In this document: one piece after another, positions 1 to 56,239 of the stretch | How the letters are laid out: each line of letters begins with the position of its first letter | Numbering within the stretch: the first letter of the stretch is position 1 | Source of the DNA: an uncultured SAR116 cluster alpha proteobacterium | GTDB taxonomy: Bacteria > Pseudomonadota > Alphaproteobacteria > Puniceispirillales > Marisalimonadaceae | Direction: 5' to 3' | Assembly (NCBI GenBank): GCA_902517815.1 | Contig: CABYED010000011.1 | Span: 1 to 56,239 of the forward strand | Length of the DNA: 56,239 nucleotides | The notes under the pieces: generated by a model | Databases searched by the model: none | Told to the model about the DNA's origin: nothing | The model's input: only the letters and a program-made list of their open reading frames with translations | Made by a program: the position numbers and the translations under genes

Positions 1-678
1 CAATTTCACATTATATTTCATTGCTAATGCTACAGACCTAGTTTGAAGAACTTTAGCGCCCTGAGAAGCTAGTTCTAGCATTTCTTCATAAGTAATTAAA
101 TCAAGTTTTTTCGCACTTTTCACTATTCTTGGATCTGTGGTATAAACTCCATCGACGTCGGTATAAATATCACAACGCTCAGCTAAAAAAGCTGCTGCTA
201 TTGCAACTGCAGATGTATCTGAGCCACCTCTTCCTAGAGTTGTTATTCTACTTTCTTTAGATATACCTTGAAACCCTGATATTATTGCAACCTGATTTTT
301 CTTAAAATATTGTAGTATGTTGTCTGTTTGAATTTCTTCTATAACGGCTTTGCCGTGTGATTTATCGGATATTATTGGTACCTGCCAACCCAACCAAGAA
401 CGAGCCTTGATTTTCAAATTATTTAGAGCAGTCGCTAGCAACGCCGAAGTAACTTGTTCACCTGTAGATAAAACAACATCATATTCTGAATAAGGAGGTG
501 TTTGAGATGTAGTTCTAACTAAATCTATTAAATTGTTTGTGACCCCAGCCATTGCTGAAACTATAACAATAACTCTGTTACCCTGATTTACTTCCTTTTT
601 AACTTTTATAGCAATTTTTTTTATTTGAGGAACATCCGCAACAGAAGTTCCCCCAAATTTCAATACCACAAGTTTCAA
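1..678 (-). CDS. lysC: Aspartate kinase, N-terminal part (runs off the left edge)
   Basis: This gene encodes aspartate kinase, which phosphorylates L-aspartate in the first step of lysine, threonine and methionine synthesis. The visible 226 residues are the amino acid kinase domain: the N-terminal KFGGTS motif, a VSAMAGVTN segment, the STGEQV segment and the GRGGSDTSA nucleotide/substrate loop. The C-terminal ACT regulatory domains lie outside the window. I chose a TTG start at 678 because it gives the family N-terminus (LKLVVLKFGGTS) and is preceded by AAGGA about 10 nt upstream; no ATG fits. The gene is divergent from ubiG with only 47 bp between them. Lysine-pathway partner lysA lies further right. 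Identification is confident; feedback control cannot be judged without the ACT domains. Confidence 0.93.
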   Translation of the reverse strand, partial: MKLVVLKFGGTSVADVPQIKKIAIKVKKEVNQGNRVIVIVSAMAGVTNNLIDLVRTTSQTPPYSEYDVVLSTGEQVTSALLATALNNLKIKARSWLGWQVPIISDKSHGKAVIEEIQTDNILQYFKKNQVAIISGFQGISKESRITTLGRGGSDTSAVAIAAAFLAERCDIYTDVDGVYTTDPRIVKSAKKLDLITYEEMLELASQGAKVLQTRSVALAMKYNVKL

Positions 679-725
679 ATTTCTGTTATCCTTGTAAAAT
701 CTATATTAATAAAATTAAATTCATA

Positions 726-1496
726 ATGACTAATACCGTAGACAAAAAAGAAATAGAACAATTTTCTTCATTAAGCAACCAATGGTGGAATATGTCAGGT
801 CCTTTTTCGGCACTACATAAAATGTCAAATGTAAGAATTGAGTTTATAAAACAGAATGCAACTAGAATTTTAAAGAAAGAAAAGATAGGAGTTAATCTTC
901 TTGATGGTTTAAATTGTTTAGATGTTGGTTGTGGTGGAGGCATTTTATCTGAAAAATTAAAAAGATTAGGTGCAAATGTTACTGGAATTGACGCTTCAAA
1001 AACCTCGATAGATATAGCTAAAGAGCATGCAAAAAAAAGTCGATTAAAAATAAATTATAAGAATATGACAACTAGTAAACTATTAGAAATAAAAGAAGAA
1101 AAAATTCTAAATAAATTTGACCTAGTAATTGCCTCTGAAGTGATTGAACATATATATAGTAGGAAAATATTTCTATCTGATATATCTAATTTATGTCGAC
1201 CAGGAGGGCTTGTTGTATTTACTACAATTAATAACTCTTTCTTAGGTATATTATTAGGAAAATATTTTGCAGAAGATATTTTAAAAATACTTCCTAAAGG
1301 AACTCACGAGGTGAAAAAGTTTATTTCTCCAGAAAATTTAGCAAAAGAAGCTGAGGAGCATGGTATAATATTGGATAATTTTACAGGTTTTACTCCAACA
1401 TTTAGATTTAAAAATATAATTAACAAAGAATTTGGCAACTTCAAACTTACATCAAACATGCAGATCAATTATGGTGCAGCAGGAATTAAATTATAA
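726..1496 (+). CDS. ubiG: Ubiquinone biosynthesis O-methyltransferase UbiG
   Basis: UbiG is an SAM-dependent methyltransferase that carries out both O-methylations of ubiquinone synthesis (2-polyprenyl-6-hydroxyphenol and 3-demethylubiquinol). The 256-residue length fits the family. The N-terminus has the UbiG-specific block F-S-x-L-S-x-x-W-W-N (about residues 13-22) and the SAM-binding motif I DVGCGGG lies at residues 66-72, followed by the acidic GIDAS strand end. It faces lysC across a 47-bp gap and converges on the DUF1178 gene with a 1-nt gap. A ubiquinone role agrees with the aerobic respiratory genes elsewhere in the window (ctaA, etfAB). Confidence is high because the N-terminal signature separates UbiG from generic methyltransferases. 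Confidence 0.93.
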   Translation: MTNTVDKKEIEQFSSLSNQWWNMSGPFSALHKMSNVRIEFIKQNATRILKKEKIGVNLLDGLNCLDVGCGGGILSEKLKRLGANVTGIDASKTSIDIAKEHAKKSRLKINYKNMTTSKLLEIKEEKILNKFDLVIASEVIEHIYSRKIFLSDISNLCRPGGLVVFTTINNSFLGILLGKYFAEDILKILPKGTHEVKKFISPENLAKEAEEHGIILDNFTGFTPTFRFKNIINKEFGNFKLTSNMQINYGAAGIKL

Positions 1497-1497
1497 T

Positions 1498-1974
1498 TTA
1501 ATGATCTTCAGATATCCAAGGAATATTTACGACGTCAATTCCTTCATCTCTTAATTCCTGTATTTCTTTATTCGTTCCATGGCCATGTATTGGCTTTTCT
1601 TTAATTTTTCCTTCTTTCATAGAACGGACCTGAGAAACAAACTCATTGCCTACAAAAGTTGAGTTTTTTTGTACTTCTTTTTTTAGAGTTCTTAATAGAG
1701 TTGAGATATTGTCTGAATCTACATTACCTAAAAAGGTCTCACTATTTTTAGAATTTTTAAATTTTTTATCTTTTATATCTGAAGTTTTGTTTTTATTAGT
1801 TTTTAGACTTGGTGCAGTTAATAATTTTTCAACATTGTCGCTACCACAAATTGGACAATTAATTAGTTTTTGAAGTTTCTGTTTTTCATAAGCTTCAATA
1901 CTTTTAAACCAACCATCAAATTCTTTTTCATCGGAACAAATTTTTGAACTACACTTTAATTGATATTTAATCAT
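1498..1974 (-). CDS. DUF1178 family protein
   Basis: This is a 158-residue protein of the DUF1178 family, common in Alphaproteobacteria and of unknown function. The N-terminus MIKYQLKC, two early cysteines (residues 8 and 13), the F-x-x-W-F-x-S segment and a CPIC pair near residue 40 are the family hallmarks and suggest a small zinc ribbon. The middle (about residues 55-85) is lysine/serine-rich and low in complexity. The gene sits 5 nt downstream of secA on the same strand, so it is probably cotranscribed. In many alphaproteobacteria relatives lie beside grxC, a nitrilase and ubiG, all of which are nearby here. No function is proposed. Confidence 0.8.
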   Translation of the reverse strand: MIKYQLKCSSKICSDEKEFDGWFKSIEAYEKQKLQKLINCPICGSDNVEKLLTAPSLKTNKNKTSDIKDKKFKNSKNSETFLGNVDSDNISTLLRTLKKEVQKNSTFVGNEFVSQVRSMKEGKIKEKPIHGHGTNKEIQELRDEGIDVVNIPWISEDH

Positions 1975-1979
1975 TACTC

Positions 1980-4574
1980 TTAATATTTACCACAACAATG
2001 CTTATACTTTTTTCCAGAATCACATAAAGGACATATCGAATTTCTTGGAATTTTCTTATTTGGAAATTCTTTTAGATCCTTATGATCTTCCTTTTCTTCA
2101 ATTTCTTCTTGCTTTATATCTATAAATGACATTACTGATGTAATTGTTTTTCTTAATTTATCAAGCATTTCTTCAAACAATTCAAAAGATTCTCTTTTAT
2201 ATTCGTTTAATGGATCCTTTTGTGCGTAAGCTCTCAAACCTATAGATTGTCTCATTTGGTCTAACATAAGCAAATGATCTTTCCACCCTTGATCTAATAC
2301 TTGTAGTAAAAGAGTTTTTTCTGCCTGTCTAAAAACTTTAACCCCATATTTAACTGCTCTCTCTGCCATATATTTGTCAGATAATTCAGTAAGTCGGCTT
2401 ATAAATTCTTTTTCAATTATTCCATCTTCTTTAACCCACTCATCAATTGGGACCTTAATACCTAAATAGTTTTTAACATCTGCAGATAACTTTTCTACAT
2501 CCCATTCATCGTGATAACTTTGATCAGGTATAGATTGATAAACAATTGTTTCTATCACTTCATGACGCATGTCCATTATCATTGTACTTATATCGTCTGA
2601 TCTCATTATATCTTTTCTTTGATCAAAAATTACTTTTCTTTGATCATTCATTACATCATCAAATTTAAGAAGTTGCTTTCTTATCTCAAAATTATGAGCC
2701 TCAACTTTAGCTTGAGCTTTTTCAACTGCCTTATTAATCCAAGGATGAATAATAGCTTCACCCTTTTCTAATCCAAGTTTACTCAACATCGTTTCAAGTC
2801 TCTCAGATCCAAATATTCTCATCAAATCATCTTGAAGTGATAATAAAAACTTAGACCTTCCTGGGTCACCTTGTCTTCCTGTTCTTCCTCTCAACTGATT
2901 ATCAATCCTTCGACTTTCGTGACGTTCAGTTCCTATTACATATAAACCTCCTGCAGCAAGAGCTATTTTTTTCTTTTTCTCAATATCAATTTTTAAATCA
3001 TTAACCTCCTTGATTTCCTCTGAAAATGATTTTATTTCTTTTGCTTGTCTAATTTCTAAATTTCCACCTAATTGAATATCAGTTCCTCTACCTGCCATAT
3101 TAGTGGCTATGGTTACAGCCCCTGGCATCCCAGCATAACCAATAATTTGAGCCTCTTGCTCATGAAATTTTGCATTCAGCACTTCGTGTTTAATTTTTTT
3201 AGCATTTAACAATTTTGATAATATTTCAGACTTTTCAATTGATACTGTTCCTACTAAAACAGGCTGATTATTTTTTTGACAACGCTCGATTAATTTAATT
3301 ACGGCTTCGTCTCGTTCTTCATTTGTCTTATAAATTTCATCATTTTTGTCATCTCTTGCTATTTTCAAATTAGTGGGGACTTCAATAACTTGAAGGTTGT
3401 AAATTTCAGAAAATTCACCCTCTTCTGTCAGGGCAGTTCCTGTCATTCCTGCTAATTTAGGGTACATTCTGAAATAATTCTGAAAAGTTACGCTGGCTAA
3501 GGTTTGGTTTTCTGGCTGTACAGAAACATTTTCTTTGGCTTCAATTGCCTGATGCTGCCCTTCTCCAAAACGTCTACCTTCCATAGCACGTCCTGTGAAC
3601 TCATCAATAATAATAACATTATCGTTTTTAACCATATAATGCGTATTTTTTTTGAATAATTTATGAGCTCTTAATGCTTGATTAATATGGTGTAATAAGG
3701 AAATATTTTTAACATCAAATAGGTTTCCTTCTTTAATAATATTATTTGCTCTTAATGCTTTTTCTATATTTTCAATACCAGTATCAGTTAAATTACATGT
3801 TCTTTGCTTCTCATCTAATTCATAATCGTTTTCGTTTAGTGATGGGATGAATTTATCAATTGATTTATACAAAATTGAAGAGTCTTCTGATTGTCCAGAA
3901 ATAACAAGTGGGGTTCTAGCTTCATCAATTAAGATAGAATCAACTTCATCTACAATAGCAAAATTAAATGGCCGCTGAACCATGTCAGCTAGATTATATT
4001 TCATATTATCGCGAAGATAATCAAATCCAAATTCATTATTAGTTCCATAAGTAATATCCGCATTATAGGCAATTCTTCTTTGCTCGTCGTCCATTTCTGA
4101 GATAATACAACCAACAGTCATTCCCAAAAAATTGTATATTTGGCCCATCCACTCTGAATCTCTTCTAGCTAAATAGTCATTAACAGTAACCACATGAACA
4201 CCTTTACCTTCTAAAGCATTTAAATAACATGCTAAAGTAGCAACTAAGGTTTTACCTTCGCCAGTTTTCATTTCAGCTATTTTTCCTTCATGAAGAACCA
4301 TTCCACCAGTCAATTGAACATCAAAGTGTCTTTGTTTCAATGTTCTTTTCGAAGCCTCTCTTACAGTTGCAAATGCTTCTGGTAAAATATTTTTTAAATT
4401 TTCATTTTTTGATAATTTTTCTTTAAAGATTTTTGTCTTTAACTTTAATTGTTCATCCGACAAACCAGAAAATTCACTTTCTAAGTTGTTAATTTGATCA
4501 ATTATAGGTTTATATTTCTTAATCTGTCTCTCATTAGAAGAACCAAAAAGTCTAGACGTAAGTTTACTTAACAT
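1980..4574 (-). CDS. secA: Preprotein translocase ATPase SecA
   Basis: SecA is the motor ATPase that pushes unfolded preproteins through SecYEG. The protein has 864 residues from the start chosen here. Visible parts are the Walker A motif TGEGKT near residue 105-109, the [15 protein letters not shown] Walker B region, the preprotein cross-linking domain, the second nucleotide-binding fold with [11 protein letters not shown] and RGRTGRQGD, and a C-terminal zinc motif [15 protein letters not shown] that binds SecB and phospholipid. I used the ATG at 4574 ([11 protein letters not shown]), which has GGAG 9 nt upstream; a TTG five codons earlier would place that ribosome binding site inside the gene. 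It is divergent from the parvulin gene, so export motor and an exported chaperone share an upstream region. Confidence 0.97.
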
Positions 4575-4652
4575 GTAAAAGTGCTCCAATTATTTACATA
4601 AATCTTCTGTAAAATCTAAAATAACAATAAATATTAAACATCATTCCTTGTA

Positions 4653-4681
4653 TTGACTAAAAAAAACCTGTAAAAAATAAT
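4653..4681 (+). promoter_or_regulatory. Candidate sigma-70 promoter for the parvulin gene
   Basis: TTGACT (4653-4658) is followed after 17 bp by AATAAT (4676-4681). Initiation would fall near 4688, just upstream of the GGAATA that precedes the ATG at 4704. A TATAAT also lies at 4684-4689 but has no suitably spaced -35 element. In an A+T-rich spacer such matches occur by chance, so this is tentative. Confidence 0.35.
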
Positions 4682-4703
4682 CTTATAATTGGAATATACC
4701 AAA

Positions 4704-5543
4704 ATGTCTTGCTTAAAAATCATTTTTATTATTACAAATATTTTTTTAGTTATTACTTCGCCTATTGCAAATGCTAAAGAACCTAGACAAGTCATTGTTG
4801 CAACAGTGGATAGTCATATCATTACAGCACAAGATGTGCTCAATGCAACTAATAGATTGCCAAGAAAAATCAAAGAAAAACCTCTTTCTGAAATATACCC
4901 AAACATCGTAAATGAATTAATTAATCAGCACTTAATCACTAAACAAGCTTACAAAGATAAATTAGATCAGCAAAAAGAAATTATTGAAATATTAAAAAAA
5001 AATAAAGATCAGATAATGGCGAAATACTGGCTTAATAATTTTCTTACAAACAACACTTCTAAAGAAAAAATTCAGGATTTCTATACAAAATACCATAAAA
5101 ACTTTAAAAGTTTCAAAGAGTTTAATGCTAGCCATATCTTAGTAAAAGAAGAAGATGAAGCATTACAGATAGTAAAAAAATTAAAAATTAAGACAGAATT
5201 CTCAAAATTTGCAAAATCTTATTCTATTGGACCCTCAAAAAAGAATGGAGGTAATTTGGGTTGGTTTAGATCTGGTCAAATGGTAAAAGAATTTGAAGAA
5301 GCAGTATTGAAATTAAAAAAAGGAACAATTACAGAAAAACCAGTTAAAACTAAATTTGGTTATCATATCATAATGTTGAATGATATTAGAGATTCTCAAC
5401 CAAAAAAATTTAATGATATCAAGCAACAAATTGTTGAGAGAATAAAACAAAATTCTTTATCAAAACTTGAAAAAAGACTCAGAAAAAACAAAGCTATAAA
5501 AATTTCAGATTTTGAAAAAGTTGTTCAAGAAATAAATAACTAG
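4704..5543 (+). CDS. Secreted parvulin-type peptidyl-prolyl isomerase (PpiC/SurA-like)
   Basis: This periplasmic folding catalyst isomerises peptidyl-proline bonds. From the ATG at 4704 it has 279 residues: a signal peptide of about 24 residues ending in IANA, an N-terminal helical chaperone-like region (about 25-130), and one rotamase domain (about 140-230) containing ASHILV, GGNLGWF, the MVKEFEEAV helix and FGYHIIML. A TTG five codons upstream is also open, but the ATG gives a clean signal peptide and sits 7-8 nt after GGAATA-like sequence. It has one parvulin domain rather than the two of SurA, so it is closer to the alphaproteobacterial PpiC type. It is divergent from secA and 19 nt upstream of argJ, a neighbourhood seen in many alphaproteobacteria. 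Confidence 0.88.
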   Translation: MSCLKIIFIITNIFLVITSPIANAKEPRQVIVATVDSHIITAQDVLNATNRLPRKIKEKPLSEIYPNIVNELINQHLITKQAYKDKLDQQKEIIEILKKNKDQIMAKYWLNNFLTNNTSKEKIQDFYTKYHKNFKSFKEFNASHILVKEEDEALQIVKKLKIKTEFSKFAKSYSIGPSKKNGGNLGWFRSGQMVKEFEEAVLKLKKGTITEKPVKTKFGYHIIMLNDIRDSQPKKFNDIKQQIVERIKQNSLSKLEKRLRKNKAIKISDFEKVVQEINN

Positions 5544-5562
5544 TATCTATTAAGATTGCGTT

Positions 5563-6783
5563 ATGAAAAAAGAAAGTTTAAGAAGTCATCTGTTGAAAGA
5601 TATTAAAGTTTCAACCATATACTCTGGCATTAAAAAGACACAAAATAATGAAGACGATCTTCTTTTTATAGAGCTTAAAAAAAAATCTGCTATTGCTGGA
5701 GTTTTCACAGAATCCTTAACCTCAAGTGCTTCTGTAAATCAATGTAAAAAAAATCTCACTAAATATAAAGAACCCGTAGTAAGGGCAATTTTAGTAAATT
5801 CAGGAAACGCAAATGCATTTACAGGGAAAATAGGTGAGGAAACAGTTTCAAAAATTTCAAAATATCTTTCGGCAAAATTAAATTGTAGTGTTAATCAAAT
5901 ATACACAGCTTCTACTGGCGTCATTGGAGAACAATTAGATCCTGATGTGGTTATAAGAAGCATAAAATTAATGGTACCATTAAAAAATCCAGATTGGATA
6001 AAAGCTGCCACTGCTATCAAAACCACTGATACATTTACAAAAGTAAGTAAGAGAGTTTGTAAAATCGATGATGCTAAAATTGAAATTGTAGGAATAGCTA
6101 AAGGTTCGGGTATGATTGCACCAAATATGTCAACAATGTTAGGTTTTATTTTTACTAACGCTAACATATCATCGGATACTCTTCAAAAATTAATTGTATC
6201 TAGTAATGAGATAAGTTTTAACTCTATAACTGTAGATAGTGACACATCAACAAGTGACACTGTTTTATTAGCAGCAACTAAAACAGCAAAACACAAACCG
6301 ATTAATAATTTTAACGACACCCGCTTAATTGAATTTAAAGAAAATTTATTTAGCTTGATGTTAGAGCTTGCTAAATTAGTTATTAAGGATGGTGAAGGTG
6401 CATCAAAATTTATAACTATTAAAGTTACGGGCGCTAAGTCAAAAAAATCTGCAAAAATAATAGCATTTTCTATAGCAAATTCACCTTTGGTTAAAACTGC
6501 AATTGCTGGAGAGGACGCAAATTGGGGTAGAATTATTATGGCTGTTGGGAAATCAGGTCAACCTGCAAATAGAGATAAAATCAAAATTTATATTGGTGAT
6601 GAACAAGTAACACATAATGGAATGGTTCATGAAAACTACTCAGAATTACGAGCAACAGAACATTTAAAACAAGATAATATTTTTCTTGAGATTGATGTTG
6701 GAGTAGGTAAGTCAAGTTCTACTGTATATACATGTGACCTAACCCATAAATATATAGATATAAATGCCGATTACAGGTCATAA
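5563..6783 (+). CDS. argJ: Bifunctional glutamate N-acetyltransferase/amino-acid acetyltransferase ArgJ
   Basis: ArgJ transfers the acetyl group from N-acetylornithine to glutamate, recycling acetyl in arginine synthesis, and in bifunctional forms also uses acetyl-CoA. The 406-residue precursor is cleaved autocatalytically into two chains; the nucleophile Thr191 lies in the motif NMSTMLGF (residues 189-195 region), preceded by the KGSGMIAP block. GEDANWGRI and the C-terminal YTCDLTHKYI are also family hallmarks. The gene follows the parvulin gene by 19 nt and overlaps mutT by 20 nt, so translation is probably coupled. argH, a later step of the same pathway, is at 35.3 kb. Which of the two activities predominates cannot be read from the sequence. 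Confidence 0.95.
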   Translation: MKKESLRSHLLKDIKVSTIYSGIKKTQNNEDDLLFIELKKKSAIAGVFTESLTSSASVNQCKKNLTKYKEPVVRAILVNSGNANAFTGKIGEETVSKISKYLSAKLNCSVNQIYTASTGVIGEQLDPDVVIRSIKLMVPLKNPDWIKAATAIKTTDTFTKVSKRVCKIDDAKIEIVGIAKGSGMIAPNMSTMLGFIFTNANISSDTLQKLIVSSNEISFNSITVDSDTSTSDTVLLAATKTAKHKPINNFNDTRLIEFKENLFSLMLELAKLVIKDGEGASKFITIKVTGAKSKKSAKIIAFSIANSPLVKTAIAGEDANWGRIIMAVGKSGQPANRDKIKIYIGDEQVTHNGMVHENYSELRATEHLKQDNIFLEIDVGVGKSSSTVYTCDLTHKYIDINADYRS

Positions 6784-7183
6784 AAATATTAAAATTGTAG
6801 TTTCATTAGCATTAATTAATGATGCTGATGAAATTTTATTATCAAAAAGACCTAAAAATAAACATTTAGCAGGTTTTTGGGAATTTCCTGGTGGAAAAGT
6901 TGAAACTGGTGAGGTGCCAGAAAGTGCGCTTATAAGAGAAATTAAAGAAGAACTTGACATTAACATAAACAACACATGTATTGCGCCTTTATCTTTTAGT
7001 GAATTTAATTATAAAGAATTTCAGTTGCTTTTGCTTTTATATGTATGCAGAAAATGGGAGGGTGAACCAAAATCTATGGAGAAAAATGAAATTGTCTGGG
7101 TTAAACCAAATATGCTAAGAAAATATAAAATGCCTCCAGCTGATGATGCTCTGATTTTTTGCATACAAGACTTATTTTCATAA
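6764..7183 (+). CDS. mutT: 8-oxo-dGTP diphosphatase MutT (Nudix)
   Basis: MutT hydrolyses oxidised dGTP and keeps it out of DNA. The 139-residue protein has the FWEFPGGK entry and a Nudix box from Gly44 to Ile66 with the metal-binding REIKEE core (Arg58, Glu59, Glu62, Glu63). The usual glycine near the end of the box is Asp65 here, a conservative change seen in some members that should not remove metal binding. The ATG lies inside the end of argJ (20-nt overlap), which implies translational coupling, and grxC follows after 15 nt. The argJ-mutT pairing is common in Alphaproteobacteria. Nudix substrate specificity is hard to prove from sequence, but the WEFPGGK motif and the neighbours favour MutT. 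Confidence 0.88.
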   Translation: MPITGHKNIKIVVSLALINDADEILLSKRPKNKHLAGFWEFPGGKVETGEVPESALIREIKEELDININNTCIAPLSFSEFNYKEFQLLLLLYVCRKWEGEPKSMEKNEIVWVKPNMLRKYKMPPADDALIFCIQDLFS

Positions 7184-7198
7184 ATTTTGAGGACTATA

Positions 7199-7456
7199 AT
7201 GAATAAAAATCTAATAATTTATACCAGTTCGCTGTGTGGATTTTGTTATCGTGCTAAATCTCTTTTAAAAAAGAAAAACATCCCTTTTGAAGAAATAGAT
7301 ATTGATTTAGACTATTCCAAAAGAAATGAAATGATAAAAAAATCCGGAGGAAGAACTTCTGTGCCACAAATATTTTTCAAAGATTTTCATATAGGTGGAT
7401 GTGATGATTTATATAAATTAGAAGAAGATAATGGCCTAGAAAATTTTGTTAAATAA
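7199..7456 (+). CDS. grxC: Glutaredoxin 3 (GrxC)
   Basis: This is a small 85-residue dithiol glutaredoxin that reduces protein disulfides and glutathionylated thiols using glutathione. The active site is Cys13-Gly-Phe-Cys16 (CGFC) rather than the textbook CPYC; a related CGFC form is, as far as I recall, usual in alphaproteobacterial GrxC. The cis-proline segment TSVPQIF and the IGGCDDLYKLEEDNGLE glutathione-binding end are clear. I used the ATG at 7199, which has GAGGA 5-6 nt upstream; a TTG four codons earlier overlaps that ribosome binding site. It lies between mutT and a nitrilase-family amidase, which in other bacteria acts on deaminated glutathione. Confidence 0.92.
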   Translation: MNKNLIIYTSSLCGFCYRAKSLLKKKNIPFEEIDIDLDYSKRNEMIKKSGGRTSVPQIFFKDFHIGGCDDLYKLEEDNGLENFVK

Positions 7457-7461
7457 ATAAT

Positions 7462-8292
7462 ATGAACCGTAAATTGTCAATTGCCTGTCTCCAATACTCA
7501 TCTGCAAAGAATGAAAAACATACACTAGAAACAATAAAAGATTTAATTGACAAAGCCCTTGATGCTGAAGCAGAGTTGATTACTTTACCCGAATGTGCAA
7601 CTTCACTTCAAAAAAATTCTTTTTTAACTAATAAAATGGCCAAGACCGAAGATGAAAACTTCAGCCTGCAAACTTTAAAAGAAATAGCTAAGCTTAATTC
7701 AATCTTTATTTTAATTGGTTCTTTACCAATAAAAGTAGATGGTAAATTAGTAAATAGATCTTTTATGGTTGGACCTAGAGGAGATATTTTATACAAATAT
7801 GATAAAATTCACTTATATGACGTAAATCTACCTAATGGTGATGTTTATAGAGAATCTGATACTTACAAAAGTGGAAATAAAGCAATCATTGCAGAAATAA
7901 AAAAAAATAAAATTAAAATTGGTTTGACAATTTGTTATGATTTGCGCTTTCCCCATTTATATCAAGATTTAGCAGTAAATGGCGCTGAAATAATTGTTGT
8001 ACCATCTGCCTTTTCAAATTTAACTGGACCCGTTCATTGGCATACTTTGCTCAAGGCAAGAGCCATAGAAACTGGTGCATTCATTATTGCACCTGCTCAA
8101 ACTGGTTATCATGAATGTGGAAGAAATAGTTATGGGCATTCTTTGATTGTATCTCCATGGGGAGAGGTTTTAGAAGATGCAAAAGAGGAAATTGGAATAA
8201 TTCATGCTAATATTAATCTAGATGAAGTAATGAAAGCGAGAAATGCTATACCTACATTAAATTCAAAAAAAGATTATTTAACCAATTTCTAA
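7462..8292 (+). CDS. Carbon-nitrogen hydrolase (Nit/deaminated glutathione amidase-like)
   Basis: This 276-residue nitrilase-superfamily amidase has the full catalytic set: Glu44 in LPECA, Lys115 in KYDKIHLYD and the nucleophile Cys158 in TICYDLRFP. The KIHLYDV and CYDLRFP contexts match the Nit1/Nit2 branch, whose bacterial members repair deaminated glutathione or act as omega-amidase. Its place 5 nt after grxC supports a glutathione-linked role, but this is inference. The start ATG at 7462 follows directly on the grxC stop. The 3' end overlaps the end of accA by 15 nt, the longest convergent overlap in the window. Confidence 0.85.
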   Translation: MNRKLSIACLQYSSAKNEKHTLETIKDLIDKALDAEAELITLPECATSLQKNSFLTNKMAKTEDENFSLQTLKEIAKLNSIFILIGSLPIKVDGKLVNRSFMVGPRGDILYKYDKIHLYDVNLPNGDVYRESDTYKSGNKAIIAEIKKNKIKIGLTICYDLRFPHLYQDLAVNGAEIIVVPSAFSNLTGPVHWHTLLKARAIETGAFIIAPAQTGYHECGRNSYGHSLIVSPWGEVLEDAKEEIGIIHANINLDEVMKARNAIPTLNSKKDYLTNF

Positions 8293-9222
8293 ATATTTTT
8301 TTTCTTTTAATTTTAATAATTCTTCTTTACTAAGCATTGTCAGTTCTTGGAGTCTCCTTTCAATAACATCACCAATACTTTTTATAGTAATTATTGGATC
8401 TCTATGCGCACCTCCAATAGGTTCAGGAATAATTTCATCTATAATATTAAATTTTTCCATATCTTGTGCAGTCAATTTCAAGGCTTCAGCTGCTTGATCT
8501 GCATAATCTGAACTTCTCCATAAAATTGAAGAGCATCCCTCAGGGGAAATAACAGAGTAAATTGCATGTTCTAACATAAGTGTGTTATTAGCCACAGCTA
8601 AAGCAACTGCTCCTCCTGAGCCACCCTCACCTGTAATTACTGAAATAGAAGGAACAGTAATCTCAAGGCTCTTTTGCAAACATTTCGCAATGGCTTCAGC
8701 TTGACCTCTTTGTTCAGCACCTTTTCCAGGATAAGCACCTGCTGTATCAACAAACATTAAGACTGGAATTGAAAAATCATTAGCTAATTGCATTAATCTT
8801 TCTGCTTTTCTATAACCTTCAGGCCTAGCCATACCAAAATTTTTGTGAATTCTATCTTGAGTGTTTTTACCTTTATCTATACCTATAGCTACGACACTCT
8901 TTCCTCTAAAAAAAGCTATACCACCAGTTAAAGCATTATCATCAGCGAAATTTCTATCACCTGACAAAGAAATATAATCTTCAAATAAACTTTTAATTAT
9001 ATCTTGAAAATGTGGTCTTTCAGGATGTCTAGAAACTAAAACTTTTTGCCAAGGACTTAATTGTGAGTAAGTAGATTTTAACTTTTCTGATACACTTGCT
9101 TGTAATTTACCAATTTCATCTGCAATATTAATATCACTTCCAGAAGACAAATGACGAAGCTCTTCTATTTTTCCTTCAAGATCTGCAATTTGTTTTTCAA
9201 ATGCTAAAAAATGCTTAATCAT
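8278..9222 (-). CDS. accA: Acetyl-CoA carboxylase carboxyltransferase subunit alpha
   Basis: AccA, with AccD, moves the carboxyl group from biotin to acetyl-CoA, the committed step of fatty acid synthesis. The 314-residue length is normal. It begins with the N-terminal helix pair (MIKHFLAFEKQIADLEGKI) and then shows RHPERPHFQDII, KNFGMARPEGYRKA, FVDTAGAYPGKGAEQRGQ and the oxyanion-forming GEGGSGGA loop. It lies 2 nt after xerD on the same strand, so the two are likely translated from one message. accD is not in the window. Nothing in it looks degenerate. Confidence 0.97.
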   Translation of the reverse strand: MIKHFLAFEKQIADLEGKIEELRHLSSGSDINIADEIGKLQASVSEKLKSTYSQLSPWQKVLVSRHPERPHFQDIIKSLFEDYISLSGDRNFADDNALTGGIAFFRGKSVVAIGIDKGKNTQDRIHKNFGMARPEGYRKAERLMQLANDFSIPVLMFVDTAGAYPGKGAEQRGQAEAIAKCLQKSLEITVPSISVITGEGGSGGAVALAVANNTLMLEHAIYSVISPEGCSSILWRSSDYADQAAEALKLTAQDMEKFNIIDEIIPEPIGGAHRDPIITIKSIGDVIERRLQELTMLSKEELLKLKEKKYLEIG

Positions 9223-9224
9223 GT

Positions 9225-10196
9225 TTAAAGACTTTCTTTTTTCTTTAGGTTTATTCTATTCAATGGATGGATGTCATTTACAAGACCTGACAATCTTTTC
9301 GATTGGACCTTTGTATAAATCTCAGTAGTACTGATATCAGCGTGACCAAGAAGTTTTTGTAAATACCTTAAATCAGCACCCCGATTTAACATATGAGTTG
9401 CAAAACTATGCCTGATTGTATGAGGAGTGACGTTAGCGCTATTCATATTTATACTTTTTGATAATTCTGATAATTCCTTATATATAGATTGTCTGGTAAT
9501 ATGTCCATTTCCATTATTACTAGGGAAAATATACTTATTATTTATGAATTTTTCTATTGAAGACCTATGTAACAACCACATTTCTATCATTTTTTTGGAT
9601 TCTTTATTAAAAGCAACATGCCTATAAACACCACCTTTACCCTTAATCTGTAGCAAATCATTTATTTTAATAAAATCTGATAAAGGAAGAGATATCAATT
9701 CAGAAACTCTCATCCCAGTAGAGTATAGAACTTCTAAAATAGTTAAAATACGCAGAAATTTTAATTTGTTTTTAGAATTATCTCTCTCAAAATTTTTAAG
9801 ATTTTTTTTGGCTTTTGTTAGCAACAAAATCAAATGCTCTTCAGATAGTGATTTTGGTAAATTTTTAATTTTTTTAAAACTTTCTAAGTTGTTAAGTGGA
9901 TTAATTTTAATGTGTCCTTCTGCTTTTAGAACATCATAAAATTGTTTTAATGAGGACAACTTTCTGCTTAACGAACTAGGTTTATAGTTTTTTCTTTGCA
10001 AAAAAGAAAATAATTCACGAAAGTTTTTTTCGTTTGCAAAAAGAAAATTTATATTTTTATTTTCAAACCATTCAAAAACCAAACTTATATCTTTTGTGTA
10101 AGCTATTTTTGTGTTTTTAGACAACCCATTTTCTAGGCAAATAATTCCTAAAATTCTATTGATAAATTCTGGTGTTGTATGTTTTAGATTATTCAT
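9225..10196 (-). CDS. xerD: Tyrosine recombinase XerD-like (chromosome dimer resolution)
   Basis: XerC/XerD recombinases resolve chromosome dimers at dif. The 323-residue protein has an N-terminal SAM-like core-binding domain (about 10-95) and a catalytic domain with the complete set: Arg163 (STGMRVSEL), Lys187 (KGKGG), His259 and Arg262 ([10 protein letters not shown]), His285 ([14 protein letters not shown]) and Tyr294. The position between accA and the envelope genes next to aroK matches the chromosomal xerD locus of Alphaproteobacteria, and no att sites or phage genes are near, so it is not a phage integrase. XerC versus XerD cannot be fully separated by eye; the synteny favours XerD. Confidence 0.9.
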
Positions 10197-10205
10197 AATT
10201 AAAAT

Positions 10206-11855
10206 TTAAAGATTTACAATTTTGGATGTCATTATTTCTTGTGTAATTATTTTAGATAAATTTTCTAAGCCAATTAATTTTAGAGAATTCCTAATTGTAA
10301 TTAAGCTATTCAAATCAAAATCAATCAGTGGATCATCTCCTATTAATCTTGCAATCAACAAGACTGTTAGTGTTTTATTATTATTTTTTGCAGCTTTTTC
10401 AATTGATTTAATTAAAAGAAATCTTTTTAAGTTATAATTACTTTCCCATTTAAGATATTTATCTTCTTCTAAATTAATTTCATTAAGATCTCTTAAATAA
10501 TTCATCCAATTTATTGAATTTGGTTCTATCATTCCAGCCTTTTCAATAATTTGTATTAATGGCCATGCATTTTCTTTTGAAATTAGGTTTAAGTCCCATG
10601 TCTTACCTTCAACTAAGGAAATTATATTTGCAAAACTATTGTCAGGATACAGATCAGGATTAGAAGAAATTTTAAGCCTTTCTATTGATTGATTTAGCTC
10701 TTGCGGCAAGGAAGAATTTTCAATATCATTTAGTAGATTTAAATATAGGCCAATAACATCATTGAAACGTCCATTATTTGTCTCTGACTTTATCATTTTT
10801 AAGATTGAATTAACTTTTTTAATATCATCTTTAATCTTGATTATGCTTAGCCAAACATTAGCTCTATTGTAACCATTTGGTTCTTTTGAAAAGTTAGAAA
10901 AAGATTTTTCAAAGTCAATGTTTCCATCTGCAACTGATTTATAATTTTCAATTATTTGATCAACTGAGACAAAGTTATAATTTAATTGCTTGTCTAGTAG
11001 AAAAGCTCTTGCTTTTGAGGTTAAATAATTAAGCGACAATAAAGAATCAGTATATTCAACCCCAAGGTGTGCAATATAATTTGTTTTTATTGGGATCTTT
11101 AAAGTATCCATCATAACAATATGTATTGGTTGTATTTTGTTTTTTTTATTTTCAATGTTTATAACGTTAACTTCATTATAGATTGATTGAAATAAATCTT
11201 CGAAAATTTCATCATTAAAACCTCTAGATTTTATCAAATCTAAAATAAACTCTGATTGATCTCTCTTTCCTTCAATAGTCAAACAGAAAATTCGAGCCAT
11301 TTGCCAAAAATTTTTAGGATTAGATTTTGATTCTACATTAATAAATTCACAAGCTTTTTTATCTTTTCTATTAATTAACTCATATTCTATTTGCCACTTT
11401 CTCCACATATCCCATCGATTACCACTAGGTAATTGCAAGACTAGTTTATATAAATTTTTACTCTGCCCACTGTTTTTGATTTTAAATAATCTAGTTTCCA
11501 AAAATTTCAAAATTTGATTTGATTCACCTTCTGGTGGAACAGAGGCAGTAATATAAAGATCATTTAAAAATAGTTGTAAATGTTTGCTAGATAAATTATC
11601 TGGAATATAATTTAGATGCTCAATAATTTCTTCTACTTTTAAATTTTGCCAGATATTTAAACCCATTAAATTATTTACTTCAGTTTTTACTCCAAGTGAT
11701 CCTAAAGATGGCTTCGCAAGTTCACTAACTTTAACTTCAACATTAACTTTTTTTGAGGAAACTTCTTTATTAACATCATTAGTCTGAGAAAAAGACGGTT
11801 TTACTTGAAGACAAAAAAACAAGATGCAATAACTTAAAAGAATTACACACTTCAT
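10206..11855 (-). CDS. Exported protein of unknown function (about 550 residues)
   Basis: I do not recognise this protein. From the ATG at 11855 it has 549 residues, begins with a good signal peptide (MKCVILLSYCILFFCLQ, cleavage near SFSQ) and then seems almost wholly helical, with repeated Leu/Ile-rich segments and no cysteine-rich or catalytic motif. This could be an alpha-solenoid, but I see no clear TPR consensus. In-frame ATGs at 11888 and 11897 would add 11-14 residues and overlap the small upstream gene; none of the three has a strong ribosome binding site. It lies 9 nt before xerD and just after a 46-residue membrane protein. The position between xerD and aroK suggests a conserved envelope protein of Alphaproteobacteria, but no function should be assigned. 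Confidence 0.75.
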   Translation of the reverse strand: MKCVILLSYCILFFCLQVKPSFSQTNDVNKEVSSKKVNVEVKVSELAKPSLGSLGVKTEVNNLMGLNIWQNLKVEEIIEHLNYIPDNLSSKHLQLFLNDLYITASVPPEGESNQILKFLETRLFKIKNSGQSKNLYKLVLQLPSGNRWDMWRKWQIEYELINRKDKKACEFINVESKSNPKNFWQMARIFCLTIEGKRDQSEFILDLIKSRGFNDEIFEDLFQSIYNEVNVINIENKKNKIQPIHIVMMDTLKIPIKTNYIAHLGVEYTDSLLSLNYLTSKARAFLLDKQLNYNFVSVDQIIENYKSVADGNIDFEKSFSNFSKEPNGYNRANVWLSIIKIKDDIKKVNSILKMIKSETNNGRFNDVIGLYLNLLNDIENSSLPQELNQSIERLKISSNPDLYPDNSFANIISLVEGKTWDLNLISKENAWPLIQIIEKAGMIEPNSINWMNYLRDLNEINLEEDKYLKWESNYNLKRFLLIKSIEKAAKNNNKTLTVLLIARLIGDDPLIDFDLNSLITIRNSLKLIGLENLSKIITQEIMTSKIVNL

Positions 11856-11871
11856 ATTTAATAAATCATAG

Positions 11872-12012
11872 TTATTTAATTTTTTCATCATTAACATCTA
11901 AAATCTTGGTTTCTAATTTATCAGGTGCTGGTATATCTAAGTAGGTTGCAACTAGAAAAACACTTAAAACAATTAGACTTAATACAATTAAAAAAAATTT
12001 ATAATTTTTCAT
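11872..12012 (-). CDS. Small single-pass membrane protein (46 residues)
   Basis: A 46-codon gene begins at an ATG at 12012 with AAGGAT 6-7 nt upstream. It encodes a short basic N-terminus (MKNYK), one transmembrane helix of about 18 residues, then a DIPAP motif and a charged tail with the pattern D-K-L-E-T-K-I-L-D. From memory, short one-helix proteins with an I-P-A-P motif after the helix and a V/T-E-K-x-I tail occur at this position (between xerD and aroK) in other Alphaproteobacteria, which makes this a probable real gene rather than a chance frame. It sits directly upstream of the large exported protein and may overlap its start. Function is unknown; a partnership in the envelope is a guess. 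Confidence 0.68.
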   Translation of the reverse strand: MKNYKFFLIVLSLIVLSVFLVATYLDIPAPDKLETKILDVNDEKIK

Positions 12013-12148
12013 AATGATCCTTATATTTACAATATAACTAAAAATATGGCGAGTTTTTGACTATTTTAAATTATATTGTTTACCATAATTTTAAAAAAGT
12101 TTCTAAAAATATGGTGTTTGTATTAGGTTAATATGATATTTAATGTGA

Positions 12149-12715
12149 ATGTTAAAATTTGAAGCAATAAATCCATACTATGAAAAGGTTACATTGATTG
12201 GAATGATGGGCACAGGAAAATCTAAATTTGGCCGTCAAATAGCAAATATTTTAAAATTTAATTTTTATGATGTTGATCATTTGATTGAAAAGGAATTCAA
12301 AATGACCATAAAAGAACTTTTCCAAAAACATGGTGAAGTTTTTTTTAGAACAATAGAAAAAAAAACAATTAGTAATTTAATTTTAAAAATTAATAAAAAT
12401 AATGAAAAGGCAATAATAAGTCTTGGTGGTGGTGGATTTGACAACGAAGAAACAAGAGATTTATTATTAAATAATACAAATGTAATTTGGCTAAACACTC
12501 CTGTAAATGTTTTAGTTCAAAGAGTTGGAGATGGATCAAAAAGACCAATGATAAAAGGGGGGACCAAAGATTCATTATTAAGACTTTTAAAAATAAGAAC
12601 CAAATATTATTCTCTTTGTCACAATCAAATAAATACTGATAAACTTGACCAAAATCAAATAACTGAAAAATTAATTAATTTAATTTCTCATCAAAGTAAT
12701 ATAGCAATAAAATGA
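12149..12715 (+). CDS. aroK: Shikimate kinase AroK
   Basis: AroK phosphorylates shikimate with ATP, step five of the chorismate pathway. The 188-residue protein has the P-loop GMMGTGKS (18-25), the DVD pair that binds metal and shikimate (Asp41/Asp43), the FFRTIE arginine (Arg67), the GGGGF strand (93-97) and a LID region ending in RPMI. It overlaps aroB by 4 nt (ATGA), which implies coupled translation of two steps of the same pathway. The upstream 136-bp spacer to the divergent small membrane protein holds a 12-bp direct repeat. Downstream aromatic enzymes (chorismate mutase, HisC, TyrA) are encoded at 39.6-42.1 kb. Confidence 0.95.
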   Translation: MLKFEAINPYYEKVTLIGMMGTGKSKFGRQIANILKFNFYDVDHLIEKEFKMTIKELFQKHGEVFFRTIEKKTISNLILKINKNNEKAIISLGGGGFDNEETRDLLLNNTNVIWLNTPVNVLVQRVGDGSKRPMIKGGTKDSLLRLLKIRTKYYSLCHNQINTDKLDQNQITEKLINLISHQSNIAIK

Positions 12716-13845
12716 AACCAAAAATTATTAACGTTTCACTGAACGAAAAATGTTGTAATTTTTCATATCCTATTTTAATAGGCAACGGTTTATTATCTAA
12801 TTGTGAAGAAATTCTGAAAACTTTTATATCAAAAAGAAAAGTTATATTGATCCATGATAATTTTTTTTCTTTAAATAACAAAAATAATGAACAATTTATT
12901 TCATTTCTTAAAACAATTAAAAAATTATCTAAAACCGTAAATTTAATTGGCATTCCAGGAGGTGACAAAACAAAAAATATTTCTCAATTAGAGTATATCC
13001 TAGAAGAATCTCTATCATTTAACATAGATAGAAGAAGTTTAATAATTGCATTTGGTGGTGGCGTTATTGGTGACATAGCAGGTTTTGCCGCTTCAATACT
13101 ACTAAGAGGTATAGATTTTGTTCAGATACCCACTACTCTATTAGCTCAGGTAGACAGCTCGGTAGGAGGTAAGACTGGTATCAATAGCAGTAAAAGTAAA
13201 AACTTAATTGGTTCTTTCCATCAACCAATTGCAGTTTTAGCAGACATAGACATACTTAAAACATTACCTAAAAGAGAATTTTTAGCTGGCTTGGTTGAAG
13301 TTATAAAGTATGGTCTCATTTACGACGTAAAGTTTTTTTATAATTTAGAAAATAATTACAAAGATATTCTAAATTATGATCAGTTGAAGTTAAATGAAAT
13401 AATTAGTAAATCTTGTGAAATAAAATCTTTAATAATAAAAAATGATGAAAAAGAAAATGGGAATAGGGCTCTACTAAATCTTGGACACACCTTTGCTCAT
13501 GCTATTGAATCATTTGGTCAATATGATGGAACAATTATTCACGGTGAAGCGGTATCAATAGGAATTTGCTTAGCATTCAGACTTTCAAGTAAAATGGGTT
13601 ATTGTCCTCAAATTGAAACAGAGCGAGTAGTAAGTTTTTTTAAGAAATTGACTCTACCTACCTCTTTACAAGGTTTGAAGAATATTCCAATTACAACATC
13701 AGAAATGTTAAAAAAATTCAAATATGATAAAAAGAACAAAAATAATCAGTTAACATTTATTCTTAATAAAAAAATTGGAAAATCTTTCATAAAAAATAAT
13801 ATGGATGAAAATATTTTAACTGAATTCTTAAATGATGAGATATAA
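12712..13845 (+). CDS. aroB: 3-dehydroquinate synthase AroB
   Basis: AroB converts DAHP to 3-dehydroquinate, step two of the chorismate pathway, using NAD and a divalent metal. The 377-residue protein shows the NAD-binding GGGVIGD (115-121), the PTTLLAQVDSSVGGKTG segment with active-site Lys154, NLIGSFHQP, the LVEVIKYG helix and the metal ligands in LGHTFAHAIE and IHGEAV. It overlaps aroK by 4 nt and shares one base with the next gene, so aroK-aroB-CNNM/CBS form one operon. The order is the standard alphaproteobacterial one. Confidence 0.96.
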   Translation: MKPKIINVSLNEKCCNFSYPILIGNGLLSNCEEILKTFISKRKVILIHDNFFSLNNKNNEQFISFLKTIKKLSKTVNLIGIPGGDKTKNISQLEYILEESLSFNIDRRSLIIAFGGGVIGDIAGFAASILLRGIDFVQIPTTLLAQVDSSVGGKTGINSSKSKNLIGSFHQPIAVLADIDILKTLPKREFLAGLVEVIKYGLIYDVKFFYNLENNYKDILNYDQLKLNEIISKSCEIKSLIIKNDEKENGNRALLNLGHTFAHAIESFGQYDGTIIHGEAVSIGICLAFRLSSKMGYCPQIETERVVSFFKKLTLPTSLQGLKNIPITTSEMLKKFKYDKKNKNNQLTFILNKKIGKSFIKNNMDENILTEFLNDEI

Positions 13846-15113
13846 TGCCAGACATATTCATATTTATATGTAACATACTATTTTTAATTTTTTTATCAGG
13901 TTTTTTTTCAAGTTCTGAAACTGCTTTAACAGCCGTGTCAGAGCCTAGAATCCATGAGTTAGCACTTCAAGGTAATAAAAGAGCAATAACCATTGAAAGA
14001 ATTTTAGCTAAAAAAGAAAAAATGATTAGTACAATTTTAATAGGAAATAATTTAGTAAATATTGTAGCCTCAGTATACGCAACAAGCTTTGCTATAATCT
14101 ATTTTGGAGAGTTTGATCTAATTTTTGTAACCATATTATTAACAATTGTTTTAGTAATTTTTGCAGAAGTTATTCCTAAAACTTATGCTTTCAGCCATCC
14201 AGATCAAGTTGCTTTGACCGTTGCTCCAATAATCAACTTTTTTATATTTTTATTGACACCCGCTACATTTATTACAGAGCGTTTTGCAAAAATAGTCTCT
14301 GGACCAGTAATTAATGATGAAGAAGCCAAAACTGAAGAGCTTAGAGGAATGATCAGATTACATGCTGGAAATGAAAGTCGTGGAAAAGAGCGTGGAAAAA
14401 TGATGTCTAGTATGCTCGACATGGATGAGGTAACTATAGAAGCTGTCATGACACACAGAGGAGCAGTTACAATGATAGATTCTAAAGAAGACCCTGATTT
14501 CATTTTTAAGGTAGTAGGGGAGAGTCCATTTACTAGAATACCAATTTACTCAGGTAACCCTGATAATATAATCGGTATTTTACATGCAAAAGAATTATTT
14601 AGAAATTTAAGAAGAAGGAACTTTAAAAACATAAACTCCATAAATTTATCTGAATTAATGATACAACCATATTTTGCTCCAGAAACAACATTATTATTTG
14701 ACCAGTTAGAAATTTTTAAAACTAGGAGGGAACACTTTGCTGTTGTTGTTGATGAATATGGTGATTTTAGAGGAATTGTAACACTAGAAGATATACTTGA
14801 AGAGATAGTAGGTGAAATCGATGATGAAACTGATTTAAAAGTTAAGGGCCTTAAACCTCAACCAGATGGATCTTTTATCGTAGATGGTTCAGTTACAATA
14901 AGAGATTTGAACCGCTCCCTGGGTTGGTCACTGCCGGATCAAAATGCAAATACTATTGCGGGTTTAGTCTTGTTTGAATCAAAAACAATACCAGAACCTG
15001 GGCAAGAATTTAGATTTTTTGATATTAGATTTAGAATTCTCCAAAAAAAATCAAATTTTATCTCTCAACTACGTTTATGGAATGAGCTAGGAATAAATAA
15101 AAATAAAAGTTAA
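13845..15113 (+). CDS. CNNM/CBS-domain membrane protein (HlyC/CorC family)
   Basis: This 422-residue protein combines an N-terminal CNNM (DUF21) membrane domain, with about four helices in residues 1-145 and the SGFFSSSETALTAV signature, two CBS domains (about 195-315; ETTLLFDQLEIF and FAVVVDEYGDFRGIVTLEDILEEIVGEI) and a C-terminal CorC/HlyC transporter-associated domain (about 335-415). Family members are linked to magnesium and cobalt efflux or homeostasis, and the CBS pair binds adenine nucleotides. It starts on the last base of the aroB stop and its end overlaps the end of bolA by 4 nt. The specific ion is not determined by the sequence. Confidence 0.88.
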   Translation: MPDIFIFICNILFLIFLSGFFSSSETALTAVSEPRIHELALQGNKRAITIERILAKKEKMISTILIGNNLVNIVASVYATSFAIIYFGEFDLIFVTILLTIVLVIFAEVIPKTYAFSHPDQVALTVAPIINFFIFLLTPATFITERFAKIVSGPVINDEEAKTEELRGMIRLHAGNESRGKERGKMMSSMLDMDEVTIEAVMTHRGAVTMIDSKEDPDFIFKVVGESPFTRIPIYSGNPDNIIGILHAKELFRNLRRRNFKNINSINLSELMIQPYFAPETTLLFDQLEIFKTRREHFAVVVDEYGDFRGIVTLEDILEEIVGEIDDETDLKVKGLKPQPDGSFIVDGSVTIRDLNRSLGWSLPDQNANTIAGLVLFESKTIPEPGQEFRFFDIRFRILQKKSNFISQLRLWNELGINKNKS

Positions 15114-15388
15114 TTATTTTTATATTCTTCCATGGTATATGTTTTTATTGTTACTGAATGGAGATCTGATAAAAATTCTTCTTTTAAACTTTTGTTAACC
15201 ATTCTATGTCTTTCCATTCTGTTTAAATTTCTAAACTTTTCTGAAACAATGATTATTTCAAAGTGACTTTCTACATCTTCTTTAAAATTTTGATGACCCC
15301 TATGTTGTTCAGAAACGTCTAAAACGGAGTAGAATTGTGGTTCATAATTTTTTAAGATTAAATTTTCAATATTAATTTTTCTTTTCAT
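15110..15388 (-). CDS. bolA: BolA family protein
   Basis: BolA proteins pair with monothiol glutaredoxins and take part in iron-sulfur assembly and stress responses. From the ATG at 15388 the protein has 92 residues; upstream in-frame ATG at 15439 is less likely because GAGAG lies close before 15388 and family members begin near MKxxI. The core has the SEQHRGHQN segment, where the histidine can ligate a shared cluster, followed by SHFEIIIVSEKFRNLNRMERHRMVNK and the LHSVTIKTYTMEEY end. It converges on the CNNM/CBS gene with a 4-nt overlap and is divergent from the J-domain gene. This is the usual bolA locus beside the cobS/cobT genes in Alphaproteobacteria. Confidence 0.92.
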   Translation of the reverse strand: MKRKINIENLILKNYEPQFYSVLDVSEQHRGHQNFKEDVESHFEIIIVSEKFRNLNRMERHRMVNKSLKEEFLSDLHSVTIKTYTMEEYKNN

Positions 15389-15482
15389 ATAGAAACTCTC
15401 TAAACAAAAAATTTTAAAAAAATAATTCCTACCTTGCATGGATTACTACATAATTCTATAATTAAAATAAAGAATTAAATTT

Positions 15483-16010
15483 ATGTTACATACGAATGAA
15501 AAAGAAAAACAAGAAAGAATTTGTTCTAACCCAAAATGTAAAGAATTAGGGGTATATCCTGCACCTAAGTCAAGGGATCAATTAAGAGAATATTTATACT
15601 TCTGTATCAATTGTATTAGGGACTTTAATAAATCTTGGAATTATTTTGAAGGACTAAATGAACAAGAATTAGAAGTAGAAATAAGAAAATCAGTAACTTG
15701 GGATCGACCAAGTTGGAAATTTGGGACAAAAAATATAAATTATGATTTTGAAAGAGCTTTTAATAGGTTTGAAAATAAAAAAAATAAAAAAGTATTTAAT
15801 AAAAAATTAGAAAACGCACTTAGAACATTAGGTTTAAGTCATGACACAAATGTTGAAGAAGTAAAAACAAAATATAAATTTTTAGCAAAAAAATGGCACC
15901 CTGATGTACAAAATGAAAATCAATCAAAAAATAATAAAGATAAATTCATTGATATAACAAATGCTTATAAAATTATTTTAGAATCTTTAACAAAACCAGC
16001 AAAAACCTAA
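15483..16010 (+). CDS. J-domain protein upstream of cobS
   Basis: The protein has 175 residues. Its C-terminal part (about 112-172) is a J domain with ALRTLGL, an LAKKWHPDVQ loop holding the HPD tripeptide that stimulates Hsp70, and an ITNAYKIIL last helix. The N-terminal part has two cysteine pairs (CSNPKC and FCINC), possibly a small zinc site, and a WDRPSWKFG segment. A full DnaJ is excluded: there is no Gly/Phe region or central CxxCxGxG repeat. It is 25 nt upstream of cobS on the same strand, and this three-gene order (J-domain, cobS, cobT) recurs in Alphaproteobacteria. A role in folding or loading the CobS/CobT assembly with DnaK is an inference. Confidence 0.85.
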   Translation: MLHTNEKEKQERICSNPKCKELGVYPAPKSRDQLREYLYFCINCIRDFNKSWNYFEGLNEQELEVEIRKSVTWDRPSWKFGTKNINYDFERAFNRFENKKNKKVFNKKLENALRTLGLSHDTNVEEVKTKYKFLAKKWHPDVQNENQSKNNKDKFIDITNAYKIILESLTKPAKT

Positions 16011-16035
16011 CAGTAACATTTTTGGAGATTACAAT

Positions 16036-17046
16036 ATGAACGAAGTTAGTCTAACTAACAATATGGACTTTAATTCTGGGACTTTCCCATCTTCTCAAAC
16101 CTTAGTAATTGACTCAGAAAAAACCTTCGGTTTTAAAACAAATATGAATATTTTTGGATTTAATGAAAAAACTAAATTTGTACCTGAAATTGATGAATCT
16201 TATTTATTTGATGAAACTACTACAAAAGCAATACTTGCTGGATTTTGCTACAATAGAAGAGTTATGATTCAAGGTTACCATGGTACTGGTAAATCAACAC
16301 ACATTGAACAAGTTGCTGCAAGATTAAATTGGCCATGTGTAAGAGTTAATTTAGATAGCCATATTAGCCGTTTAGACTTAGTAGGCAAAGATGCTATTGT
16401 TTTAGAGAATGGAAAGCAAGTAACTGAATTTAGAGAAGGTGTTCTTCCATGGGCCCTACAGAACCCTGTTGCAATTGTATTTGATGAATATGATGCCGGA
16501 AGAGCTGACGTAATGTTTGTTATTCAAAGAGTTTTGGAAGTTTCAGGTAAACTGACTTTACTTGATAATAACCGAGTTATAAATCCTCATAAGAATTTCA
16601 GATTGTTTGCAACTGCTAACACAGTTGGGCTAGGAGACACTACAGGGCTATATCACGGAACACAACAAATCAATCAAGGGCAAATGGACAGATGGTCTAT
16701 AGTTTCAACCTTAAATTATTTACCAGATAATGCAGAAGAAGAAATTGTTTTATCTAAAGTTCCAAATTTTAAATCTAAGGATGGGAAAGAAACTATCAAA
16801 TCCATGGTTTCTATAGCTAATTTAACAAGAAATGGATTTATGTCTGGTGATCTTTCTACTGTAATGTCTCCAAGAACAGTAATAACATGGGCAGAGAATA
16901 CAAATATTATTGAGGATATAGATTTGGCTTTCAAGCTTACTTTTTTTAATAAATGTGATGAAATGGAAAGACCAATTTTGTCAGAATATTATCAAAGATG
17001 TTTTGGAAGAGAATTAATTAAAGTTGAAAAAAGTATAGACGCTTAA
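16036..17046 (+). CDS. cobS: CobS-type AAA+ ATPase (aerobic cobaltochelatase subunit family)
   Basis: CobS is the AAA+ ring ATPase that, with CobT and CobN, inserts cobalt into hydrogenobyrinic acid diamide in the aerobic B12 pathway. The 336-residue protein has Walker [10 protein letters not shown] (80-88), Walker [11 protein letters not shown] (147-156), sensor [10 protein letters not shown] and the arginine-finger region [13 protein letters not shown] lies 8 nt before the ATG. It is 8 nt upstream of cobT, its usual partner, and follows a J-domain gene. No cobN or other corrin-ring gene is in the window; cobS/cobT pairs persist in some genomes without cobalamin synthesis, so a chelatase function should not be taken for granted. 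Confidence 0.9.
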
Positions 17047-17054
17047 AATTTAAA

Positions 17055-18878
17055 ATGAGCAAGAATTCAGAAAACACCCAATTCCAAAATGCTACTGCCT
17101 CAACTTTAAAAGCAATTTCTGGAAAGATGATTGAAGAAAGAGAAGTAAAATTTTCTGGATCTACAAGCTATTTATCATCTAAAGAAGTCAGATTACCAAT
17201 TATATCAAAAGAATTGGATGATTCGGAATTATATAAATTAAGAGGTGAGGCTGATAAAATTGCTCTTAAGATTAAGTACCATGATCCTGTTTTACATAGT
17301 AAGTATATACCATCTTCAGATTTATCATCCCAAATTTTTCAGTTAGCAGAGGAATCTAGAATTGAAGCTGTTGGGTCTAAGAATCTTGTTGGTATAAAGA
17401 AAAATTTACAAAATTTAGTTGTTGAAAAATTTAAAGAAACAATTTTACCCATACCAGGTGGAGAAGATAAGGAAGCATTAGTAAATGCTTTACACTTAGT
17501 AATAAGAGAAAAGATTACTGGCTCTAATTCTCCTCCAAACACATCTGTTTCTTTAGAGAAATGGCGACCTTGGATTAATAAAAAAATTGGCAATCTTCTA
17601 AACCAACTTGCGAAAAATACTACTAATCAGGAAGTTTTTGCTAAATATACAAAAGAATTGTTATCAGCATTACATGCAGATATTGGAGAAAGAGATCCTA
17701 ATAATGATGGTGAAAACGAGGATACTGAAGACAACAATCCTGATGAGAATGAAGAAAACGATTCATCTGCAGAAAGTGAAAGTGACAACGATGAAGATGC
17801 CGGACTAGATAGTAGTAGCGATGCCCAAGACAATGATCAAGAAATGCAAGGTGAAACTCAAGATGCCGACGCTGATAATGAAGATGGAGAAAGTGAGGGT
17901 GAAATCGTTCCTAATCCTTTGTCAGGAGATAACATAGGTAAAAATAATATTAATCATAATTATCAAGTCTTTTCTACTAAGTACGACGAAATCGTCAATG
18001 CCACAGAGTTATGTGAAGAAGACGAACTTAGCCGGCTGAGAGGGACACTTGATAAACAACTTGCAAATCTTCAAGGTGCTATTGCTAGATTGGCTAATAA
18101 ACTTCAAAGAAAATTACAAGCAAAACAGAATAGATCTTGGAACTTTGATCTTGAAGAAGGGATGTTAGATGCATCAAAATTAGCTAGAGTAATTACTCAA
18201 CCGTTATTCCCACTTTCTTATAAGCAAGAAAAAGATATGAAATTTAGAGATACGATAGTGACTTTGCTAATAGATAATTCTGGGTCAATGAGGGGGAGGC
18301 CTATAACCATTGCAGCAATTTGCGCTGACATTATGGCTAGAACACTTGAAAGATGTGGAGTCAAAGTTGAAATCTTGGGTTTTACCACAAAAGCCTGGAA
18401 GGGTGGCCAATCAAGGGAACAATGGATAAATGATGGTAAACCAACTTACCCTGGAAGATTAAATGACTTAAGGCATATCATTTATAAACCAGCTGACGCA
18501 CCATGGAGAAGAGCAAAAAATTCACTTGGATTAATGCTTAGAGAGGGAATTTTAAAGGAGAACATAGATGGTGAGGCATTAATCTGGGCACATGAGCGTT
18601 TATTAAGTAGAGTAGAAGATAGAAAGATTCTTATGGTCATAAGTGATGGTGCACCTGTTGACGATACTACACTTTCTTCTAATAGTGGTAACTACTTAGA
18701 ACTTCATCTTAAACAGGTAATCTCATTTATAGAAAATAGGTCACCCGTAGAATTAGTTGCAATTGGAATTGGTCACGACGTTACCCGTTATTATGACAAA
18801 GCAGTAACACTCACTGATGCTGAGCAATTGGGTGGAGCTGTTACCGAACAGCTAGCTGACTTATTCAATGAAGAATGA
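17055..18878 (+). CDS. cobT: CobT-type VWA protein (aerobic cobaltochelatase subunit family)
   Basis: CobT is the metal-ion-dependent scaffold that works with the CobS ring. The 607-residue protein has an N-terminal helical domain, a strongly acidic low-complexity linker (about residues 213-285, mostly Asp, Glu, Asn and Ser), and a C-terminal VWA domain with the MIDAS motif DNSGSMRG (starting at Asp407) and a [14 protein letters not shown] segment typical of CobT. The acidic linker resembles that of magnesium chelatase ChlD/BchD and MoxR-associated VWA proteins. It lies 8 nt after cobS and converges on rpmB with a 2-nt gap. The length and MIDAS are intact, so the pair looks functional whatever its substrate. 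Confidence 0.9.
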
Positions 18879-18880
18879 TA

Positions 18881-19180
18881 TTAAGAGGAGCTAACTTCTT
18901 TTTTTAAATTTTTTTGAATAGATTTTTTAATTGCTATAGCCTGAGGTGCTAAAACTCTATTGCTTGTCTTTGATAAATAATCATCTAAACCGCCATTTTT
19001 TTCAACAGACTTTAGAGCTCTTACAGACACTTTCAAACTAATGAATTTATCTAGGGACTTACTGAAAAACTTAACATTTTGAAGATTAGGTAAAAATTTT
19101 CTTCTGGTTTTATTTTTTGCGTGACTAACGTTATTGCCACTCATAACACTTTTACCTGAAATTTCACAAACTCTGGACAT
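18881..19180 (-). CDS. rpmB: 50S ribosomal protein L28
   Basis: L28 is a large-subunit ribosomal protein. From the ATG at 19180 (MSRVCEISGKSVMSGNNVSHA) it has 99 residues, normal for alphaproteobacterial L28, which carries a longer C-terminal tail than the 78-residue enterobacterial form. The KTRRKFLPNLQ segment is diagnostic. GAGG lies 7 nt before the chosen ATG; an upstream in-frame TTG overlaps that site and is rejected. It has its own near-consensus promoter at 19206-19234 although it lies downstream of pyrD on the same strand. Its neighbour cobT is the usual alphaproteobacterial one. Confidence 0.95.
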   Translation of the reverse strand: MSRVCEISGKSVMSGNNVSHAKNKTRRKFLPNLQNVKFFSKSLDKFISLKVSVRALKSVEKNGGLDDYLSKTSNRVLAPQAIAIKKSIQKNLKKEVSSS

Positions 19181-19205
19181 TATATACCTCAAAATTAATT
19201 AATGA

Positions 19206-19234
19206 TTTATAAAATAGCAAGCCTTGAAGGTCAA
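19206..19234 (-). promoter_or_regulatory. Sigma-70 promoter of rpmB
   Basis: On the reverse strand TTGACC (19234-19229) and TATAAA (19211-19206) are separated by exactly 17 bp. Initiation would fall near 19199, leaving a leader of about 20 nt with GAGG just before the ATG at 19180. This is the best-matched sigma-70 promoter I found in the window and fits the need for high ribosomal protein expression. Confidence 0.65.
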
Positions 19235-19252
19235 GTTAAATGGTATAGGAAC

Positions 19253-20377
19253 CTAATTTTTTTGATTTTTAAAACCATTAATTGCAATATTCATAGCTTC
19301 TTTGGGATTATCAATAACACCAACTATATCAAAAATATTTTTTATATTATCTCTTTTCATAAATTTTAATATGCCAATTATTATTTGATTTGCAACTAAA
19401 GGTCCTTCAAATGTTAGAGAAGAATATAATTGGACTAAATGTGCTCCACACAAGATTTTTACATATGCAGTTTTACTGTCTGACACTCCACCAGCTGCAA
19501 TTAAAAATAATTTATAATTATTATTTTTAATTATTATGTTTGCTTGTGATAAAATATCTGTAGATTTTTTAAATAATGGTTTCCCAGACAATCCTCCTAA
19601 TTCATCAGATTTTTTTGATTTTAAATTAATTTCTCTATCTAACGTAGTATTGGAGATGATCAACCCACAAATTTTTTGCGAATGAGCTGTTTCAATAATA
19701 GAGTTCAACGTATGCTTATCTATATCTGGAGCAATCTTCAAAAAAATTGGCAATTTTTTATTAAAAGTTTTGGATGTTTCAATCCCGTCCTTAACAAAAT
19801 TTATAACTTTTTCTAAATTCTCCTTATTTTGAAACTTTCTTAAATTTGGTGTATTAGGTGAAGACACATTTATAGAAATATAGTCGGCAAACTTTGATAA
19901 ATTTTTGGCAAGCACTTTATAATCGCTAAACCTGTCCTTACTATCTTTGTTGGGGCCAATATTAATTCCAACAAGAAAATCACTTCCTACTGGGAATTTT
20001 TTTCTATAATGCTCTAATTTTTTTTTAGCCTCTAACATTCCTAAATTATTAAAACCATTTCGGTTTATTATAGCTTTATCTTTTTCTAATCTAAAAATTC
20101 TTGGTTTTGGATTTCCATATTGAGGCATTGGGGTAATAGTACCAACTTCAGTGAAACCAAAGTTCAAAAAATGAATTTTGTTTATTACTTCTGCATTTTT
20201 ATCAAAACCAGCGGCAACACCAATAAAATTTTTAAAAATCAGATTACCAATGTTTATTGGAATTCCAATTTTATTTAATCTTGGATGCAAACCAAATTTC
20301 ATGAATTTAATAGTTATTTTATGAGCAATTTCTGGATCAAGTTTTCTTACAAAAAAAGTAATAAATTTCCAAATCAT
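19253..20377 (-). CDS. pyrD: Dihydroorotate dehydrogenase (quinone), class 2
   Basis: PyrD oxidises dihydroorotate to orotate in pyrimidine synthesis and passes electrons to ubiquinone. The 374-residue protein has an N-terminal amphipathic membrane helix region (MIWKFITFFVRKLDPEIAHK), then FMN-site motifs GVAAGFDKNAE, GTITPMPQYGNPKPRIFRL, NRNGFNNLG, SINVSSPNTPNLR with the catalytic serine, and the C-terminal AAGGV strand. The N-terminal helix and the serine base mark the membrane-bound class 2 type, which fits the ubiquinone route (ubiG). It follows lysS by 5 nt, so the two are probably cotranscribed. Family length is usually 340-360, so it is slightly long. Confidence 0.95.
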   Translation of the reverse strand: MIWKFITFFVRKLDPEIAHKITIKFMKFGLHPRLNKIGIPINIGNLIFKNFIGVAAGFDKNAEVINKIHFLNFGFTEVGTITPMPQYGNPKPRIFRLEKDKAIINRNGFNNLGMLEAKKKLEHYRKKFPVGSDFLVGINIGPNKDSKDRFSDYKVLAKNLSKFADYISINVSSPNTPNLRKFQNKENLEKVINFVKDGIETSKTFNKKLPIFLKIAPDIDKHTLNSIIETAHSQKICGLIISNTTLDREINLKSKKSDELGGLSGKPLFKKSTDILSQANIIIKNNNYKLFLIAAGGVSDSKTAYVKILCGAHLVQLYSSLTFEGPLVANQIIIGILKFMKRDNIKNIFDIVGVIDNPKEAMNIAINGFKNQKN

Positions 20378-20382
20378 TGAAT

Positions 20383-21984
20383 CTATTCTTTAACCAAGTT
20401 ACCTAGAATAACGTTTTCTAATAATTTTTTTGTTGGTTCTATACCATAGAGTTTTATGAAAGTTCCCATTCTAGGACCTTCAGATTGTCCTAGAACAGTC
20501 TCATACAAAGCTTTAAACCACTCACGTAAATTCTCATATTCAAGTTTTTTTCCAATTGCAAATACTATAGCCTGAATATCATCAGAGGAGGTTTCATTGT
20601 TTAATGTTGATAAGGTATTTATTAATTCTGTAATACCTTTTTTTTCTTTTTCATTTGGAAGCCTATACTTCTTTTGAGGTTCTATTTTCTCTTTATAATA
20701 ATTAACAGATAGATCAATTAAATCATCTAATTCTTTAGTTCTTTTTGAATTAGGTGAGTAGGTTTTGACATATCCCCATACAATATCTGGATCGCTAGCA
20801 TAACATACAGACACTAAATTTAACAATAATGTATATGTAACAGGAAGGTCATTAGATTTTGGTGAACCTTTATGTAAATGCCATACTGGATTATCAATTT
20901 TTCCAAGAGTGTCTTGTTCAGAATATTTTTTCAGATGCGAAAAATATTCATCAGTGGTTTTAGGTATGACATCAAAAAATAGTCTCTTAGCTCTTTTTGG
21001 ATTTGTATACATAAACAGACTTAAAGATTCAGGTGAACCATATCTCAACCACTCCTCTATGGATAAACCATTACCTTTTGATTTTGAAATCTTTTCACCA
21101 TTATTATCTAGAAAAAGTTCGTAGGAAAAACCTGATGGAGGTGTTCCTCCAAGGACTCTCAATATTTTGCTAGATAACATTACACTTTCAGACAAGTCTT
21201 TGCCTGACATCTCATAATCTACACCTAGAGAAAACCAGCGCATTGCCCAATCACACTTCCACTGCAACTTACATGATCCACCAAGAATAGAAACAGTAAC
21301 TAATTCTTTAGTATCTTCGTCAATATAACTTACAGTATTATTTTTAGTATTGATTGAAGTGATGTTAACTTGCAAAACTTTACCAGATTTTGGGCAGACT
21401 GGAAGAAACGGGCTGTAAGTTTTTTTACGATCTTCGCCTAAAGTAGGCAAAATTATATTTTTGATTTTTTCATAATTTAATAAAATCTTTTTGAGTGCCT
21501 CATCAAATTTACCGCTTTTATAGCATTCTGTAGCTGAAACAAATTCATACTCAAAGTTAAAGTGGTCTAAAAATTCTTGTAGTTTATGGTTATTATGATC
21601 ACCAAAGCTACTAAATTTTTCAAAAGGATCAGGAACACTGGTTAAGGGATGTTCAATAAATTTTTCAAGTAAAACTTTGTTAGGGACATTTTCTGGAATT
21701 TTGCGAAAGCCATCCATGTCGTCTGAAAAACATATTAACTTTGTTTTTCTATCAGTTAAAACTTCAAATGCGTGACGTACAATGTTAGTTCTCGCAACCT
21801 CACCAAATGTTCCAATATGAGGAAGTCCTGAAGGTCCATATCCAGTCTCAAAAAGAACAGGGGTATTGTTGTCTCTGAGAGCAGAACTCTCAATTTTATC
21901 CAGTCTATCCCTTAAATTTCTAGCTTCAACAAAAGGCCAAGCATTCGATTTCTCTGCAAATTTTTTAATCTCTAATTTTTCCAT
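20383..21984 (-). CDS. lysS: Lysyl-tRNA synthetase, class I
   Basis: This charges tRNA-Lys. The 533-residue protein is the class I (archaeal-type, LysK) enzyme rather than the class II LysS of most bacteria: it has the HIGH-like motif PHIG (55-58, in GPSGLPHIGTFGE), the KMSKS-like KISKSKGNG near residue 300, and a helical C-terminal domain. Class I enzymes are standard in many Alphaproteobacteria, so this does not by itself mean recent transfer. It lies between the groEL terminator (134-bp spacer) and pyrD (5-nt gap). No aminoacylation motif is broken. Confidence 0.95.
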   Translation of the reverse strand: MEKLEIKKFAEKSNAWPFVEARNLRDRLDKIESSALRDNNTPVLFETGYGPSGLPHIGTFGEVARTNIVRHAFEVLTDRKTKLICFSDDMDGFRKIPENVPNKVLLEKFIEHPLTSVPDPFEKFSSFGDHNNHKLQEFLDHFNFEYEFVSATECYKSGKFDEALKKILLNYEKIKNIILPTLGEDRKKTYSPFLPVCPKSGKVLQVNITSINTKNNTVSYIDEDTKELVTVSILGGSCKLQWKCDWAMRWFSLGVDYEMSGKDLSESVMLSSKILRVLGGTPPSGFSYELFLDNNGEKISKSKGNGLSIEEWLRYGSPESLSLFMYTNPKRAKRLFFDVIPKTTDEYFSHLKKYSEQDTLGKIDNPVWHLHKGSPKSNDLPVTYTLLLNLVSVCYASDPDIVWGYVKTYSPNSKRTKELDDLIDLSVNYYKEKIEPQKKYRLPNEKEKKGITELINTLSTLNNETSSDDIQAIVFAIGKKLEYENLREWFKALYETVLGQSEGPRMGTFIKLYGIEPTKKLLENVILGNLVKE

Positions 21985-22058
21985 AACTTAATTTCAAATA
22001 ATATTTTTATTGCTATATGAGTTAATATTACTAAGCAACAAATAATCAAATAATTAAC

Positions 22059-22096
22059 AAAAAAAAACACCTCTAACTAATAAGGCTAGAGGTGTT
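22059..22096 (-). terminator. Rho-independent terminator of the groES-groEL operon
   Basis: A perfect 10-bp stem (22087-22096 paired with 22066-22075, arm AACACCTCTA on the plus strand) with an 11-nt loop is followed on the reverse strand by a run of T from about 22067 to 22059. It lies 23 nt after the groEL stop. This is the only convincing intrinsic terminator I found in 56 kb. Confidence 0.9.
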
Positions 22097-22118
22097 AAAA
22101 TAATAAAGTAGAGCAGAG

Positions 22119-23807
<1,689 letters not shown>

Positions 23808-23846
23808 TCAATTTATAAAGTAATTATTATTTATTAAGGAGAATAA

Positions 23847-24134
23847 TTAATCCATTATTCCCATGATATCGCTTTCTTTCATGATCAAAAGATCTTTCCC
23901 ATCAAGCTTAACTTCTGTACCGGACCATTTTCCAAAAAGTACAACATCGCCTTCTTTTACATCTAAAGGTTGAATCTTTCCAGTTTCGTCACGTGCTCCG
24001 GAACCTGCTGCAATAATTTTACCTTGCATAGGCTTTTCCTGTGCTGAATCCGGAATTATAATTCCACTTGCTGTTTTTTCCTCTGCTTCGAGACGTTCAA
24101 CAACAACTCTATCGTGAAGTGGCCTAAACTTCAT
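23847..24134 (-). CDS. groS: Co-chaperonin GroES
   Basis: GroES is the heptameric lid of GroEL. The 95-residue protein starts [21 protein letters not shown], has the mobile loop [15 protein letters not shown] (residues about 22-36) that docks on GroEL, and ends with the [22 protein letters not shown] beta region split here as [20 protein letters not shown] lies 7 nt before the ATG. It is the first gene of the operon; a heat-shock-type promoter precedes it and no CIRCE element is present. Confidence 0.97.
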
Positions 24135-24195
24135 GCCTTTTCTCCCTTTTTAAAAGTGTTAAAGTTAAACAATAAATACATTATTGATGGAGCTT

Positions 24196-24224
24196 AAATA
24201 GTGTACTTCCATTGAACTTTCAAG
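24196..24224 (-). promoter_or_regulatory. Heat-shock (RpoH-type) promoter of groES-groEL
   Basis: On the reverse strand CTTG (24224-24221, within CTTGAAA) is followed after 18 bp by ACTATTT (24202-24196). The alphaproteobacterial sigma-32 consensus is CTTG, 17-18 bp, CYTATNT, so only the first base of the -10 element differs. Initiation would fall near 24188, about 54 nt before the groES ATG. No CIRCE inverted repeat was seen between 24135 and 24300. Confidence 0.6.
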
Positions 24225-24250
24225 ATAAAATAAAAAAAATATTCAAAATA

Positions 24251-24280
24251 TTGCTTTTGAGAAAAAACATCACATATAAA
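24251..24280 (+). promoter_or_regulatory. Candidate sigma-70 promoter of ctaA
   Basis: TTGCTT (24251-24256) and TATAAA (24275-24280) are separated by 18 bp. Initiation near 24287 would leave a short leader before the ATG at 24301. The spacer between the divergent groES and ctaA therefore holds one promoter for each direction. The match is fair; the region is A-rich. Confidence 0.48.
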
Positions 24281-24300
24281 TATTAAACTTTCAAAAAAAA

Positions 24301-25311
24301 ATGATATCAATTCAAAATCGAAAATATATAAACTCATGGCTCTATACTACTATTTTTATGGTAATTTTAATGATTCTAATTGGTGGCATTACTAGACTTA
24401 CAGATTCTGGTTTGTCAATGGTTGAATGGAGACCAATTTGGGGCTTTTTACCTCCGATTTCAGATAAAGAATGGGAAAGAGTGTTCTCATTATACATGAG
24501 TTCACCGGAATATATTTTTAAAAATCAAGGAATGAGCATGATTGAATTTAAGAAGATATTTTTTTGGGAATATTTTCACAGGTTATGGGGTAGATTAATT
24601 GGAATTGTTTTTATTATTCCCTTAATTATTTTTTATTTTTTAAACAAAATTCCAAATTCAATTTTATTAAAGTTATTAACTATTTTGTTTTTAGGAAGCT
24701 TACAAGCAATTATAGGTTGGTGGATGGTAAAATCTGGTCTTGTAAATGACCCTACAGTTTCACAATATCGTTTGGCTGTTCATTTATCTAATGCTTTGCT
24801 AATATTATTTCTTTTAATTTGGACTCTACTAGACTTTAAGAATGGTCATTCAAAAATTAAATTAGATTTCAGTTTTCTAATTTTTTGTTTTTTATTTTCA
24901 ACAATTATTGCTGGTGCATTTGTTGCTGGTATGGATGCCGGTTTAATGTACAACGAATATCCTTTGATGGGATATAGTTTGATACCAGAAAATTATGGTG
25001 AATATGGGTTTTTAGATCCATTTGAAAACCCTGCATCAGCACAATTTCATCACAGACATATAGCTTTATTCACTACAATTTGTACGCTTATATATTGTTA
25101 TAGAAACTATACACAAAATAGTGATGAAGTTGTTAAGAAATTATCCCTATTTATGAGTGCAATAGTATTTTCCCAATTTCTGTTAGGCATATTTACCTTA
25201 ATTAATATGGTTCCTGTATACTTAGGAACCCTTCATCAAACTGGCGCAGTTATTTTGTTCATATTTCTTACAGTTATAATGCATAGATTAAATATAATTA
25301 AAATCAATTAA
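24301..25311 (+). CDS. ctaA: Heme A synthase (CtaA/COX15 type)
   Basis: CtaA oxidises heme O to heme A for aa3-type cytochrome oxidase. The 336-residue membrane protein has about eight helices and the four heme-ligand histidines in their usual places: [27 protein letters not shown] and LHQTGAV. The first helix ends in [16 protein letters not shown], typical of the proteobacterial/mitochondrial COX15 branch. The ATG follows a long A run with no strong ribosome binding site. It is divergent from groES and overlaps the end of aspS by 8 nt. It implies an aa3-type terminal oxidase and aerobic respiration. Confidence 0.95.
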
Positions 25312-27073
25312 GTTTAGTTTTTTTGTCTAACTTAATACCTAATTCTTTTAATTGAAAATCATTTATCTCGTTTGGAGCGTTCATCATCAGATCTTCTGCT
25401 TTACCTGTCATTGGAAATAAAATTACTTCTCTTATGTTTGGTTCTTCAGCTAACAACATTACAATACGATCGATTCCTGGAGCTATACCTCCATGAGGTG
25501 GTGCACCAAATTTAAAAGCATTAATCATAGCTGGAAATTTATTATCGACAACCTCAGGCTTGTGACCTGCAATTTCAAAAGCTTTATACATTATTTCTGG
25601 GACATGATTTCTTATAGCACCAGATGAAAGCTCAATTCCATTACATACTAAGTCATATTGATATGCGAGAATATCCAATGGATTTTCATTCAACAATGCC
25701 TCCATACCACCTTGTGGCATAGAAAAAGGATTATGAGAAAATTCTACTTTACCAGTATTTTCATCTTTTTCAAACATAGGGTAATCTACTATCCAACAAA
25801 ATTTAAATATATTTTTTTCAATTAGTTCTCTGTCTGTTGCAATTTTAACTCTGGCTTTTCCTGCTAAATCAGCTGCTTCACTCTCTGATGCACAAGAAAA
25901 GAACAGAGCATCTCCATCATTGAGGTTAAATAAGGTCTTCATTTCAAGAGATTTTTCAATTCCCAATGCATTTGCAATTGGTCCTTTAGCAGAGTTTTCA
26001 CTAAAAATAATATATCCCATCCCAGGCGCACCCTCTCCTTGGGCCCAACTATTCATTCTATCAGCAACCGAACGTGAACCACAATTCGGACCTGGAAGAG
26101 CTCTTACTACAGATCCATTTTCAATTGATTTTGCAAAAATAGTAAAACCAGAATTTCTAAAAATGTTTGTCACATCTTGAATCTCAAGAGCAAATCTTAA
26201 GTCAGGTTTGTCATTTCCATATTTTAACATTGAGTCTTTATAAGTAATTCTTGGGAAAATCTCATCAATGCTTTTGTCTGAAAATTTTTTAAAAACTTCT
26301 TTAATTACAGGTTCTACAGCTTGAAAAACGTCTTCTTGTTCAACATATGACATTTCTAAATCAAGCTGATAAAATTCTCCAGGCGATCTATCAGCTCTAC
26401 TATCTTCATCCCTAAAACATGGCGCTATTTGAAAATATTTATCAAAACCAGACACCATTATGAGTTGTTTAAATTGCTGAGGAGCTTGAGGCAAAGCATA
26501 AAACTTCCCTTTATTAAGTCTAGAAGGAACTAAAAAATCTCTTGCACCTTCTGGACTAGAAGCGGTTAAAATTGGTGTTTGAAATTCTAAAAATCCTAAC
26601 TCTAACATTTTATTTCTAATAGTTTGAATTACATTAGATCTTAAGACAATATTTTCATGAGGCCTACTTCTTCTTAAATCTAAATATCTAAATTTTAATC
26701 TAGTTTCTTCGCCATAATCTTCATCCGAATTAACTTGCAAAGGTAATGCTTTTGATTGGGAAATAATTTCTAATTCAGATAAATTTATTTCTATTTCACC
26801 AGTTGGTAAATTATCATTAATAGTTTCATCAGATCTTTCCACAACTATTCCTGATACAGTTATTACACTTTCTAAAGGTAGGCTTTCAAAAATAAAAAAA
26901 TTCTTGTTTGACGAATCGACAACCACTTGTGTTAATCCGTAATGATCTCTCAAATCTACAAATATTAATTGTCCATGATCTCTTTTTCTGTGTACCCAGC
27001 CTGATAACTTTACCTGGTCGTTAACATTTTCAATTCTTAATTCATTACATTTATGAGTTCTATATTTATGCAT
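25304..27073 (-). CDS. aspS: Aspartyl-tRNA synthetase
   Basis: This is the 589-residue bacterial-type AspRS: an N-terminal OB-fold anticodon domain ([26 protein letters not shown]), class II motif 2 ([19 protein letters not shown]), the bacterial GAD insert (about 285-420) and motif 3 ([20 protein letters not shown]). Whether it is discriminating or also charges tRNA-Asn depends on asparagine synthesis genes outside the window; the anticodon-contact region was not resolved by eye. AGGA lies 8 nt upstream of the ATG. It follows the DUF1289 gene by 10 nt, so a DJ-1/DUF1289/aspS message is likely. Confidence 0.96.
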
Positions 27074-27083
27074 TTGAAAATTC

Positions 27084-27275
27084 CTATAAATTAGAATTAA
27101 ATTTCTTATAAGATCTTTTTTTGATCTCTTTCATAATCTCTAAAGCTTTTTGATTATCTATCATTGGCCAAATAGCGATTTCGTCTGACGAACGAAGACA
27201 TCCTAAACATAAATTAGTCTTAGGATCAATTGAGCAAACTCCTACACAAGGACTAATTTTATTCATTTGCCCCAT
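27084..27275 (-). CDS. DUF1289 family protein
   Basis: This is a 63-residue DUF1289 protein, function unknown. Four cysteines in [11 protein letters not shown] and LCLGCLRS form the family pattern, followed by the conserved E-I-x-x-W helix start (DEIAIWPMI). The pattern suggests binding of zinc or an iron-sulfur cluster, but this is inferred. I used the ATG at 27275 because AGAGGAT lies just upstream; a longer frame to 27320 would run into the end of the DJ-1 gene. It lies 13 nt downstream of the DJ-1 gene and 10 nt upstream of aspS, same strand. Confidence 0.83.
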
Positions 27276-27288
27276 TTCATATCCTCTT

Positions 27289-27846
27289 TTATTTATTATT
27301 TTCTTTAATAGCTTGCGCAAGCATTTCTAAAAGATCAGAAATACCTGATTCACCACTTGTTGCACTTATTAAATTATTATCTCTTACGGTAGGTTTATCA
27401 ATAATTTCTGCACCAGCTGCAATTAAGATTGCGCTATCAGCGTCTGATGCAGCAACTTTTCTACCTTTTGCCGCATCTATTGTTGTAAGTAAAATTGAAG
27501 AAACACCCGCCAAAGCAACCGGTTCATTTTCTCTTAAAAAAGCCCTTAAAATTCTTCTTACATGAAGATCGTTACTCAAAGTTTCAATTTGATTTGCTCC
27601 ACCTGGTACAATTAAAGCATCAAAATCTACAGCCAATGTTTCAGAAACTGGTTGATCAACAGGATAAGATAACCCCCATTTCTCTGATGCCCAACCATTA
27701 GTCGTACCAATATCTCGAGAAATTATAGTGTAAGAACCTTCAGCAGCTAAAATTGTTTTCTGTATTATTAAAAATTGTTCTTCATTAAAACCACTTGCTA
27801 CCATCACAGCAATTTTTTTACCCTTAAACGCTGATGTATTAGACAA
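27289..27846 (-). CDS. DJ-1/PfpI-family protein lacking the nucleophile cysteine
   Basis: The 185-residue protein has the DJ-1/PfpI (class I glutamine amidotransferase-like) fold: KKIAVMVASGFNEEQF at the first strand, DALIVPGGAN and the FLRENEPVALAG strand that leads to the nucleophile elbow. At the elbow, where active members have A-x-C-H-G, this protein has AGVSS, and there is no cysteine anywhere in the chain. It therefore cannot act as a standard cysteine protease, deglycase or glyoxalase III. It most resembles the non-catalytic DJ-1-like domain at the C-terminus of large catalases, here as a free protein. It lies 72 nt downstream of the YnjC-like permease and 13 nt upstream of DUF1289. 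Confidence 0.8.
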   Translation of the reverse strand: MSNTSAFKGKKIAVMVASGFNEEQFLIIQKTILAAEGSYTIISRDIGTTNGWASEKWGLSYPVDQPVSETLAVDFDALIVPGGANQIETLSNDLHVRRILRAFLRENEPVALAGVSSILLTTIDAAKGRKVAASDADSAILIAAGAEIIDKPTVRDNNLISATSGESGISDLLEMLAQAIKENNK

Positions 27847-27918
27847 AATGCACTCCTAATTTTTTGTTTTAAATTCTATAAAAGATTTAGATTAGCTTAT
27901 CAAGTAATCTAATTAAAA

Positions 27919-29604
27919 TTAAATTTGCCACTTTACAGTTTTTCTATTTATGAAGGCAACAGTGAACAATAATAAGGTTGGAAACAATATTTGGAAAAAT
28001 GTTGCAATGCCCAGGTCTTGTTTAGAACCACTCAAAGCTAAATTTAGAGCCTCGACCGTCAAAGTTGTAACTCTGCCCGCTCCTATAAAATAAACAGGTA
28101 TATACAAAGCAAAAGAGATTATCATTCCTATTGCAAATGAAGTCAAAAGAGAAGGCAAAACTAATGGAATTTTTATCTTAAACAACCTAACTATTCTGTT
28201 TTTTCCTAAGCTAGAAGCTACTTTAATATAATCAGATTTAACTTCTCTCATAGCTGGAGCAAGTATAATAAAACAATATGGTATGACATAAAATAATTGA
28301 ACAAATATAAGTGGTATTAAAAAACTACTAATATTAAAAAATATCATAAAACTCTGTATTCCAATTAAAAAAGAAATTTGGGGAATAAACAAAGGAGTAA
28401 ATATAATCCATTCAAATTGAGTTTTTGTTATGTTTAAATAGTCTAATAATTCAACCCACAAAATTATCAATGATATAGACAGTAATGAAACCATCAAAGG
28501 AATAAATATAGAAATTAGAATCAATGATTTATTCTGATAATAAAAATTTAAAAAATTTTCTATATTTAAATCATTTGGAAAAAAATTTGGAAAGTACCAA
28601 TTTTCACTAAATCCCCACAAAATAGAACAAATTATACCCATAAAAGATAATAAAAATAAAATTACGCTAAAACATAAAATAGTAATTTTCAAAAACTCCG
28701 ATTTAAATGAAGTGATTTTAATAAAAAAAATATAGAAGAATTTTATTTTAATAATTTTCTCAAAAAAAATCCAAACTATCAGTAAAATTATAATTATAAA
28801 TAATTGAATTAAAGATAAATTTGAAGCAATGAAGAATGAGTCCATATCTGAAGATTGAAAGATTTGCAAAATTCGTACTGATAAAGTGGAAGGAGTTGAT
28901 GGTGCCAAAAGTAAAGACATATCAACCACTGATGACGAAAATGCAATGATTATAAACACAACAAGTCTAATTTTTTTGTAAATGATTGGAAATATTAATA
29001 TAAACCAAGTAGAAAAACTCGAATGCTGAAGTGATTTGCCCATATCAAAAAATTTTGATGAAGAAAACTCTCTCAAAGCTGATAAAGACACCAAGATTAG
29101 GAATGGAATTTCTTTTAAAATTAGGCCTAATATTAAAATAAAACCATATTCATCTGGAAATAAATAAGAGTTTGGAGGTCTATTAAAACCTGTTAACCAA
29201 GGTGAAACAGACCTTAACAATAATCCACTTGGAGAGAAAAGAAAAATTAAACCAATAGCCATTGTAATATGTGGTAGAGCAATTATAGGTGATATAATGA
29301 TTTTTAGATAATTATAAAATTTAGTTTTAAAAAAATATAAAAGAATGACTTGAGAAAAAAATAACGCTAAAGCAGTTGAAACTAAACCAGTAAATATCGA
29401 CAATAATATCGACTTATATATCCCTGGAATATTCATTGATATATAAAAATAATTTAAGCTAAGTTCACCTTTTCCTAGAGTTGGTAAATAATTAAATGAT
29501 GGTAAAAAAAAACCTAAAAAACCAAACAATATAGGTAAAGTGATAATTATTCCAATAAAGCCTATTGAGACTTTGGAAAGGAGCCGACAAAAATTATTTA
29601 CCAT
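27919..29604 (-). CDS. ABC importer permease, two fused halves (YnjC-like)
   Basis: The 561-residue protein has about twelve hydrophobic helices arranged as two binding-protein-dependent permease halves. The second half has a clear EAA-type loop (EVKSDYIKVASSLGKNR followed by KIPLVLPSLL, about residues 455-485); the first half has a weaker one near residue 175-200. Such fused permeases occur in iron, thiamine and YnjC-type systems. It starts 7 nt after the YnjB-like binding protein, same operon. No ATPase gene follows; the next gene is a DJ-1 protein after 72 nt. The substrate is unknown. Confidence 0.85.
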   Translation of the reverse strand: MVNNFCRLLSKVSIGFIGIIITLPILFGFLGFFLPSFNYLPTLGKGELSLNYFYISMNIPGIYKSILLSIFTGLVSTALALFFSQVILLYFFKTKFYNYLKIIISPIIALPHITMAIGLIFLFSPSGLLLRSVSPWLTGFNRPPNSYLFPDEYGFILILGLILKEIPFLILVSLSALREFSSSKFFDMGKSLQHSSFSTWFILIFPIIYKKIRLVVFIIIAFSSSVVDMSLLLAPSTPSTLSVRILQIFQSSDMDSFFIASNLSLIQLFIIIILLIVWIFFEKIIKIKFFYIFFIKITSFKSEFLKITILCFSVILFLLSFMGIICSILWGFSENWYFPNFFPNDLNIENFLNFYYQNKSLILISIFIPLMVSLLSISLIILWVELLDYLNITKTQFEWIIFTPLFIPQISFLIGIQSFMIFFNISSFLIPLIFVQLFYVIPYCFIILAPAMREVKSDYIKVASSLGKNRIVRLFKIKIPLVLPSLLTSFAIGMIISFALYIPVYFIGAGRVTTLTVEALNLALSGSKQDLGIATFFQILFPTLLLFTVAFINRKTVKWQI

Positions 29605-29611
29605 TTATGAC

Positions 29612-30856
29612 CTAATTATTTGAGCCATATTTTTCTATCCACCCTTTTTCTATGATTTTAACCCAGGAGGGATGTGGCTCCTCCAGTTTCATTGTTAACT
29701 CTTCATTTGAAAGTGTTGCAACACCTCTTGGAAGAGACGTAAATTTATTTTTCCAATTTTTATCTAATTTTGCTACTGAAATAACACTTGGGTCACCCCA
29801 AAAAGTCTTGTCTTGTTTTTTTAATTGAGCTTCCGGTGATATCAGGAAATTAACAAAGATTTTAGCAGCAGTTTTTTTACCAGAGTTATATGGAATTGCT
29901 AAAAAATGGACGTTGGCAAGAGTTCCATCTTTATGTATGAAACTTCTTATAGTATTAGGTAACTTTCCTTCAGAAATTGCATTTGAAGCGTGTGCTATAT
30001 TAAAGGCCATTCCAATGTCAATTTCTCTTTCTGCAACTAATTCTGTCAAAGCTAAATAATTGGGGGGGTATTTTTTGCCTTCTCTCCACAAATATGGAGT
30101 TGTCTCATCTAACCATTTCCATAATGGGCTAAGAGCATCTTTATGCTTATGAATAATATACTCTGATTTCAACAAGCTTTTATTATCTGTCAACTCAATT
30201 AAAATTTGTTTTAAAAAACTAGTCCCCGTAAAATCTGGTGGCTGAGGAAAAGTAAACCTGCCCTTGTTTCTGATTATATAATCTTTTAATTCAGATGCTG
30301 ATCTTGGAGGTGATTTAATGTATTTACTATTGTAATAAAAATTTAATTGTGACACTCCCCAAGGCATTTCCATATCTTCTGTGGGAACTCCAAAATCATT
30401 TAACAAACTAGGGTTATTTTCAAAATCTAAATACTTAGAATTTGGTAAGTCTCTAATCCAATTTTCAGAAAGAAGCATATTATTTTTCTTCATAACAGCA
30501 AAATTTTCTCCATTAATCCATACTAAGTCGACAGCTCCATTGTTATCTTTTTTAACATTTTTTTCTGATAAAATTCTTGCTACTACATTAGCAGTATCAG
30601 TAACTTTCACGTGTTTAACTGTTATGTTATATCTTTTTTTAACTTCATCTGAAGCCCATTTGATATATGAGTTAATATTCTTGGCGCCACCCCATGCATG
30701 AAAAAAAATTGTTTGTCCAGAAACTCTGTTAGCTTTTATGTCCCAATCATTCTTTTTTTCTGTGGCATTAGTGTAAGTGCTAATAATAAAAAAAATACTA
30801 ATAAAAAAACACCTTAAAACTATTTTAGCTAAATTATCTGCTAATTTTAAATACAT
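29612..30856 (-). CDS. ABC importer substrate-binding protein (YnjB-like)
   Basis: This 414-residue periplasmic binding protein has a long N-terminal signal (about 30 residues, cleavage near TNATEKK), then the YnjB-like opening QTIFFHAWGGAKNINSYIKW, a DLVWINGENFAVMK segment and GTSFLKQILIEL. The extracellular solute-binding family 1 fold is clear from layout; YnjB substrates are not established. GAGG lies 9 nt before the ATG and a plausible promoter lies at 30920-30948. The pair with the fused permease is complete except for the ATPase, which is not adjacent. Confidence 0.86.
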   Translation of the reverse strand: MYLKLADNLAKIVLRCFFISIFFIISTYTNATEKKNDWDIKANRVSGQTIFFHAWGGAKNINSYIKWASDEVKKRYNITVKHVKVTDTANVVARILSEKNVKKDNNGAVDLVWINGENFAVMKKNNMLLSENWIRDLPNSKYLDFENNPSLLNDFGVPTEDMEMPWGVSQLNFYYNSKYIKSPPRSASELKDYIIRNKGRFTFPQPPDFTGTSFLKQILIELTDNKSLLKSEYIIHKHKDALSPLWKWLDETTPYLWREGKKYPPNYLALTELVAEREIDIGMAFNIAHASNAISEGKLPNTIRSFIHKDGTLANVHFLAIPYNSGKKTAAKIFVNFLISPEAQLKKQDKTFWGDPSVISVAKLDKNWKNKFTSLPRGVATLSNEELTMKLEEPHPSWVKIIEKGWIEKYGSNN

Positions 30857-30919
30857 TTAGATTTACCTCAAAGTTTGTTCTTGAATAGACAAATATTGAT
30901 ATTAGATATATTAATACCA

Positions 30920-30948
30920 ATGATAGTTACTATATTCAAAATACTCAA
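30920..30948 (-). promoter_or_regulatory. Candidate sigma-70 promoter of the YnjB-like operon
   Basis: On the reverse strand TTGAGT (30948-30943) and TATCAT (30925-30920) are separated by 17 bp, placing initiation near 30913 and a leader of about 57 nt before the ATG at 30856. The spacer is shared with the divergent yggT gene. Confidence 0.42.
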
Positions 30949-30969
30949 CATAGAAATAGTTATGTAATT

Positions 30970-31254
30970 ATGAACGCTCTCTTGATCTTGATAAATGAAA
31001 TTATAACACTCTACTTATATACATTATTTGTATATGTTATAATGAGCCTTCTAATCCAATTTCAAATGATTAACAGCTATAACAAAATTATTAATACAAT
31101 TTTTAGAGCATTAATATCACTTCATGAACCTTTTTTAGGAAAAATTAGACAGTATATACCATCACTTTCAGGAATAGATTTATCTCCTGTAATTGTTATT
31201 CTTTTATTGAGCTTTTTAAAAAACTTAATTCAAGATTATAGATTAGGATTATAA
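30970..31254 (+). CDS. YggT family membrane protein
   Basis: This 94-residue protein has the YggT layout: a first helix (about 5-28), a loop with the conserved pattern F-R-A-L-I-S-L-H-E-P-F-L, the motif SGIDLSPVIVILLL and a second helix. YggT proteins are small inner-membrane proteins tied loosely to cell shape, osmotic resistance or cytochrome assembly; the molecular role is not settled. In Alphaproteobacteria yggT commonly precedes folD or a DUF167 gene. folD follows here after 8 nt. Confidence 0.88.
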   Translation: MNALLILINEIITLYLYTLFVYVIMSLLIQFQMINSYNKIINTIFRALISLHEPFLGKIRQYIPSLSGIDLSPVIVILLLSFLKNLIQDYRLGL

Positions 31255-31262
31255 ATTAATTA

Positions 31263-32183
31263 ATGACGATTATAAATAAAATAATTGATGGAAAGATGTA
31301 TGCTCAAAAACTTTTAGGAGAAATTCACCCTCTAAGCAAAGGGTTTTTACATAATTTTAATCGTAAGCCATGCCTTACTGTTATACTAGTTGGGGACAAT
31401 CCCGCTAGTAAAATATATGTAAAAAATAAAATCTTAGTAGCCAAAAAAATTGATATAGAATCTAAAGAAATTTTACTTAGTTCTGATATTACAGAGGACG
31501 AATTAATAGACCATATCTCAATACTAAATAAAGATCAAAATGTGGATGGAATTCTTGTTCAGCTTCCACTTCCAAAGCATATTTCAGAAAAAAAGATCAT
31601 TAATATAATTAGTCCATCAAAAGATGTTGATGGCTTTCACCCAAAAAATTTTGGTAAACTTTTCATGGGAGACCCAAAATTTATTCCATGCACACCCTTA
31701 GGCTGTCTTTATATGTTGAAGCACGAAATTGAAGATATAAAAGGGAAAAACGCTGTTATAATTGGGAGATCAAACATTGTTGGAAAACCAATGGCGTCAC
31801 TATTATTATCTTCAGATTGCTCAGTGACAATAACTCATTCAAAAAGTACAAACATTGAAGAACATACCAAAAAAGCTGACATCTTAATAGTAGCAGTGGG
31901 TATCCCTGAAATGATTGATGAAAAATTTATTAAACAAGGCGCTATTGTAATAGATGTTGGAATTAATAGATTAGAATCAAAAAATAATGACAATTTTAGT
32001 AATAAAGGAGTACTTGTTGGTGATGTAAAATTTGAAAAAGTTTTAAAAATTGCCAAAAAAATTACCCCTGTTCCTGGTGGAGTTGGGCCAATGACAATTG
32101 CATGCTTAATGCATAATACTGTTAAGGCCGCCTATATTAATAAAAAAAATGATTTTATTAATGTCTTAGAAGGAATTTTATAA
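31263..32183 (+). CDS. folD: Methylenetetrahydrofolate dehydrogenase/cyclohydrolase FolD
   Basis: FolD interconverts 5,10-methylene-, methenyl- and 10-formyl-tetrahydrofolate. The 306-residue protein has the catalytic Tyr52 and Lys56 at canonical positions (SKIYVKNK), GILVQLPLPKHI, the DVDGFHP turn, the NADP-site GRSNIVGKPMA and the C-terminal PVPGGVGPMT. It is slightly longer than the usual 285-300 residues. It shares its stop with the next ATG (1-nt overlap). It supplies C1 units for purines, formyl-Met and the glycine/serine interconversion, which is relevant to the glycine riboswitch at 48.4 kb. Confidence 0.95.
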   Translation: MTIINKIIDGKMYAQKLLGEIHPLSKGFLHNFNRKPCLTVILVGDNPASKIYVKNKILVAKKIDIESKEILLSSDITEDELIDHISILNKDQNVDGILVQLPLPKHISEKKIINIISPSKDVDGFHPKNFGKLFMGDPKFIPCTPLGCLYMLKHEIEDIKGKNAVIIGRSNIVGKPMASLLLSSDCSVTITHSKSTNIEEHTKKADILIVAVGIPEMIDEKFIKQGAIVIDVGINRLESKNNDNFSNKGVLVGDVKFEKVLKIAKKITPVPGGVGPMTIACLMHNTVKAAYINKKNDFINVLEGIL

Positions 32184-32386
32184 TGGATTGGTTAAACATT
32201 ACTTTATTTATTTCTATGACATTAGTGGTTCTTATTCTTGCCTGGGGCTTGATAACAATGGCTAGAGGTGGAGAATACAACAAGTCACATAGCAATATTT
32301 TAATGAGATACAGAATAATTTTTCAAGCTATAGCAATATTAATTTTTATATGCTTATTAATATATAAGAGATATTACAATGGTTAA
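32183..32386 (+). CDS. Twin-transmembrane HIG1-type small protein
   Basis: A 67-residue protein with two membrane helices (about 5-25 and 46-62) joined by a basic loop containing ARGGEYNKSHSNILMRYR. This helix-loop-helix with an N-K/R-S-x-x-x-M-R-x-R pattern is the HIG1 (hypoxia-induced) domain; bacterial and mitochondrial members associate with cytochrome oxidase or respiratory supercomplexes. It begins on the folD stop and overlaps the adenosyltransferase gene by 8 nt, so it is embedded in the operon. The same order (HIG1 protein, adenosyltransferase, etfB, etfA) is, as far as I recall, common in Alphaproteobacteria. The respiratory role here is inferred. Confidence 0.8.
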   Translation: MDWLNITLFISMTLVVLILAWGLITMARGGEYNKSHSNILMRYRIIFQAIAILIFICLLIYKRYYNG

Positions 32387-32972
32387 ATTAAATAAAATTT
32401 ATACTAGAACGGGCGACGATGGATCAACTGGGTTAACCGATGGGACAAGAGTTCCAAAGCACTCACCTAGACCACAAGCTTATGGTTCTGTTGATGAATT
32501 AAATTCCTCCTTGGGAATGGTATACTTTTGCTTAAACAAAGAAAATTCAAACTTACTTCATATTGAAATTAAAAATTTAATCAGAGAAATTCAAAATGAT
32601 TTATTTGATTTAGGTGCAGATTTAGCAACACCAATATCGAAAGAAAAAGAAAAGTATCCAGCACTTAGAATTAAAAAGAGACAAATTGATAAAATAGAAA
32701 ATAAAATAGACTATTATAATAAGTCATTAAAACCTCTTAATTCCTTCATTTTACCAGGAGGGTCAGAAGCCTCTACTTTGCTACACCAGTCAAGAACAAT
32801 AGCTAGAAGAGCTGAAAGAGACATTAGTTTACTTTCAAGCATAGAAGATATAAATTTACAATCTTTAATTTACTTGAACAGATTGTCTGATTTATTATTT
32901 GTATTATGCAGAGTTTTAAACGAAAATGGATTAAAGGATATATTATGGATACCAGGTTTGAATCAAAAATAA
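32379..32972 (+). CDS. Cob(I)alamin adenosyltransferase (PduO type)
   Basis: This enzyme makes adenosylcobalamin from ATP and reduced cobalamin. The 197-residue protein has the PduO ATP-binding N-terminus YTRTGDDGSTGL, the AYGSVDELNSSLG segment, ILPGGSEASTLLHQSRTIARRAERD and LNRLSDLLFVLCR. It overlaps the HIG1 gene by 8 nt. Its presence implies use of adenosylcobalamin, for example by methylmalonyl-CoA mutase or a class II ribonucleotide reductase, neither of which is in the window. Together with cobS/cobT it keeps open the question of whether the organism makes or only salvages B12. Confidence 0.93.
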   Translation: MVKLNKIYTRTGDDGSTGLTDGTRVPKHSPRPQAYGSVDELNSSLGMVYFCLNKENSNLLHIEIKNLIREIQNDLFDLGADLATPISKEKEKYPALRIKKRQIDKIENKIDYYNKSLKPLNSFILPGGSEASTLLHQSRTIARRAERDISLLSSIEDINLQSLIYLNRLSDLLFVLCRVLNENGLKDILWIPGLNQK

Positions 32973-32996
32973 TTTGTTTACGGAAGGGAGTTTAGT

Positions 32997-33746
32997 TTGA
33001 AAATTTTAGTGCCTGTTAAAAGAGTGGTAGATTATAACGTAAAAGTCAGAGTTAAAAATGATAATTCTGGTGTTGAATTAGAAAACGTTAAAATGTCTAT
33101 GAATCCTTTTGACGAAATAGCTGTTGAAGAGGCTTTACGATTAAAAGAAAAAGGAATAGCAAACGAGGTTGTAGCTATATCTATCGGTGCATCTCAAGTT
33201 CAAGAAACTATAAGAAATGCTCTTGCAATGGGAGCAGATGCAGGGATTTTTGTTGAATCCAACGATAATCTTGAACCACTTAACATAGCAAAAATTATTT
33301 CATCTATTGCTAAAAAAGAAAATATCGATTTGATGATTTTAGGTAAACAAGCAATAGACGATGATATGAATGCTACTGGTCAGATGATTGCAGCCTTATT
33401 AGATTGGCCTCAAGCAACTTTTGCAAGCAAAGTGGAAATTGCAGGAAAAACAGCCAAGGTTAGCCGCGAAGTTGACGGTGGAATTGAAAATATTGAAATT
33501 TCATTACCTGCAGTTATAAGCACTGACTTACGATTAAATGAACCCAGATATGCTAGCCTTCCAAACATTATGAAAGCTAAGAAAAAGCCAATTAGCGAAA
33601 TTAAGATTCAAGATCTAAACATAGAAATAAAAAAACATTTAAGTATTTTAAATGTTGAAGAACCTGCTAAACGTCAATCAGGGATTATGTTAAAAACTGT
33701 AGATGAATTAGTTGATAAATTAAAAAATGAAGCAAAAGTAATATAA
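32997..33746 (+). CDS. etfB: Electron transfer flavoprotein beta subunit
   Basis: EtfB and EtfA carry electrons from acyl-CoA and other dehydrogenases to ETF-ubiquinone oxidoreductase. The 249-residue protein starts [19 protein letters not shown], has the [18 protein letters not shown] segment and the AMP site [20 protein letters not shown]. The start is TTG at 32997, supported by a strong GGAAGGGAG 6 nt upstream and by the family N-terminus; no ATG fits. etfA follows after 19 nt. This is the beta-oxidation/amino-acid-oxidation type of ETF. Confidence 0.96.
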
Positions 33747-33765
33747 GAAACTGAAGGAATATAAA

Positions 33766-34695
33766 ATGAAAGTACTAGCTATAGCTGAACATAATAACCA
33801 TGAACTTTTACCTGCTACTTTACATACTGTAAACGCAGCCAAACAAATTGGCGATACTGACTTGTTAGTTGTCGGTCATAATTGCCAAGAGGTTATTGAT
33901 AATGCAAGAACAATTGATGGTCTAAATCAAGTTCTTTATTGCAATGATGAGATGTATAAAAACTCAATAGCAGAAAATTTATCTGTCCTTATTAAATCTA
34001 TTGCACAAAATTATTCTCACATTTTATTTTCAAATACAGCAAATGGAAAAAATACAGCCCCTCGTCTAGCTGCTTTGCTAGATGTTATGATTGTTCCAGA
34101 TATAATTGAAATAATAGATGAAAATACTTTTAAAAGACCAATTTACGCTGGCAACGCCATAGCCACTTGCAAGAGCGAAGATGCATGTAAAGTTATTACT
34201 GTAAGAACTACTGCATTTGAAAAAGCTTCATTTAGTGAAAATAAAATTGAAACTGTATCTATTAAAGCTGAGAAAAATACTGAATTAACAAAATATATTA
34301 ATTCAGAACTTTCACAAAATGAAAGACCTGAATTAACTGCTGCTGATATTGTTGTTTCAGGTGGAAGAGGTCTTGGATCAGCTGAAAACTTTCAAGTTCT
34401 AGAAAAATTGGCGGACAAACTAGGAGCGGCAATGGGGGCAAGTAGAGCAGCAGTTGACGCTGGGTATGTGCCCAACGATTGGCAAGTAGGCCAAACTGGA
34501 AAAGTAGTTGCCCCAAATTTATATATAGCTGCTGGAATTTCTGGTGCAATACAGCATTTAGCAGGCATGAAAGACAGTAAGGTAATTGTAGCGATAAATA
34601 AAGACGAAGAGGCTCCTATATTTTCTGTAACCGACTATGGGCTTGCTGATGATTTATTTAAAACTGTGCCAGAAATAGAGAAACTAATAAAATAA
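33766..34695 (+). CDS. etfA: Electron transfer flavoprotein alpha subunit
   Basis: The 309-residue alpha subunit binds FAD in its C-terminal half: SGGRGLGSAENF, MGASRAAVDAGYVPNDWQVG split as GASRAAVDAG and QVGQTGKVVAP, then YIAAGISGAIQHLAGM and AINKDEEAPIF. All are intact. It lies 19 nt after etfB. Its end overlaps the end of the convergent tlpA-like gene by 12 nt. A link to the FAD amino acid dehydrogenase at 48.6 kb is possible but those enzymes usually reduce quinone directly. Confidence 0.96.
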   Translation: MKVLAIAEHNNHELLPATLHTVNAAKQIGDTDLLVVGHNCQEVIDNARTIDGLNQVLYCNDEMYKNSIAENLSVLIKSIAQNYSHILFSNTANGKNTAPRLAALLDVMIVPDIIEIIDENTFKRPIYAGNAIATCKSEDACKVITVRTTAFEKASFSENKIETVSIKAEKNTELTKYINSELSQNERPELTAADIVVSGGRGLGSAENFQVLEKLADKLGAAMGASRAAVDAGYVPNDWQVGQTGKVVAPNLYIAAGISGAIQHLAGMKDSKVIVAINKDEEAPIFSVTDYGLADDLFKTVPEIEKLIK

Positions 34696-35217
34696 GCTTT
34701 TTATTTTATTAATTATTTCATCTTCTCCCCATTTTAAAATTCCTTCATGTTTTGAAATTATAAAACTATTTTGATCAACTATTACTGTTGTAGGTATTCC
34801 TCTCAATTTGAGTGCTTTAAAAATTTTCATTTCTTTGTCAAAGAAGTGATCTAAATTTGAAGCACCATTATTAAATAAAAATTTTAGTTGATCTTTAATA
34901 TCTTTTTTATCTATTGATATAGTAAAAACATCTATATTGTATTTTTTAATTTTAGATTTTAATATACTTAAATCAGGTAGCTCTTCTTTACATGGAACAC
35001 ACCAAGTTGCCCAAAAATTAATTACATAACCTTTTTTTTTCAAATCCTGATTAAATTTTAATATTATAGGCTTTTCTTTATTATCCAGAACATTCAAATT
35101 TGGGAATTTTATTTTATCACTTATTTTATCTAGATATTCGAAAGCATAAGCATTCCCAGACAAAACTGCGAGATATAATAATATTATTATTTTTTTATTA
35201 AAATTTGATATAAGCAT
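34684..35217 (-). CDS. TlpA-like periplasmic thiol-disulfide oxidoreductase
   Basis: The 177-residue protein has an N-terminal signal or anchor (residues about 8-26, possible cleavage after AYA), then a thioredoxin fold with the active site Cys73-Val-Pro-Cys76 in INFWATWCVPC and the cis-proline in RGIPTTVIVD. TlpA proteins keep apo-cytochrome or copper-site thiols reduced in the periplasm, which fits a cytochrome oxidase-bearing organism. It is divergent from argH (53-bp spacer to the ATG used) and its end overlaps etfA by 12 nt. The tlpA/argH/lipoprotein/lysA order is frequent in Alphaproteobacteria. Confidence 0.88.
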   Translation of the reverse strand: MLISNFNKKIIILLYLAVLSGNAYAFEYLDKISDKIKFPNLNVLDNKEKPIILKFNQDLKKKGYVINFWATWCVPCKEELPDLSILKSKIKKYNIDVFTISIDKKDIKDQLKFLFNNGASNLDHFFDKEMKIFKALKLRGIPTTVIVDQNSFIISKHEGILKWGEDEIINKIKSLFY

Positions 35218-35270
35218 GTTAAATATTACTTTATATTAATAATTTCTTAGTGCTTAATATAGATAATAAA

Positions 35271-36683
35271 ATGAAAAAAAGTAGTTTAGATAAACAAAAA
35301 AATAATAAAATTTGGGGTGGAAGATTTTCCACATCTCCTAGCGAGTTAATGGAGGAGTTTAATTCATCAATTCAATTTGATCAGATTCTTTATATCGAGG
35401 ATATTGAAGGATCATTAGCACATTCAGAAATGTTATCTAAACAAAATATTATTTCTAAAAAAGAGTTTTTATCTATTAAGTCTGGTTTAGAACAAATAAA
35501 AAAAGAAATATCCAACAAAGAGTTTAATTTCTCAACTAAACTAGAAGATATACATATGAATATTGAAAATAGATTAGTGGAAATAATAGGAGATACTGGT
35601 AAAAAATTACATACTGCTAGATCAAGGAATGATCAAGTAGCAACTGATATCAAATTATGGCTAAGGAAAAAAATTGATGAAATAGAATTAAGTCTGAAAA
35701 ATTTGCAACGTACACTAATTGAAAAATCCGAAATATATCATGATCTTTTTATGCCTGGCTATACGCATCTTCAAGTTGGTCAACCAGTTACATTTGGACA
35801 TCATCTATTAGCTTACGTAGAGATGTTTGGTAGAGATAGAGGAAGATTACTTGACTGTAGAAAAAGAATGAATGAGTTACCTTTGGGTTCTGCTGCTTTA
35901 GCAGGTACAAGCTATCCAATAGATAGAAACTTTGTAGCGGAAAAACTTGGCTTTAGCAAACCTACTGAAAATTCAATGGATGCTGTTGCTGATAGAGATT
36001 TTGCTATTGAATTTATGTCTGCATCATCGCTAATAGCTATACATTTATCTAGGCTTGCTGAAGAATTAGTTATTTGGTCGTCTGACAGGTTTAATTTTGT
36101 TAAATTACCAGAAAACTTTACAACTGGTTCTAGTATTATGCCTCAAAAAAGAAATCCAGATGCAGCTGAATTAATAAGGGCTAAACCTGGTAGAATATTT
36201 GGTAATTTACTTAGTTTAATGACAGTTCTGAAAGGACTGCCAATGACATATGGAAAAGATATGCAAGAAGATAAAGAGCCAATAATTGATACTGCTAAAA
36301 ATATTAAACTATGCATTTTAAATATGGAGGGTATGATCGGAAATATTGAACCTATTCCTGAAAAAATGATGGAGGCACTTCAAACAGGTTTTCCAACTGC
36401 TACAGACTTAGCAGATTACCTTGTAAAAAATCTTAAAATACCCTTCAGAGAAGCTCATCATTTAACTGGTAAAATAGTTTTATTAGCTGAGACAAAAATG
36501 ACTCCTTTAGAAAATTTAACTTTAGAAAATATCCAAAGTGTTGTTCCTAATGCAGATTTAAAAATATTAGAAATTTTAAAGATTAAAAATTCTATATCAA
36601 GTAGAATATCTTATGGTGGAACAGCGCCAAAAAATGTTTTAAAAGCTGTTAAAAATGCTAAAAAAAGATTTTTAGAAGGATAA
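35271..36683 (+). CDS. argH: Argininosuccinate lyase
   Basis: ArgH splits argininosuccinate to arginine and fumarate. From the ATG at 35271 the protein has 470 residues; a GTG at 35250 would add seven residues, and neither has a strong ribosome binding site. Signatures are KIWGGRFS at the start, TARSRNDQVATD, the TLxxVGQPVTFGHH region seen as HLQVGQPVTFGHH, LPLGSAALAGTSYPIDR and the fumarase-superfamily loop GSSIMPQKRNPD. A 37-residue lipoprotein gene follows after 6 nt, then lysA. The set argJ (5.6 kb) and argH shows an intact arginine route. Confidence 0.95.
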   Translation: MKKSSLDKQKNNKIWGGRFSTSPSELMEEFNSSIQFDQILYIEDIEGSLAHSEMLSKQNIISKKEFLSIKSGLEQIKKEISNKEFNFSTKLEDIHMNIENRLVEIIGDTGKKLHTARSRNDQVATDIKLWLRKKIDEIELSLKNLQRTLIEKSEIYHDLFMPGYTHLQVGQPVTFGHHLLAYVEMFGRDRGRLLDCRKRMNELPLGSAALAGTSYPIDRNFVAEKLGFSKPTENSMDAVADRDFAIEFMSASSLIAIHLSRLAEELVIWSSDRFNFVKLPENFTTGSSIMPQKRNPDAAELIRAKPGRIFGNLLSLMTVLKGLPMTYGKDMQEDKEPIIDTAKNIKLCILNMEGMIGNIEPIPEKMMEALQTGFPTATDLADYLVKNLKIPFREAHHLTGKIVLLAETKMTPLENLTLENIQSVVPNADLKILEILKIKNSISSRISYGGTAPKNVLKAVKNAKKRFLEG

Positions 36684-36689
36684 TAAAGA

Positions 36690-36803
36690 ATGAATTTAAA
36701 AATCATACTTCTTGTTGTTATGTTTTTATCGTCTGTTTCTTTTTATGGTTGTGGAAGAAAAGAGTCACCTATAAAACCTTCACAAATCATTGAAAAATAT
36801 TAG
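36690..36803 (+). CDS. Small lipoprotein between argH and lysA (LptM/YifL-like)
   Basis: A 37-codon gene starts at 36690 with AAGGA about 9 nt upstream. It encodes a hydrophobic signal (MNLKIILLVVMFLSSVSFYG) followed by Cys21 and a short polar tail beginning CGRKESPIKPS. The F-Y-G-C lipobox is imperfect at -3 and -2, but the size, the C-G-x-K start of the mature part and the location directly upstream of lysA match the small LptM/YifL-type lipoprotein found there in many proteobacteria. E. coli LptM helps assemble the LptDE lipopolysaccharide translocon; that role here is inferred from position. Confidence 0.72.
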   Translation: MNLKIILLVVMFLSSVSFYGCGRKESPIKPSQIIEKY

Positions 36804-36810
36804 ATTTATT

Positions 36811-38073
36811 ATGTTCCCTTCAGGTTTTTACAGAGATGAAAATGGTGAACTTAATGTTCAAGGTATTAAAATAGATGCTCTTACTGCAAAGTATGGCACT
36901 CCATTATTTATATACGATACAGGCTTAATGAAAGAAAGATACGAACTCTTTCTAAATACTGTTAAAAGTGTCAAAGGAAATATACACTATGCTGTTAAAG
37001 CAAATGATTCTGTGAACATAATAAAATTTTTTGGGAAATTAGGTGCTGGGGCTGACATAGTATCTATAGGTGAATTTCACAAATGTATTGCAGCCGGAAT
37101 TACGTCAGATAAAATAATTTTTTCTGGTGTTGGAAAAGATAAAAATGAGATTGAAACGGCAATAAAAAATAAAATTTTACAGTTTAACATTGAATCTGAA
37201 GAAGAACTTTTTGATATCTATGAAGTTGCTTCAAAGCTCAAGATAACAGCAAATATTTGTTTAAGGATAAATCCTGATATTGCACCAAATACTCATAAGA
37301 AAATATCAACTGGTGAAAAAGAAACTAAATTTGGTATTGATAATGACGATATATTCTCAATCTATGAAAAATTGCACAAATTACAATATATAAATCCAAT
37401 TGGTTTGGGTGTTCATATTGGATCTCAGATTTTTGATTTCAATTTCTTTTACGAAGCTTATTCAAATCTAAAAACTGTTGCTGATAAACTTAAAATCGAT
37501 GGATTTAAAGTTCCTACTTTGGATCTAGGAGGTGGAATTGGAATATATTATGATGAAAATAAGAACCCGGATTTTGAAAACTATAAAAAAGTTATTTCTG
37601 ATTTATTTTTAGGTTCTGAATATAAATTAAGCTTTGAACCAGGAAGAATCTTAATAGCTGAAGCTGGAGTTTTAATTACAAAAGTTATAAGAAATAAAAA
37701 GAATAAAGATAAAAATTTTATTATAATTGATGCAGCAATGAACAATTTAATTAGACCAACGTTATATGACGCATACCATAGAATTGAACCTGTTAAAAAA
37801 ATTTCAGGAAAAGAAATTTTAGCAGATATAGTTGGCCCAATTTGTGAAACTGGAGATTTTATTGCTCTCAACAGAAAAGTAATTGAAGTTAATAAAAATG
37901 ATTTATTAACAATAAGAACTACAGGAGCATATTCATCAGTAATGAAATCTAATTATAATGCAAGGGTCGATGCAGTAGAAGTTTTAATATATAATGGTAA
38001 CTCATATCAATTAAAACAAACTGACTCTATATCAGATATAATATCAAAAGAAGGTATAATAGAGTTTGTTTAA
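36811..38073 (+). CDS. lysA: Diaminopimelate decarboxylase
   Basis: LysA makes lysine from meso-diaminopimelate with PLP. From the ATG at 36811 the protein has 420 residues, starting MFPSGFYRDENGELNVQGI; a TTG at 36790 would overlap the lipoprotein gene. The PLP lysine is Lys63 in HYAVKAND, followed by SIGEFHKCIAAG, the glycine loop DLGGGIGI, EPGRILIAEAG and the dimer-interface cysteine in GPICETGD. It starts 7 nt after the lipoprotein stop and its end overlaps the MJ0042 gene by 4 nt. With lysC at the left edge it marks a complete-looking lysine route. Confidence 0.96.
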   Translation: MFPSGFYRDENGELNVQGIKIDALTAKYGTPLFIYDTGLMKERYELFLNTVKSVKGNIHYAVKANDSVNIIKFFGKLGAGADIVSIGEFHKCIAAGITSDKIIFSGVGKDKNEIETAIKNKILQFNIESEEELFDIYEVASKLKITANICLRINPDIAPNTHKKISTGEKETKFGIDNDDIFSIYEKLHKLQYINPIGLGVHIGSQIFDFNFFYEAYSNLKTVADKLKIDGFKVPTLDLGGGIGIYYDENKNPDFENYKKVISDLFLGSEYKLSFEPGRILIAEAGVLITKVIRNKKNKDKNFIIIDAAMNNLIRPTLYDAYHRIEPVKKISGKEILADIVGPICETGDFIALNRKVIEVNKNDLLTIRTTGAYSSVMKSNYNARVDAVEVLIYNGNSYQLKQTDSISDIISKEGIIEFV

Positions 38074-38915
38074 TATTCAACTAATTTTTTTAACAATTTG
38101 GCTTTAACAGTAACATTGTCTTTTTGATTTTGATTTTTTACTCTTACTAATTTGTTAAAGCTTATTTCAGAATTTGGAAAGATAATTTTATCTTTTAATA
38201 TGAAAATTTTTTCCAGAATAATTTTTCTATCTTCTCTTACTCCTATGATTTTAATTCTAGGTACTAACATTGGTCTTTTTGAAATATTTTTAATAGTACC
38301 ACTAAATTTTACTTCTTGTTTTTGAACTGTAGCAATGAAATTAGTCAAGTTTAAATTTTTAGTATTGGCCAAAATAGGCAAATCAATTTTTATAAAAAAA
38401 GAGTTAATCTTTTTAAAATAATTCTGTGAGTGCTTTGGGAAATAAAAAAAACTGTAACTTAATAGAGTCGAACGAAAAAATATTGCCAGGAAAAATATTA
38501 AACCTAAGGCAATTATAAAAAATGGTAATATATTTAACTTTTTTATTTTCTTTTTTTCACTTCCATTTTCATTCTTTTTTATTTCCTTTTTTTTAGTTTC
38601 ATTAAGTTTAGACAATGATAATTCTGAAGCAATTTCTGCAACAGTTTTATTTTTTTGGTCAAGTACAGGATTAGGTTTTTTAGCTAAAATTTTTGATTTA
38701 TCTTCCACTACTGATTTTATAGAAGCTAACTCTTTTTTAACTTTTTCAGTTTTATTTTTAATTTCAACATCATTTTTAATTAAATTTTCTTTTTGCTTTG
38801 AGGATAAAGCCCATTTTTTATGACAAACTCCACATTTTAACCACTGAACATTACTGGTTAAAATACTTTGATTTACTTCAAATACCGTTCCGCATGATTT
38901 GCATGATTCATGCAT
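38070..38915 (-). CDS. MJ0042-type zinc-ribbon membrane protein
   Basis: The 281-residue protein has an N-terminal zinc ribbon (CKSCGTVFEV and LKCGVCHKKW, residues about 5-38) of the MJ0042 type, a lysine-rich, coiled-coil-prone linker (about 45-140), one membrane helix (about 145-168) and a C-terminal DUF3426-like periplasmic domain with KFSGTIKNISKRPMLVP. I used the ATG at 38915, which has GAGGA 8 nt upstream; the ATG at 38930 contains that site. In other Alphaproteobacteria this gene usually precedes ftsE and ftsX; here the next gene is a DUF218 protein and ftsEX are absent from the slot. The 3' end overlaps lysA by 4 nt. Function is unknown. Confidence 0.82.
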   Translation of the reverse strand: MHESCKSCGTVFEVNQSILTSNVQWLKCGVCHKKWALSSKQKENLIKNDVEIKNKTEKVKKELASIKSVVEDKSKILAKKPNPVLDQKNKTVAEIASELSLSKLNETKKKEIKKNENGSEKKKIKKLNILPFFIIALGLIFFLAIFFRSTLLSYSFFYFPKHSQNYFKKINSFFIKIDLPILANTKNLNLTNFIATVQKQEVKFSGTIKNISKRPMLVPRIKIIGVREDRKIILEKIFILKDKIIFPNSEISFNKLVRVKNQNQKDNVTVKAKLLKKLVEY

Positions 38916-39012
38916 ATATAAATTCCTCATGAAATTATTGAAATAATCATATATTGTATACTAACATGGCTTTTATTGCCAACATGTTTAAATCAATTTG
39001 AATTGAATTTTT

Positions 39013-39627
39013 ATGTTATTCAGAATTTTTAAAATCTTTTCTATATTTTTATTAACTTCAATGTTTACTTTGTTTTTAATTGAATTAAATAACTTTAAGA
39101 ACAATATCTTATCTTTAACAAAGTATAATGACACCGAAATCCCTAATATTGTTATATTAACTGGGGGTGCTAACAGGATTAAGGATGGTTTAAAAATTAT
39201 CCAAGATTTTAAAAATTCAAAAAATATCAATTATAAAATTCTTGTAAGTGGTACGGGTATGGGTTTTACCAAAAGTAGTCTTAAAAAAAAATTAGGACCA
39301 AACTTTAATTCTCAGTTAATTCAATGCTGCATTGACCTAGATGGCGTTTCAAAAAACACTTTAACAAATGCAAGCGAAACTTTTAAATGGACTAGTAAAA
39401 ATGATATAAAAGAATTCATACTGATAACAAGTAATTATCATATGCCAAGAGCTATTCTTGAGTTCAAGAATATAATGCCAAATTTAAAAATTTATACCTA
39501 TGCCATTACCCCTAAAAAACATGATATTGAAAATTGGCTTAGTTCATATCAAACCTTTAGTTTAGTTTTTACAGAATATTGTAAATTTATTATTGCAGGC
39601 CTTAGGATAAAGTTTTTTAGAACATAA
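39013..39627 (+). CDS. DUF218 (YdcF/SanA-like) membrane protein
   Basis: A 204-residue protein with one N-terminal helix (about 5-25) followed by a DUF218 domain: NIVILTGGANRI, ILVSGTGMG, the DLDGVSKNTLTNA segment and LITSNYHMPRAILEF. These correspond to the SAM/nucleotide-binding-like core seen in YdcF and ElyC, proteins linked to envelope carrier metabolism, but no catalytic role is proven for the family. It is divergent from the MJ0042 gene and ends 7 nt from the convergent tyrA. The neighbourhood is the usual envelope block minus ftsEX and plsC. Confidence 0.83.
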   Translation: MLFRIFKIFSIFLLTSMFTLFLIELNNFKNNILSLTKYNDTEIPNIVILTGGANRIKDGLKIIQDFKNSKNINYKILVSGTGMGFTKSSLKKKLGPNFNSQLIQCCIDLDGVSKNTLTNASETFKWTSKNDIKEFILITSNYHMPRAILEFKNIMPNLKIYTYAITPKKHDIENWLSSYQTFSLVFTEYCKFIIAGLRIKFFRT

Positions 39628-39634
39628 TTTTTTC

Positions 39635-40519
39635 TTATATTTGGCCTGCATCAATTATTTTTTTACGTATTGATCTTGTTCTAGAAAAGAAAGAATGTAA
39701 TTTTTGACCTTGTTTTTTTCTTATAGCTTTTTGAAGATCTGATAGGTCTTCGTTAAATCTTTGTAACATCTCAAGAACAGCTTCAGAATTATTTAAAAAA
39801 ACATCCCTCCACATAACTGGATCTGATGCAGCAATTCTAGTAAAATCTCTAAAACCTGATGCAGAAAATTTAATTACATCATTCTTTAAATCAACTTCTA
39901 AGTCAGAAGCTGTTCCAACAATAGTATATGCAATTAAATGTGGTAGATGTGAAGTAATTGCAAGAATTTTATCATGATATTCTGCGCTTACAGTTTCAAC
40001 AATAGCTCCCAAATTTTTAAAAAACATTGCAAGTTTTTTTGTATTATCTGTTTCTTTATTACAAATAATCAACCAATATCTATTTTCAAATAGTGAGCTA
40101 AATCCAGATTTAGGTCCAGAATATTCTGTACCCGCAAGAGGATGTGATGGTATGAAATTAACATTCTTTGGTATGTGTGGATTAACATCGTTTATAACAG
40201 AACCTTTTGTAGATCCAGTATCAGTAACTATTGCATTTTCTTTTAATGAAGAAGCAATTGATATTGCTACCATTTTCATAGAACCGACAGGTACTGCAAG
40301 TATAACTAAATCAGCTTCTTTGACTGCATCATGAATTTCATCACAAACAAATGTGGCTATTTTCATTTCTGATACTATATCTCTATGTTTTGAATTAACG
40401 TCATATGCAAAAGTTGTAACTAATTCTTTTTGTTTTGCATTAATTCCATGTAAAATAGATGTTCCAATTAATCCTAAACCTATAATAGAAATTTTTTTAA
40501 ATTCTGATTCCATCTTCAT
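39635..40519 (-). CDS. tyrA: Prephenate/arogenate dehydrogenase TyrA (cyclohexadienyl dehydrogenase)
   Basis: This 294-residue NAD(P)-dependent enzyme oxidatively decarboxylates prephenate or arogenate in tyrosine synthesis. The Rossmann motif GLGLIGTSI is at residues 14-22, then VPVGSM, DTGSTKGSV, the substrate-binding SHPLAGTEYSGP and TSHLPHLIAY. It has no chorismate mutase domain, which is separate here. It overlaps hisC by 4 nt (ATGA), and a free chorismate mutase precedes hisC, so CM-HisC-TyrA form one aromatic operon. Whether prephenate or arogenate is preferred cannot be read by eye. Confidence 0.92.
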   Translation of the reverse strand: MKMESEFKKISIIGLGLIGTSILHGINAKQKELVTTFAYDVNSKHRDIVSEMKIATFVCDEIHDAVKEADLVILAVPVGSMKMVAISIASSLKENAIVTDTGSTKGSVINDVNPHIPKNVNFIPSHPLAGTEYSGPKSGFSSLFENRYWLIICNKETDNTKKLAMFFKNLGAIVETVSAEYHDKILAITSHLPHLIAYTIVGTASDLEVDLKNDVIKFSASGFRDFTRIAASDPVMWRDVFLNNSEAVLEMLQRFNEDLSDLQKAIRKKQGQKLHSFFSRTRSIRKKIIDAGQI

Positions 40520-41604
40520 TTTTTAAAGAAAGTTTTCAACTCATTTATAAATTTTATATTATCTTCTTCAGTACCTATTGAAACTCTTAGATAATTTGAT
40601 AAACCATAAACTTTCATTCCTCTAACTAATATTCCTTTTGAAGCAAGAAAACTTTCAGCGCTTTCTGCACTAAAGTTATGCTCACTAGGAAACTTAATTA
40701 ATAGAAAATTAGTTATCGAACTTTGAAAATCCAAATTAAGTGATTTCAATTCTGTTTCTAACCAAGACATCCATTTGAGATTATGTTGAACAGATTTTTT
40801 TTGAAACTCTAAATCTTCTAAAGCTGCAACACCTGCCAAAATAGCAGCGGCATTTACGCTAAACGGACCACGTACTTTCATAAGGTTTTCAATTATATTT
40901 TCTGATGCATAACCCCAGCCTAATCTCAGAGATGCTAAACCATGTAATTTTGAAAATGTTCTTAACATTATTACATTTTCATATTTCTCTGCGAGTTCAC
41001 TACCATCTATATAATCATTATTAACAACAAATTCTGAATAAGCAGCGTCATAAACTAATAGAATATTTTTAGGAATTGATTCGAGTAGTCTAATGACTTC
41101 ATTCTTAGATATAAAAGTACCTGTAGGGTTATTAGGATTTGCTAAAAAAATTATTTTAGTTTTCTTACTTATCTTTGAAAGAATATTATCAACACTAGCT
41201 GTATGATTTACATCATTTGCTACAACTCCAATAGCACCTGCTATTGAAATGGCTTGAGGAAATTGAAGAAACCCGAATTCTGTATGTATTGCTTCATCAT
41301 TATAATCCAAAAAAGTTTGAGCTAGAATTGATATTAATTCATCAGAACCATTTCCTAAAATAATTTTTTTCTTATTTAGTGAATATCTTTTAGATATTGC
41401 ACTTAACAACTCATCACTTACCTGTGGGGGATATCTATTTAAATCATTAGAAATAATTTTAAGAGCTTTAATGGCGTCCAAAGATGCACCCAACGCACTC
41501 TCATTTGCAGATAATCTAATTAAATTATTTATTTTACTTTTACCAAAATTTGGCTTGTAAGTATGTAATTTTTCTATATTTGGTTTTGGAGAGGGAAAAT
41601 CCAT
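40516..41604 (-). CDS. hisC: Histidinol-phosphate/aromatic aminotransferase HisC
   Basis: A 362-residue PLP aminotransferase of the HisC branch: RLSANESALGAS, NGSDELI, ANPNNPTG, DAAYSEF, and the PLP lysine Lys219 in RTFSKLHGLASLRLGW. No his operon surrounds it; it lies between chorismate mutase and tyrA, overlapping tyrA by 4 nt. In this setting HisC commonly doubles as the aromatic aminotransferase for tyrosine and phenylalanine, and I think it does both here, but that is inference. The start ATG at 41604 lies 8 nt after the chorismate mutase stop. Confidence 0.92.
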   Translation of the reverse strand: MDFPSPKPNIEKLHTYKPNFGKSKINNLIRLSANESALGASLDAIKALKIISNDLNRYPPQVSDELLSAISKRYSLNKKKIILGNGSDELISILAQTFLDYNDEAIHTEFGFLQFPQAISIAGAIGVVANDVNHTASVDNILSKISKKTKIIFLANPNNPTGTFISKNEVIRLLESIPKNILLVYDAAYSEFVVNNDYIDGSELAEKYENVIMLRTFSKLHGLASLRLGWGYASENIIENLMKVRGPFSVNAAAILAGVAALEDLEFQKKSVQHNLKWMSWLETELKSLNLDFQSSITNFLLIKFPSEHNFSAESAESFLASKGILVRGMKVYGLSNYLRVSIGTEEDNIKFINELKTFFKK

Positions 41605-41612
41605 GAAATATC

Positions 41613-42146
41613 CTAAATCTCTTCTTTTTTTAATTTTACAATACTATAATCTTTTTGATTAATATTCTTGTAAAGTGGTACATTGGCAATTACGTCAAAA
41701 TTTACTCTCATCTCTGTTTGTTTTTTTAATTTATCAATACTTTCACTATCAATGAAACCAAGTTCTATGTCTTTTTTTTCTAATGATGCAAGTAAACTTA
41801 CCACGCTTGAAAAGTAAGTGGTTTTAAAATAATTTCCAAAATGAGCTAAATAAGCAGATTTAATTTCGTCGTCATTCCCTGCAACACCAATTTTAATAAT
41901 TTTCTGCATTGACAAATTACAGGAAATGATTTGACGCCAAACTTTTTCAACTAAAAATTTATCTAAGCCTAAATTAACTAATTTCTTTATTAAATCTTCT
42001 TCTCTTTTTGGATCAAATGGGAAAATTCCCTTTTTAGCGTCCATAATCTTAGAGGCTAAAGATTGCCTCTCTATTATTAGTTGGCATAAGTTTTTGTCAA
42101 TCTCATCAATTCTAGACCTAAGTTCATCTAATTCGATATTATTCAT
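41613..42146 (-). CDS. Chorismate mutase (AroQ type) with a C-terminal extension
   Basis: Residues 1-85 are an AroQ helical chorismate mutase (LDELRSRIDEIDKNL with the active-site arginine, ERQSLASKIMDAKK, DPKREEDLIKKL) that makes prephenate. Residues about 86-177 (IKIGVAGNDDEIKSAYLAHF, FSSVVSLLASLEKKDIELGFIDSES) are not part of AroQ; they recall the first lobe of prephenate dehydratase, but are too short and lack its second lobe and ACT domain, so dehydratase activity is unlikely. I used the ATG at 42146 with AAAGG 7 nt upstream; an ATG 8 codons earlier overlaps that site. hisC follows after 8 nt. Confidence 0.85.
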   Translation of the reverse strand: MNNIELDELRSRIDEIDKNLCQLIIERQSLASKIMDAKKGIFPFDPKREEDLIKKLVNLGLDKFLVEKVWRQIISCNLSMQKIIKIGVAGNDDEIKSAYLAHFGNYFKTTYFSSVVSLLASLEKKDIELGFIDSESIDKLKKQTEMRVNFDVIANVPLYKNINQKDYSIVKLKKEEI

Positions 42147-42277
42147 GTTTCGCCTTTTCTTTAAGTACATATATATACTTTAATAAAATAAAATAAACTT
42201 TTTGATTAAATTAATTTTTATAATACGATAATTTTTTATAAGTTGTTTAATAATTTTTCAATTTTCAAAGGACTCAA

Positions 42278-43042
42278 ATGCTAGAAATCTTCATTATTAA
42301 AGCTTTATCAGATAATTATATTTATTTATTACGAAATGAACAAAAAAATATAACTAGTGTCATAGATCCAGGAGAAGCTAAGCCAGTAATAAAATTTTTA
42401 AATAATAAAGGATGGCATTTAGATGAGGTTATTAATACCCATCATCATCATGACCATGTTGGAGGAAATAAAGAGCTTTTAGATATTTATAAATCAAAGT
42501 TAATTGCTCCCTCTTATGAAAAAGACCGTATTAAAAATATTGATATTCTTGTTTCAGATAATGAAATTGTAAATATTACGGGTATATCTACAAAAGTATT
42601 TCATACACCCGGTCATACATTAGGTCATGTATGTTTTTATATGCCTGAAGAAAAATGTTTATTTTCAGGAGATACTCTATTTTATTTAGGTTGTGGTCGA
42701 GTTTTTGAAGGAACTATGGATCAAATGTGGTCAAGTTTGTTAAAACTCAGAACTTTGCCAGAAGATACATCTGTATATTGTGGTCACGAATATACTTTAT
42801 CTAATATGAAATTCGCTAATTATATTGATACTAATAATGCTTTATTAAATAAAATTAGCTTGGAAATTAAAAATAACAGAGAAAATGGATTACCAACTGT
42901 TCCATTTAATTTAGGAATAGAAAAAAAAATTAATCCATTTTTAAGAGCAGACGATGATAATTTTATAAAATCAGTTGGTTTAAATAGTAATAATGCTTCT
43001 GAATCTTTTGGAGAAATTAGGCTTAAAAAGGATGGTTTTTAA
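42278..43042 (+). CDS. gloB: Hydroxyacylglutathione hydrolase (glyoxalase II)
   Basis: GloB hydrolyses S-lactoylglutathione, the end of methylglyoxal detoxification. The 254-residue protein has the metallo-beta-lactamase motif THHHHDHVGG with His55, His57, Asp59 and His60, then HTPGHTLGHV, FSGDTLFYLGCGRVFEGT and the glutathione-site CGHEYTLSNMKFA; the C-terminal helix pair (about 175-254) is the glyoxalase II-specific domain. AAGGA lies 6 nt before the ATG. It is divergent from the chorismate mutase and overlaps the end of folB by 4 nt. Confidence 0.94.
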   Translation: MLEIFIIKALSDNYIYLLRNEQKNITSVIDPGEAKPVIKFLNNKGWHLDEVINTHHHHDHVGGNKELLDIYKSKLIAPSYEKDRIKNIDILVSDNEIVNITGISTKVFHTPGHTLGHVCFYMPEEKCLFSGDTLFYLGCGRVFEGTMDQMWSSLLKLRTLPEDTSVYCGHEYTLSNMKFANYIDTNNALLNKISLEIKNNRENGLPTVPFNLGIEKKINPFLRADDDNFIKSVGLNSNNASESFGEIRLKKDGF

Positions 43043-43395
43043 ATATTTGATAACTCGTAAGCAACTTCACAATCATTAAAAATATTAGGTTTTGAGATGT
43101 TTACTTTTGCACCAACAACATATCTATTTACCATCAAAGTTGAATGTATCTTTTCTACGAGCACTTCTAGTAACTGGAAATGTTGACTCTGAATAATGTC
43201 AATAATACATTTTCTAAATTGACTATAATCTTGTGTTGACTCTAGGTTATCCTGTTTTGGTTCAGAATCATTTGAAAGTAGTAATTCTACATTTACTATT
43301 AATTTTTGTTTATTTTTTTTTTCGTGTTCATAAACACCTACTGATGCTTGTATAATCAAGTTATTTATAAGTATTTTTCTATTTCTTACCTTCAT
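43039..43395 (-). CDS. folB: Dihydroneopterin aldolase-like FolB
   Basis: FolB splits dihydroneopterin to the 6-hydroxymethyl pterin used for folate. From the ATG at 43395 the protein has 118 residues (MKVRNRKILINNLIIQASVG); longer frames would enter the SDR gene upstream. The domain has the SVGVYEHEKKNKQKLIVNVEL opening (split here as ASVGVYEHEK and QKLIVNVELL), the DYSQFRKCI segment and LLEVLVEKI with the catalytic glutamate region, ending in VGAKVNISKP. It is a divergent FolB, so monapterin epimerase-like activity is possible. It follows the pteridine reductase-like SDR by 13 nt, which supports the pterin role. Confidence 0.82.
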   Translation of the reverse strand: MKVRNRKILINNLIIQASVGVYEHEKKNKQKLIVNVELLLSNDSEPKQDNLESTQDYSQFRKCIIDIIQSQHFQLLEVLVEKIHSTLMVNRYVVGAKVNISKPNIFNDCEVAYELSNI

Positions 43396-43408
43396 GATAA
43401 TATTCTTA

Positions 43409-44182
43409 TTATAATCCAACATCTCTTCTTGGAGGAGCAAGATGCGCTCCACCATCAAGAACAGTCACATGGCCAGTCATAGATTTAGTATTTATAATTA
43501 ATTGAATTGCATTTAAAATTTCTTCAACTGTAGAGGATGACTTCAACAAGTTTTTTTTATGCGATTTTTCAAAAGCTTTTTGATCTTGTCCTGGTGCTGA
43601 CAAAGTTATTCCAGGTGCTACACCATTTACTCTTAAACAAGAAGCATAAGTAAGTGCTGACATTTTTGTTAGACCATACATTGCTTGTTTTGATAATGTG
43701 TAGGTATAGTAATCTGGATTCAATCCAAAAATTTTTGCATCGAGAATATTTATAACAAAGCCTTGAAAACTATTTTCCTTTTTTTTGATCTTCATGCTGT
43801 ATTTAGCTAATGCTTTAGTTAAAAGCGAAGGAGCAATAAAGTTTACTGACATATGACGATGAAGCTCTTCTAATCTAAAACTTGTTCCATTATCATAATT
43901 AAAATATCCAGCATTATTAATTAGTCCAACCCATTTTGAATCTTGTGCTTCAATTTCATTTACTAATCTTTCTATATCTGAGCTACTAGTTAAATCAGCC
44001 TGATGTATGCTTACATTTCCACCAATTTTAAATAAATAATCTGCTGTGTCTTCAGCCAATGTTTTCGATTTATTGTAATGAATAGCTACTTTCCAACCCT
44101 TATTTATTAAATCAACAGCTATATGTTTGCCTAATCTTTTTCCTGAAGCTGTAACGAGTATTGTTTTATTATTAGTTTCCAA
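43409..44182 (-). CDS. Pteridine reductase-type SDR (FolM/PTR1-like)
   Basis: The 257-residue short-chain dehydrogenase has a TASGKRLGK cofactor loop (11-19) with the arginine typical of FolM and PTR1, LINNAG (88-93), and the catalytic pair Tyr161 and Lys165. At the usual catalytic serine position it has Asp148 in ILDAK, a hallmark of the PTR1/FolM branch that reduces dihydropterins or dihydrofolate. The start is TTG at 44182, with AAGGA about 10 nt upstream. It lies 2 nt after an ABC ATPase gene and 13 nt before folB. Dihydromonapterin or dihydrofolate reductase activity is a strong inference, not proven. Confidence 0.84.
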   Translation of the reverse strand: METNNKTILVTASGKRLGKHIAVDLINKGWKVAIHYNKSKTLAEDTADYLFKIGGNVSIHQADLTSSSDIERLVNEIEAQDSKWVGLINNAGYFNYDNGTSFRLEELHRHMSVNFIAPSLLTKALAKYSMKIKKKENSFQGFVINILDAKIFGLNPDYYTYTLSKQAMYGLTKMSALTYASCLRVNGVAPGITLSAPGQDQKAFEKSHKKNLLKSSSTVEEILNAIQLIINTKSMTGHVTVLDGGAHLAPPRRDVGL

Positions 44183-44184
44183 AC

Positions 44185-44982
44185 TTATTTTTCCTTTTGC
44201 AGAACAGAATACGAAGTATCTCTAATTAATTTTAAATAGACATTAAAAGATTTATCTTGCAATGATTTTCTAAGACCTAAATTTTGCCAAGTCTGGTTAT
44301 TAAAACTTTTGGGAGGATTGAATTTATCTATCACTCTTAGAGGGGCTGTTCCTGTTACCAAAACTTCATCACTTAACAAAGCTGCTTCTTCTATAGAGTG
44401 TGTTACCATTAATACAGTAAGTGATTTTTTTTTTATTATTGAAACAAGCTCAGTTGAAATAATTTCTCTACTTAAGTTATCTAGAGCGGCAAATGGTTCG
44501 TCTAACAATAATAAACTAGGATAAAATAGTAATGCCCTTGCAATTGCAACCCTTTGTAACAACCCTCCTGATAATTTATGAGGAAAGTACGAAGAAAACT
44601 CCCCTAACCCAATGTCTTTTATAAGTTCATCTATATTTTTATAGTTTGTTTTTTTATTATTAGAATTAGCTAATGTAATATTATCATAAACATTTAACCA
44701 AGGCATTAAAGAAGGATTTTGTTGGATTAAAGTTATTTGATTAATTACTTTATTCAAAGTCTGATTTTCAAACTTTATTTCTCCTTTTTCAGGTTCAATT
44801 AACCCAGCTATTAACTTTAATAAGCTTGATTTTCCTGTACCTGAAGGGCCAATAATACTGGTAAATTTACCTTTTTTAATTTTACAATTAAAATTATCCA
44901 AGATAATTTTTTTATTATTTTTTTCATAATATGAGAAAGATATGTTTTTTAAAATTAAATCATTTATTTGATCTGTCTTCAT
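44185..44982 (-). CDS. ABC transporter ATPase (NitT/TauT-like)
   Basis: A 265-residue ABC ATPase with Walker A GPSGTGKSS (about residue 43-51), Q-loop LIQQNPSLMPWLNV, signature LSGGLLQRV, Walker B LLLLDEPFAALD and switch VTHSIEEAA. The MPWLNVYDNI and SIEEAALLSDEV phrases are typical of nitrate/taurine/sulfonate/pyrimidine-type importers. No permease or binding protein is adjacent: it stands between a HAD-family gene (3-nt gap) and the pteridine reductase (2-nt gap). It may serve the ATPase-less YnjB/YnjC importer at 27.9-30.9 kb or one outside the window. Confidence 0.88.
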   Translation of the reverse strand: MKTDQINDLILKNISFSYYEKNNKKIILDNFNCKIKKGKFTSIIGPSGTGKSSLLKLIAGLIEPEKGEIKFENQTLNKVINQITLIQQNPSLMPWLNVYDNITLANSNNKKTNYKNIDELIKDIGLGEFSSYFPHKLSGGLLQRVAIARALLFYPSLLLLDEPFAALDNLSREIISTELVSIIKKKSLTVLMVTHSIEEAALLSDEVLVTGTAPLRVIDKFNPPKSFNNQTWQNLGLRKSLQDKSFNVYLKLIRDTSYSVLQKEK

Positions 44983-44985
44983 ATC

Positions 44986-45981
44986 TTATGGAGCCTCGAC
45001 AATGTAATCTGGAAAAATTTTAGTTTTTTTAATTATACTACCTACGTTTGTATTTTTTAATAGACCATATTTTGTCATTAAAATAGATTTCAATCCATAA
45101 CTATTGGCACCTAAAATATCTGTGTGTAGAGTATCTCCAACCATACCTATTCTTGATAATGGAATATTTCTCCCTGACAGTTCATTTAGTTTGTTTATAG
45201 CTAGCTCAAAAATTGTTGGGAAAGGCTTCCCCAGCCAAAAAGGAAGATGAATTCCGTTTTTTATTAAATGTGATACGTAATATGCAGGCTCCATACTAAA
45301 TTTTTTTTCATGTGGAGCTACTAGATCTGGGTTGGCTACAAATAAAGGTCTAGGATTTGCTTTTAAAGAATTGAACAAAATTTCTTGCCATACAGTATCC
45401 CATTGAAGTGTTCCTAGTAATATAAATGAATTCATTACATCAAACATATCAAGGTCTTGTTCAAGTTCAAAACATCTAAGGTTGGGTATATTAAAATTGT
45501 TACAAATATTACCCAAAACACCTAAAGGGCCCTCAGGTTGATTAAATGACAAAAAAATTTCTGCTATTTCTCTACTTGAAATTATCTCATCATTTGAAAA
45601 TTCTAGTCCTAATGAAGCAAGTTGATCTCTTTTTTTAAATGAACTACTACTTGCTCCATTGGTGACAACAAGAAGCGTAATATTTTTTTGTCTAGCTTTT
45701 TCTAGTGTTTTAATGATTCCAGGGACTAGGGAAGAACCCACATTTAACACACCAAACGCATCTAATAATAAGGCTTCAAAATTATCTAAAATATTCTCTA
45801 ATCTAGGGGCTAAAATTATGTCTTGATTATTTTCTTGATATTTTGGAAAAAAATCTCGCATACTTTCATAAATATTTATGACAGAGGCTGCATTCATATT
45901 TTTGGCTGGTGGAATTATAAATTTTTGATCAAATTTAAATTTTTCTAAAACAAATTTAGATTTTATATTAAAATTTTCCAT
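44986..45981 (-). CDS. HAD-superfamily IIA hydrolase (TIGR01459 type)
   Basis: The 331-residue protein is a NagD-like HAD hydrolase of the TIGR01459 type found in Alphaproteobacteria: LLLDAFGVLNVGSSLVPG holds the nucleophile Asp (motif I), VVTNGASSS is motif II, FWLGKPFPTIFELA carries the motif III lysine and GMVGDTLHTDILGA is motif IV. The N-terminal extension of about 70 residues before motif I is longer than in NagD and is of unknown role. Substrates of this subgroup are not established. It begins the leftward operon HAD-ABC ATPase-SDR-FolB and is divergent from the flavoprotein at 46.0 kb. Confidence 0.83.
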   Translation of the reverse strand: MENFNIKSKFVLEKFKFDQKFIIPPAKNMNAASVINIYESMRDFFPKYQENNQDIILAPRLENILDNFEALLLDAFGVLNVGSSLVPGIIKTLEKARQKNITLLVVTNGASSSSFKKRDQLASLGLEFSNDEIISSREIAEIFLSFNQPEGPLGVLGNICNNFNIPNLRCFELEQDLDMFDVMNSFILLGTLQWDTVWQEILFNSLKANPRPLFVANPDLVAPHEKKFSMEPAYYVSHLIKNGIHLPFWLGKPFPTIFELAINKLNELSGRNIPLSRIGMVGDTLHTDILGANSYGLKSILMTKYGLLKNTNVGSIIKKTKIFPDYIVEAP

Positions 45982-46028
45982 ATTTATTTTAATTCCTCTA
46001 AATTATAACTGTTTTTGAAAGGATAAAA

Positions 46029-46961
46029 TTGTCAAAAAAAGTGATTATAATTGGTTCAGGCATAGCAGGAATTTCTTCATCATTAAAGCTAAAATCTTAT
46101 GGTATAAATTCAATCATTGTCGATAAAGGTAATTCTATTGGTGGAAGAATAAGCACAAGAGAAGTAAAGTATGCCTCTAGTTCAAGTTTTTTTTTTCATG
46201 GTGCTCAATTTTTTACTGCCAAAACACCTGAATTTAAAAAAATTATTAATATTGGGGTTAATAAGAAATATATTAAAGAATTTGGAAGTTTTAATCCTAA
46301 AAGATATAGGGGGGAAAAAACAATGAGAGATTTTTTGCTAAATCTTTCAAAAGAATTACACATCCAACAAAAAGTTAAAATTATTGAAATTAAACCTGAT
46401 AATAATAAAATTTACGTTGTTGATAATAAAATAAAAAAAAGGGTTAGTTACGATGGGGTAATTTCAACACTTCCAGCACCTCAAAACTATGAATTATTAA
46501 ATCAATTTCCTTCATTACTGAAAACTCTCAACACAGGGTTATATCATGCATGTATAGCTCTAATGTTTACTTTTGATGAAATTCCATTAGGTCTAAATAC
46601 TTATTATGATTTTTATAAAAAACCTGGAATATTGAGTTGGATGGCCTCTGGAAGCAACCTAAATGTTTGGACTGCTCATACCAATGAAGAATTCTCAGAT
46701 TTAAACTATCATAAAGACAAAAATTTTCTGAAAGAAAAAATAATGTCTTCAATTAAGCAGTTTTTCTTTAACTCAAAGATAAAGTTTCATAGTTTACATG
46801 TTTGGAGATATGCTAAGGTAGCAAAAAAGTGCTTAGGGCCTCAGATTGATCCTAAATACCCAGTTGCAATTGCAGGAGATTTTTTGGAGGGTCCAAATGT
46901 TGAGTCTGCATTTATTTCAGGGAATAAAGCAGCTAATTTAATTTTTGATAGATTAAAATAA
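46029..46961 (+). CDS. Renalase-like FAD/NAD(P) oxidoreductase
   Basis: A 310-residue flavoprotein with the dinucleotide motif VIIIGSGIAGISSSLKL at the N-terminus, GGRISTRE, and the HGAQFFTAKTPEF block that marks the renalase-like (COG3380) group; the C-terminal GDFLEGPNVESAFISGNKAA closes the FAD site. Bacterial renalases oxidise misreduced NAD(P)H isomers, but assignment within the group is uncertain. The start is TTG at 46029, with AAAGGA 6 nt upstream and no fitting ATG. A rhodanese gene follows after 37 nt. Confidence 0.82.
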   Translation: MSKKVIIIGSGIAGISSSLKLKSYGINSIIVDKGNSIGGRISTREVKYASSSSFFFHGAQFFTAKTPEFKKIINIGVNKKYIKEFGSFNPKRYRGEKTMRDFLLNLSKELHIQQKVKIIEIKPDNNKIYVVDNKIKKRVSYDGVISTLPAPQNYELLNQFPSLLKTLNTGLYHACIALMFTFDEIPLGLNTYYDFYKKPGILSWMASGSNLNVWTAHTNEEFSDLNYHKDKNFLKEKIMSSIKQFFFNSKIKFHSLHVWRYAKVAKKCLGPQIDPKYPVAIAGDFLEGPNVESAFISGNKAANLIFDRLK

Positions 46962-46998
46962 ATTGATTGTTTCATAAAATTTTAAAGAAAGAATAAAT

Positions 46999-47394
46999 AT
47001 GATTAAAATAAAAACCTCAGTTATGAAACTTGTAGAAAGTGCTAAGAAACAAATAAATAATTTACAAGTAGATGATGCTATTAAAATGCATTCAAACAAA
47101 ACTAACTTATTCATTGACGTAAGGGATATTAGGGAAATACAAAAATCTGGACGCATATTTGGAGCAAAACATGTTCCAAGATGTATGTTAGAGTTTTGGA
47201 TAGATCCTGTGAGCCCATATCATAAACAATTTTTTAATGATAATTATCATTTCATTTTTTATTGTGCTTCTGACTGGAGATCGGCACTCGCCACACTTTC
47301 AGCAATGGAAATTGGGCTTTTAAACACCTCTCATCTAGTTGGTGGTTTTAATAAATGGTTAAAGGAAAAAGGACCAATTGAAAAACCAAGATAA
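46999..47394 (+). CDS. Rhodanese-domain protein
   Basis: A single-domain rhodanese of 131 residues: LFIDVRDIREIQKSG, GAKHVPRCMLEFWIDP and the active-site loop YCASDWRSA with Cys89. It would carry sulfane sulfur as a cysteine persulfide, with thiosulfate or another thiol as donor; the true donor is unknown. The loop is CASDWRS, within the usual six-residue length for sulfur rather than phosphate substrates. The stop codon touches the open frame of the DMT transporter that follows. Confidence 0.85.
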   Translation: MIKIKTSVMKLVESAKKQINNLQVDDAIKMHSNKTNLFIDVRDIREIQKSGRIFGAKHVPRCMLEFWIDPVSPYHKQFFNDNYHFIFYCASDWRSALATLSAMEIGLLNTSHLVGGFNKWLKEKGPIEKPR

Positions 47395-48293
47395 TTTATT
47401 ATAATTGTTTTTCAAATAAGAAAGTTATAAATATTTATAATATAATACCAATAATTTTTGTTATACTTTGGTCTTCAGCATTTATTACTAGCAAAATAAT
47501 AGTTGATAATGCCACACCTTTTCTTTCGCTTTCAATAAGATTTGGGATAGTTGCCTTCTTATTTTTCCTGTTTTTCATTTTTTTTTCAAAAGACAAATAT
47601 ATTTCTTTTAAAGCTTTCAAAAATGCATCCATTAGCGGGTTATTATTTCATGGCTTATATTTAGGTGGAGTTTTTTTTGCTTTATCTAGAGGTATATCAG
47701 CTACTCTTATAGCGTTAATAGTATCATTACAACCTATTTTAACATCATTTCTAGCAAAAATTTATTTGAATGAAACTTTAACTAAATTTCAGTGGCTTGG
47801 AGTTATTTTAGGATTTAGTGGTGCATTGATAATTATAATTTCTGATCTAATTGATGGCCTAACTATAGTTGCCTTTTTTTCTGGAATAGTTGGACTGGTT
47901 TCTTCTTCACTAGCTATTATCTGGCAGAAAAAAATAGGATCTGATTTGTCTTTATCTGGAAATAGTTTTTTGCAAGCATTAAGTGCTGCAATTTTTCATC
48001 TTTTATTAGCACTTTGCTTTGAAAAATTTTTTATAAATTTTTCAAATGATTTTATTTTAGCTATGTCATGGCAAATATTTGCTGTTTCACTTGGTGCATT
48101 TTTAATTTTGATGTGGTTACTAACGAAGAATAAAGCAAATGAAACATCTACTTTATTTTTTTTAGTACCTCCTATATCTGCTTTACTTGCTTTTTTAATA
48201 TTAGAAGAAACATTTACTTCTTTTGACTTCTTGGGTTTGTTTCTTTCTTGTCTTGGAGTGTTTATGGTTTCAAAAATTCATATAAAGATATAA
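47394..48293 (+). CDS. EamA/DMT-family transporter with no canonical start codon
   Basis: The frame is open from 47382 to 48293 and encodes a typical DMT (EamA) permease with about ten helices: LWSSAFITSKIIVDNATPF, LYLGGVFFALSRGISATLIAL, QPILTSFLAKIYLNETLT in the first half and a second EamA repeat ending in LEETFTSFDFLGLFLSCLGV. There is no ATG, GTG or TTG in frame before the TTG at 47766, which would remove five helices. ATT at 47394 or 47433 or ATA at 47427 could initiate; I drew the feature from 47394, which gives the normal length of about 299. Loss of the start by mutation (a decaying gene) or a sequence error are alternatives. Substrate unknown; family members export metabolites or amino acids. 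Confidence 0.6.
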   Translation: MYYNCFSNKKVINIYNIIPIIFVILWSSAFITSKIIVDNATPFLSLSIRFGIVAFLFFLFFIFFSKDKYISFKAFKNASISGLLFHGLYLGGVFFALSRGISATLIALIVSLQPILTSFLAKIYLNETLTKFQWLGVILGFSGALIIIISDLIDGLTIVAFFSGIVGLVSSSLAIIWQKKIGSDLSLSGNSFLQALSAAIFHLLLALCFEKFFINFSNDFILAMSWQIFAVSLGAFLILMWLLTKNKANETSTLFFLVPPISALLAFLILEETFTSFDFLGLFLSCLGVFMVSKIHIKI

Positions 48294-48331
48294 AGATTTT
48301 ATGTTATTGTTTTTTTTTAAATCATTGTTAG

Positions 48332-48337
48332 TATAAT
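48332..48337 (+). promoter_or_regulatory. Candidate -10 element for the riboswitch transcript
   Basis: TATAAT at 48332-48337 would start transcription near 48344, a few bases before the first P1 stem of the glycine riboswitch at 48351. No good -35 element lies 16-18 bp upstream (the sequence there is T-rich). Confidence 0.38.
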
Positions 48338-48350
48338 TAAATCATATCCT

Positions 48351-48511
48351 TTTTGTGTGAGAGAGTTATTTATAACCGCCGAAGGAGCAACCACCCCGGA
48401 AACTCTCAGGCACCCGAAACACAAAAAGTTGATAATCTGGAGAGTGATGATTTTATCATCCACCGAAGGGGTAAGCCAGTTTTGGTCAATCTTTCAGGTT
48501 CCGTGACAGAT
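48351..48511 (+). promoter_or_regulatory. Tandem glycine riboswitch (two aptamers)
   Basis: Two adjacent glycine aptamers are visible. Aptamer 1 (48351-48426): P1 pairs 48351-48358 with 48419-48426 (eight pairs); GAGAGTT (48361-48367) pairs with AACTCTC (48401-48407); the CCGAAGGAGCAA core and the CTCAGGCA conserved segment lie between. Aptamer 2 (48435-48511): P1 pairs ATCTG (48435-48439) with CAGAT (48507-48511), GATGA (446-450) pairs with TCATC (456-460), and ACCGAAGGGG and CTTTCAGGTTCC are the conserved core pieces. The two are joined by a short linker as in other cooperative glycine riboswitches. An open frame across this element is not a gene. It precedes a FAD amino acid dehydrogenase rather than gcvT. 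Confidence 0.93.
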
Positions 48512-48548
48512 GGGGTAGTATTTGATTTGCAAAAATTTTGTCACGGAG
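48501..48548 (+). promoter_or_regulatory. Riboswitch expression platform that can hide the Shine-Dalgarno
   Basis: CCGTGACAGA (48501-48510) can pair with TTTTGTCACGG (48536-48546; ten pairs with one G-U), and the latter runs into the GGAG ribosome binding site (48545-48548) of the gene that starts at 48555. CAGA of the first strand is also the 3' side of aptamer 2 P1. The two structures exclude each other, so glycine binding would free the ribosome binding site (an ON switch). No U-tract follows, so control at translation rather than termination is likely. Confidence 0.65.
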
Positions 48549-48554
48549 TTTATT

Positions 48555-49787
48555 ATGAAAAATATAGCAATCATTGGAGCAGGTATAACCGGTATAACCA
48601 CTGCTTACCAACTCTTAGAAAGAGGTTATACTGTATCTGTTTTTGATAAAAACCGTTATGCAGCGATGGAAACAAGTTTCGCAAATGGTGGTCAATTATC
48701 TGCTTGCAATGCCGAAGTTTGGAATAGTTGGTCTACAATAGGAAAAGGTATTCAATGGATGTTTAAAAAAGATGCACCATTACTATTCAGTCCTAAGCTA
48801 AACTTTCATAAAATTAGTTGGATAATGGAATTTATAAGCAATATTCCAAACCACAAGAAAAATACAATTTTAACCGCTAAAATGGCTGTTAAAAGTAGAG
48901 ACGAATTCAAAAGGATTCTAAAAAAAGAAAACATTGAACTAGATCTTGAAGAGAAAGGTATCATGCATTTATGTGAGTGTGATGCTTCATTAGAACATGG
49001 TAGAGAGGTTAGCAAATGGCTTTTAGAAGCTGGTTTGGATAGAAGAGAAATTTCTATAGATGAGATGTTATCTATTGAACCTACCTTAAATCTTAAGAAC
49101 TTTATTGGTGGATTTTTTACAAAAAGTGATATGTCCGGGGATATTCATAAATTTACAAAATTGCTTGCTGATGCTTGTGAAAGAAAAGGTGTAAAATTTT
49201 TTTATGAAACAGAAATTGTTAAAGTCAATCATGACAAAAAACAACCAATACTCTCCTTTAAGCAATCAAATGACATTCAAAAACAAAATTATGACGGAAT
49301 AGTAGTTTGTGCTGGTGTTAACAGTAAATTCATAGCAAATAACTTAAGTGATAGAATCAATATATATCCTGTAAAGGGGTATTCAATTACAATATTACTT
49401 GACGATAAAGAGAGCATAAAAAATGCTCCTTATGTATCTTTACTAGATGACAAGGCTAAAATTGTTTCAAGTAGATTGGGAAAAAATAGATTTAGAGTTG
49501 CAGGCACTGCTGAGTTTAATGGTTATAATAAAGACATAAGAGCTGATAGAATTAATCCTCTAATTAAATGGTGTAACGATCTTTTTCCTACAGTGTCTAC
49601 TGAACATGCTATACCTTGGACTGGTTTAAGACCTATGACACCAAGCATGGTGCCAAAGGTTGGCAGTGGAAATTTACCTGGTGTATTTTATAATACTGGC
49701 CATGGGCACCTTGGTTGGACGCTTAGCGCATTTACGTCTCAACAAATTTCAGATCATATAATAAGAAAAGATAATATCTTAGACTAA
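48555..49787 (+). CDS. DadA-like FAD amino acid dehydrogenase under glycine riboswitch control
   Basis: A 410-residue flavoprotein of the DadA/glycine-D-amino-acid oxidase superfamily: GAGITGITTAYQLLERGY at the N-terminus, SFANGGQLSAC, the VVCAGV strand and the TGHGHLGWTLS C-terminal FAD loop, all typical of D-amino acid dehydrogenase small subunits. DadA oxidatively deaminates D-amino acids (mainly D-alanine) and passes electrons to quinone. The start ATG at 48555 lies 6 nt after GGAG; the upstream frame to 48522 is riboswitch sequence. Control by a glycine riboswitch suggests that glycine or a closely related amino acid is the substrate or product of interest, but this is inference. It ends 2 nt from gyrB. 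Confidence 0.87.
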   Translation: MKNIAIIGAGITGITTAYQLLERGYTVSVFDKNRYAAMETSFANGGQLSACNAEVWNSWSTIGKGIQWMFKKDAPLLFSPKLNFHKISWIMEFISNIPNHKKNTILTAKMAVKSRDEFKRILKKENIELDLEEKGIMHLCECDASLEHGREVSKWLLEAGLDRREISIDEMLSIEPTLNLKNFIGGFFTKSDMSGDIHKFTKLLADACERKGVKFFYETEIVKVNHDKKQPILSFKQSNDIQKQNYDGIVVCAGVNSKFIANNLSDRINIYPVKGYSITILLDDKESIKNAPYVSLLDDKAKIVSSRLGKNRFRVAGTAEFNGYNKDIRADRINPLIKWCNDLFPTVSTEHAIPWTGLRPMTPSMVPKVGSGNLPGVFYNTGHGHLGWTLSAFTSQQISDHIIRKDNILD

Positions 49788-49789
49788 TT

Positions 49790-52225
<2,436 letters not shown>

Positions 52226-53449
52226 TTAAATATCTCCATATTTAAAGTGATAATTACCATCAAAATTTTCCTTGATCTCTTGAAGATTTATTTTATCAAT
52301 AAAACTTGGATATTCCGAAAAAGCATCCTTACTAGTGCTTGTAAACCAAGATTGAGCATTATGTCTAGATACCTCTAAAAATAAAGCTCTCCTATGCTTC
52401 TTGTCTAAATGCTCAATAATGTCATCTAATAATAAGATTGGGGCCATATTGAATTTATTATTTAGCAATCTAGCATGAGATAAGATAATTGATATTAATA
52501 TAAGTTTTTGTTCTCCAGTAGAGGAGGTATCTAATTTTTTATTATCAATCCTATTAAAAATTTCTATTAGAGAGTTATTAGGTCCAGAAACAGATAATTC
52601 GTAATCAGATCGTGATTTTTTTAATTCTGATTTGACGAAATCTTCAACCTCTACAGCAGGGTTTTCCTTAAGTAATTTTTCTATCTTCCCATTAATAATA
52701 ATACCAACAGAAGGAAAATGCTCAATTAAGTGATTATTTTTTAACTCAAAATTATATAAATTTTCAAGTTCTTCTAATAAGTCTAATCTTCTAGCTATAA
52801 TCGAAATTGATAGTTCAGAAATTTGGGATTCTATAGTGTCCAACCATGTCTTATCATTATTAGGTTGCATCAAAATTTTATTTCTTTGTCTACTTAATTT
52901 ATCGTATTTGTATACTCTATTTAAATGTAGGCTATCTAATGACATGGTGAGTCTGTCAATGAAACGTCTTTTTTCACTCATACTTGATAAGATCAAAACA
53001 CAAAGCTGAGGCGTAATCCATGATATATTCAAAATTTCTCCTAAAGAGCTTAATGAAGTATAATCTGAATTAACCTTGGCAATTCTTGATTTATTAGATC
53101 CAGTATTTTTTAAGCCTGTGCCGATATTAAACTTTCCATTTGGGCTTAAAAAATCAACGTTTACGCCCCAGGTTTTATCGGCGTAATCATGAATTTTATC
53201 TTGATTCAAAAAATTTTCTATATTTGCTTTTCTTAGGCCTTTGCCTTGATTTAGAAGAGAAATGGCTTCTAAGATATTAGTTTTACCAGAACCATTTCCA
53301 CCATATATTAAAACAGAAGAGTTTTGTAAATTAAGATTTAAATTTCTGTGGTTTCTAAAATTTTTCAAACTTACTTTTTTAATATAAAAACTTTTAGCAT
53401 CTTTTATATTAAAAATATTTTCTTTGAAACTTAAAATATTATTGTTCAT
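52226..53449 (-). CDS. recF: DNA replication and repair protein RecF
   Basis: RecF is an SMC-like ATPase that loads RecA at gaps. The 407-residue protein has Walker A YGGNGSGKTN (about 49-58), the ABC-type signature STGEQK and Walker B PILLLDDIIEHLD. The N-terminus extends about 20 residues before the usual L-x-L-x-N-F-R-N start; the ATG at 53449 is preceded by AGGGGA 4 nt upstream, so the extension looks real. dnaN lies 37 nt upstream. Confidence 0.93.
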   Translation of the reverse strand: MNNNILSFKENIFNIKDAKSFYIKKVSLKNFRNHRNLNLNLQNSSVLIYGGNGSGKTNILEAISLLNQGKGLRKANIENFLNQDKIHDYADKTWGVNVDFLSPNGKFNIGTGLKNTGSNKSRIAKVNSDYTSLSSLGEILNISWITPQLCVLILSSMSEKRRFIDRLTMSLDSLHLNRVYKYDKLSRQRNKILMQPNNDKTWLDTIESQISELSISIIARRLDLLEELENLYNFELKNNHLIEHFPSVGIIINGKIEKLLKENPAVEVEDFVKSELKKSRSDYELSVSGPNNSLIEIFNRIDNKKLDTSSTGEQKLILISIILSHARLLNNKFNMAPILLLDDIIEHLDKKHRRALFLEVSRHNAQSWFTSTSKDAFSEYPSFIDKINLQEIKENFDGNYHFKYGDI

Positions 53450-53486
53450 CTTTCCCCTGGATTTCTGATTTAAATCAGACAGAAAG

Positions 53487-54596
53487 TCAAACTCTCATGG
53501 GCATTAAAACAAAAATCACACCTTCTTGATCAGGATCTGTTATTAATGCCGGTGAGGCAGAGTCTGACAATAAAATTTCAATTTCTTCACCTTGTATTTG
53601 AGATGCTATATCCAAAAGGTATTTTGAATTAAATCCAATTTCTAAAATATCGTAGTTATAATCTATTTCTAAATCTTCTGATGCTATTCCAAGATCGTGG
53701 CTGTTTACGTTCAAAGACAATAAATTATTGCTTAGGGAAAGTTTTACAGCTCTTGATTTTTCCATTGAAACTGTAGAAACTCTGTCAATTGCTTTTGAAA
53801 AATCTTGGTTTGAAACTACAAGTTTATTCAAATTTTCTCTAGGTATAACTCTTTGGTAATCTGGGAAAGAGCCATCAATCAATTTTGTTGTTAAAATTGA
53901 GTTTGGAAAAACAAACTGTGCCTTAGTGTTTGAAATAATAACTTTAATTTTGCCATCTGTTCCATCAGTTAATTTTCTAATCTCCCCTACAGCTTTTCTC
54001 GGTAAAATTATCCCAGGCATGTCTGAAGCTCCTTCAGGAAGAGGTATTTCTGCTTGGGCCAATCTGTGACCATCAGTTGCAACAGCTCTAAGTTTATTAT
54101 TATTTGAGTTAGGGACATGCAGAAAAATGCCATTTAAATAGTATCTTGTTTCCTCTAACGAAATTGCAAATTTTGTGTTATCTATCAAATTTGTAAGATC
54201 TATTGACTGGAGACTAAATTCATGATCTTTATCGATATTTGTCATAATTGGATAATCGTCGACAGGTAAGGTTGGGAGAATAAATTTAGAATTACCTGCG
54301 GAAATTTCTACATTCAATTCTTTAAGTTCAATTTTTACTTCGGATCCATCAGGTAGTTTTCTTACTATATCATATAATGTATGTGCAGATAACGTTACTT
54401 TTCCTTGACTTGAAACTATACAACTTGTTTCTTCTACAATATCCATATCCATGTCTGTAGCAGTAAATGAAACTTTTGATGAATTTGTTTCTATTAATAC
54501 ATTAGATAAAATGGGGATAGTATTTCTTCTTTCTACCACAGAGGATACGTGCCCAAGGGGTTTTAAAAGAGAGTTTCTATCTATAGTAAAATTCAT
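53487..54596 (-). CDS. dnaN: DNA polymerase III beta clamp
   Basis: DnaN is the ring-shaped sliding clamp. The 369-residue protein has three repeated clamp folds, beginning MNFTIDRNSLLKPLGHVSSVVERRNTIPIL (written here in part) and ending with SDSASPALI and VLMPMRV, which forms the peptide-binding pocket end. GAGG lies 8 nt before the ATG and a candidate promoter lies at 54641-54670. dnaA is 115 bp upstream, recF 37 nt downstream, same strand. Confidence 0.96.
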   Translation of the reverse strand: MNFTIDRNSLLKPLGHVSSVVERRNTIPILSNVLIETNSSKVSFTATDMDMDIVEETSCIVSSQGKVTLSAHTLYDIVRKLPDGSEVKIELKELNVEISAGNSKFILPTLPVDDYPIMTNIDKDHEFSLQSIDLTNLIDNTKFAISLEETRYYLNGIFLHVPNSNNNKLRAVATDGHRLAQAEIPLPEGASDMPGIILPRKAVGEIRKLTDGTDGKIKVIISNTKAQFVFPNSILTTKLIDGSFPDYQRVIPRENLNKLVVSNQDFSKAIDRVSTVSMEKSRAVKLSLSNNLLSLNVNSHDLGIASEDLEIDYNYDILEIGFNSKYLLDIASQIQGEEIEILLSDSASPALITDPDQEGVIFVLMPMRV

Positions 54597-54616
54597 AATC
54601 GAACCTCAATTACTTT

Positions 54617-54667
54617 ATGAAACAAGAAAACAACATTTCATTTATAACATGTTTAAAGTTGTTTCAT
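54617..54667. repeat. Inverted repeat around the dnaN promoter
   Basis: ATGAAACAA (54617-54625) and TTGTTTCAT (54659-54667) are perfect inverted copies, 33 bp apart. A second set, AAACAAC (54628-54634) with GTTGTTT (54658-54664), and the palindrome AACATGTT (54647-54654) lie inside. One copy covers the -35/spacer of the proposed dnaN promoter and the other lies just past the start site, an operator-like layout. It could equally form a hairpin in the leader. Confidence 0.5.
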
Positions 54668-54670
54668 CAA
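54641..54670 (-). promoter_or_regulatory. Candidate sigma-70 promoter of dnaN
   Basis: On the reverse strand TTGATG (54670-54665) and TATAAA (54646-54641) are separated by 18 bp, placing initiation near 54634 and a leader of about 38 nt before the dnaN ATG at 54596. An inverted repeat overlaps both ends of the element. Confidence 0.48.
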
Positions 54671-54711
54671 GCACTTACATTTAAGAAACTTATTAAATAA
54701 TAAAATGATAT

Positions 54712-56151
54712 TTATAGGTTAAAAATTGATTCTTTTAAATGATAAATATGAGTTTTTAATTTCTGATCACTTTCAAGCATTGATCGAATTTTTTTTACGG
54801 CATGTAAGACAGTCGTATGATCTTTACCACCAAAAGCTTTTCCAATTTCAGGATAAGAGTAACTTGTTAACCCCTTACAAAGATACATAGCTATCTGTCT
54901 AGGTCTAGCAATATTAATAGATCTTCTAGACGAAGTCATATCAGACAAAGAAAGATTATAATAAGATGAAACCTTTTTTTGAATACTATCTATTGAGATG
55001 GATTTTTCGCGGGCAGAAATTAAATCAGACAATAAGTTTGTGGAATTTTCTATATTTATTTTTGTACCAGTTAATTCATAATTTGCCCAAATACGATTCA
55101 ACGCACCTTCTAATTCTCTGATATTATTTACAATCTTATTAGCTATAAACTGAAGCACATCTATTGGTACGTTTAAGTTTAATACTTCAACTTTTTTTTT
55201 CAAAATTTCTAATCTCAATTCATAGTTGGGTGGTAGAAAATCTACGACAAGACCTCCTGATAATCTAGATTTGAGCCTTTCCTCGAGAGATAATAAATCT
55301 ATTGGAGATTTATTAGATGAAATTATTATCTGTTTTCCTTGGAAAATTAAATCATTAAACGTGTAAAAAAATTCTTCCTGAGTAGAACCTTTTCCACCTA
55401 TAAATTGAATATCATCAATCATTAAAATATCAATAGATCGAAACTGATCTTTAAATTTTATAGTCTCTTTTAATCTTATTGCTTTTATAAATTGATACAT
55501 AAACCTTTCAGCAGACATCATAGCAATTTTTAAATAAGGAAAGTTTACTTTTAACTCTATTGCTATTGCGTTTAGTAAATGTGTTTTCCCCATTCCTACA
55601 TCTCCATGAATGAATAATGGATTGTAAGCTAAAGATTTATTTTCACATATCCTTTTAGATGCTGCATATGGCATTCGATTTGATTCACCAACTACAAAAT
55701 TATCAAAGGTCAATTTAGAGTTTGTTTTCATTGACACACTATCGATAAACGACAAATCACTGTTGGTTATTTGTTGATTTATTTTGATTTTTTGAAAATT
55801 GTTTTTTATAGAGATATTTTCTTTTTGCTTAAGAGAAACGGTATGAAATTGAATTTTTTTTAAAGATTTGAAAAAATTAGACGCTTGAAAAAAAATAGTT
55901 TCATAGTATTGATTTTCTGCTCTATTAGAAATTATTTTAGAGTCTGATGAGAGATATAGTATTCCTTTTTCATATTTTTCAAGTCTAAGAGGTTTAATCC
56001 ATGCTTCCCAAAAAATTTCTTTTATATCCTTGGAGATTGAATCTTTAATATCTTCCCAATTTTTTTTCTGAATGAGAAATGTTTCTTTTGAAGAATTTCT
56101 TTTTTGGTTATTTTCACCCTCTAATTCAGAATTTATTTCAATTTCAGACAT
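54712..56151 (-). CDS. dnaA: Chromosomal replication initiator DnaA
   Basis: DnaA binds oriC boxes and opens the duplex. The 479-residue protein has an N-terminal domain (about 25-100, with IFWEAWIKPLRL), a variable linker (about 105-140), the AAA+ domain with Walker A GDVGMGKT (183-190), Walker B LMIDDIQFI and sensor 2 region, and the C-terminal DNA-binding domain with the signature GKDHTTVLHAVKKI. The linker is Asn/Lys-rich and short. It heads dnaA-dnaN-recF-gyrB. I see no convincing DnaA box (TTATNCACA) in the flanking spacers, so oriC may lie elsewhere or beyond the right edge. Confidence 0.97.
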   Translation of the reverse strand: MSEIEINSELEGENNQKRNSSKETFLIQKKNWEDIKDSISKDIKEIFWEAWIKPLRLEKYEKGILYLSSDSKIISNRAENQYYETIFFQASNFFKSLKKIQFHTVSLKQKENISIKNNFQKIKINQQITNSDLSFIDSVSMKTNSKLTFDNFVVGESNRMPYAASKRICENKSLAYNPLFIHGDVGMGKTHLLNAIAIELKVNFPYLKIAMMSAERFMYQFIKAIRLKETIKFKDQFRSIDILMIDDIQFIGGKGSTQEEFFYTFNDLIFQGKQIIISSNKSPIDLLSLEERLKSRLSGGLVVDFLPPNYELRLEILKKKVEVLNLNVPIDVLQFIANKIVNNIRELEGALNRIWANYELTGTKINIENSTNLLSDLISAREKSISIDSIQKKVSSYYNLSLSDMTSSRRSINIARPRQIAMYLCKGLTSYSYPEIGKAFGGKDHTTVLHAVKKIRSMLESDQKLKTHIYHLKESIFNL

Positions 56152-56239
56152 TTATTCAGAAACCTATTTGATAAAAATGAGTGTGTAACAAGTTTATTAT
56201 TTTAAGACACATAATTAAGCTTGCTTAAATATATCTCCC
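56152..56239. other. Upstream region of dnaA with a 14-bp dyad
   Basis: The 88 bases upstream of dnaA are cut by the window edge. TTAAGC-TT-GCTTAA (56215-56228) is a dyad that could bind a regulator. No clear DnaA box or well-spaced promoter was found; TTATTCAGA beside the ATG differs from the consensus box at two positions. Confidence 0.3.

Follow-up and report, generated by a model that had tools for sequence, protein, structure and literature searches.

A tandem glycine riboswitch before a PRK12409-type dehydrogenase gene in SAR116 bacteria: a predicted switch for glycine oxidation in a genus that has apparently lost glycine cleavage

Why does a glycine riboswitch stand before the gene of a FAD-dependent amino acid dehydrogenase, and what would glycine gain the cell there? 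The locus in question lies in a 56,239-nucleotide stretch of DNA from an uncultured SAR116 alphaproteobacterium (hereafter the window, G000:C11 in our genome set), and the protein that it encodes shares up to 95% identity with its counterparts in SAR116 single-cell assemblies. A reading of the window made from its letters, called here the sequence-only reading, had proposed two glycine aptamers in tandem. Covariance search placed both aptamers over the gathering score of Rfam family RF00504, the first as a full-length match to the model (Table 1). The window-wide scan at the gathering level gave aptamer 1 alone, and aptamer 2 came from the whole-genome search, in which these were the only two RF00504 matches of the 2.04-Mb draft genome (89% complete), both at the PRK12409 gene. 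Beside the switch, gyrB, recF, dnaN and dnaA follow in a row on the minus strand (49790-56151), as near a replication origin.

Table 1. Coordinates of the switch, its target gene and an additional RNA found at Comamonas loci. Positions are those of the window unless a locus is named.
Feature	Position	Strand	Remarks
Leader-linker helix, 5' strand	48341..48344	+	Pairs with 48430-48433
Glycine aptamer 1 (RF00504)	48346..48431	+	63 bits, cut-off 32; covariation
Glycine aptamer 2 (RF00504)	48427..48519	+	56.3 bits, cut-off 32; P2 covaries
Leader-linker helix, 3' strand	48430..48433	+	Pairs with 48341-48344
Sequestering stem, 5' arm	48500..48510	+	48507-48510 common with the 3' strand of aptamer 2 P1
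Sequestering stem, 3' arm	48537..48547	+	Covers GGA of the Shine-Dalgarno sequence
Shine-Dalgarno GGAG	48545..48548	+	Read in the sequence; 6 bases 5' of the ATG at 48555
PRK12409-type FAD-dependent amino acid dehydrogenase, 410 aa	48555..49787	+	NF009074, PF01266 DAO
nhaA-I RNA (RF03057)	L084 7094-7157; L086 5559-5622; L098 5581-5644; L100 5559-5622; L108 5511-5574		

The gene had been read as that of a DadA-type FAD dehydrogenase, which agreed with the profile searches. The protein scored 625.2 bits against NF009074 (PRK12409; cut-off 494) and 211.7 bits against PF01266 (DAO), and it stayed below the cut-offs of DadA itself (NF001933/PRK00711, 315.6 bits against 383) and of the glycine oxidase ThiO (TIGR02352, 128.4 bits against 250.8). 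Judged by profile, PRK12409 is nearer to DadA than to ThiO. When 38 PRK12409 sequences were compared with 24 other DadA-like sequences, the residues common to both included R359, H383, G384 and W388, and the family-specific invariant positions of PRK12409 included 52, 55, 322, 325, 329 and 385. From the alignment, R359 presumably corresponds to the carboxylate-binding arginine known from glycine oxidase. The folds closest to the AlphaFold model of the enzyme (mean pLDDT 82.2) were glycine oxidases, with heterotetrameric sarcosine oxidase next, and all these matches were at 11-19% identity. Since the sarcosine oxidases come close behind the glycine oxidases, this search with a predicted model leaves the substrate unsettled.

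The association of switch and gene was widespread. An RF00504 match was found just upstream of PRK12409 on the same strand in 79 of 80 related loci. These 80 were the best among 288 that a search with peptides from the window's protein had yielded, and thus no random sample of the family. The switch preceded the gene in all 48 SAR116-type loci and in 31 of the 32 others of this set. The sole exception was a locus of Dankookia rubra (L101), with no aptamer in the 404 bases upstream. The loci with a switch span Alphaproteobacteria and Burkholderiales, with Comamonas, Phyllobacterium, Ancylobacter, Bosea, Brucella endophytica, Neomegalonema, Pseudooctadecabacter and an Acetobacteraceae MAG among those outside SAR116. 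A setting unique to SAR116 is ruled out by these switches at PRK12409 in other orders and in Burkholderiales. Most of the 80 loci showed one aptamer in gathering-level scans, and tandem copies were seen for some. A tree of 26 tandem switches, built to see if those at PRK12409 descend from a single origin, had three label changes, on long branches with weak support. The NF009074 cut-off was exceeded by all nine proteins of the set that were compared with this model, among them the window's; the others were assigned by their identity to the query (54% or more). In Comamonas, an nhaA-I RNA (RF03057) lies a few kilobases downstream of PRK12409 (Table 1).

Sampling by genome gave a similar but less uniform result. 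In 289 sampled Alphaproteobacteria, the NF009074 cut-off was exceeded in five genomes, namely the window's, G039, G237, G313 and G253, the last only with its neighbours in the frame. The switch preceded the gene in the first four, and no RF00504 match was found anywhere in the genomes of G253 and of G099, whose NF009074 match lies below the cut-off. Within the window's order, four loci had the switch (L116-L119) and one did not (L115). PRK12409 or a near relative stood without a demonstrated switch at L101, L115, L129 and L130, to which we add the fragment-less G005. In the window's genus, the switch was directly before PRK12409 in 36 of 37 genomes, with the gene running off the contig in G003 and some others; in the 37th, G005 (68% complete), neither switch nor PRK12409 was found.

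The glycine cleavage system was searched for in the genus. Neither a long GDC-P match nor any GcvH match came up in its 37 genomes, that of the window among them, and none of 40 exceeded the cut-off of the gcvP model TIGR00461 in the genus search. The controls were positive in 10 (GDC-P), 13 (GcvH) and 10 (TIGR00461) of 14 well-known genomes. Short GDC-P matches of 20-29 bits occurred in five of the 37 genomes, again including the window's. The frames that contain these matches have 523-620 residues, and three of the five narrowly exceed the Pfam cut-off of 26; we judged that none is a P protein. Most of the 37 genomes are incomplete (52-100%), and the absence of the P and H proteins was consistent across them. 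From these searches, the genus has apparently lost the glycine cleavage system. A GcvT-like protein of the window's genome (L112, 1411-2514) matched DMSP demethylase best (379.7 bits, cut-off 410) and stayed below the cut-offs of the GcvT models (144.7-162.2 bits); it is a probable DMSP demethylase just under its family cut-off.

The rest of the order showed where such a switch otherwise resides. Of its 24 other genomes, ten had GDC-P but lacked PRK12409 above the cut-off; the switch was located by the gcv genes in every one of the ten. The family search found GcvT directly after the switch at six loci (L003, L004, L005, L007, L024, L026), and the remaining four were judged from the positions of the switch, GcvH and GDC-P. 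PRK12409 was present in five of the 24 (G039, G046, G053, G059, G060), with the switch before the gene in four of the five. The last nine had neither GDC-P nor PRK12409, and none of the nine had the switch. One of these nine is only 61% complete; the other eight (G040, G043, G049, G052, G054, G055, G056 and G058; 92-99% complete) showed no long GDC-P match, no PRK12409 over its cut-off and no switch, with G052 keeping a GcvH despite its lack of a long GDC-P match. G039 (L119 = G039:C42; also G039:C7) has both the cleavage system and PRK12409, and its only switch is at PRK12409. Malate synthase G was found in the window's genome and, whether or not the cleavage system was present, in 23 of 23 of the order's better genomes. 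Its presence is thus non-discriminating and serves as permissive evidence only.

Outside the order, the relation between the two systems was looser. A long GDC-P match was found in 14 of 26 carriers and near-carriers of PRK12409 searched, five of the 26 being from the order, and GDC-P exceeded its cut-off in 204 of the 289 sampled Alphaproteobacteria. Thus, outside the order the absence of GDC-P is not clearly tied to PRK12409, and a general loss of GDC-P among PRK12409 carriers is ruled out by the 14 that keep it. RF00504 matches were found in 15 of 17 carrier or near-carrier genomes outside the order. The five of these 15 without GDC-P had one switch site each, by its position at PRK12409, and the ten with GDC-P had two or three sites each. 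Since the number of switch sites tracks the enzymes present, PRK12409 behaves like one of the genes of the glycine regulon.

These distributions bear on what the enzyme oxidises. The predicted glycine-induced oxidation of glycine or a related amino acid, as suggested by the sequence-only reading, is made more probable by the apparent absence of the cleavage system from the genus and by the near-constancy with which switch and enzyme family occur together. Taking regulation into account, glycine is the likeliest substrate and D-alanine or D-serine the main alternative, and the oxidation of glycine to glyoxylate is likely to be the function of the enzyme. The switch could also work as proposed while the real substrate is D-alanine, D-serine or some other small amino or imino acid and glycine is only the signal; glycine can replace D-alanine in cell-wall precursors. 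Such a substrate would fit the profile, which is closest to the DadA families, the NCBIfam name of NF009074 (D-amino acid dehydrogenase) and the catalytic-region residues in common with other DadA-like proteins. It would also fit a Comamonas locus (L084), in which ORF calling placed a gene resembling a D-serine/D-alanine/glycine permease 57 bases after PRK12409 (4323-5792; 526 bits, below the family cut-off of 732). This gene is a possible co-regulated uptake system, and five other downstream genes from other lineages showed no such permease relation. However, the switch was upstream in none of 24 other DadA-like loci (L131-L154, 294-336 bits), in sister families that do not have PRK12409 glycine cleavage is under the same switch, and the genus has no other recognisable glycine-cleaving P protein. 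A substrate other than glycine is accordingly an alternative that we take seriously and yet regard as unlikely.

How the switch might act on the gene was examined in an alignment of 44 leaders, consisting of the window and 43 of the 48 SAR116-type loci (L032-L077, L079, L080; L047, L055, L060, L062 and L063 were left out). A competing stem of ten pairs (48501-48510 with 48536-48546) had been described. The stem exists, but it is formed by 48500-48510 with 48537-48547 and has 11 pairs, one G-U among them. Its overlap with the 3' strand of aptamer 2 P1 (48507-48511) and its course into the GGAG of the gene were seen as described: positions 48507-48510 belong to both helices, so that the stem and P1 are mutually exclusive. 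The stem was paired in 91.9% of cells of the alignment, versus 38-47% when its arms were slid. A compensatory change among relatives had been named as a check, and one pair indeed changes from GC to AU in 11 of the 44 sequences, five others varying one-sidedly. The eleven AU sequences may trace to one or a few events, and the counts for the stem were not above those of shuffled alignments (two-sided pairs as high in 500 of 500 shuffles, pair types in 497 of 500).

In the unconstrained fold of lowest energy, both aptamer 1 and the sequestering stem are formed. Since the overall fold energy was unremarkable (z -1.34; matched or bettered by 20 of 200 shuffles), the case is built on covariance scores and comparison and not on stability. 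Opening 48544-48549 cost 9.9 kcal/mol with the 5' arm and 1.3 kcal/mol without it. In a cruder calculation, which uses a fixed window before the ATG, 45 of 49 SAR116-type leaders, that of the window among them, showed a difference of 2.6 kcal/mol or more, and the leaders that fell short of this value were L048, L068, L071 and L080. Outside SAR116, 16 of 31 leaders reached a difference of 2 kcal/mol, which indicates that the expression platform is not uniform across the family. In its anatomy, namely the overlap at 48507-48510 and the opening energies, the platform of the window is coupled to aptamer 2 P1.

An element that is an OFF switch or a transcriptional one, in which glycine lowers expression or acts on termination, would agree with the reported repression by glycine switches before transporters (PMC6944388, in the text available). 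It would also agree with the ViennaRNA results, in which the forced two-aptamer fold was about 17 kcal/mol above the OFF fold, and the GGAG was still mostly paired in the constrained two-aptamer ensemble through another, weaker hairpin. Thus, an equilibrium switch is unexplained by secondary structure alone, and we infer that co-transcriptional folding, the ligand and tertiary contacts must be invoked for switching. However, no terminator-like site was found at the leader, and since the arm shared with P1 belongs to the stem that hides the Shine-Dalgarno sequence, ligand binding should free this sequence. The opening energies and the lack of a terminator-like site favour glycine-ON control of translation, and we consider an OFF or transcriptional element improbable. 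No sigma-70-like site was detected 5' of the aptamers when 48200-48600 was scanned; a crude -10 promoter pattern, which matched 27 of 47 leaders, was dropped as evidence.

The aptamers themselves carry marks of selection in the same alignment. Their cores were invariant or nearly so, their helices were paired in 98.0% of cells with two-sided changes in 12 of 43 pairs, and on each of five measures of covariation 0 or 1 of 500 shuffles was as high. P1 of aptamer 1, counted earlier as eight pairs, is present and extends up to 10 pairs (48349-48358 with 48419-48428). Aptamer 2 has a P1 of five pairs (48435-48439 with 48507-48511) and a covarying P2. Since its P1 never varies among the 44 leaders, covariation neither supports nor opposes this helix. 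The leader-linker helix was paired in 97.1% of cells; two-sided changes occur in two of its four pairs, giving variants from ATCA/TGAT to GTCA/TGAC and related forms. Its covariation score was higher than in all 500 shuffles, and its count of two-sided pairs was not (209 of 500 as high). With each aptamer over the RF00504 cut-off and a covarying structure, the element is by sequence a predicted glycine riboswitch, and the RNA is an ordinary member of this class. An identity with the glycine-GGAnGA family was rejected, as the aptamer pair reached 71 bits against RF03166, below the family cut-off of 110, in an E-value scan of 48300-48600. That weak match is what could be adduced for aptamers that are relics or respond to another ligand, their link to glycine metabolism being inherited context only, a view that we find very improbable given both RF00504 scores and given near-invariant cores and covarying helices that speak for continued selection.

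Computation thus supports the aptamers, the alternative pairing, the target family and the absence of recognisable cleavage P and H proteins, and we think it rather probable that the tandem riboswitch turns on translation of a glycine-oxidising PRK12409 enzyme which replaces the apparently lost cleavage system. In the absence of glycine, the two arms of the stem would pair and hide the Shine-Dalgarno sequence. When glycine, the ligand that we infer from the class of the RNA, is bound, aptamer 2 would close its P1, and the stem would lose its inner arm and open. The ribosome could then bind, and the dehydrogenase would be translated at high glycine. The enzyme would most likely oxidise glycine to glyoxylate and ammonia. 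Like DadA, it would probably deliver the electrons to the respiratory chain, and the glyoxylate could be consumed by malate synthase. The enzyme would stand in for the cleavage system apparently lost from the genus; the presence of switch and enzyme in a common ocean group that seems to lack this system suggests that the enzyme took over the burning of excess glycine. On a broader proposal we come down only just in favour, namely that PRK12409 enzymes are riboswitch-controlled, glyoxylate-forming glycine dehydrogenases of Alpha- and Betaproteobacteria that have displaced the whole cleavage system in SAR116.

If these proposals are true, the same kind of RNA switch commands a different chemistry, in which glycine yields glyoxylate and no one-carbon unit. 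SAR116 would obtain no methylene-THF from glycine, which would affect its one-carbon supply, and the mode of glycine disposal in an abundant ocean lineage without a recognisable cleavage system would be shown. The PRK12409 family, which to our knowledge is named but without a tested function, would receive one, and its annotation as D-amino acid dehydrogenase would be corrected.

The target appears to be new to the glycine riboswitch class. In the available text of the sources, the reported targets are gcvT, glcB, serC, transporters, glyA and sdaA (PMC2211319, PMC3766115, PMC12452182). A DadA-type target was unreported in the open literature searched, supplementary tables and most subscription papers lying outside its scope: none is named in the available text of PMC2211319, PMC5069720, PMC6944388, PMC3766115, PMC12452182 and PMC2258182, nor in that of PMC12478193, PMC3160333, PMC5666159, PMC4710047, PMC12827605 and PMC12593503. 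PMC3766115 describes, in the part available, twelve glycine-metabolism orthologues, and its supplementary list may include a PRK12409-type target. Since the literature scope was restricted, the novelty of the target is a limited claim; the apparent novelty lies in the enzyme family under control and in its connection with the loss of the cleavage system.

Among known systems, the ThiO glycine oxidases (TIGR02352; 7cyx, 4ysh, 1ng3) provide the best solved structures for the enzyme, by sequence and by fold, although the identity over the fold is 18-19% and the protein lies under the family cut-off. DadA (NF001933/PRK00711) is of the same fold family and has conserved residues in common with the window's enzyme, which differs in lying under the NF001933 cut-off and in having a switch that the other DadA-like loci do not. 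The tandem RF00504 element before gcvT or the gcv operon resembles the present one in its two aptamers and linker in the same order, and at six loci of sister families in this order a switch of this kind immediately precedes GcvT. In contrast to that arrangement, the target in the window is a FAD dehydrogenase, and no GDC-P or GcvH was found in the genus. In SAR11, a glycine riboswitch precedes the malate synthase gene glcB (PMC2211319, PMC5069720, as far as their available text goes), and gcvT is reportedly also under a glycine switch (PMC5069720, likewise), whereas the only RF00504 site of the window's genome is at PRK12409. The likeness to SAR11 is that of abundant marine Alphaproteobacteria in which a glycine switch is placed outside the cleavage operon, possibly around glyoxylate.
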